Source: an uncultured Verrucomicrobiota bacterium (lineage in GTDB: Bacteria > Verrucomicrobiota > Verrucomicrobiia > Opitutales > Opitutaceae). From it: 34,886 nucleotides of DNA. Under the pieces are notes generated by a model. That model was given only the letters and a program-made list of their open reading frames with translations, was not told the origin of the DNA and did no database searches. The stretch spans positions 1 through 34,886 of the forward strand of contig CAJXQX010000042.1 in NCBI GenBank assembly GCA_913058185.1, written 5' to 3'. Below, piece after piece: positions 1-34,886 of the stretch. The translations under genes and the position numbers were made by a program. The first letter of the stretch is position 1, and every line of letters begins with the position of its first letter.

Positions 1-42
1 CGTAAGGAGTCGTCGGCAGCGTCAGATGTGTATAAGAGACAG
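1..42 (+). other. Untrimmed Nextera read-1 adapter with i5 index
   Basis: The first bases match an Illumina Nextera adapter. They hold the index-like octamer GTAAGGAG (positions 2-9, which I recall as index S505), then the TCGTCGGCAGCGTC arm, then the transposon mosaic end AGATGTGTATAAGAGACAG ending at position 42. Genomic sequence starts at 43. This is library DNA, not biology. Confidence 0.98.
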
Positions 43-148
43 GGAGGGAAGACGGTTGAATTTGAAAAGAAAGTCCCCAAGGTGGGGGGGAGTTACATCT
101 CGAATAGTGAGATGAGTATCTTTTCTTACCCCTCTCCCCCTTAATATT

Positions 149-1471
149 GTGAATCTAGAACTCGATCGCCGTGATTTTCTTAAACAAGGTGCTGCTTTAA
201 GTGCCTTAGCCGCTGCTGGAAAACTGGGAGCCGCGCCCGGATTTCGTGCTCCCAAGCTGGACAAGGTGCGGGTTGGGTTCGTGGGGGCTGGTCTGCAGGG
301 CACGGGACATATTCGGAATCTACTCCAGATCGCTCAGGTCGAGTTGGTGGCGATTTGCGACATCGTGCCGGAGCATGCTGAAAAGGCGCAGAAACTCGCA
401 GTGGAGGCCGGGCAATCGGCTCCTGATCTCTACACTCGAGGTGACACCGATTATCGACGCCTGTGCGCGCGCGACGACATTGATCTTGTTTATAATGCGA
501 CCCCCTGGCGCTGGCACACTCCGGTCATGGTCGAGGCGATGGAAAATGGAAAACATGCGGCGACCGAAATTCCGGCGGCCGTTACCATCGAACAAGCCTG
601 GCAGTTGGTCGAGACTGCTGAACGCACGGGAAAACACTGCATTCAGATGGAAAACTGCAACTACGATAAGATGGAGTTGATGGTGCTCAATATGGTGCGT
701 AAGGGCCTGCTGGGTGATTTGATCCACGCGCGATGCGGATACCTGCATGATTTGCGGGCGATCAAGTTCAGTGATAATCATGAAGGTCTGTGGCGGAGGG
801 AGCATTCCATTCATCGCAATGGTGACCTCTATCCGTCGCACGGTCTGGCCCCGATTGCCCAGTGCATGAATATCAATCGTGGCAACCAGTTCGACCATTT
901 GGTCTCGATGGCCAGCCCATCAAACAGTCTTAACTTGTATGCGGCCGAGAATTTCGGCGAAGACAGTCCGCAGGCGACGCAAAATTATGAACTCGGCGAC
1001 GTGGTCACTTCGATGATCCGCACCCATCACGGTCAGACTATTGTGGTGACCCATGATACCAATACCCCACGACCCTACAGTCGGGATATTCTGGTGCAGG
1101 GAACCCGAGGCATAGTTCAAAAATATCCTTCACCGAAGATTCACATCGAAGGTGTAACCGAAGGGCATGGTTGGGAAGAACTCGACCGCTACGTTGAAGA
1201 ATACCAACACCCCCTCTGGACCAACATTATCGAGAAAGCTAAAGGCGCAGGCCATGGCGGCATGGACTTTATTGAAGATTATCGACTGATCCAGTGCCTC
1301 ATTGAAGGCCAGCCGATGGACACGGATGTCTATGATGCGGCCGCCTTGAGTGCCGTTTCTGAGCTCAGTGAACGGTCCATCGCCAACCGTAGCAAGTCGA
1401 TGGACTTTCCTGACTTCACCCGCGGTGCTTGGAAAACCCGAGCGCCACTTGGCATCGTCACCGGGGCTTAA
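149..1471 (+). CDS. GH109-like Gfo/Idh/MocA family protein, Tat-exported
   Basis: This 440-residue protein belongs to the Gfo/Idh/MocA NAD-dependent family and looks like glycoside hydrolase family 109, which cleaves alpha-N-acetylgalactosaminides through an NAD-assisted mechanism. The N-terminus has a twin-arginine signal (DRRDFLK near residue 6, then an Ala-rich stretch), so it should be exported folded with its NAD. A Rossmann motif (VGFVGAGLQGTGH) lies near residues 42-54. The GH109-like signatures CGYLHDLR, GLWRREHS, YPSHGLAPIAQCM and the NINRG segment follow in order. The start is GTG at 149: an in-frame TGA at 113-115 precedes it and no ATG lies between. No clear ribosome binding site is visible. 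Length fits the family. The exact substrate is inferred from family only; other exported Gfo/Idh/MocA dehydrogenases remain possible. Confidence 0.85.
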   Translation: MNLELDRRDFLKQGAALSALAAAGKLGAAPGFRAPKLDKVRVGFVGAGLQGTGHIRNLLQIAQVELVAICDIVPEHAEKAQKLAVEAGQSAPDLYTRGDTDYRRLCARDDIDLVYNATPWRWHTPVMVEAMENGKHAATEIPAAVTIEQAWQLVETAERTGKHCIQMENCNYDKMELMVLNMVRKGLLGDLIHARCGYLHDLRAIKFSDNHEGLWRREHSIHRNGDLYPSHGLAPIAQCMNINRGNQFDHLVSMASPSNSLNLYAAENFGEDSPQATQNYELGDVVTSMIRTHHGQTIVVTHDTNTPRPYSRDILVQGTRGIVQKYPSPKIHIEGVTEGHGWEELDRYVEEYQHPLWTNIIEKAKGAGHGGMDFIEDYRLIQCLIEGQPMDTDVYDAAALSAVSELSERSIANRSKSMDFPDFTRGAWKTRAPLGIVTGA

Positions 1472-1659
1472 TGTTCGGGTCGGTCGGTAAAATGAGTCGT
1501 CAATCTCACTCCGTTGTGGGGTAGGAGTAGCGTGTCCGTGTTGTGAGTGTCGTCGTGATACTTGCCCAAGGATTGGTGAAGAACTCGCAACGAACGGATA
1601 CTGGCAGGACGTGGTCTTGATATCGCAGGAATTTCTACAACCGGGAAAGTGCTCGGCGG

Positions 1660-3540
1660 TTAGCGAAAACCGGGCCGAGATCTGAAATCTCCGATACCTC
1701 CCGATCGGGTATGTAGTTCAGCTAATTTAACCGGCTTTGCGATGAAGAAATCCATACCCGCATCAACGCATCGGGTTTGTTCTGCGGGGAGGGTTGCCGC
1801 CGTCAATGCGACGATCGGGAGCAACGCCGCGGTGCGTGATTGCAGGGAGGCCTCCGGGTCGGAAGCCCAGGTGCGGATTCGGCGAGTGGCTTCCCAGCCA
1901 TCCATATTTGGCATGTGGAAATCCATCAGGATGATGTCCGGAAGGGGGGCGTTTCGTAATGCGTCTAGCGCTTCGACGCCATCCGCGGCCAGCGCAGACG
2001 TGCAGCCTAACTCGCGGAGCTGAGCTCCGAGTATTTGTTGGTTCACTTGGTTATCCTCCACGATCAAGACGTGTAGCCCCAAGGCTTTTAGCGATTGAGG
2101 CGAACTGGGCGCGGATTTCGAAATGGTTGCAGTCGGTTCGAGGGGCAGGTCAAAGCTGAACGTAGAGCCTTTGTCGGGTGTGCTTTTGACTTCGATTTGT
2201 CCGCCCATCATTTTCACCAAACGAGCACTGATCGCGAGTCCGAGACCCGTTCCACCAAAACGGCGCGTGGTGGAGGAGTCGGCTTGGGTGAAGCGACTGA
2301 AAATCCTTTCCACGGTTTCTGCATCCATTCCGATTCCGGTATCTTTGACCGTAAAACGAATCTGTGGTGTCGCGCTGCTTTTACTCGATGATTCGGCGCG
2401 GAGATGGATCTCCCCGTCAGCCGGAGTAAATTTCACCGCATTGGACAGGAGATTCAGAATGATCTGTCTCAAACGGAAACTGTCTCCGGAAAAACTCTCC
2501 GAAAGATCTCCACCAATAGTATACCCAAGGGAGATGTTCTGACTGGCGGCGCGGGTTTCAATCAGTGCCATGGTGTCCACGAGTAGCGGTTTTAAGCGGA
2601 AGGGATGTGCCTCCAGGCGGAGTTCTCCGGCTTCGATTTTAGAAAAGTCCAATATGTCACCGAGAAGTTTCAATAGGAGCTCACCGGACTCGGTGACGAG
2701 CCGAGCATGTTCGTCGGCTTCTGCCGGTAATTGGGGATGCCGTTGGATTAATTCCGAGGCTGCGATGATTCCGTTTAGCGGGGTGCGAATCTCGTGGCTC
2801 ATGTTTGCCAGGAAATCACTCTGGGCTCGAGAGGCCGCGTCCGCGCGCTCGGAAGCGGCGGCTAGATCACGGTTTCGAATATCCACGAGATATTCAAGTT
2901 TGTCATTGGTCGCCCGGGTGGCTTGCAAGGCGTCGTGGCTGCGCCGGTTAGCCGCCGCAATCATTCGCACTAACGCGGTTCCGATCATGAAGATGACCAA
3001 CAACGTCAATATTCCTTCTCGTCGAAGGGTAGCAGCAACGAACGCCATCGAGTCGTCCATTTGGGACTGAAAAACCACCCGGTCGCAGAACGAGAGAAAA
3101 CCAGCGATCACAATGATCAGACTACTGAAAGCTACGCGTTACGTGGCGAAAACTAAGGCGATAAGTAGGAATACCGAATCGAACGCGAACAGGAGAATTG
3201 CCGCCGCTACGGCCTCTTGGTAGGCGGAGACCAGTAAAAGGAGCCCGTGAATGGGTAAAATTGAGCCCAAGACCAAGATGTTTCCGGCCTGAGCTAAACG
3301 CCCCTTAATCACTTCGTAACACGTCGCTACGTTTGCGATGATCACGATAGAGTTGAGCACCAATCTAAACTCGAGCAGCGGTGCCTCGATCCACCATAGT
3401 TTGATCATATTTCCCACGAGCACGAGCGTTAACAAGCTGCTGAAACTCAGCAGAAGCCTGGCTTTGAGTGCGTCAAAATAGATGTCGTCACGGTAGATTG
3501 AATCTATCCGTTCAACAATCGATCTCATGAAGTTGAGCAT
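1660..3540 (-). pseudogene. Hybrid membrane histidine kinase split by one in-frame TAA
   Basis: Two pieces lie in the same frame. The upstream piece (3139-3540, start MLNFMRS) has four hydrophobic segments and ends at TAA 3139-3141. The frame then stays open for nine codons into a further hydrophobic segment (SSLIIVIAGFLSF), another membrane helix (EGILTLLVIFMIG), a short coiled linker, and a complete kinase. The kinase has H-box FLANMSHEIRTPLNG, N-box LNLLSNAVKF, DTGIGM, GGTGLGLAI and a receiver domain with phospho-acceptor Asp in ILMDFHMPNMDG and the KP motif. Restored length is about 626 residues. The stop falls inside the predicted membrane sensor, so without readthrough the kinase piece could only start internally, for example at GTG 3109-3111. 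The sensed signal is unknown and no separate response regulator is adjacent. The last 15 residues after AELH do not resemble a typical receiver end. Confidence 0.85.
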
Positions 3541-3615
3541 GGTGGTTTCGTTTCGATTGGTGGTAGGGGCTAGTCTGTAAACTACCTGCAAAAAGAGGGT
3601 AACGCAAGAATCCAA

Positions 3616-3862
3616 ACAATTCGGGCGTGACCAAATAGCAATTCTGGGGGTTACCCCTCAGTTGGCCGGGGCGGTGTAGGGGGGATCCCCCGCCACTTGT
3701 GGACCGAAAAGTATGAATTGGCTCCGCCTTTTTGGTTTTTGAACCCGCAGACCGACCTCGCCCTCATCGCGAAATCTATCGAGCGGTGGTCAATCGGTCT
3801 AAACTCTTGGTATTGGGTTGGGGGGCTATCCAGTGAACTTAGGCAATAATCTGGTGCGCCGC
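3616..3862. promoter_or_regulatory. Intergenic stretch with two GC palindromes
   Basis: No gene is visible between the kinase gene and the DUF5916 gene, both on the minus strand. The stretch holds GGGGTTACCCC (3647-3657) and the perfect 12-bp palindrome GGGGGATCCCCC (3680-3691). Both lie about 110-150 bases upstream of the kinase start, so either could be a regulator site. This is inference from symmetry alone. Confidence 0.35.
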
Positions 3863-6121
3863 TCAGAACCGATAGGTGTATTGCAATTTACCAGCGAGTT
3901 TGGTGTCGAGGGTCACGAGTCGCAGGCTGCCGCTGTCTTCGGCCAACCAACCCTGGTTAAAAGAGACGAACAGGTCACTGCCGGGGCGGAGCGTCCAGCG
4001 CACCCGACTCTGCCAGCCTAGGTTGCGCGAGCGGTTGTCGTATTGCACGAGATTGGAAAACGAGAGTCGCGGCGAAACGGCGTAGTTAAATGTCGAGGTG
4101 AACGTGCGCGCGATGAATTCGCCCTCCGGCAAGTGTGCGAAGGTCTGATTGGTGCGGAATTGAAAGCTGAAACGCGGCGGTAGATTGTAACTGATGGTCG
4201 TCGAAAGCTGTTCGGCGGTGCCGGACCAAAAATCGCCGTAGCCGAAATTAACAAACGCGGAGAGACGCCGTTTGGTGGCGGAAGCGATTACAAATCCGGA
4301 GCGCACATTTTCGTAATCACCGGGTGGCAGAATGACGCCAGGAGCGATTTGAAACGGCGCGAATAAGCGCTCAAACGTGTGATCGATATCCGCCAGAGCG
4401 TGAATCGAATCGCCCGACCGGAAGTGCCAATCAAGCGGGGTGATCTTCCAGGCGGAGCTTTCGCGTTGTCCGTTATCGAGGCGTTCGAAATGGGTGTAGT
4501 AGACGTCGTGGAACATCTGCTGGATATTCAGGAAATCCTTGGGCCGGGGGTTGTAGCTGACCGCCGCGCGATACATGCGCACATTGTCACGCTGGACGAA
4601 TCCTATGCCGGGATCGAAGTTTTCCTGAATTTCCCGCATCACCAACATGCCGTCCCATTTGTCGTTCGGATAACGGAGGGAGAATCCGAAGGACTTGTTG
4701 TTGTCGTCCTTCACGCCGTCCTGTTCTGACGCGAGGGCGAAGGCGTTGAATATGAGGTTCTGGTCGTTGTCACCGAATTGAGAAGTCGAGAGATTGATGT
4801 CGGCTCCGTAGGTCTGACCATCTAGCCCGTTGCGCGAGTTCCCTTTGGCGAATATGCCGCCGATATACGATTGCTCGAAAAGGTTCTGTTTTAGTCGCGC
4901 GACCACAAAGTCCTTGTCGTTGACGAACGAGGTCGCATCTGTGCGCACGCCGAGGAGGCCGATTTCGGTCGCTCCTACCTTCCCGGTGAGTTTCATGCCA
5001 AATTCGAGGGGCACTTCGGACCCATTGGAGAGGCCGATACGCCGACTGAAGAAGGGGTAGACGTCGGCCCCGGCACTGGGCACACCGCCCGGAGGTTGAG
5101 GACCGGTGCTGGCAAAATCGAATACCCCAACATCCTCGAGGAAGAACGAACGCTTTTCGGGGAAAAACAGGGAGAAGCGCGTCAGGTTGATCTGCCGGGC
5201 GTCTACTTCGGTTTCGCCGAAATCCGTATTCACCGTGCCCGTGAGTTTCAGGCTAGGAGTGATGTTGTAGAAAAAATCGAGACCAGGTTCGGCATCGAAC
5301 TCGTCCTTGCCGGTGGCGGCGGAGTGAATCCAGCTCCCGGCCACGAAGGGGCGAATATCCAATCCCCGGCCTTGTTTAAGGTCGTGCAAACCAGATATTT
5401 CGCCGGCCTGGGCGATTTGCAGGAAATCATTTTCGAGGCGGCCGCCGGACCACATGTTCTCTTCCTGCTTACGGTAAATCGTTCGCGAGAGATTAAATCC
5501 CCACGTGGGGCTGTTGGCCGGGAAGTTCAGACTCTTGAAGGGGATGGCGATTTCGGCGATCCACCCTTCGTCGGTGCGGCTGGTGCGCAGATCCCAGATG
5601 GCATTCCAGTTGGTGTTCAGATCCTGTGACCCGAAGGCGAGACCATCGATGAGCGCTCCTGTAGGGTTGGTGGCGAAGTAGAAGGCGTTGCGTTGATTTT
5701 GAAACGTATCGAGTAAGATCTCGATGCGATCGTTGGCACTGATGCTGGCGTCGCGCGCCATCCGAGTGGCGAGGATTTGATCGGGCTCGGAGTCGAACGC
5801 GATGACCCCAATGTAGAGGAAATCGTCATTGTGAAGCAGACGGACTTCCGTGCGCTCGGAAGGCGACGTTCCGGGATTGGGCTGACGTTGGATCAGATCC
5901 CCCATGGGAGCGGCCGACTGCCAAGCGGCTTCGTCGAGCACCCCGTCCAAATTGATCGGCGCGGTCGCGCGAGCGACCTCAAACGTGCGCTTGGATTCAC
6001 TGCTGGTGGATTGTGCGAAGGAGTTCGAAAAACCACTTCCACAGGCGACGCAACAAATGGCTAGCTTAAGCCAGAAGCGTGATGAGATGGAAGGGTGATC
6101 CGGAGGGAGAGAGAAACTCAC
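3863..6121 (-). CDS. DUF5916 outer-membrane protein with CBM9-like N-domain
   Basis: This 752-residue exported protein starts with a positively charged and hydrophobic signal segment (FWLKLAICCVACGSGFSNSFA). Residues about 45-235 look like the carbohydrate-binding module 9-like fold (PINLDGVLDEAAW, ANDRIEILLDTF, GWIAEIAIPFKSLNFP). The rest matches the DUF5916 pattern (TPSLKLTGTVNTDFGETEVD, FFPEKRSFFLED), thought to form an outer-membrane beta-barrel. It ends in an aromatic residue (YTYRF), as outer-membrane barrels do. Proteins of this family are common in Bacteroidota, Verrucomicrobiota and marine Proteobacteria; their function is not firmly known. It appears to be a single-gene unit. Length is typical and no damage is seen. 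Confidence 0.85.
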   Translation of the reverse strand: MSFSLPPDHPSISSRFWLKLAICCVACGSGFSNSFAQSTSSESKRTFEVARATAPINLDGVLDEAAWQSAAPMGDLIQRQPNPGTSPSERTEVRLLHNDDFLYIGVIAFDSEPDQILATRMARDASISANDRIEILLDTFQNQRNAFYFATNPTGALIDGLAFGSQDLNTNWNAIWDLRTSRTDEGWIAEIAIPFKSLNFPANSPTWGFNLSRTIYRKQEENMWSGGRLENDFLQIAQAGEISGLHDLKQGRGLDIRPFVAGSWIHSAATGKDEFDAEPGLDFFYNITPSLKLTGTVNTDFGETEVDARQINLTRFSLFFPEKRSFFLEDVGVFDFASTGPQPPGGVPSAGADVYPFFSRRIGLSNGSEVPLEFGMKLTGKVGATEIGLLGVRTDATSFVNDKDFVVARLKQNLFEQSYIGGIFAKGNSRNGLDGQTYGADINLSTSQFGDNDQNLIFNAFALASEQDGVKDDNNKSFGFSLRYPNDKWDGMLVMREIQENFDPGIGFVQRDNVRMYRAAVSYNPRPKDFLNIQQMFHDVYYTHFERLDNGQRESSAWKITPLDWHFRSGDSIHALADIDHTFERLFAPFQIAPGVILPPGDYENVRSGFVIASATKRRLSAFVNFGYGDFWSGTAEQLSTTISYNLPPRFSFQFRTNQTFAHLPEGEFIARTFTSTFNYAVSPRLSFSNLVQYDNRSRNLGWQSRVRWTLRPGSDLFVSFNQGWLAEDSGSLRLVTLDTKLAGKLQYTYRF

Positions 6122-6237
6122 GTCGCGATCAAATCTCTCACCTCGAATTGGACGAGCCTAGAATTTCGATGCTGTCCGCTCTTTATGGTAACGGGTTGAA
6201 GCAATTAGACCACGAAACACACGAAAATGGTGTTAGA

Positions 6238-6321
6238 GGTAGGGCGTGATCGCCGAGCGCGCCGCCATCGGAGTCGGCTCCATTCTGATGAAGTCGGCGG
6301 CCTCGGCGAGGCAGCCCTACC
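6238..6321. repeat. Extragenic palindromic repeat, copy A
   Basis: An imperfect inverted repeat is bounded by GGTAGGGC (6238-6245) and GCCCTACC (6314-6321). Inner arms CGCCGAG and CTCGGCG also pair. The 5' arm matches copy B at 22159-22233 closely, with GGTAGGGCGTG then one variable base then TCGCCGAGCGCGCCG in both. It lies between divergently placed ends, upstream of the DUF5916 gene and downstream of vapC. It looks like a REP-type element. Confidence 0.75.
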
Positions 6322-6341
6322 TTGAGCGAAGCTACGTTTCT

Positions 6342-6740
6342 TTAGGGGGTGATCAGTCGCACTTTTGGGAAGTAAGCTCTATAGCGGGCGACGTCGCGGG
6401 TGAGCAGAGGCAGTTGCTCGATTTGCGCATGGGCGCCGATGTAGAAGTCGGGGAGAGGCGATCGTTTTTGCCCGCCTTTTTTACGGTAGTTTCGAAATGC
6501 TTGTCCGCTGAGGTATCCTGCTGCGTAGGGCAGGGGTAAACGCACCAGGGGCCAGTGCCGGAGTGCCCGTTCGAGTGCTGCTTCGGTGCGATAGGCTGCC
6601 GCCAGTTCCGCGTAGATGATCGGATTGATCGCGAGTTCATCGGTTTCGATTACTCGCAACAGTTGCGCCTCCGACCAGTCGGCCCACTCGGGGTCGTCGG
6701 CCAGCACGTCGATGAGCACGTTGGTGTCGACGAGGATCAT
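6342..6740 (-). CDS. vapC: VapC-type PIN-domain toxin ribonuclease
   Basis: This 132-residue PIN-domain protein is the likely toxin of a type II toxin-antitoxin pair. PIN nucleases cut RNA using acidic residues that bind Mg2+ or Mn2+. Visible acids are the first Asp in MILVDTNVLID, the Glu in NPIIYAELAAAY, and the Asp in LPDFYIGAHA; the final segment LLTRDVARYRAYFP is also typical of VapC. The start lies 6 bases after the stop of the upstream antitoxin gene, so the two are co-transcribed. Size is normal and the gene looks intact. The RNA target cannot be read from sequence. Confidence 0.9.
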   Translation of the reverse strand: MILVDTNVLIDVLADDPEWADWSEAQLLRVIETDELAINPIIYAELAAAYRTEAALERALRHWPLVRLPLPYAAGYLSGQAFRNYRKKGGQKRSPLPDFYIGAHAQIEQLPLLTRDVARYRAYFPKVRLITP

Positions 6741-6746
6741 CTCGGC

Positions 6747-6977
6747 TTAGTCTTCACCGCGAGTCAGGCGCATCAGCTCATCGGTGGTTTTAACTGCGGC
6801 CGACCCGCGGCTCTTGCGGAGGGCCGTTTTTAGCTTCGCCGTCCGGCCACTCGCCGCTGGTTTAATCAATACTCCCGCGGCTGTTTCCTCGAAGACGACC
6901 TCGGTCTCCGGCTGAAGTCCGTAACGCTTCCTCAGGCGCTGAGGAATCGTTACTTGTCCTTTCACGGTCAGTTTCAT
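6747..6977 (-). CDS. vapB: VapB-type AbrB-fold antitoxin
   Basis: This 76-residue protein has an N-terminal AbrB/MazE swapped-hairpin DNA-binding domain (MKLTVKGQVTIPQRLRKRYGL, ETEVVFEE). A charged C-terminal tail (residues about 45-76) should wrap around and neutralise the toxin. It comes first in the operon, as usual for antitoxins. A perfect inverted repeat sits just upstream of its start, consistent with autorepression by the VapBC complex, which is well known for this family. The start ATG is the only sensible one, giving the canonical family N-terminus. Confidence 0.9.
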   Translation of the reverse strand: MKLTVKGQVTIPQRLRKRYGLQPETEVVFEETAAGVLIKPAASGRTAKLKTALRKSRGSAAVKTTDELMRLTRGED

Positions 6978-6979
6978 TA

Positions 6980-7007
6980 AGTATTACTTTCTTAAAAAAG
7001 TAATACT
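6980..7007 (-). promoter_or_regulatory. vapBC operator: perfect 11-bp inverted repeat
   Basis: AGTATTACTTT (6980-6990) and AAAGTAATACT (6997-7007) are exact reverse complements with a 6-base spacer. The site begins 2 bases upstream of the vapB start codon and covers the place where its ribosome binding site must lie (AAGAAAG on the minus strand). AT-rich palindromes at this position are typical binding sites for AbrB-type antitoxins. Function is inferred. Confidence 0.75.
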
Positions 7008-7009
7008 AG

Positions 7010-7354
7010 TCAATCTTGATGACGGCCGAAGATGACCCTTGAGCGTCGTCGGCCGTTGAGGACCTGTCCGATGGCGGTCGATCGCACGAACAGGTCGTAG
7101 GTGAGCAGGGCGATACCGATGGTGGCGAGGGAGATGAAGCCCAATTTTAGGGTCCAGTGAACTTCGATCTCGGCGAGCGCGACTTGCATCCAAATGACAA
7201 TCGGCAGGTGGATGAGATACATCCAATAAGATGAGTCCGCGACATAGCGAACGAAGCCGTTGGCTCGGCTCATGAAGTGTCGGAAGAGACCAATGGTGAG
7301 CCAGACCAAGCGCCACATCATCACGGCATAACCCACGTGGTAGGCGAACCGCGC
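7010..7354 (-). pseudogene. 5'-truncated acyltransferase-3 family membrane protein
   Basis: About 115 residues remain of what looks like the C-terminal end of an acyltransferase-3 (OafA/MdoC-like) membrane enzyme. The frame reads FAYHVGYAVMMW, then DSSYWMYLIHLPIVIWMQ and further hydrophobic helices; the SYWMYLIHLP block is characteristic of the last helices of the family. Full-length members have about 350-400 residues, so roughly two thirds is missing. Upstream of about 7355 the frame no longer resembles the family, and sequence on the opposite strand becomes a different gene fragment. It ends 3 bases before the vapB operator. It is probably a non-functional remnant. Confidence 0.7.
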
Positions 7355-7756
7355 GGATTCTGCGCCGTCGGAGCCGTGTCGATCGGAGTGGTGTCGTTTG
7401 GTGGAATCGGATTCAGCATCATCGCCGCCGGTGCAATCTGCTACGGCTGGTGGGCTATGGGAGCGATTTCAATGGGCGTGCATGCCGTCGGTTCACTCTT
7501 TGCCTCGGCTTGGGAAACCGCCCAAGGCGGGTTCATGGTCATGTCTCAATATGTGGCGGCCGGGCAACTCGCGGTGGCTCCCCACGCCAATGATGCGATC
7601 GCCCATCTCACCTTGTATAACCCTGACGCGGGCCGCGACTGGCTCGTCTACTGCGTGATCGTGGTCATACTCACCCTTTTGCCCATTTCGCTTTACGCGA
7701 AAGCGGTGAAGAAGCGTTTCAAAAACGACTCTCCTTCCAATCCACCCCAAAACTAG
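7355..7756 (+). pseudogene. 5'-truncated Gly/Ala-rich membrane protein
   Basis: From about residue RGFCAVGAVSIG the plus strand encodes roughly 130 residues. They consist of short glycine-spaced hydrophobic repeats (AVGAVSIGVVSFGGIGF, GAICYGWWAMGAISMG, GVHAVGSLF), a middle segment (PHANDAIAHLTLYN), one strong membrane helix (LVYCVIVVILTLLPISLYA) and a basic tail. I recognise the repeat style but not a named family. An open frame continues upstream to ATG 7277, but that part is the antisense of the acyltransferase fragment, so the native start seems lost. It could still be expressed as a chimera from 7277. Function is unknown. Confidence 0.55.
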
Positions 7757-7765
7757 GGTGAATTT

Positions 7766-7945
7766 ATGACTGAACCGAAACCGAAATTTGACCCAAGATG
7801 GATGGCCTTCTTGGGCTGCACCTTGCTTGGCCTTGGATTCTGTTTCTTTCCCGAGAAGCTCTTTGTCTTCATCGGCTGTATCATCGCTGGCCCCGGAGTG
7901 GGCATGCTAGTAGCAGCGTATCTCCCGCCTCCGAAGACGGACTAA
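7766..7945 (+). CDS. Small 59-residue membrane protein
   Basis: ATG at 7766 opens a 59-codon frame ending in TAA at 7943-7945. It lies 9 bases after the stop of the preceding membrane-protein fragment, with AGGGTG before the start. The product begins with a short charged segment (MTEPKPKFDPRW). Two hydrophobic stretches follow (MAFLGCTLLGLGFCFF and LFVFIGCIIAGPGVGMLVAAY) and then a polar proline-rich tail. This is a plausible two-helix inner-membrane protein, probably co-transcribed with the upstream gene. I do not recognise a family. Confidence 0.55.
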   Translation: MTEPKPKFDPRWMAFLGCTLLGLGFCFFPEKLFVFIGCIIAGPGVGMLVAAYLPPPKTD

Positions 7946-8005
7946 AAGCAGTGCGGCTAGATCACGCACTCTTGCCCAGCCGGATTACTTCAGGGGATCT
8001 GCCGT

Positions 8006-8612
8006 TCAGCTTCTCGCGAAACGATTGAGTTTTGTGAAGCCACCGCGGTCAGCTTGCTGGAGCGCCGAAAGATAATCAGCCCGAGTATTCCTTGTGGCGG
8101 TGAGTTCAGCGCCACCGCCCCACGTGAATATAGGACGATCCATTGCCACGGCGAGTCGGATCGGCTAGGAGACGGGCGTGGCGACCGTTGCCATTTCGCC
8201 AAGGGTGAATAGCGACGAACCCGTGATGGAGTCGTACGCAGATCTCGTCGGCGGGGTATGTTTCAAATTCAATCCAAGCGATTGCGTCACCCAGCAGGAT
8301 CGCCAAACGGGTGGTGATCTCGGAAGCAGCGACACCAAGGTTGAGTTCGTTGTCGCGGAACTTGCCGGCCCAGCGCCAAACGTGACGAAACATCCGGCGG
8401 TGCAGCTCGCGGACAAACAGGTGATCCAGTAAATCGATGGGAGTTCGTTTTGGTCGTGCTGCAAAGAGCCACCGCCGGGCATCGAGAATGTTTTCGCGTT
8501 CGAGTAGGTTGAGTTCCACGAGCGTTATCACACTCGGGATGAGCCAACGTTCTTCGTCTGGTGAAACAGGGGTAGTGCCAGCGTTGTCGTTTCCGGAAGG
8601 AAGCGGGGACAT
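8006..8612 (-). pseudogene. Mobile mystery protein B (Fic domain), frameshifted
   Basis: The frame from ATG 8612 encodes a Fic/DOC-type protein with the catalytic loop HPWRNGNGRHAR, a match to the HxFx(D/N)GNGRxxR motif that transfers AMP to targets. The family is TIGR02613, 'mobile mystery protein B'. After LLAD the frame runs into 17 unrelated residues and a stop at 8106. Removing one G from the pair at 8158-8159 restores a convincing C-terminus (RLAVAMDRPIFTWGGGAEL, then RADYLSALQQADRGGFTKLNRF) that ends at TGA 8006-8008. The restored length is about 201 residues, normal for the family. The start lies one base after the stop of the mobile mystery A gene, so they form an operon. It may be inactive, or the extra base may be a consensus error. 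Confidence 0.85.
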
Positions 8613-8613
8613 A

Positions 8614-9024
8614 TCAGCTCAGATGTTGGTGGATACGTTGCTCGAGATCTCCACTGCCCTGGTTTTCCAAGGCCATGGAATGTTCAGTTGCCCGTAGATG
8701 CTTGGTTGCGGGATCATGCTCCGCCGCGAGTGCGACGAAGCTACTGCCGTTTCGTGGAACGAGCGTCACCACGAGTTCGCAGTCCATAGCCGCCGCCATC
8801 CGCCGCATACTCGCGAGAGTGATGGTATCAGCTTTCTCGCGCTTCTCGTAGTTTTGAATCGTGGGCACGGATACCCGGAGTTTTTGCGCAATGCGGGCTC
8901 GGGATAGGCCCAATGCCTCCCGCACCGCCCGAAGCCATCCGTGCGCAGGGCGCGGGACAGGAGTAATGTCTTTGGTGACTGATTGGAGACTTTTTATGCC
9001 TATAAGCTTACTATTAGTGCTCAT
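8614..9024 (-). CDS. Mobile mystery protein A (Xre-type regulator)
   Basis: This protein of 136 residues from ATG 9024 matches the 'mobile mystery protein A' pattern (TIGR02612), the constant partner of the Fic-type protein B. A helix-turn-helix lies in the middle (LRAVREALGLSRARIAQKLRVSVPTIQNYEKRE), followed by MRRMAAAMDCELVVTLVPR. It probably represses its own operon and may neutralise the Fic partner, as in other toxin-antitoxin pairs; that role is inferred. I prefer start 9024 (MSTNSKLIGIKSLQ) over the longer in-frame start at 9084, because the extra 20 residues overlap inverted-repeat operator DNA. One base separates its stop from the B gene start. Confidence 0.85.
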   Translation of the reverse strand: MSTNSKLIGIKSLQSVTKDITPVPRPAHGWLRAVREALGLSRARIAQKLRVSVPTIQNYEKREKADTITLASMRRMAAAMDCELVVTLVPRNGSSFVALAAEHDPATKHLRATEHSMALENQGSGDLEQRIHQHLS

Positions 9025-9026
9025 AA

Positions 9027-9073
9027 TATGCTTAAAGGCATAAAAACTGATAAAATAGCAACCTTTAAGCATA
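9027..9073 (-). promoter_or_regulatory. Putative operator of the mobile mystery A/B operon
   Basis: TATGCTTAAAGG (9027-9038) and CCTTTAAGCATA (9062-9073) are perfect 12-bp inverted copies separated by 23 AT-rich bases, directly upstream of the protein A start. A third, 10/12 copy (CCTATAAGCTTA, 8999-9010) lies just inside the gene. Spaced half-sites flanking a promoter are typical for Xre-type autorepressors. This is inference. Confidence 0.6.
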
Positions 9074-9239
9074 CTTGGAGACACTTCAATTAGGAGAGAT
9101 TAGTGAACGCTAGACGTTGTGTTTGATTGAGGTTCAAGCGACTCCGTCGCGGCGTTTAGTAGATCAACGATGCTTATCGTAGACTGATTTCGGGCACATT
9201 CGTATTTGTTCGAGCCCAAGCCGACCTTAGGTTTGGAGG

Positions 9240-10643
9240 ATGCCCCATTCCCCCGCTACCTCGGTGCAGAGCGATCGTCTGTCGTTTAAGGAAAACCTTG
9301 GCTTTGGCCTCGGCGACATGGCGTCGAATTTCTTCTTCCAGACGTTCGGCATTTTCCTGCTTTATTACTACACGGATGTCTTCGGGATCGAACCGGCCGC
9401 CGCGGGCACGATGTTTTTCCTCACCCGTCTCATCGATGCGTTTACGGATCCGGCGATAGGGGCACTCGCGGATCGCACCAAAACTCGCTGGGGCAAGTAT
9501 CGCCCCTATTTGCTCTGGATGGCGATTCCGTATGGGATCTGCGGATACCTAGTCTTTGCCAACCCAGATTTAGAAGGCACGGCCAAACTCGTTTATGCCT
9601 ACGCCACCTATTCGGCGATGATGCTGATCTACACGGCAATCAACGTGCCGTATTGCGCGCTCATGGGCGTGCTGAGTCCGTCTTCCAGGGCGCGCACGAT
9701 TGCTTCCCAATTCCGGTTCGTTTGTGCCTTCGGGGGAGGCTTCCTGATATCGTTGTTTGTGCGCCCACTGGTGGAAGGGCTCGGCGGAGGAGACGAGGTG
9801 CGAGGTTTCCAGTTTACGATGGCGATCTTTGCGGTGGCTTCGGTGGTGTTGTTTTTCGTGACGTTTCTCACTACGAAGGAACGAGTCCAACCGCCGGCGG
9901 ACCAGCAGCACAACCTCAAGGAGGAATTGGGAGAGCTCTTCCGAAACAAACCTTGGGTGATTCTGTTTTACGGTGCGGTGGCTTCGACGACGTTTCTCGT
10001 CCTGCGTGATTCGGTCACAATTCAATATTTCAAATACGTAGTCGGGGTGAGCGATGAGAAGTATTGGTGGATCTTTGATCAGGCATCTTTGTTTCTGGGG
10101 GCGGCCAAGCTTTCGAATGTCGTGGGCATTCTCTGTATCGGCCTTTTTCTCGGCAACTACGACAAGCGACCGTTGGCTGTGGTGCTCTGTTTGATCACCG
10201 CGCTTAGTGTGTTCTCGTTCTATTTCATCCCGCCCGACCAGTTCGGTCTCATGGTGGTGGTGAACACGATCGGCACATTTGTTTATGGTCCGACCGCGGC
10301 GATTATTTGGTCCATGTATGGCGATGTCGCGGCCTACGGAGAATACAAGTATGGTCGCCGCTCGACAGGTTTGGTGCACTCGGCGCAGCTTTTTTCGATG
10401 AAGACCGGCAGCATGATCGCGGGTTCGATGGGCGGACTCTTGCTCGCCTACTTTGGCTTCGAAGCCAATACGGTCCAGACGCCCCGTTCCATACTAGGGA
10501 TTTCCCTGATGTTCTCAATCATCCCAGCAGGCTTCGCCCTGATCAAAGCGTGGGCTATCTGGAAATATCCCCTGACCGCCGTGAAGATGCAAGAGATCGA
10601 AAATACCCTGCAAGAGCGATACGCCGCAGCCGAAAATAGGTAA
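9240..10643 (+). CDS. GPH-family sugar:cation symporter (MelB-like)
   Basis: This 467-residue inner-membrane carrier belongs to the glycoside-pentoside-hexuronide:cation symporter family of the major facilitator superfamily. Visible signatures are the N-terminal KENLGFGLGDMASNFFFQ, the conserved FFLTRLIDAFTDPAIGALADRTKTRWGKYRPYLLW loop (split here: FFLTRLIDAFTDP, then ADRTKTRWGKYRPYLLW), YGDVAAYGEYKYGRRSTGL in the second half, and about 12 hydrophobic segments. It would import a sugar or glycoside with Na+ or H+; the substrate cannot be told. The start ATG touches a GGAGG with zero spacing, which is too close for a normal ribosome binding site, yet the N-terminus agrees with the family. It stands alone, and the gene downstream converges on it. 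Confidence 0.9.
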   Translation: MPHSPATSVQSDRLSFKENLGFGLGDMASNFFFQTFGIFLLYYYTDVFGIEPAAAGTMFFLTRLIDAFTDPAIGALADRTKTRWGKYRPYLLWMAIPYGICGYLVFANPDLEGTAKLVYAYATYSAMMLIYTAINVPYCALMGVLSPSSRARTIASQFRFVCAFGGGFLISLFVRPLVEGLGGGDEVRGFQFTMAIFAVASVVLFFVTFLTTKERVQPPADQQHNLKEELGELFRNKPWVILFYGAVASTTFLVLRDSVTIQYFKYVVGVSDEKYWWIFDQASLFLGAAKLSNVVGILCIGLFLGNYDKRPLAVVLCLITALSVFSFYFIPPDQFGLMVVVNTIGTFVYGPTAAIIWSMYGDVAAYGEYKYGRRSTGLVHSAQLFSMKTGSMIAGSMGGLLLAYFGFEANTVQTPRSILGISLMFSIIPAGFALIKAWAIWKYPLTAVKMQEIENTLQERYAAAENR

Positions 10644-10705
10644 GATCGAAAGGGGGAAGCAGAGAACTAAGCGTCGTTGTCCAAACAGAGGCCCAATCAC
10701 TTCTG

Positions 10706-10743
10706 TGGTTTTCGCTGCCCAAATTGGGCAGCGACGAAAACCA
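10706..10743. terminator. Long hairpin between convergent genes
   Basis: TGGTTTTCG (10706-10714) pairs with CGAAAACCA (10735-10743), and the inner arms CTGCCCAA and TTGGGCAG pair as well, with only a 3-base bulge. The hairpin sits between the 3' ends of the symporter gene and metH, so it can serve as a bidirectional transcription stop. It lacks a T tract and could instead be a dispersed palindromic repeat. Confidence 0.5.
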
Positions 10744-10802
10744 TCCCTTTGGGACGATTCCGGTGGAATCACCATCTCCGCGCTTACGCGCTCCGTCCGC
10801 GT

Positions 10803-13544
10803 CTAGGCGTCGTAGTCGAGGTAGGGCCCCAACCACTTCTCGGCATCGGCCAGCTCCTTGCCGCTGCGTTTGGCGTAGTCTTTCAACTGGTCTTTGCCGA
10901 GCTTGCCTACCGCAAAATATTTGGACTGCGGATGACTGAAGTAGAACCCGCTGACGCTACTGGCGGGATACATGGCGTTGGACTCGGTGAGTATGATGCC
11001 GGTGGCCGCCTCAACATCGAAGAGCTGCCATAGCTGTGGCTTCTGGGTGTGATCGGGGCAGGCCGGATAACCGGGCGCTGGACGCACGCTCCGGTATTTC
11101 TCCCGAATGATTTCCTGCATGGAGAGGTCTTCGGTTTTGCCGTAACCCGCGAAGTCACGGGCTTTCTTGTGAAAGAGTTCGGCCATAGCTTCGGCGATCC
11201 GATCGCCCAGAGCCTGCACTATGATCGCGTTGTAGTCGTCTCCGGCATCCTTAAATTCTTTTGAGAACGTTTCGACACCGGATCCGGCGGTGACAGCGAA
11301 GCCGCCAATATAGTCGATCCTACCGCTGTCCTTAGGGGCGATGTAATCGGCCAAGCAGTGGTTGAATAGGTTGACGGGTTTCTCCTGCTGCTGGCGGAGA
11401 AAATGAAATGTATCTAGAACCTCACTGCGATCGACATCAGTGTAGACCTCGACTGAATCACCAACTGCGTTGGCCGGCTGGAATCCCATGATGGCGCGAG
11501 GGGAGAAGCGTTTCTCGACGACGATGCGTTCCAGCAGTTCCTTGGCATCGGCAAAGAGCTTAGTCGCTTCTTCGCCGACCACTTCGTCGGTGAGAATATC
11601 GGGATAACGGCCATGCAGTTCCCAAGCGCTAAAGAAAGGCCCCCAGTCGATGAAGGGGACGATGTCCCCAAGTTCCAAGTGACAAGTATCAAGTAACAAG
11701 TCATCATCAGCAGCGCTTTGCGCCGCACTAGACTCCGATTGATTGTTGCCAAAAATTCGGGTGCCCAGGAATTCGGGTTTGGGGATGTCGATGTGGGCCC
11801 AGTCGAACTGCGGAGCGCGGGCGCGAACTTGGGCGATCTTGAGCAGGGGTTTGCGGTTGCGGCGGGCCTCGAATTGCTGGCGCTGTTCGGCCTGCTTTTT
11901 GGCATTCTCCGCCATGTAGGCGGGCTTTTGCTCATCGCTGAGCAGCGCGCTGACCACATTCACTACGCGAGAGGCATCGAGCACGTGCACCACGCCGGGA
12001 GCGTAGTTGGGCGCTACCTTCACGGCGGTGTGGGCAGTCGAGGTGGTGGCTCCGCCGATTAACAACGGCACATCGAAACCTTCCCGAGTCATTTCCTTGG
12101 CCACGTGCACCATCTCGTCGAGTGACGGGGTGATGAGTCCAGAAAGTCCGATCACGTCGGCGCCGATCTCTTTGGCTTTCGCCAGAATTTTTGCGCACGA
12201 GACCATCACGCCCATATCGACCACTTCGTAATTGTTACAGGCGAGCACCACGCCGACGATGTTTTTGCCGATGTCGTGCACGTCGCCTTTGACCGTAGCG
12301 ATGAGGAATTTTCCTTGGGCTTTGGTGACTTGACCGGCGGCGATCGCCTTGGCTTTTTCCTTTTCCATGAACGGGGTGAGGTAGGCCACGGCTTTCTTCA
12401 TCACCCGGGCCGATTTGACCACCTGGGGGAGAAACATTTTTCCAGCGCCGAATAGGTCACCGACGACGCGCATGCCGTCCATCAACGGCCCCTCGATAAT
12501 GTCGAGTGGGCGAGGAAGCTTTTGGCGGCACTCTTCGGTGTCGGCTTCGATAAACATGTCGATGCCCTTGACCAGAGCATGACTCATGCGGGCTTCGACG
12601 GGTAGTTCGCGCCAAGCCGCCGCGGCGGGTTTGGCGGCGACCACGCCACCGGCCTTGGCCGCATCGGCCTCGGCTTTGAGCTCTTCAGCGTGAGTGATGA
12701 GTTTGTCGGTCGCGTCGGGGTTGCGGTTGAGCAACACATCGTCGACGAGGTCGCGGAGCTTTGGTTCGATTTCGTCGTAAACCCCGAGCATGCCGGCATT
12801 GACGATAGCCATGTCCATGCCTTGGCGGATGGCGTGGAAGAGGAAGGCGGTGTGCATCGCCTCGCGCACGGGGTTGTTGCCGCGAAAAGAGAACGAAACG
12901 TTGGAAACACCACCGGATATTTTGGCGCCGGGCAGGGTGTCTTTGATGATCTTCGTAGCTTCGAAGAAATCGACCGCGTAGTTGTTATGCTCCTCGATTC
13001 CGGTGGCGACGGTGAGGATGTTCGGATCGAAGATGATGTCCTCGGGGAGGAAGCCGATGCCGGTGAGCAAATTGTAAGCGCGGGTGCAGATGCGGACCTT
13101 CTCGTCGCGAGTTGCGGCCTGGCCTTCTTCGTCAAACGCCATGACCACGGCTGCGGCGCCGTAGCGCATAAGGAGACGGGCGCGTTTGAGGAAATCTTCC
13201 TCGCCATCCTTGAGCGAGATGGAATTTACGATGCCCTTGCCTTGGAGGCATTGCAGGCCGGCTTCGAGCACACTCCATTTGGACGAGTCCAACATGATCG
13301 GCACGCGACAGATATCAGGCTCAGCGGCGATCAAGTTGAGAAACTTGACCATGGTGGCTTCTCCGTCGATCAGGGCTTCGTCGACATTTATGTCGATGAT
13401 GTTGGCGCCGTTCACGACCTGCTGGGCGGCGATGGCGAGACAGCCGTCCCAATCGTCGGCCTTGAGCATACGGGCGAAGCGGGGAGAACCGGTGATGTTG
13501 GTGCGTTCACCAACGACGAGAAAACGGGATGCAGCGTTAAACAC
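10803..13544 (-). CDS. metH: Methionine synthase MetH, folate/B12/activation domains
   Basis: This 913-residue protein is the C-terminal two thirds of cobalamin-dependent methionine synthase, which moves a methyl group from 5-methyltetrahydrofolate through B12 to homocysteine. In order it has the pterin-binding domain ([23 protein letters not shown]; residues about 8-290), the B12 cap (about 310-400), the B12-binding Rossmann domain with the base-off motif [12 protein letters not shown] near 415, and the SAM-binding reactivation domain ([10 protein letters not shown] near 630; [12 protein letters not shown] near 820). The homocysteine domain is encoded separately by the gene upstream, with 139 bases between them. 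The start is GTG 13544, with no good ribosome binding site. Near residues 600-625 an extra low-complexity stretch overlaps an AAGTNNC heptad array. All catalytic parts look intact. Confidence 0.95.
11670..11701. repeat. AAGTNNC heptad array inside metH
   Basis: On the plus strand four 7-base units AAGTTCC, AAGTGAC, AAGTATC, AAGTAAC are followed by AAGT. The same unit type forms the array at 15101-15132 on the other strand. In metH the array is translated as [11 protein letters not shown] in the linker before the activation domain, so it appears to have entered coding sequence without breaking the frame. Confidence 0.8.
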
Positions 13545-13607
13545 GGAAAGTAGGTAGCTGATTAGTGAGTAGGATGGAGGAGAGGGTCGCTGGGTAAAAA
13601 TCGTTCT

Positions 13608-13678
13608 CTTACTCGTTCTCGTTCCTCTTTCTCTCTGCTGGAATGGACTGATCCAGAACGAGAATGAGAAAGAGTAAG
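13608..13678. repeat. CTCGTT-type inverted element at the metH split
   Basis: The ends are CTTACTC (13608-13614) and GAGTAAG (13672-13678). The left arm continues as ACTCGTTCTCGTTC, and the right arm reads GAGAATGAGAAAGAGTAAG. The right arm matches 17 of 19 bases of the right arm of the element at 25304-25435. It occupies about half of the 139-base gap between the two metH genes. Confidence 0.7.
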
Positions 13679-13683
13679 ATAAG

Positions 13684-14757
13684 TTACGCCACGGTCAGAG
13701 GTTCGAGACCGGAGAGTTGTAGGGTATTGGAACGAGCGGGAACCGGACGGACGGAGAGGCCTTTGACGGCGTCGGCGATCGCGGAGATGTGGTCCGGAGT
13801 AGAGCCGCAGCAACCGCCTACGACATTTACGAATCCGGCATTGGCGAATTCGGCGAGATCAGCAGCCATGTCATCAGGCTCTTCATCGTAACCGCCAAAT
13901 GCGTTCGGCAATCCGGCGTTGGGATAGCACGTCACGTAACATTCGGCGACGGCTGCGAGCTCTTCCATATAGGGCCGCATATCTCTGGCGCCTAAGGCAC
14001 AGTTGATCCCGACGCTGAAGGGCTTCGCGTGGCGAATGGAGTGGTAGAAGGCGTTGATCGTTTGACCCGACAAGGTGCGGCCTGAGGCATCGGTGATCGT
14101 GACGCTGATCATCACCGGCAGGCGGGTGCCGGTTTCTTCAAACACCGTAGCAATCGCGAAGAGGGCGGCTTTCGAGTTCAACGTGTCGAAAATCGTCTCA
14201 ACCAGCAGCGTATCGACGCCGCCGGCGACGAGGGCGCGCACCTGTTCGGTGTAGGCTTCGACGACCTGAGCCCAGGTCACGGCGCGATATTCCGGGCGAT
14301 TGACGTCGGGCGACATCGAGAGCGTTCGGTTAAGAGGTCCGATGGCACCGGCCACGAAACAACGTCGACCCGGAGTTGCTTTCTCTGCAGCCTTAGCGGC
14401 GCGGCGAGCGCATTGCACAGCGGCCGTGTTTAGGTCAGTGACGACCGACTCAAGGGCGTAATCGGCCTGACCGATAGTGGTGCTGCTGAAAGTATTGGTC
14501 TCCACCATGTCGGATCCGGCCGCGAAATAACGTTCGTGCACCTCTTGGATGATGTCCGGACGGGTGAGACAGAGCAGGTCATTATTGCCCTTGAGATCGG
14601 AAGGGTGGTCGGCGAAGCGCTCCCCGCGAAAATCAGACTCTTCCAAACCATACCCTTGCAGGACAGATCCCATAGCGCCGTCGAGCACGCCGATACGCTT
14701 GGCAAAAAGCTCGTTTAGGTCGGAAAACACCGGTGAATCGGACATGATAGAGGACAT
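13684..14757 (-). CDS. metH: Methionine synthase MetH, homocysteine-binding domain
   Basis: This 357-residue protein is the N-terminal homocysteine methyltransferase domain of MetH as a separate gene. It has [17 protein letters not shown] near the start, the zinc-binding Cys in GINCALGA (about residue 250) and the paired Cys in [12 protein letters not shown] (about 315). It ends with [10 protein letters not shown], the sequence that normally leads straight into the folate domain in one-piece MetH, so the split lies exactly in the interdomain linker. The following gene is not in the same frame (139-base gap). Both proteins must associate to work. A palindrome lies 44 bases upstream of the start, and the B12 uptake operon diverges from this gene. 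Confidence 0.93.
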
Positions 14758-14800
14758 GGTGATGAAATTTCACTCGTTCTGGAGAGAGAGCGCAAGATTA

Positions 14801-14830
14801 CATATCAAAATATTTAAATATGTTGATATG
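14801..14830. promoter_or_regulatory. 30-bp near-perfect palindrome between metH and btuB
   Basis: CATATCAA at the left and TTGATATG at the right are joined by an AT-rich centre (ATATTTAAATAT). 14 of 15 base pairs match across the dyad; the only mismatch is at 14809/14822. It lies 44 bases upstream of the metH homocysteine-domain gene and in the shared promoter region of the btu operon. Symmetry and position suggest an operator for a dimeric regulator of methionine or B12 genes. Which regulator is unknown; ArsR-type SahR, known to control metH in some Proteobacteria, is one candidate to test. Confidence 0.65.
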
Positions 14831-15100
14831 AGATAGAATTACTTCAAAACTTGAGGTTGCATTCGCCGGATAAAACGCCCGAGAGTCGCATCGTTCCTTG
14901 ATTTTGTCCCGTTCAGCGAGGAAGGCCGTGAGAATCGGCCACAGTTGCGCTGCGGTAACACACCAGTCCAAAACTCCATTCGATCTAACCAGATCGGAGT
15001 AAAACCAATCCCGGTTCGCCGGGGTGAAGGTGGAGTAGAGGCAGCACGCGCCCCGTGCCAAGCAACACGTTCCAGTCACAGGTAAAAAGAGCATCCGCTT

Positions 15101-15132
15101 TTGATACTTGTTACTTGCTACTTGATACTTTG
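15101..15132. repeat. AAGTNNC heptad array, intergenic copy
   Basis: Read on the minus strand, the units AAGTATC, AAGTAGC, AAGTAAC, AAGTATC follow each other. This is the same 7-base unit as the array inside metH at 11670-11701, in the opposite orientation on the plus strand. Confidence 0.8.
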
Positions 15133-15317
15133 AGCGAGGCACGAGCGAACGTGTGGAGTCCGAACACTTGCCCGGGATAGCTCACGCGTTAGCCGCGATA
15201 CTTTTGCGCGCGGCTTTCGTGAAATCTTCATCGCAAAAATGAAGCGTGGGAGTAGTTCCGAACACGGACTCAGGTCCGGGCTCAATTACTCTTATTTTAA
15301 GACAGTTGTTCGTGTTC

Positions 15318-17189
15318 ATGAATCAATCCCTACTTGTCTCCGTTCGCCGGGGCATTCGAAAAACCGCCGTCTCAATTTTGATTGGATCGGCTCTCAGCAT
15401 CGCGCTGCCCGCTCAAACCGCGGTCACGCAACTTGAAACCGTCGTAACCACGGCGACCCGCACTCCCGTATTTGGGGCCCAGCTTGGCTCGGCCGTCGAT
15501 CGGATTTCCGCCGCTGATCTCCAGCGTCGCCAGATTAATACCCTGGCCGGTGCATTGGATACCATCCCGGGAACCCCGAACTTTGCTTCGGGTGCTTCTG
15601 GTGCCGTCACCTCCGTTTTCATGCGGGGAGCAAACTCCAATCAAACCCTGTTCCTCGTGGATGGTATTCGGCTTAACGATCCGAATGCCGATTACTTCAA
15701 CTTCGTCGGCGGGGCCTGCGTGAGTTCCTGCGACAGTCTCGAAGTTTCCCACGGACCGCAGAGCACGCTCTACGGCGGTGAAGCCATGGGTGGGGTGGTG
15801 GCCCTGTCCGTTCAACCCGGTTCGGGTCAGTCAAGGGGACGAATCGTTCTTGAGGCCGGTTCGTTCGGCACGGTCCAAGGCACCATCGACGCTCAAGGAC
15901 AGCGCGACGCTACGGCCTATTCACTCTCCCTTTCGGGTGGTCATACTGACAATGATCGAACCCATAACGAATTCGACAGCGTCAATTTCGTGGGCCGACT
16001 CGATCAGAAAATTAGCGAAACCCTCAACGTCGGCGCCACGCTCCGCGGATTCCGCGGGGAGTATGAATCGCCCGGCGACCGCTTCACTAACGACCCGGAT
16101 AATCTTGAAGAGGAAAGTAACTGGCTCGCCACGGCGTTCGCCGAGTTCGCCCCTTCTGACGATTTAAACGGTCGGATCACGATCGGCGGCCAACTGCGCA
16201 AATTTACTTCCACTAACCCGGGAGCGTTTGGCACGCAGGTCACCAATATCGACAACGAGCGAGCCGTCCTAGATGCCCAGATCACTTACCGCGGATGGGA
16301 TCGGCACCGCGTGACGGCGGGCCTCACGGCTGAAGCCAGTAGCACCACCAACAATGGCTTCGGTGATATCGACGAAGACCAATCTCTCTTTGCTGTTTTT
16401 GTGCAGGACGAAATCACGCTGGCCGAAAACCTCTGGGTTACCGCCGGTCTGCGCAGTGATGACCACGATACGTTTGGTCGCTCGACCACGGGTCGTGGCA
16501 CGGTGGCCTGGCAAGTGGTGCCGGATCAGATCAAACTTCGCGGCAGCTACGGCACCGCGTTTCGTTCGCCGAGCTTCCTCGATCTTTATGGCCAAAGTTC
16601 CTTCTACCAAGGCAACCCAGACCTCAAGGCGGAAGAGGGAGATGGTTGGGATGTCGGAATCGACACCTACTTCGCTGATGGTCGCGGATCGGCGAGCGTG
16701 ACCTACTTCGATATGTCCTACGAAAATCTGATCATTTTTGATTTCGGAGTGTTCCCCGGCACGACGGCTAACGTGGAAAAAGCTCGCACCTACGGGATCG
16801 AAACCAGCACGAGCTGGGCCATCGGCACCGGCACAGAAGTGCGCGCCAGTTATACTTACCTCGAGGCCGAAAACGAATCTCAGGGTATCCGCTTACTGCG
16901 TCGTCCCCGTCATAGTGGTTCCTTGGATGTTTGGCATAACTTCGGCGAATTCGATTTCGGATTCGGATTGGGCTTTGTGGCCGACCTCAAGGATGTCCAT
17001 GCGCAGACTTTTGGGACCATCGATGGCGAAGATTACCTGGTCACTCGCTTCTATGGTTCCTGGCAAGTGCGGTCGGACTTGAAACTCCGCGCCCGCATTG
17101 AAAATGCCTTCGATAAAAACTACGAACCGGTCCATGGATTCCCTCAACCGGGTATTGGTGGCTACTTCGGTATCGAGTGGAGTTATTGA
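15318..17189 (+). CDS. btuB: TonB-dependent cobalamin receptor BtuB
   Basis: This outer-membrane receptor of 623 residues should bind B12 or cobinamides outside the cell and import them with TonB energy. A signal peptide (KTAVSILIGSALSIALPAQ) is followed by a TonB box (ETVVTTA, residues about 40-46), a plug domain (VDRISAADLQRRQINTLAGAL, SVFMRGANSNQTLFLVDGI, LEVSHGPQSTLYGGEAMGGVV) and a 22-strand-type barrel ending in FGIEWSY. I chose ATG 15318 because the signal peptide starts there; a longer frame opens at 15246. The name rests on BtuB-like plug motifs and on the B12 operon that follows. Two Cys in the plug (ACVSSC) may form a disulfide. There is no strong ribosome binding site. Confidence 0.88.
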   Translation: MNQSLLVSVRRGIRKTAVSILIGSALSIALPAQTAVTQLETVVTTATRTPVFGAQLGSAVDRISAADLQRRQINTLAGALDTIPGTPNFASGASGAVTSVFMRGANSNQTLFLVDGIRLNDPNADYFNFVGGACVSSCDSLEVSHGPQSTLYGGEAMGGVVALSVQPGSGQSRGRIVLEAGSFGTVQGTIDAQGQRDATAYSLSLSGGHTDNDRTHNEFDSVNFVGRLDQKISETLNVGATLRGFRGEYESPGDRFTNDPDNLEEESNWLATAFAEFAPSDDLNGRITIGGQLRKFTSTNPGAFGTQVTNIDNERAVLDAQITYRGWDRHRVTAGLTAEASSTTNNGFGDIDEDQSLFAVFVQDEITLAENLWVTAGLRSDDHDTFGRSTTGRGTVAWQVVPDQIKLRGSYGTAFRSPSFLDLYGQSSFYQGNPDLKAEEGDGWDVGIDTYFADGRGSASVTYFDMSYENLIIFDFGVFPGTTANVEKARTYGIETSTSWAIGTGTEVRASYTYLEAENESQGIRLLRRPRHSGSLDVWHNFGEFDFGFGLGFVADLKDVHAQTFGTIDGEDYLVTRFYGSWQVRSDLKLRARIENAFDKNYEPVHGFPQPGIGGYFGIEWSY

Positions 17190-17234
17190 GTGGGTGGCCC
17201 ACGAAATCACCCGAAAGAACCCTAAAATCGAATC

Positions 17235-18107
17235 ATGATAGGATCCGTTATTCGTTCCGTCCCATTTCGAGTGATTTCGGGTTTTTTCGTGGGCCTATTT
17301 TCGGTTATCCAAGCCGAGCCACTGCGGGTGGTTTCGCAGACGGTGGGCACAGATGAGCTTTTGCTCGCGGTGGCTGCGCCCGAACAGATCGCGGCGCTCA
17401 GTCATATCGCTCGCGAAAAAGAATATTCCGCGGTTGCGGATGAAGCGGTAAACTACGCCCAGATTGGCCGGGGTGATGCAGAAACGATTCTGAAGTTTCG
17501 GCCCGATCTGGTGCTGGTTGCCGACTACAGTCGAGGCGAGTTGGTCTCCCAACTGAAACGCGCTGGTGTCGAGCTAATGAGCTTTGATCAGTATGCCACG
17601 ATGGATGACGCTCTCGAGAACCTGCGTCGATTGGCGCGCCGGCTCGGCCCAGATGCGGAGGTGCGGGCGGCCGATGTCATCGCTAATGTGGAGCAACGCA
17701 TGACGACCTTGGCTGATCGGCTAGAGGGAGTCCGTCCGGTTAAAGTCATCGCTCCATCGACCTACGGCATCATCAGCGGAGGGGGCACGACGTTTCAGGA
17801 TCTTTGCAACCATGCGGCGGCCGAGAACCTTGCGATTACAGTAGGTGAGTTGACGGGGCATGCGGATATTCCGCGCGAGCGTATGCTGACATGGCCGGTT
17901 GAACAGGTGGTTCTGGCCGGGTATGATCTCGAGCAGACCATCGAACCATTTTTAACCCTCATCCCGTTTCGATTCATGGAGGCGGTGAAGGAACGCCGAG
18001 TGGCCTTGATCGAGCCTTATATGTTTGGTAGCGTGTCTCACTATCGACTCGACGGTTACGAACAACTCGCGCGGCAACTTCACCCGGAGAGATTCGAGGA
18101 AGACTAA
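17235..18107 (+). CDS. btuF: Periplasmic B12-binding protein BtuF
   Basis: This 290-residue class III substrate-binding protein (periplasmic binding protein 2 fold, PF01497) starts with a signal peptide (VISGFFVGLFSVIQA). It has the two-lobe signatures EQIAALSHIA, ILKFRPDLVLVADYSRGELVSQLKRAGVEL and the C-terminal lobe with RMLTWPVEQVVLAGYD. It should carry cobalamin from BtuB to BtuCD. It follows btuB after 45 bases that contain a small GTGGG-TGG-CCCAC hairpin, and its stop touches btuC. B12 rather than haem or iron-siderophore specificity is inferred from the operon. Confidence 0.85.
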   Translation: MIGSVIRSVPFRVISGFFVGLFSVIQAEPLRVVSQTVGTDELLLAVAAPEQIAALSHIAREKEYSAVADEAVNYAQIGRGDAETILKFRPDLVLVADYSRGELVSQLKRAGVELMSFDQYATMDDALENLRRLARRLGPDAEVRAADVIANVEQRMTTLADRLEGVRPVKVIAPSTYGIISGGGTTFQDLCNHAAAENLAITVGELTGHADIPRERMLTWPVEQVVLAGYDLEQTIEPFLTLIPFRFMEAVKERRVALIEPYMFGSVSHYRLDGYEQLARQLHPERFEED

Positions 18108-19088
18108 GTGATGAAATTGGACGAACGTCAGAAGTGGGCGATGCCCGCTTCCATCGGTCTTCTCGTGGCGGCGATGTTCACTTCGCTCGTCGTGGGGGAT
18201 ATGGGCATGTCACCCGCAATGTTGTGGGCGGGGCTGACTCACACGGATGAACTGGCGGCGACGGTGCTGTGGAATATCCGTTTACCCCGCACATTAGTGG
18301 CGATCGAGATCGGCGCAGCGTTGGCCGCTAGCGGCGTGGTCATGCAGGCCTTTTTTCGCAACCACCTCGCGAGTCCTGGCCTACTCGGTGTAAGCGCCGG
18401 CGGCGCGGCGGGAGCGGTGGTGGCCATCGGTGCGGGATGGGCGGCGTGGTCATACTTCACGGTTCCGGTTGCGGCGATCGGAGGCGCCGTGGCTGCGACG
18501 ATGGCGGTGGTGGTATTGGCGAAACAGGGTGCCAGCACGGAGCGTCTATTATTGGCGGGCGTGGCTTTGAATGCGCTTCTTGGGGCGGTCACAAGTTACG
18601 TGCTTTCCAATTTCACTCTCAGTTACGAACGCAATGCACAGATTATATTTTGGCTTCTCGGAGGCCTGGAAGACCGCACCTGGGAACATGTATTGATGGC
18701 GGCCCCGATTGGGTTGGGGGCGGTGCTGTTGTGGCCGCTGGGTCGATCGATGGATTTATTGAGCCTGGGACAAACCGAGGCGCAGAGCTTGGGGGTCGAT
18801 GTGGTCGCCGTGCGTCGTCGCATGTTGGTGTTGGCCACCGTGATGACTGCCTTGGCCACGGCCGTGGCCGGGATGGTGGGATTTGTAGGCTTGGTGGTGC
18901 CGCATATTTTCCGACTCTTATTCGGGCCGGAGCATCGCCGTTTGGTGCCCGTGTCCATCGTGGGTGGTGCGGCCTTTGTCTTGTTCTGTGACGTAGTCGC
19001 CCGTTCGGCAGGTAACCTGCGACTGGGCATCATCACTGCGCTGATCGGTGGGCCGTTTTTCCTGTGGATGTTAAGGAGGCAATCATGA
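18108..19088 (+). CDS. btuC: B12 ABC transporter permease BtuC
   Basis: This inner-membrane permease of the FecCD/BtuC family has 325-326 residues with about 10 hydrophobic helices. Family blocks are visible: NIRLPRTLVAIEIGAALAASG, FFRNHLASPGLLGVSAGG, GAAGAVVAIGAG, and near the C-terminus GFVGLVVPHIFRLLFGPEHR, which includes the coupling helix that contacts the ATPase. Start: GTG 18108 directly after the btuF stop, or ATG 18111 three bases on; both give the same protein core. Its 3' end overlaps btuD by four bases (ATGA), indicating translational coupling. Confidence 0.9.
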   Translation: MMKLDERQKWAMPASIGLLVAAMFTSLVVGDMGMSPAMLWAGLTHTDELAATVLWNIRLPRTLVAIEIGAALAASGVVMQAFFRNHLASPGLLGVSAGGAAGAVVAIGAGWAAWSYFTVPVAAIGGAVAATMAVVVLAKQGASTERLLLAGVALNALLGAVTSYVLSNFTLSYERNAQIIFWLLGGLEDRTWEHVLMAAPIGLGAVLLWPLGRSMDLLSLGQTEAQSLGVDVVAVRRRMLVLATVMTALATAVAGMVGFVGLVVPHIFRLLFGPEHRRLVPVSIVGGAAFVLFCDVVARSAGNLRLGIITALIGGPFFLWMLRRQS

Positions 19089-19798
19089 GCGTGTTGCAGC
19101 TCAAAAACGTGGCGGTGCCGTCGCGTCTGAATCCAGTTGATCTCGAGTTGCCGGAGGGGCAGCTCGTCGGATTGGTTGGGCCCAATGGCAGCGGGAAGTC
19201 CACCTTGCTGATGTCTGCGGCGGGATTGTTACCGGCCCAGGGGGAGGTGAAATGGGGAGGGCGCGAACTCGGCGAAATTCCAATCATGGAACGGGGACGT
19301 TTTGCGGCCTGGGTGCCGCAGGAGGCTCAGTTTAGTTTTGGTTTCAGCGTGGCTTCAGTGGTCGGCCAAGGACGCTTTGCGCATGGAGACGATGGACTTG
19401 GGGTGGCGGAAGCGTTGGCTCGTTTCGATCTAGGGAAATTGGCAGATCGACCGGTCAATCAGTTATCGGGCGGCGAACGCCAACGCGTGATGCTGGCCCG
19501 CTCTCTGGTGGTGGCGCCGAATATCTATTTCTGGGACGAACCGTTGGCTGCCTTGGATGTGAAACACGCTCTGCAGGTTTTGGAACTCGCCCGGGAACTC
19601 ACTCAAGCGGGAGCGACCGTGCTGATGTCACTGCATGACCTGCGCCTAGCGATGTGCCTCGATCGGGCGATCGTATTGGATGGCGGAAACCTGTGTGCCG
19701 ATGGCGACCCCGAGACCGTGCTTTCCAACGAACTCCTGCAGTCTGTTTTTGGAGTAAAAGTGGAGAAAACGGACGGGTGGAATCTGCACCTCACATGA
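19085..19798 (+). CDS. btuD: B12 ABC transporter ATPase BtuD
   Basis: This cytoplasmic ATPase subunit of 237 residues has Walker A GPNGSGKS, a Q-loop at VPQEAQ, ABC signature LSGGERQRV, Walker B IYFWDEP, D-loop AALD and the switch His in SLHDL. I chose ATG 19085 because AAGGAGG lies 5 bases before it and it overlaps the btuC stop in ATGA; a longer frame from 19064 is less likely. With two BtuC copies it drives B12 import. Its stop overlaps the start of the next gene, again as ATGA. Confidence 0.92.
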   Translation: MSVLQLKNVAVPSRLNPVDLELPEGQLVGLVGPNGSGKSTLLMSAAGLLPAQGEVKWGGRELGEIPIMERGRFAAWVPQEAQFSFGFSVASVVGQGRFAHGDDGLGVAEALARFDLGKLADRPVNQLSGGERQRVMLARSLVVAPNIYFWDEPLAALDVKHALQVLELARELTQAGATVLMSLHDLRLAMCLDRAIVLDGGNLCADGDPETVLSNELLQSVFGVKVEKTDGWNLHLT

Positions 19799-20640
19799 GT
19801 GATTCAAGTCGACTCATTCGCTGCGAGATCCTCGATCGCCAAATCGAGTTTCCGGCCCGACCGCAACGGGTGGTCTGTTTGGTGTCAGGCTGGAGCGAGG
19901 CGCTTTGGCAAATGGGATTGTCAGATCGGGTCGTGGGCGTGTCGAAATACTGCCAACGCTACGTGGGCACCACGGGCAAGGTGGTGGCGGGCGATTACTT
20001 GCGGGTAGATGAAGAGGTTCTCGATCGTCTGCAGCCTGATTTGATTCTGGTGACGGGTGGAGTGCAGCTCGGGCTCGCTCGCTGCTGGGCTAAACAAGGG
20101 CGGCCGGTTTTCGTCCTACCATTGCCTGATAGCATGGCAGGGATCCTAGAAAATATTCGCCGGTTGGGGGCACTAATGGGCGAGATGACGCCAGCGCACC
20201 AACTCACGGAAAGGATGTTAGGAGGCATCGCTCGGTTGGGGGCATCTTCCCGAGTTACCTCGCCCCGCGTTTACGCTGAACTGTGGTTCGGTCGCCATCC
20301 CCGTATGACTGGAGGGTTAACCTTTGTGCACGATATCGTGCGACTCGCCGGAGGTCACAACATATTCAGCCATTTGGCCGAGGGCTACCCTAAGCTCGAT
20401 GTGGCGGAGGTGGAGCGAATCCGCCCAGATGTCGTTCTACTGTTTCACGAAGCGGACGATCATCCCCTAAATGTGACCGACTGGATGGCCGAGCGAGGAT
20501 GGTCTCAGCGTTGGGATTTTCGGTTGATTGAATGTGGAATTGAACCGGGACGAAACCTTATCCACGACGGCCCCTCCATCCTCGATACCGTGCGGTGGTT
20601 GCAAAACCATCCATCCTTCATTGCTTCCGATAAACCATGA
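19795..20640 (+). CDS. BtuF-like cobalamin-binding protein without signal peptide
   Basis: This protein of 281 residues has the same class III binding-protein fold as BtuF (PARPQRVVCLVSGWSEALWQMG, DRLQPDLILVTGGVQ, FVHDIVRLAGGHNIF, RIRPDVVLLF). From the coupled ATG 19795 it starts with a polar N-terminus (MSDSSRLIRCEILDR) and no hydrophobic signal. An in-frame longer start at 19654 would run inside btuD and gives no signal either. It is thus predicted to be cytoplasmic. Such BtuF-like proteins occur near B12 genes in other bacteria, but their role is not settled; it may bind imported corrinoid and hand it to the adenosyltransferase encoded next. That is inference. ATGA overlaps on both sides tie it to btuD and cobO. 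Confidence 0.8.
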   Translation: MSDSSRLIRCEILDRQIEFPARPQRVVCLVSGWSEALWQMGLSDRVVGVSKYCQRYVGTTGKVVAGDYLRVDEEVLDRLQPDLILVTGGVQLGLARCWAKQGRPVFVLPLPDSMAGILENIRRLGALMGEMTPAHQLTERMLGGIARLGASSRVTSPRVYAELWFGRHPRMTGGLTFVHDIVRLAGGHNIFSHLAEGYPKLDVAEVERIRPDVVLLFHEADDHPLNVTDWMAERGWSQRWDFRLIECGIEPGRNLIHDGPSILDTVRWLQNHPSFIASDKP

Positions 20641-21248
20641 CGACTCCTGACCCAGCTCATCCCACCGAAGACCAACACCAGAAAAAGATGGCGGAAGTGA
20701 AAGCCGAGATGAAGGCCCGCACCGATGCCGCGCAGGAACGTCGGGGTATTCTGATCGTGAATACTGGAAACGGCAAAGGGAAGAGCACGGCTGGATTCGG
20801 GGTGGTGACACGCACTCTGGCCTACGGGCGCAAGGCCGTGGTGGTTCAGTTTATCAAAGCCACGCCAGATACGGCCGAAAAGGTGCTCCGTTGTGATAAC
20901 CTTACCTGGCATGCGGTGGGTGGTGGTTTTACTTGGGATACGCAGGACCGGGCGGGTGACATCGCTCTTTGCGAAAAAGGCTGGGCGTTAGCTGAAGCCG
21001 CCATGGCCGACCCCGAAGTGAGTTTGGTGATGCTTGATGAGATGAACATCGTGCTGAGCATGAATTATCTCGATACGGATCGCGTCGTTGCGGCGCTAAA
21101 GTCGCGTCGTCCGGAATTACATATGATCGTAACGGGCAGAGATGCTCCAGAGTCGCTTATTGCCGCTGCTGACCTAGTGTCAGATATCCAAGAGTTGAAA
21201 CACCCATTCAATAACGGGATTATGGCCCAACCGGGGATCGAATTTTAG
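20637..21248 (+). CDS. cobO: Corrinoid adenosyltransferase CobO/BtuR
   Basis: This 203-residue enzyme belongs to the CobA/CobO/BtuR (PF02572) family and converts cob(I)alamin to adenosylcobalamin with ATP. It has the unusual P-loop NTGNGKGKSTAGFG (residues about 38-51), the VVVQFIKATPDT block, the VMLDEMNIVLSMNYLD segment and the ending LKHPFNNGIMAQPGIEF, all typical. Residues 1-35 are polar and charged as in other members. The start overlaps the previous stop (ATGA), making it the last gene of the btu operon. The operon therefore salvages outside corrinoids. The adjacent MetH needs methylcobalamin, so both coenzyme forms are served. Confidence 0.93.
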   Translation: MTTPDPAHPTEDQHQKKMAEVKAEMKARTDAAQERRGILIVNTGNGKGKSTAGFGVVTRTLAYGRKAVVVQFIKATPDTAEKVLRCDNLTWHAVGGGFTWDTQDRAGDIALCEKGWALAEAAMADPEVSLVMLDEMNIVLSMNYLDTDRVVAALKSRRPELHMIVTGRDAPESLIAAADLVSDIQELKHPFNNGIMAQPGIEF

Positions 21249-21297
21249 AAGGGTCTTGGGCTTGTCGGGAGGAGGGTTTTCGATCTAGCTCCAGACC

Positions 21298-22015
21298 ATG
21301 GTTCTTCGCCTGCTCTTCGTTTTGTCGTTGATGACGACCGCATTAGTAGCGGTAGAAATTGGCGACAGTAAAAATGAGGTGGTGGCCGAGTTAGGGCCGC
21401 CTCGCAGCACCATCGGAATCGGTAGTCGGGAGATCCTTTCATACGGAACCGGCAAGATTGTGCTGACGGATGGTAAAGTCAGTGCAGACGATGCGCTCAT
21501 CACGAAATCACCGGCACCCGCGGTGACTCCGCCAAAATCCACTCCGGTGGTGAAGGCGCCAGTGCCGCAGCGAGCAGCGACCCGAACTGGGAAGGCTCAC
21601 TGGTATACGAATTTGGCTCATGCGAAATCGGCCGCAGCGAGGTCAAATAAACGCATTCTCGCTCTGTTCACCGGCAGCGATTGGTGCCCGCCGTGCCAGA
21701 CGTTTGAGGCCGAAGTTGCCCATGATCAGCAGTTCGCGGGAATCTTTGCCTCGTCGTTCGTCTTCTACAAATGTGATTGGCTGCGCAATACGCCCCAACC
21801 ACCGGTCGTCGAACAGGAGGTTTCACGGGCCCGCCGGGAGTATGGGATCAGTCAGTATCCCACCTTGATGGTATTAAACGCGGAGGGAGAGGAACTGGAT
21901 GAAGTGGATGGGACCCGTGTGAGGGATCAAAGAAATCATGATCGAGGCCATCGATGATTCCCGGATCGCAACCAAAGACGGTAAGAAGGCCTCGAGCAGT
22001 TGGTGGCCATTTTAG
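21298..22015 (+). pseudogene. Exported thioredoxin-like protein, frameshifted near the end
   Basis: A signal peptide (MVLRLLFVLSLMTTALVAVE) is followed by a short SmpA-like segment (EIGDSKNEVVAELGPP, REILSYGTGKIVL), a Pro/Ala linker and a thioredoxin-like domain with the CxxC site in FTGSDWCPPCQTF and the cis-Pro region YGISQYPTLMVLN. The open frame ends at 21957 with an odd tail (RDQRNHDRGHR). Removing one base near 21915-21922 joins it to IKEIMIEAIDDSRIATKDG and the end SSSWWPF at TAG 22013-22015, a more natural C-terminus. The lesion lies after the active site, so a product could still function. It probably acts in the periplasm on disulfides. It sits 49 bases after cobO but does not look related in role. 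Confidence 0.7.
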
Positions 22016-22158
22016 GCGGTTGGGCATAAAGGGCCAGATGACAGATGAAGCAGAACAGTCTGAGTGACAGGTGATGGCAGGAACGGTGGGCACCGTTGAG
22101 GCTGGGGAAGTATGCGCAGAGGGCCTTGTAGATGAGATTGAGCTAGCCTGGCCTGTGA

Positions 22159-22233
22159 GGTAGGGCGTGCTCGCCGAGCGCGCCGTTACATTTCTCCCAC
22201 CGCAGTCGGCGGTTTCGGCGAAACCGGCCTACC
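22159..22233. repeat. Extragenic palindromic repeat, copy B
   Basis: Outer ends GGTAGGGC (22159-22166) and GGCCTACC (22226-22233) pair imperfectly, with inner TCGCCGA and TTTCGGCG-type arms. The first 27 bases equal copy A (6238-6264) except for one base. The inner loop differs, as expected for a REP-type family. Confidence 0.75.
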
Positions 22234-22367
22234 ATAAACCGACGCGACGAACGCACCCTTTTGCGGTGAGTTTCCGTGCTGCCGGCAGGCGCATAGGCCT
22301 GCGGCAATAGACCGTTCGCTGACATTTATTCAGCCTAAAAGTGTTCTGCATCACTTGGCACTTGGCC

Positions 22368-22423
22368 CATAAAGCCCGACCCACATGTCGGGTGCGGTCG
22401 GTTTTGGTGGGGCGGGCTTTATG
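22368..22423 (-). terminator. Inverted repeat downstream of recQ
   Basis: CATAAAGCCCG (22368-22378) and CGGGCTTTATG (22413-22423) are perfect 11-bp inverted copies around a 34-base loop, starting 28 bases beyond the recQ stop. It can act as a transcription stop for recQ, although no T tract follows. The outer bases extend the pairing imperfectly. Confidence 0.45.
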
Positions 22424-22450
22424 CCCGACAGGTTGCGGATTCATTGCGAG

Positions 22451-24322
22451 CTAGGAGTTGAACGCCATCTTGGCGTTGTCCTCCAGATGCTCGGCGATCT
22501 CGGTGGCGAAGGTTTCACCAAACTGCTCACGCTTCTTTTCACCCATACCAAAAATATCGTGCATTTCCTCGAGGGTCGCGGGGTATTCCCGAGCCATTTG
22601 CCGTAGAGTCGCGTCGCCGAAGACAACATAGGCTGGCACGCCACGTTCGTCGGCGAGTTCTTTGCGCAGGGCGCGGAGGCGGGCGAAGAGAATCTCGTCG
22701 CACTCAATCGCACCCTTACGCGGGATACGCACCTTGGCCGCTTTGGTCACGATCATGGATTTCGTGAGCGTGATCGGCGTGCGTGCTCGCAGGATATCCG
22801 CGCCAGCTTCAGTCATTTCGATGGTGGGGTATTTGCCTTCCGTCTGCCGAAGATATCCGAGTCTCATCAGTTCACGAAAAACGCCCAACCAGTGAGGGCG
22901 GGAGAGGTCTTTGCCGATACCGTAGGTGGAGAGTTGATCGTGGCCCCAGCGGCGGATCTTTTCGGTGTCCGCTCCGGTGAGAATTTCGACGATGTGATTG
23001 GCTCCGGTGCCGAAGCGGGAAGCCTGAGCCACCCGGTAGACGCAGGATAAAAATTTCTGCGCGAGGATGGTGCCGTCATAGGTGTCGCGCGGCTCGATGC
23101 AGTTATCGCAAGAGGCGCAGTTGGCGTCGGGGTAAGTTTCGGCGAAATAGGCCAGCAGTTCACCACGGCGACATCCGGCGGATTCTGCGTAGTGCAACAT
23201 TTGACGGAGCTGGGTGCGGGCGACCGAACGTTCATGCTCGTCGGTGATGTCGTCGATGAAGTGCGACTGCTTGGCCGCGTCACCGGCGCTGAACAATAGG
23301 AGACAATCGCTGGGCAAACCGTCGCGACCGGCACGCCCCGTTTCCTGATAGTAGCTCTCGATATTTTTCGGCAGGTCGTGGTGAATGACCCAGCGCACGT
23401 TGGGTTTGTTGATACCCATACCGAAGGCGATGGTCGCGCAGATGATACTTACCTCGTCGCGCAAAAAGAGTTCCTGATTTTCGGAGCGCACTTCTGCGGG
23501 CAAGCCGGCGTGATAGGGGAGTGCGGAGAAACCGCGCGCGACGAGAGCTTCGGCCGTGCGTTCGGTGGTGGCCCGGGTCGCGCAATAGACGATACCGCTC
23601 TCTTCCGGACGCTTTTTCACAAAATCCGTGATCTGCCGAGCTGGACCATCTTTAGGTCGAACCTTGTAGGAAATATTGGGACGATTAAACGAAGCGACAA
23701 AGATCTCCGGCTCCTTCAGGCGCAGGTGTTTTACGATATCCTTGCGGACGCGCTCCGTCGCGGTGGCGGTCAGCGCCATGATCGGTACTTCGGGGAGAAT
23801 GTCCCGCAACGTGGCAATCTGGCGAAACTCCGGCCGGAAATCGTGCCCCCATTCGGAGACACAATGCGCTTCGTCGATCGCGAGGGCGGCGACTTTCCAG
23901 CCCGTGAGATTCTGTTGCCACTCCTTCAGCATGAGTCGTTCAGGTGCAACGTAGAGCAGACGGAACTCTCCACGGTGCAACCCGGCCATGCGCGAACGCG
24001 CCTCCGCCGATGAGAGTGAAGAGTTGAGAAAAGTCGCTGCGACGCCGGCGGCCTGAAGTTGATCAACCTGATCTTTCATCAGCGCGATCAAAGGTGAAAC
24101 CACGACGGTCAGACCTCGGTCCGCCTGGACCAGAGCGGGAAGCTGGAAACAGAGCGACTTTCCGCCCCCCGTGGGCAGCAAAGCGAAGGTATCCCGACCC
24201 GCCATATGTGCCTCCATGATCTCGCGCTGGAGCGGACGAAACTGGTCGTAGCCAAAGGTGAGGCGAAGTGTATCGAGAAGTTCAGACAAGGAAACCCTAG
24301 CGCAGTCCAAACCCACTCCCAT
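22451..24322 (-). CDS. recQ: ATP-dependent DNA helicase RecQ
   Basis: This 623-residue 3'-to-5' DNA helicase acts in recombination and fork repair. It has motif 0 FGYDQFRPLQ, Walker A LLPTGGGKS (residues about 48-56), the DEAH box in IDEAHCVSEWGHDFRP, TATATERV, motif IV-VI blocks (YHAGL, ATIAFGMGINKPNVRWV, YYQETGRAGRDG), the zinc-binding cysteines (GCRRGE, CASCDNC), a winged-helix RQC region (residues about 400-510) and a C-terminal HRDC domain (about 540-610). Length is normal. The start is ATG 24322; no good ribosome binding site is visible, but the helicase core begins at once (LSELLDTLRLTFGY). Two palindromes lie 68-154 bases upstream and may regulate it. Confidence 0.95.
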   Translation of the reverse strand: MGVGLDCARVSLSELLDTLRLTFGYDQFRPLQREIMEAHMAGRDTFALLPTGGGKSLCFQLPALVQADRGLTVVVSPLIALMKDQVDQLQAAGVAATFLNSSLSSAEARSRMAGLHRGEFRLLYVAPERLMLKEWQQNLTGWKVAALAIDEAHCVSEWGHDFRPEFRQIATLRDILPEVPIMALTATATERVRKDIVKHLRLKEPEIFVASFNRPNISYKVRPKDGPARQITDFVKKRPEESGIVYCATRATTERTAEALVARGFSALPYHAGLPAEVRSENQELFLRDEVSIICATIAFGMGINKPNVRWVIHHDLPKNIESYYQETGRAGRDGLPSDCLLLFSAGDAAKQSHFIDDITDEHERSVARTQLRQMLHYAESAGCRRGELLAYFAETYPDANCASCDNCIEPRDTYDGTILAQKFLSCVYRVAQASRFGTGANHIVEILTGADTEKIRRWGHDQLSTYGIGKDLSRPHWLGVFRELMRLGYLRQTEGKYPTIEMTEAGADILRARTPITLTKSMIVTKAAKVRIPRKGAIECDEILFARLRALRKELADERGVPAYVVFGDATLRQMAREYPATLEEMHDIFGMGEKKREQFGETFATEIAEHLEDNAKMAFNS

Positions 24323-24389
24323 CGCAATCCAGTAAGCTCAAATTCCCAGCGATTTATCGATAAACCCCCTTCGAAAGGCACTACCGGGA

Positions 24390-24476
24390 CTTTAATCAAT
24401 ATGGTTAAAGTATGGGGTTAATGTCGGAAGTGCCTCGGGCTGAGATAGGCGACTCCTTTAACCATATTGGTTAAAG
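24390..24476 (-). promoter_or_regulatory. Paired 21-bp palindromes upstream of recQ
   Basis: Site 1 (24390-24410) has core TTTAATCAATATGGTTAAA, and site 2 (24456-24476) has core TTTAACCATATTGGTTAAA. Site 2 is the reverse complement of site 1 at 20 of 21 positions, and each is itself nearly palindromic. Their centres are 66 bp apart, about six helical turns. AGGCACT and AGTGCCT arms flank site 1. They probably bind a dimeric repressor, perhaps with looping. No regulator gene is nearby. Confidence 0.65.
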
Positions 24477-24510
24477 TTAGGGTAAGGGTGGAGTGTCTTG
24501 GGTGAAGCGG

Positions 24511-25203
24511 TCAGGCTTTTAGCCAGACGCCGAAGTATTCTAGGCCGTTGGCGGCGCCGAGGTGTTCGGTGCGTCGGTCTTCGGGTGTCTCCAGTTTACG
24601 GAGTGTTTCGGTGACGAAGGCGCGGAAGGAATTGCTGTCCCAGACGTGGGCGTGTTCGCGGCGTTCACGGACGCGTTGAATATTGTAGGGGAGATGAACG
24701 GGATCGAATTCGAGGACGTGGGGGGCGGCGCCACGGAAGAAATCCATGTAGTGTTCGTCGTCGTTTTCGGTGACGTCGTTTTCGAAGTCTCTCCAAAGGT
24801 GCTCGAAGGTCGTGAGCGGGCGTGTCTTGTCGTAGGTATAATCCTTGTCGGGAGCGGAGAGGATCACGGTGCCGCCCGGGCGGGTGATACGGAAGAGTTC
24901 GCGGATCAGTTTGATGGGGTTGGCGACGTGTTCGATGACGTGATTACAGATCACAAAATCGAAGATGGCATCGGCGAACTGGGCCAGTCCGTCGTGATCG
25001 ATGTCACCGATGTGATCCACGGCTACGAACGTGTCGGCGGGGATTTCGGGAAACAGTTCGGCCGCCCGTTTGGCATCCATGGCATCGAAGTATTCGATGG
25101 TAACCGATGCTGGTAGTTCGGCGGGTTCATGGAATGCCCCGATTTCCAATCCGCGACCGGTGAGGTTGGCGTAGGCGGCTTCGCGATGGGGACGGAGTTG
25201 CAT
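24511..25203 (-). CDS. Class I SAM-dependent methyltransferase
   Basis: This 230-residue methyltransferase has the Rossmann fold. Motif I is GLEIGAFHEP (residues about 18-27), an acidic end of strand 2 is seen at IEYFDAMDA, and the motif IV/post-I block FDFVICNHVIEHVANP is followed by LIRELFRITRPGGTVILSAPDK, all as in Methyltransf_11/23 enzymes. The substrate is unknown. Related proteins near glycan genes often act on sugars or lipids, but no such genes are next to it. It lies on the same strand as recQ, with a 188-base gap carrying the palindromes. Confidence 0.8.
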   Translation of the reverse strand: MQLRPHREAAYANLTGRGLEIGAFHEPAELPASVTIEYFDAMDAKRAAELFPEIPADTFVAVDHIGDIDHDGLAQFADAIFDFVICNHVIEHVANPIKLIRELFRITRPGGTVILSAPDKDYTYDKTRPLTTFEHLWRDFENDVTENDDEHYMDFFRGAAPHVLEFDPVHLPYNIQRVRERREHAHVWDSNSFRAFVTETLRKLETPEDRRTEHLGAANGLEYFGVWLKA

Positions 25204-25303
25204 GAGAAGAAAGTCAGAACAGGTTGGGCGGGGAGAGAAAGAGAAAGATAAAGAATAGAGAGAAAGAATTGGGGTGAGAATGGGAGAGCTCTTCGATTAT
25301 CTT

Positions 25304-25435
25304 CATACTCGTTCTCGTTCTCGTTCTCGTTCTCGTTCTCGTTCTCGTTCTCGAGATTCGCGCTATACCAGCGGAGTGGCTCAGTCGAGATGCAGCTGGG
25401 AGGCAGCTGGGTCGGAGAGAATGAGAACGAGTATG
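25304..25435. repeat. (CTCGTT)7 microsatellite with inverted arm
   Basis: Seven exact CTCGTT units run from 25308 to 25349. The left end CATACTCGTTCTC (25304-25316) is perfectly repeated in inverted form as GAGAACGAGTATG (25423-25435), and the similarity extends to 18 of 19 bases. The element thus has terminal inverted arms and a hexamer array at one side. It shares its right arm with the element at 13608-13678. Confidence 0.8.
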
Positions 25436-25460
25436 AGTGGGAGAGCGAGAATAGGGACGG

Positions 25461-26630
25461 TCAGGAGAGACCTAGGAATTTTGCTAGGTCCTTGACCGAC
25501 GGCATGAGACGATGAGGACGCGGACAACGGCGTCCGACGACCTTTAGTTTTTCGGTTTTGCGGTCGGCCTTGAGATCGGCGTGGCCGATGAGTTTGTCGC
25601 CGGCGAGCAATGGTAGGGCGTAGTAACCACGCAGGCGTTTGGCCGCAGGCGTATAGACTTCCCACGTGTATTCGTAGTCCCAGAGCCGTTTCACCAAGGG
25701 ACGATCGATGATCAACGGGTCGAGTGGGGCGAGTAAGCGGACCTCGTTCGGCGGATCGATCTGACCGGCGGAGGCGGCCTCCAGGAGGGGCAAATCGGAG
25801 CGAAGACAATAAACGGGTTTACCGTCGTCGATGGCCACCGGTTGAACTTCGTCGAGCTCTGTGCGCTTGAGGGGCACGAGCCGGTGTTGCTTCAGCTTGA
25901 GACGCGCGACCCATTGATCGATGGCTTTGGCGGTGGGTTTGGGCGCATTGAGAATGGCGGCGGGGACGATGCGTTCCGGCAGGTCGTAGATGCGACGGCC
26001 TTTGATTCGCCGCGAGATCAGGAGACGACCGTGACCGAGCAATTTATCCATCACCACTTTGACTAGTCGCGAATTGTTCCAGCCATTGGAGGCGCGAGAA
26101 TCGTCGGCGATGTGTTCGGATCCGAGGCTCCCGCGTGCGGTGACTTCGGCGATGATACGATTGGCTAGGCGTTTTTCGGGAGCCGTTAGTTTGCCCATCC
26201 AACTGCCGGGAGTGCGGGCCCGATGGGCAATTTTTGAGTGAAAATAAGGCCAATCGCTGATGGGAAAAACGGCGAGCACCCCACGACCGGGATGGAAGTG
26301 TTCGAAGGCGGTGCGTTTCTCGGCCGGTAGGGTCGGCTGATCGAGGGGATCGTCGTCACGCACGCCGTAGAGGTGTTCGTGCAGATCACTTTCGGCGTAG
26401 TCGATGACGCGGTTGCGAAGAATATGTTCGTGCATCCGCCCACATACGTTGAGGGGGTCGATCTGCACGAAGCCGAGGTGGACGAGCACCTCGGTTATCG
26501 TGGCGGTGGGTTCCACCAAGCCGGTGGCGCTTAAGGCGAAGCGTCGGGCGGCGGCTCGGGTGATGGGGAGAACGCTATTCGGCTTCGAGTCGCACACTCT
26601 TGTAGTTATGGATGTCGATGAGGTTGCCAT
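25461..26630 (-). CDS. YcaQ/AlkX-type DNA glycosylase (winged-helix, HTH_42)
   Basis: This protein of up to 389 residues belongs to the HTH_42/YcaQ family (PF06224), DNA glycosylases that remove alkylated bases and can unhook interstrand crosslinks. The catalytic signature of the AlkX branch, Gln-x-Asp, is visible in FVQIDPLNVCGRMHEHIL (residues about 55-72). Other family blocks are WPYFHSKIAHRA, RLLAPLDPLIIDRPLVKRLWDYEYTWEVYTPAAKR (in parts) and GYYALPLLAGDKLIGHADLKADR. The start is uncertain: ATG 26630 or GTG 26597. Both overlap the end of the upstream binding-protein gene (stop at 26575) by 23-56 bases, suggesting coupled translation. The specific lesion repaired is inferred from family. 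Confidence 0.85.
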   Translation of the reverse strand: MATSSTSITTRVCDSKPNSVLPITRAAARRFALSATGLVEPTATITEVLVHLGFVQIDPLNVCGRMHEHILRNRVIDYAESDLHEHLYGVRDDDPLDQPTLPAEKRTAFEHFHPGRGVLAVFPISDWPYFHSKIAHRARTPGSWMGKLTAPEKRLANRIIAEVTARGSLGSEHIADDSRASNGWNNSRLVKVVMDKLLGHGRLLISRRIKGRRIYDLPERIVPAAILNAPKPTAKAIDQWVARLKLKQHRLVPLKRTELDEVQPVAIDDGKPVYCLRSDLPLLEAASAGQIDPPNEVRLLAPLDPLIIDRPLVKRLWDYEYTWEVYTPAAKRLRGYYALPLLAGDKLIGHADLKADRKTEKLKVVGRRCPRPHRLMPSVKDLAKFLGLS

Positions 26631-28203
26631 GCCAGCCTTTGACTTCCGGCTGCTTCAATCTCGAGTTTACGTAAAAGTAAATGGGGGCGATGGGGGACTC
26701 ATCCATGAGGATCTGTTCGGCTTCGCGGTAGAGATCGAAACGCGCCTGGGGATCGATGGCGTAGCGGGCTTCATTGACGAGGCGACCGTAGTCATCGTTA
26801 GCCCAACCGGTTTGGTTGTTGCCGCTGTCGGACAGCATGAGGTCGAGGAATGTCGAGGCATCGATGTAGTCACCCACCCAGGCCATGCGGGCGATGGTAT
26901 AGTCGCCGTCCCGCATGGAGTTAGATTGGACTTTGGATTCTTGGTTGTAGAGGCCGATGTTGATACCGAGATTTTCGCGCCACATTTGCTGGATGGCTTC
27001 GGCAATTCGACGATGGCCATCGGACGTATTGAATAAGATCTCGAGTTCAGGGAAGCCTTCACCTCCGGGGAATCCGGCTTCAGCCAGCAGACGGCGTGCT
27101 TCGGCAAAGTCGCCGTGTAGCATATCACCCGCGGTGTATCCCGCGGTGTCGGGAGGGGTGAGACCGCGAGCGGGGATTTGACCGCCGAGAGTGACCTTGT
27201 CGACGAGCTGCTCCCGGTTGATGGCGAGAGAGAGGGCGCGGCGCACTCGGACGTCATTGAGCGGTGCTTTCCGAATGTTGAACCGGTAATAGTAAGTCGC
27301 GAGAATCGTGTTTTGGCTGATGAATTTATTCAGCGCAGGGTCATTGTTATAAACGGCTAGCTTATCGATCGGAACGCCGGTGGTCACATGGAGTTGTCCG
27401 GAACGGAAGGCGGCCTCTTCGCTGGAAGTGCTTTCGATAGGGTAGAAGCGGATTTCGTTTAAGCCGACTTCGGCGGCGTCCCAGTAGGTCGGTGACTTGG
27501 TGACGCTGATGACTTGGTTGGGTTTCCATTCGTTGAGCACGAACATGCCGTTACCGACGAGGTTGCCGGGGCGAGTCCAGCGGGACCCACGCTGATCCAT
27601 GGCACCGTGAGCTTCGATGGTCGCCTGATGCACGGGATACCAGGAGCTGTGGGCGGCGAGTCCGGGCAGGTAGGGCACGGGGTAGGCGAGTTTAATTTGC
27701 AGGGTGTGGTCGTCGACGACCGTGACACCTACGGTGGAGAAGTCTTCGGTCTTGCCGGCGATGAAATCCTCGGCGCCTTCGATGCAGAACAACATATACG
27801 CGTATTCGGAGGCCATCTTGGGCGACAGCATGCGTTGATAAGCGTAGGCAAAATCATGGGCGGTCACGGGGTCGCCGTTGGACCACTTGGCATTGGATCG
27901 AAGATGGAACGTCCAAGTCTTGATGTCCTCGGAAGCTTCCCAATGCGTTGCAACTCCGGGGATGGGGGTGGCATCGACGGGATCGTAGCTCGCGAGACCC
28001 TCGAAGAGCGAGAGCACGATATTAAAGTCCTGCAGGCTGTTGATGACGTGCGGGTCCAGGTCGGAGGGCTCGACGAGGTTTCCGAAATGGAGGACACCGT
28101 CGCGGGTGCCGCTATCGATGGCGGCTTCGCGGGAGCCGCATCCCATTATGAACGGCAGGGCGAGGAGACCGAGGATGAAGGGGAGGGGGGAACTAATTCG
28201 CAT
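26575..28203 (-). CDS. Oligopeptide ABC transporter substrate-binding lipoprotein
   Basis: This 542-residue solute-binding protein family 5 (OppA-like) member has a lipoprotein signal with lipobox LPFIMGC (Cys near residue 22), so it is anchored to a membrane facing the periplasm. Family blocks include GNLVEPSDLDPHVINS, LFEGLASYDP, SNAKWSNGDPVTAHDFAYAYQRMLSP, DVRVRRALSLAINREQLV and SPIAPIYFYVNSRL. I chose ATG 28203 because the signal peptide starts there; a GTG at 28227 gives a longer N-terminus. No permease or ATPase genes are adjacent, so it is an orphan that must use a transporter encoded elsewhere. It binds peptides or similar solutes by family; the ligand is unknown. Confidence 0.88.
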   Translation of the reverse strand: MRISSPLPFILGLLALPFIMGCGSREAAIDSGTRDGVLHFGNLVEPSDLDPHVINSLQDFNIVLSLFEGLASYDPVDATPIPGVATHWEASEDIKTWTFHLRSNAKWSNGDPVTAHDFAYAYQRMLSPKMASEYAYMLFCIEGAEDFIAGKTEDFSTVGVTVVDDHTLQIKLAYPVPYLPGLAAHSSWYPVHQATIEAHGAMDQRGSRWTRPGNLVGNGMFVLNEWKPNQVISVTKSPTYWDAAEVGLNEIRFYPIESTSSEEAAFRSGQLHVTTGVPIDKLAVYNNDPALNKFISQNTILATYYYRFNIRKAPLNDVRVRRALSLAINREQLVDKVTLGGQIPARGLTPPDTAGYTAGDMLHGDFAEARRLLAEAGFPGGEGFPELEILFNTSDGHRRIAEAIQQMWRENLGINIGLYNQESKVQSNSMRDGDYTIARMAWVGDYIDASTFLDLMLSDSGNNQTGWANDDYGRLVNEARYAIDPQARFDLYREAEQILMDESPIAPIYFYVNSRLKQPEVKGWHGNLIDIHNYKSVRLEAE

Positions 28204-28283
28204 GGGACGAAAAGAATGTGAGGTCACGGTCGGCGCAATGAAGTCTCACCGAATCCAGCCAAATTTGAGCGAGGTAAGTAAAC

Positions 28284-29108
28284 TTACTCGGAGACAGGCT
28301 CCGGCAGGAGTGCGTTGAGCTCGTCGAGGCGGGATTGAAGGTCCGTGATTCGGTTGGCCAATTTCTCTTCAAGCTTCTTGCGCTCGGCCGAGGTGATTAC
28401 GCTGCCTTTGCTGGCATCCTTTAGGACGTTGGCGGGGAGGGTGAGAATACGGGTTAAGATGCCGGAGTTTTCGAAAGAGCTCACGTAAAGTGCGGACACC
28501 TCTTGTGCGAGAATCATGGAGTCGCGGGAAATGGCCTGAGAGGTGCGCAGTTGGCGATTCAACGTCTCACTCTTGGCGAGCTCCGAAGTCAATACCACGG
28601 AGAGTTGATCGTTGATGACGGCCGAGATCTCTTGGACGGCGGCGCGGGTGCGCACGGAGTCGGAACTGAGGTTTTCGAGGAGTGGCTCGATCCGCTGGGC
28701 GAGACGGTCGGAGACTTTGTCGATTTGGGCATTTTCCTGGCGGGCGGCATCCTCGACGGACTGGGGTAATTCGTTAAACGGCTGCATTTTGGCGGCGATG
28801 GTATCGGCGAGTTGATCCATACGCGCGGTATTGGCGTCCTCAACTTCTTGGTCGTTCATGAATAGATTCGATGAGCGCTGTGCGATGGCGTCTTGGAGCA
28901 GTTGGTTGAGGGCGGTGATTTGCGCTTGAGTGGCTTGGGTCGCGGCCCGGAACTGGGAGTTGGTCTCGGATCGGAGGGAGGAGAGCTCCTCTTGCTGGGT
29001 GGTGGCCATCTGACTGACGGTTTGAGTGTGGAGCCAGTAGCCCACGCCACCGATCAGAATCAGGGTGACGATGATGGCGGGCAGTTGGTCCTTTAGTTTA
29101 TTCAACAT
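28284..29108 (-). CDS. Membrane-anchored coiled-coil protein, hypothetical
   Basis: The product of 274 residues starts with a single transmembrane helix (LPAIIVTLILIGGVGYWL, residues about 8-25) after a short basic N-terminus. The rest is almost wholly polar and helical, rich in Gln, Glu, Ser and Leu with heptad-like spacing. Examples are QMATTQQEELSSLRSETN and ITALNQLLQDAIAQR, and the C-terminal coiled coil is LEEKLANRITDLQSRLDELN. It would protrude into the periplasm as a coiled coil, or stay in the cytoplasm if inverted. I do not recognise a family. Start chosen at ATG 29108. The next upstream gene on the plus strand diverges from it. Confidence 0.7.
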   Translation of the reverse strand: MLNKLKDQLPAIIVTLILIGGVGYWLHTQTVSQMATTQQEELSSLRSETNSQFRAATQATQAQITALNQLLQDAIAQRSSNLFMNDQEVEDANTARMDQLADTIAAKMQPFNELPQSVEDAARQENAQIDKVSDRLAQRIEPLLENLSSDSVRTRAAVQEISAVINDQLSVVLTSELAKSETLNRQLRTSQAISRDSMILAQEVSALYVSSFENSGILTRILTLPANVLKDASKGSVITSAERKKLEEKLANRITDLQSRLDELNALLPEPVSE

Positions 29109-29211
29109 AGTGCTGCGGAGCCTGACGGACGGCGGTCCGATTGCAATCACTCCAGCTGAAGCGGGTTTGCGTTTGAACTGGTCGGTCAGAGATGCGCACG
29201 ATCCGTTTTAC

Positions 29212-29520
29212 ATGAGCTTAAATCGCAGCGAACAAATGATGGGTGACTACGTGGATGAGAATCCGGAGGAGCTGCGGTTTTGGCAGGACAAGGTGAAGCG
29301 CTTCGCCAAGGAATCGCGAGACCGCCACACGGCGGCGACGGGATTGGCGGAGGAATTATGGGCGTATTTCAAGGAACGGTCCGAAGTGGTTCCTTCGTTC
29401 AGAGAAATGGCTGCCAGTGATAATGATCGTCCCACGAGCATGCGGAATTTGGCTGATTATTGGCTGCGACTTTGGGCGCCGCTGCCGCCGAAGAAGAAAA
29501 AGAAACCCTGGCCGGGCTGA
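29212..29520 (+). CDS. Hypothetical charged 102-residue protein
   Basis: From ATG 29212 the frame encodes 102 residues, strongly charged and helical (DENPEELRFWQDKVKRFAKESRDRH, in parts; AEELWAYFKERSEVVPSFREMA), ending in a basic tail (PPKKKKKPWPG). There is no signal peptide or membrane helix. A longer open frame begins at 29065 but overlaps the divergent gene. I do not recognise a family. The compact, charge-balanced composition and lack of repeats suggest a real gene. It precedes the PhoH-like gene by 99 bases, and its function is unknown. Confidence 0.55.
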   Translation: MSLNRSEQMMGDYVDENPEELRFWQDKVKRFAKESRDRHTAATGLAEELWAYFKERSEVVPSFREMAASDNDRPTSMRNLADYWLRLWAPLPPKKKKKPWPG

Positions 29521-29619
29521 TTGGGTGGTTTGGAGGGCAGATCACGGCATAAAATGTCCCCAAAACGGTATTCGTTTGTTTACAATATTGGGGAATTGCT
29601 CACATGTTATCCCCAAGTA

Positions 29620-31140
29620 ATGGGAACCCTCACCGGAGCTACGGCACCTAAAAAATCTCGCGGTAAGAAGACGAAGAAGGCGATCAAGACCTTCGTCTTG
29701 GACACCAACGTCTTACTTCACGATCCGCACTCGATTTTCAAATTCCAAGAGCACCATCTAGCCATCCCGGTTGAGGTGCTGGAGGAACTGGATGCGATCA
29801 AGTCCGAGCAGTCAACCGAGCGCGGTCGTAACGCCCGCCGAGTCCATCGGATTCTGCAGGAGCTGTTGCCGGATTCACATTCGTTGCTCGAGGGCGTGCG
29901 CCTTTCCACCGGCGGAACATTGTCGGTCATTATCAACCGTTACTTCGCGGAGAATAATATGTCCTCTCCGGCCATGCAGCGGCTCACCGCAGTGCTCAAT
30001 GATCCGAAGAAGAAGGACAACCGTATCATCGCGTGTGCGCTCTTCGTGCAGGAACAGTCAGATCCGCCGACGATTTTGGTAACCAAGGACGTCAATGTGC
30101 AGCTCAAAGCGCGGGCGGTGGGTTTGGAGTCGGAGGATTACCTTAATGACAAAGTTCCCGAGCAGTCCGACGAAGAGGATGGCTATCGGGAATTCCCCAT
30201 TTCGCTTTACGAATTACAGCGTTTTTGTTCGGAAGGAAATCTCGAGGTTGGCGAGACGGTGGAAGGTCAGCCGGACTTTGTGCTCAACGAATACGTGCTG
30301 CTCCGTTCGGATGAAGATAAGACCATGCCCGCGCGTTACGTGGGCAATGGCGTGGTGCGGCGCTTGCGGATCCCGGACTCGGTCAAGGCTCCCGGCGGCA
30401 TACCGATCCGCGCGCGCAATCTCGAACAGCAGTTTTTCATGGATGCGCTGCTCGACGACTCGATCTCGTTGATCACGTGTTTCGGCAAAGCAGGCACGGG
30501 CAAGACGCTCATCTCTACCGTGTGCGCCATCTCTCAAGTGATGGACCCAAGTGGGCCTTACGATGGGGTTTCGATTTCCCGTCCGGTGATTGCTCTCGGC
30601 AAGGATATTGGATTTCTTCCCGGCACATTGGAGGAGAAGATGCAGCCCTGGTTGCAGCCCTATTACGATGCGCTCGAGGTGTTGATGCCTTCCAAGCCCC
30701 CCAAAGATCCTCAGTTCGCGGCCAAAAAAGTAGCGAAGCAGAAGAGGCGTAAACTGAACGATGCGCCGGCGTTTGAGCCAAGTTCGCACTCGGGAGGGCC
30801 CGGTAAACCCTATGACCGTCTGATTAATAGCGGGGTGGTGGAGATTGAGGCGCTCTGCTTCATTCGCGGCCGCTCAATCGCGCGACGGTTCTTCATTTTG
30901 GATGAAGCCCAGCAATTGACGCCGCACGAGGTGAAGACAGTGATTACCCGTATTTCGGAAGGCTCAAAAATCGTCCTGATCGGTGACCCTGCGCAGATCG
31001 ATAATCCTTACGTCGATTCCCGCAGTAACGGTTTGGTCTATTGCCACAATCGCATGAAGAATCACGCTGTCTCAGCTCACGTAAAACTGAGCAAAGGAGA
31101 GCGCTCTGAGCTCGCGGAACTCGCGGCGGATCTGCTCTAG
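29620..31140 (+). CDS. PIN-PhoH protein (PhoH2-like ATPase/RNA helicase)
   Basis: This protein of 506 residues joins an N-terminal PIN domain to a C-terminal PhoH ATPase, as in PhoH2 proteins described as RNA helicase-nucleases. The PIN part has FVLDTNVLLHDP, PVEVLEELDAIK, KKDNRIIACAL and TILVTKDVNVQLKA, holding the acidic metal ligands. The PhoH part has Walker A CFGKAGTGKTLIS, the PhoH block FFILDEAQQLTPHEVKTVITR (Walker B with DEAQ) and KIVLIGDPAQIDNPY. I chose ATG 29620 because the PIN domain starts shortly after; an in-frame ATG at 29554 is possible. The gene is complete. It stands alone; a weak AACCCGC/GCGGGTT hairpin lies downstream at 31158-31190. Confidence 0.92.
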   Translation: MGTLTGATAPKKSRGKKTKKAIKTFVLDTNVLLHDPHSIFKFQEHHLAIPVEVLEELDAIKSEQSTERGRNARRVHRILQELLPDSHSLLEGVRLSTGGTLSVIINRYFAENNMSSPAMQRLTAVLNDPKKKDNRIIACALFVQEQSDPPTILVTKDVNVQLKARAVGLESEDYLNDKVPEQSDEEDGYREFPISLYELQRFCSEGNLEVGETVEGQPDFVLNEYVLLRSDEDKTMPARYVGNGVVRRLRIPDSVKAPGGIPIRARNLEQQFFMDALLDDSISLITCFGKAGTGKTLISTVCAISQVMDPSGPYDGVSISRPVIALGKDIGFLPGTLEEKMQPWLQPYYDALEVLMPSKPPKDPQFAAKKVAKQKRRKLNDAPAFEPSSHSGGPGKPYDRLINSGVVEIEALCFIRGRSIARRFFILDEAQQLTPHEVKTVITRISEGSKIVLIGDPAQIDNPYVDSRSNGLVYCHNRMKNHAVSAHVKLSKGERSELAELAADLL

Positions 31141-31226
31141 CCTTTAGCTCAAGACTTAACCCGCAACGTGTCGTTGCCCCTGCGCGGGTTCGACGTCTCT
31201 ACCGATTTTGATTAATCCCCTTAAAT

Positions 31227-31531
31227 ATGATTCAAGTAATTGCCTCCATTGCCTACGACCAGACCAAGAGTGACGAACTGCGCGAGGTTCTCGAATGGGT
31301 CGTGCCACTGGTGCTGGCTGAAAAGGGCTGTCACAAATACCTCCCGGCCGTGGACTGTCCGATGGACTTGTCCGCTCAAGAAATGGACTCCGGTGTCTTC
31401 ACCATGGTGGAGGAATGGGACGACGAAGGTGCCTGCGGGCACACCTCGCAGCTCCTCACATGGATGAGTTTCGCGCGAAGATTAAAGGCATCGTCTCCGG
31501 TGCTACTCTGAAGGTCCTAAAAGATTTTTGA
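31227..31531 (+). pseudogene. Antibiotic biosynthesis monooxygenase-like protein, frameshifted
   Basis: The frame begins MIQVIASIAYDQTKSDELRE and continues with LVLAEKGCHKYLPAVD and VFTMVEEWDDE, the pattern of small ABM-domain monooxygenases such as YgiN-like quinol monooxygenases. After DDEGA the frame turns unrelated and stops at 31511. Adding one C near 31428-31430 restores LRAHLAAPHMDEFRAKIKG and a natural end VSGATLKVLKDF at TGA 31529-31531, 101 residues in total, as is usual. The lost base removes the last beta strand in the current sequence, so the product is probably non-functional unless this is a consensus error. ABM proteins oxidise quinol-like compounds without cofactor; the substrate here is unknown. 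Confidence 0.8.
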
Positions 31532-31564
31532 ATAGGTCGGTCCATCCCTACCTTTGGGTGAATC

Positions 31565-33067
31565 TTACTTGAGCTCGGCGTCGAGCAGTGCTTTGAGTTC
31601 TGCCGTTTTGGCGGGATAGCGGGTCGCGAGATTGGTGCGCTCTTTGGGGTCCTCGGGGAGATAAAAGAGGGCGCCGGTTTCGGGAATCGGTTCGAAGTGA
31701 TTGGTGCCGATACGGAGGCGGTCCCGGACCCGTCCTGGTTGGTGATATTTCCAATCTCCGGCGCGGATGGATTTTGCGCCGACGCCTTGTTGGACGACAT
31801 GTTCGCGACCGTTATTGTCGCGACCGAGGAATGCCTCGATTTGGTTCTGACTATCCGAGGCGCGACCGGTGGGAACCGTGGCTCCGGTGAGGGAGGCGAG
31901 ACTAGCGAGTAGGTCGACTTGGCTTACGATGGCATCCGAGAGGCCGGGTTGAACGGTGCCGGGCCAGCTCACGATTGTCGGCATACGGGTGCCGCCCTCC
32001 CAGACACTGTATTTGCCGCCCTGCCAAGGACCGGCTGGCTGGTGGTCACCGTTCTTTTCCCAAGCACCGTCATAGTAGCCGTCGAAGAGCACGGGACCGT
32101 TATCGCTGGAGAAGATGATCAAAGTTTTTTCGGTTAGGCCGAGCTCTTCGATTGTTTCCATGATGCGACCGATGCCCCAATCCATTTGGACTACGGCATC
32201 CCCGCGAACGCCTAGACTGGTGGAGCCGAGAAAACGGGGGTGAGGAATACGAGGCACGTGGTTCTCGTGCATGGCATAGAACATAAAGAAAGGCTTTTCC
32301 TGATTGTCGGTGATGAAATCGATGGCCTTGCCGAGGAACTCGTCTGGCATCTCCTCATCGGTCCAAAGCGCATCTGCGCCGCCGTCCATCCAGCCGATCC
32401 GGCTGGTGCCATCGACGATGGTTTTGGCGTGTTGTTCATCGGCTTGGTTTTTAAGTAAGTGAGGGTGGGAGAGGCCGGTGACTTTATCGCCGACCTGAGC
32501 TTCGTAGCTCACGCTGACAGGATCGTTGGGATCGAGGCCGACGATGTATCCGTTTTCGATAAATACGGTGGGGACGCGATCACCGGTTGCAGCCATGTGG
32601 AACGAGTAATCGAAACCGAGTTGTTTGGGGCCGGGCGTGATTTCATGGTTCCAATCAAGGGGGTCCGTAGCCGAGCCGAGTCCGAGATGCCACTTGCCGA
32701 CTAGCGCGGTGGCGTAGCCGACGGATTTGAGCACGGAAGGAATCGTCGGTTTGGCAGGATCGATGATAAGCGGGGCATTGCCGGGAAGAATCTGCGCCTT
32801 CTCGTTGCGGAACGGATACTCACCGGTGAGCAAAGAGTAGCGGGAAGGCGTGCAGGTGGACGCACTGGCGTAAGCCGCAGTGAAACGCACTCCGTTAGCC
32901 GCCAACTTATCTAGGCTCGGTGTATCAATCGCCTCGGCGCCGTAGCTACTCAGGTCACCGTAGCCCACATCGTCGGCGTAGATGATTATAATATTGGGTT
33001 TGGCCGCTCCTGTGGTGAGCACACCGAGGAGCAGAGCAGCGAGAAGGGTAATGAAAGGAAGCTTCAT
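31565..33067 (-). CDS. Exported sulfatase (arylsulfatase family)
   Basis: This protein of 500 residues starts with a signal peptide (FITLLAALLLGVLTTGAA). It is a type I sulfatase (PF00884). The metal-binding pair occurs in IIIYADDVGYGD (Asp32, Asp33) and the CxPSR formylglycine site in STCTPSRYSLLTG (Cys72 counted from ATG 33067). Also present are VGKWHLG, the IIFSSDNGP metal site and the GGKYSVWEGGTRMPTIVSWPG block. The Cys must be converted to formylglycine by a maturase not in this window. It probably removes sulfate from a glycan or aryl sulfate outside the cytoplasm. A LacI-type palindrome sits 72 bases upstream of the start. Confidence 0.92.
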   Translation of the reverse strand: MKLPFITLLAALLLGVLTTGAAKPNIIIIYADDVGYGDLSSYGAEAIDTPSLDKLAANGVRFTAAYASASTCTPSRYSLLTGEYPFRNEKAQILPGNAPLIIDPAKPTIPSVLKSVGYATALVGKWHLGLGSATDPLDWNHEITPGPKQLGFDYSFHMAATGDRVPTVFIENGYIVGLDPNDPVSVSYEAQVGDKVTGLSHPHLLKNQADEQHAKTIVDGTSRIGWMDGGADALWTDEEMPDEFLGKAIDFITDNQEKPFFMFYAMHENHVPRIPHPRFLGSTSLGVRGDAVVQMDWGIGRIMETIEELGLTEKTLIIFSSDNGPVLFDGYYDGAWEKNGDHQPAGPWQGGKYSVWEGGTRMPTIVSWPGTVQPGLSDAIVSQVDLLASLASLTGATVPTGRASDSQNQIEAFLGRDNNGREHVVQQGVGAKSIRAGDWKYHQPGRVRDRLRIGTNHFEPIPETGALFYLPEDPKERTNLATRYPAKTAELKALLDAELK

Positions 33068-33403
33068 AGGGTAAGGGTGAATGAACACGCATTTACTCGA
33101 GTGCCAACCCACATCGCTGCCCCCGGCTCGATGGTTTACTGAAACGTTTTAGCCTCCTTCTCATCGGTGGTAAGGTGGTGACTGTATGCTCTTGGGACGC
33201 AGCGAATGACCTTTTGGGTCGTAAATCGCCGTGACTTCGTTCGCACCGGATGGAAACAGATTCCAATTTTAAAATGTAAAAATGCTTCGTCGCGGGAATT
33301 ACGTTCCGGGGAGTGACTCAAATCGGAAACGCATTCTCCATTGGTCCGCTAAAAAACACTTCCCCGGGTGCGGCGCAGCAAAAAATTACCCCCACCAGTA
33401 ACC
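33068..33403. other. Intergenic region upstream of the sulfatase
   Basis: These 336 bases separate the sulfatase gene from the divergent spermidine-synthase-like pseudogene. Apart from the palindrome at 33139-33152 I see no gene, RNA or repeat. Confidence 0.6.
33139..33152 (-). promoter_or_regulatory. LacI-family-type operator upstream of the sulfatase
   Basis: CTGAAACGTTTTAG is an imperfect palindrome centred on CG, with 6 of 7 pairs matching. This form (close to TGAAACGTTTCA) is typical of LacI/GalR-family operators. It lies about 72 bases upstream of the sulfatase start, fitting sugar-responsive control. No LacI gene is in the window. Confidence 0.5.
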
Positions 33404-34840
33404 GTGAATCGACTGATTTTCTGTCTCTTTTTCCTCTGAGGAGCTTCTGGCCTTATTTACCAGGTCGTCTGGACCCGGATGATGACCCACATCTTCGGCG
33501 CCACTGTCTTGGCTGTGAGCACGGTCCTGGCAGCGTTCATGACCTGTCTTGCTCTGGGCAGCTACTACCTCGAAAAAAAGGGCGATCAAAGTGAAAATCC
33601 CCTTAAGCGATACGCGGTCTATGAGATCGGGATTGGACTGACCGCCTTGATCACGCTCGTCCTGCTGGATCAGCTCGCTCCGCTCAGTGTCTGGATGACG
33701 CAGACCTTCGGCTACTCGTTCACGCTCTTCAGTATCGGCCGGTTCATTGTCGTATTTCTCCTGATACTCGTCCCCACGACGCTCATGGGCGCGACCTTGC
33801 CCATCCTGAGCAGATTCATGATCAAGCGGTTCGAGAACATGGGACGCTCGCTGGGCAGTTTATGCGTCAGCAACACCCTCGGAGCCGTGTGCGGCGCCCT
33901 GTTCGCCGGCTTCTATCTGATTGGGAATCTAGGCATTCATAATTCGATCTATCTTGCCGTCGCCCTGAATATCGGCGTCGGGGTTGTCTCATGGTTCGTG
34001 GCCAAGAGGGGCACGGCCACGACCACTGATTCAAACGCGCTCGAATCGACGGAAACGAGCGCGGAGACAAAGGGACGACCGCTTCTCCTCAATAAGAGAC
34101 AGCAACAGCTGTTACTCGGCGGATTGCCCTATCCGGGGTGACCTCCTTTGCCTACCAGGTGCTTTGGACGCGGGCGCTGGTCTTCTATCTCGGAAATTCC
34201 ACCTACGCGTTCACCATAATTCTGACGACCGTCTTGGTTGGTATTGCGATCGGGGGTTACCTCGTTCGGTTCTTTGTCGATCGACTGAAGGATCCCCTGC
34301 GATGTTTCGCGTGGGTCCAGGTTGGTATCGGTCTATCCGCCGTCGCGGCGATGCCGTTGCTGAACATTATAATCAGTTCGACCGGCTTTTTTTTCGTGGT
34401 TCGAGTCCATGGATCTTCACTGGGCAACGACCGTTGGCCCGCGGTTTGTGATTTCCTTCATCCTCATGCTGGTCCCCACGATTCTGGTGGGCATGACCTT
34501 CCCGCTCGTCGGCAAGATTTTGGTGACCGATCTCGATCGGACCGGTGAGGACGTGGGTAAAGTCTACGCGGTCAATACGGTGTGCAATATAGCTGGAGCC
34601 CTGCTGCCCACATTTATTCTCGTGCCCATTTTGGGCATCAATAATGGCATCCTGGCGATGGCCGTGCTGAACGTGGGGATTGGTATCGTGCTGCTGGCCT
34701 TCGGGAAACCCCAACTTTCTCCTTTCCGCCACTTCGCGCTCGTGGGGATCACTGCGCTGGTGGCTCTGGTTCTCGTCGCGCCATTGAACTCACAGTTTTC
34801 CTCGGACACCGAGAGTTTTGAAGACTAAATCCTCTACTAC
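33404..34840 (+). pseudogene. Fused MFS/spermidine synthase-type membrane protein, four lesions, cut by contig end
   Basis: Across three reading-frame pieces the sequence reads as one membrane protein of the spermidine-synthase-related transporter-like family. GTG 33404 opens VNRLIFCLFFL, then an in-frame TGA (33437-33439), then GASGLIYQVVWTRMMTHIFG. The frame continues to about 34125, where one T is missing from GGATTTGCC; the restored reading is ALSGVTSFAYQVLWTRALVFYLGNS. Near 34400 two bases are missing, after which ESMDLHWATTVGPRFV continues. A TAA at 34826-34828 interrupts SFED-ILYY. The C-terminal spermidine synthase domain would follow but lies past the contig end. About 12 hydrophobic segments are visible in two halves, each with the (G/A)YQV(V/L)WTR motif. 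Lesion density suggests either decay or poor consensus at the contig edge. Confidence 0.75.
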
Positions 34841-34886
34841 CTGTCTCTTATACACATCTCCGAGCCCACGAGACCGAGGCTGATCT
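34841..34886 (+). other. Untrimmed Nextera read-2 adapter with i7 index
   Basis: CTGTCTCTTATACACATCT, the mosaic end in reverse orientation, is followed by CCGAGCCCACGAGAC, then the octamer CGAGGCTG (which I recall as index N710) and ATCT of the flow-cell arm. Genomic sequence ends at 34840. Confidence 0.98.

Follow-up and report, generated by a model that had tools for sequence, protein, structure and literature searches.

A heptad array inside a split methionine synthase gene of an uncultured Opitutaceae bacterium belongs to a dispersed family of AAGTNNC mini-repeats

Very small mobile repeats in cyanobacteria have reportedly been the subject of earlier work. The accessible part of a 2013 report (PMC3733652) describes intragenic REPs of the GTAG and CGTC families, including those of Opitutus terrae, with copies inside the open reading frames of core genes (DnaE2 and uvrA are named); REPs lie mostly downstream of coding regions, and flexible linkers or loops are suggested by the authors as tolerant sites. 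In the available text of MacGregor (2015; PMC4679880), TAACTGA heptamers form direct repeats of 2–6 copies that are dispersed over the genome, patchy across phyla and in some cases located within open reading frames. Degenerate GGGAATC/GGGGATT heptads of Xanthomonas and Nostoc, as outlined in a 2015 report (PMC4692102), prefer four units, form inverted pairs and are intragenic in a minority of cases. Rickettsia palindromic elements of approximately 150 bp are summarised in a review (PMC10969869) as inserting in frame into unrelated metabolic genes and coding for a conserved peptide. Finally, template-switch mutations are described, in the text available, as creating or repairing hairpins: local sequence is copied as its reverse complement, which yields perfect stems and compensatory changes of several bases (PMC8794818). 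Heptamer arrays are therefore known from several phyla, and the papers compared, as far as their accessible parts go, leave the origin and movement of such arrays open.

The DNA analysed here, referred to as the window, is a 34,886-nt stretch of contig CAJXQX010000042.1 (assembly GCA_913058185.1) from an uncultured bacterium of the Opitutaceae. The labels of its nearest named MetH relatives (Verrucomicrobia, Opitutae or Opitutaceae) suggest the same placement. Methionine synthase is split over two minus-strand genes in the window. The first, metH2 (10803–13544), encodes a 913-residue protein with pterin-binding, cobalamin-binding and activation domains (Pfam Pterin_bind, B12-binding_2, B12-binding and Met_synt_B12), and this domain content, together with relatives in the PDB, identifies the product as a cobalamin-dependent methionine synthase; solved MetH structures cover its domains. 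The second, metH1 (13684–14757, 357 residues), carries a separate homocysteine S-methyltransferase domain by Pfam. A heptad array inside metH2, given in the initial annotation as four units within 11660–11720, is indeed present, and pattern searching placed it at 11670–11704: on the plus strand, four perfect AAGTNNC units (AAGTTCC, AAGTGAC, AAGTATC and AAGTAAC, 11670–11697) are followed by a degenerate fifth, AAGTCAT (11698–11704). Since metH2 lies on the minus strand, the array is read as CTTGNNA units. As the annotation had stated, the frame is kept: it is open through the array, with domains matched on either side, and from this and the conservation of the domains the array is presumably translated.

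The heptad-coded part of MetH2 corresponds to approximately residues 614–625, in the linker before the activation domain. For these residues the earlier claim that the array encodes part of an extra linker holds, but the preceding stretch (residues ∼600–613; 11706–11747, minus strand) contains no AAGTNNC units and is longer in the relative G005, as judged from sequence, alignment and an AlphaFold model. A hairpin, GGGGAC-GAT-GTCCCC (11655–11669, plus strand; locus L026, stem score 6), abuts the array within the codons of a GDIVP stretch and is also present in G005; an inverted-repeat finder with a minimum length of 12 reported nothing between 11600 and 11760, the metH stem being 6 bp. The AlphaFold model of MetH2, built with 25 sequences, has a mean pLDDT of 78.2 and a pTM of 0.50. 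Residues 602–617, which make up most of the insert, fall below a pLDDT of 50, as do residues 1–13, 298–307, 367–370 and 816–831. The insert is thus disordered in the predicted structure, and a disordered linker would explain why it is tolerated. A second array of four AAGTNNC units (15103–15130, minus strand; locus L028) lies between metH1 and a TonB receptor gene, inside a 114-residue open reading frame (14798–15142) that has no Pfam match, and has no good hairpin (stem score 2). The annotation had treated this array, as 15101–15132, as the same as that in metH2; the two belong to one family, but their unit order differs and they lie on opposite strands.

Within the window, two-unit matches with at most one mismatch number 8 against 1.25 expected, a count reached by none of 100 shuffles. 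The genome-wide scan proposed in the annotation bore out a dispersed family. In the source genome (G000, 4.09 Mb; other G numbers denote the relatives compared), three exact AAGTNNC units were matched 53 times, 24 forward and 29 reverse, and the reversed-pattern control gave 0, so that these are dispersed head-to-tail arrays of at least two units per site at a frequency far over chance. The 53 matches were grouped by hand into 33 places, and a two-unit definition gave 42 arrays in the 28 loci holding them. Among the eight genomes of the genus, triple-unit matches number 53 in G000, 39 in G004, 27 in G005, 3 in G002 and 1 in G007, with 0 in G001, G003 and G006. Outside the genus, in a set of 38 genomes including G000, they were found only in G010 (4), G017 (4) and G023 (5). 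The reversed control gave 0 within the genus, and in the same 38 genomes it matched 22 times in G012, 5 in G008 and once each in G010 and G020, so that in some genomes outside the genus the reversed string is repetitive in its own right.

Many arrays are preceded by a hairpin. A total of 69 arrays were scored, 42 from G000, 17 from G005 and 10 from G004 (all 33 places in G000, and part of the places matched in the other two, 13 loci in G005 and six in G004), and a hairpin was called flush when a stem with a score of at least 6 ended no more than 2 nt from the array start. Flush hairpins were found on the 5′ side of 44 of the 69 arrays and on the 3′ side of 4, compared with 1.1% of 2760 random positions. 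By genome, under a slightly different array definition, the counts are 27/42 in G000, 10/18 in G005 and 7/10 in G004, with 2, 0 and 0 on the far side. The stems have 41 distinct sequences among the 44, and 38 of the 44 loops are of 3–4 nt. The dinucleotide CG stands immediately before the array in 44/69 cases against a background of 10%. No hairpin reached the threshold at 25 of the 69 arrays, the second window array among them. In metH, tails with an insert of at least five residues (49 genomes) have a mean hairpin score of 6.06, with 24 at 6 or more, whereas minimal tails (48 genomes) have a mean of 3.62, with three at 6 or more; the difference is significant on genus means (P = 1.4e-5), with the provisos that the tail window can take in the last insert codons and that six genera fall in both groups. 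Hairpins are rarer beside other heptads (TCAACNN 8/19, GTCACNN 3/17, TCAGCNN 1/25), and on these counts hairpin adjacency was rejected as a general rule for heptad families.

The comparison with described systems is one of partial likeness. REPs, as far as their accessible description goes, resemble AAGTNNC arrays in being small repeats with stem-loops and with copies inside core genes; their stems, however, are conserved within a family and tagged by GTAG or CGTC, whereas what is conserved here is a 7-nt array lying outside the stem, 41 of the 44 stems being distinct. GTAG occurs in the four bases before the array in 1/42 cases in G000, 0/18 in G005 and 1/10 in G004, and CGTC in none. TAACTGA arrays are likewise dispersed, patchy and sometimes intragenic, but consist of one perfect heptamer, lie mostly just before start codons and, within open reading frames, mostly at protein ends, and a flush, flank-copied hairpin does not appear in the available text of their description (PMC4679880); the unit here is AAGTNNC / CTTGNNA, alongside other heptads. 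The GGGAATC/GGGGATT heptads share degenerate units, a preference for four of them, inverted pairs and a minority of intragenic copies with AAGTNNC, but as described they are G-rich and quadruplex-forming, and no run of three or more G is present in any of the AAGTNNC units listed. In place of the ∼150 bp and the conserved peptide given for the Rickettsia elements, the copies here are of about 30 nt and the insert peptides differ between genomes. The published account of template-switch mutations, in its accessible part, makes no link to a dispersed heptad array (PMC8794818). A literature search that covered titles and the starts of abstracts, with subscription papers thinly represented, returned no AAGTNNC arrays, metH heptads, recurrent different heptads in one linker or flank-copied array hairpins. 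Small in-gene repeats and heptamer arrays are thus a known class, and the AAGTNNC variant and its junctions appear new as far as the searched and partly accessible literature goes.

Next, the MetH linker was compared across the family. Of 120 genomes searched, 106 had a match, and 107 of the 114 loci tried were extracted; the extraction pattern missed seven (G090, G121, G017, G051, G082, G076 and G019), and G046 and G066 were matched but are absent from the linker set. Removal of seven named loci (four of them identical to G-numbered genomes) and three long rows from the 107 left 97 linkers from 42 genera. The variable segment is at least 30 nt in 58 of the 97 and ∼24–27 nt in minimal linkers; 48 of the 97 are minimal, with no insert of five residues or more. 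These minimal linkers and the dispersed genomic family support the earlier suggestion of a repeat invading a gene at a tolerant linker, to which the present analysis adds the recurrence in other genera, the hairpin beside the array and the copies in polymerase genes. Self-similarity at lag 7 exceeded that of codon shuffles (p ≤ 0.01) in 32 of the 58 longer linkers and in 18 of their 27 genera, whereas control lags of 4, 5, 8, 10 and 11 gave 0 and lag 13 gave 1 in the same 58; the 32 are not independent events, because the genomes are related. When lag-7 runs of at least 12/14 matches were sought in 14 whole metH open frames, four lay inside the linker and one outside, and lags 4, 8 and 10 each gave one outside and 0 inside. 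From these sequence comparisons, the metH linker is a hotspot for 7-nt repeats. The conserved linker acts as a natural trap, with 7-nt periodic DNA built of differing heptads in 32 genomes and 18 genera.

The heptads are CTTGNNA in G000 and G005, with degraded forms in G001 and G002, CATTGGA in G004, TCAGCNN in G003 and G022, TCAACNN in G062 and G071, GTCACNN in G078, CTCCGTC in G080 and CACTCCG in G069, and more exist; minimal linkers, for example that of G011, have none. According to the annotation, conservation of the same residues in distant relatives lacking the DNA repeat would have spoken against its reading, and this was not seen among the MetH linkers compared: G001 and G002, of the same genus, have DTC.L.L residues in common with G000, but their heptads are degraded members of the same family, and in other genera the linker peptides are unrelated and coded by other heptads. 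In several genomes, though not all, the metH heptad matches one that is abundant in the same genome. Triple units of TCAGCNN, TCAACNN and GTCACNN were counted genome-wide in 18 genomes, the metH heptads of G004, G069 and G080 falling outside these patterns. TCAGCNN was matched 58 times in G003 and 25 in G022, TCAACNN 29 times in G062 and 19 in G071, and GTCACNN 20 times in G078; G000 had 0 matches to each of the three. The rule fails in G010, G011, G013 and G024. G010 has 101 TCAACNN and five TCAGCNN matches, yet carries TCAGCTC units in metH; G011 (51 TCAACNN) and G013 (11 TCAGCNN) have minimal linkers despite their genomic heptads; and G024 has TCAAC-like units in metH with a single genomic match. 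The metH heptad also differs from the genomic one in G110 (16 TCAACNN) and G124 (11 TCAGCNN), and the reversed control exceeded the match for GTCACNN in G011 (31 vs. 21) and for TCAACNN in G080 (19 vs. 7). Two further features were observed at metH: a CGCTACT-like heptad in open frame near the metH2 start of G003 (L117), and, in G017 (L229; G017:C48:4795-4822), an AAGT array that closely precedes the match to the activation domain on its upstream side; the frame of that match is only 302 residues long, and the gene may be broken or split at its array.

Beyond metH2, few arrays lie within coding sequence. Seven of the 42 G000 arrays are inside open reading frames of at least 150 residues. Five are well inside genes, namely one in a DNA polymerase III alpha gene (L005), two in a second polymerase gene (L013), one in an AMP-binding enzyme gene (L011) and that in metH2. 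The other two open reading frames (L022, with a sub-threshold OpcA match, and L150, with no match) overlap the end of another long frame, which makes their starts doubtful. The labels dnaE and trpB, which we assume, stand for genes known here by their Pfam domains. In one linker of the first polymerase gene, compared by eye in 15 genomes of 18, AAGT arrays are present in G000, G004 and G005, AATCCGA-like heptads in G002 and G003 and TCAACNN-like heptads in G062, and none were seen in the other nine. Both inserts of the second polymerase gene contain, in the same order, a hairpin, an AAGT array, a GGGGTCA palindrome (decayed in one), GAGAAA hexads and AATCCGA heptads. Fragments of these inserts were found elsewhere, four with stop codons (two in G005, one each in G004 and G007) and at least two without (G000:C23:8765-8887 and G005:C356:427-720). 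In-frame repeat DNA in the genes for methionine synthase and DNA polymerase III alpha represents a route of linker lengthening.

The junctions of the arrays can be read where orthologous sites are empty in some genomes and filled in others, which makes the question of origin testable. At the gene end of L009, compared in six relatives, G005, G001 and G006 have neither array nor inverted copy, and G003 was uninformative. In G000 a 12-bp stem matches the gene's own last codons and is followed by the array, while G004 and G007 have stems of 7 and 5 bp in which the loop is the stop codon TAA, the G007 array being degenerate. In the second polymerase gene, G000 and G004 have the insert of site 1 in common, with similar downstream residues; the hairpins differ in sequence yet pair, perfectly in G004 and with one mismatch in G000, and the arm on the host side is similar to the sequence of G007, whose gene lacks an array. 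At these two orthologous sites only, the arm next to the array looks as if it had been copied, in inverted form, from the host flank. An arm that is the reverse complement of adjacent ancestral sequence, as expected of template switching, fits at L009 and polymerase site 1, with no clear fit at metH, the first polymerase gene or the PALP gene. Both arms of the metH hairpin are near the ancestral codons, so the case for flank copying is weakest there. At the PALP gene end, six genomes have a palindrome together with an array or what is left of one; G003 has only a looser quasi-palindrome and no array, and G006 was uninformative. The G003 quasi-palindrome and the plus-strand site of L146, where G002 has a hairpin without an array, indicate that some hairpins precede the array. 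By these alignments, the flank seems to have served as the template for making or remaking some hairpins, and at some sites a quasi-palindrome may have come first. That the inverted copies are assembly or amplification chimeras is unlikely, since six genomes, one of which is a single contig, have the PALP-gene palindrome, although for single loci this dismissal is weaker. Arms copied in inverted form from the flank would favour an origin in DNA synthesis over classical transposition.

The order of units within arrays bears on whether each array arose locally, a chance seed being extended by replication slippage. The tandem structure is simple, as such a local microsatellite would be, and G011 holds long perfect GTCACTG runs. 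However, in the 70 pooled arrays of G000, G004 and G005, neighbouring units were identical in 17/161 cases against 33.4 in permutations, and 96 array pairs had a three-unit order in common against a permutation mean of 36.6 and maximum of 80. Some of the pooled arrays descend from a common ancestor, which inflates this test, and it was therefore repeated per genome. For G000 alone, identical neighbours were 11/95 against 19.5 expected (P 0.009), and common three-unit orders linked 27 pairs against a mean of 11.8 (P 0.0015). The corresponding values for G005 are 4/41 against 7.7 (P 0.08) and 11 against 1.6 (0/4000 permutations). In G004 (10 arrays), identical neighbours were 2/25 against 6.2 (P 0.02), and there were no common three-unit orders, a result that slippage would accommodate. 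In two of the three genomes, G000 and G005, the arrays thus look like copies of one another. The association with hairpins and the recurrence of a single heptad at many loci of one genome, with none in some close relatives, also count against local slippage, which is disfavoured as the main origin of the arrays by the permutation tests and is very improbable overall.

The reading preferred here, by a modest degree, is that the metH feature is a copy of a dispersed, probably selfish mini-repeat that linkers tolerate, the hairpin being made or repaired by template switching. The mini-repeat would comprise approximately 3–5 AAGTNNC heptads (∼21–35 nt), mostly flush against a hairpin that is not a fixed part of it, since its sequence varies by locus. 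Existing copies, more than local slippage, would be the source of new ones, which would persist at gene ends and, where the frame is kept, in the linkers of a few core enzymes; there they are presumably translated as neutral filler. During replication, the nascent 3′ end would fold back and copy itself over ∼5–22 nt, leaving a loop mostly of 3–4 nt; synthesis would then continue on an array template, the array perhaps being copied in the same event, and later switching may re-perfect the arms as the flank evolves. A bolder form of this idea, offered tentatively and itself doubtful, is a new kind of self-spreading element, a heptad array with neither a fixed hairpin nor its own enzyme. It would spread by template switching, each insertion leaving the target flank duplicated in inverted form, and would repeatedly have introduced lineage-specific heptads into the same essential-gene linkers across the family.

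The chief rival, possible though on balance unlikely, is that these are REP- or MITE-like elements mobilised in trans, with Y1 transposases of the IS200/RAYT type recognising a hairpin and the motif beside it. Y1_Tnp matches are present in 29 of the 30 genomes searched; GGGGTCA and TGACCCC flank the gene ∼1 kb apart at three of six Y1 loci in G000 and at 9 of the 20 read overall; and GGGGTC/GACCCC lies within 150 nt of the array on the 3′ side in 14/42 and on the 5′ side in 5/42, against a background of 4.2%. The common order of array, GGGGTCA palindrome, hexads and AATCCGA heptads in the second polymerase gene would also suit this model, as would the intragenic REPs of Opitutus terrae in the accessible part of their report (PMC3733652). 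However, REPs would be expected to border a RAYT gene, and no AAGT array was found at any of the 20 Y1 loci read, which are part of those found; the stems differ at nearly every locus, unlike those of REPs; and Y1 counts do not track array counts, G001 having 18 Y1 matches and 0 triple-unit matches against 6 and 53 in G000. Transposase count as a predictor of array count was thus unsupported by the genome comparison. A functional element, in which the hairpin and heptads form a regulatory DNA or RNA signal or the MetH hinge has been adaptively lengthened, is quite unlikely. It would be consistent with the 18 of 42 arrays at the 3′ end of a same-strand open reading frame, with pairing kept at orthologous sites while the stem sequence changes, and with the reported position of most TAACTGA arrays before start codons (PMC4679880, in the text available). 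Against it, one linker holds different heptads coding for unrelated peptides, 48 of 97 linkers have no insert, hairpins occur inside genes too, and an Rfam scan of the window returned no family at the gathering threshold.

Several minor observations concern related repeats. Pyrimidine-rich GTCACNN/TCAACNN arrays at L336, L337, L343 and similar loci end a few bases before ATG, by eye, as has been reported for TAACTGA repeats. The GTCACTG runs of G011 (e.g. L335 and L351) are long and perfect, unlike the degenerate arrays, so slippage-like arrays exist in some heptads. The Y1 loci at which roughly 1 kb separates GGGGTCA from TGACCCC are L402, L403, L404, L409, L411, L413, L414, L419 and L421; non-autonomous derivatives of these may account for the short GGGGTC...GACCCC palindromes found elsewhere. 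In the window, a hexad-like array pair (TCGTTCTCTTAC... / GAACGAGAATGAG...) lies between metH1 and metH2 (13600–13680), with 25-nt arms that are 84% complementary and spaced by 31 nt. At 25234–25353 and 25417–25452, a perfect CTCGTT hexad run of 7.7 copies has an inverted partner of 20–36 nt downstream and an AGAGAA-rich stretch upstream, and hexads akin to this run occur in the inserts of the second polymerase gene.
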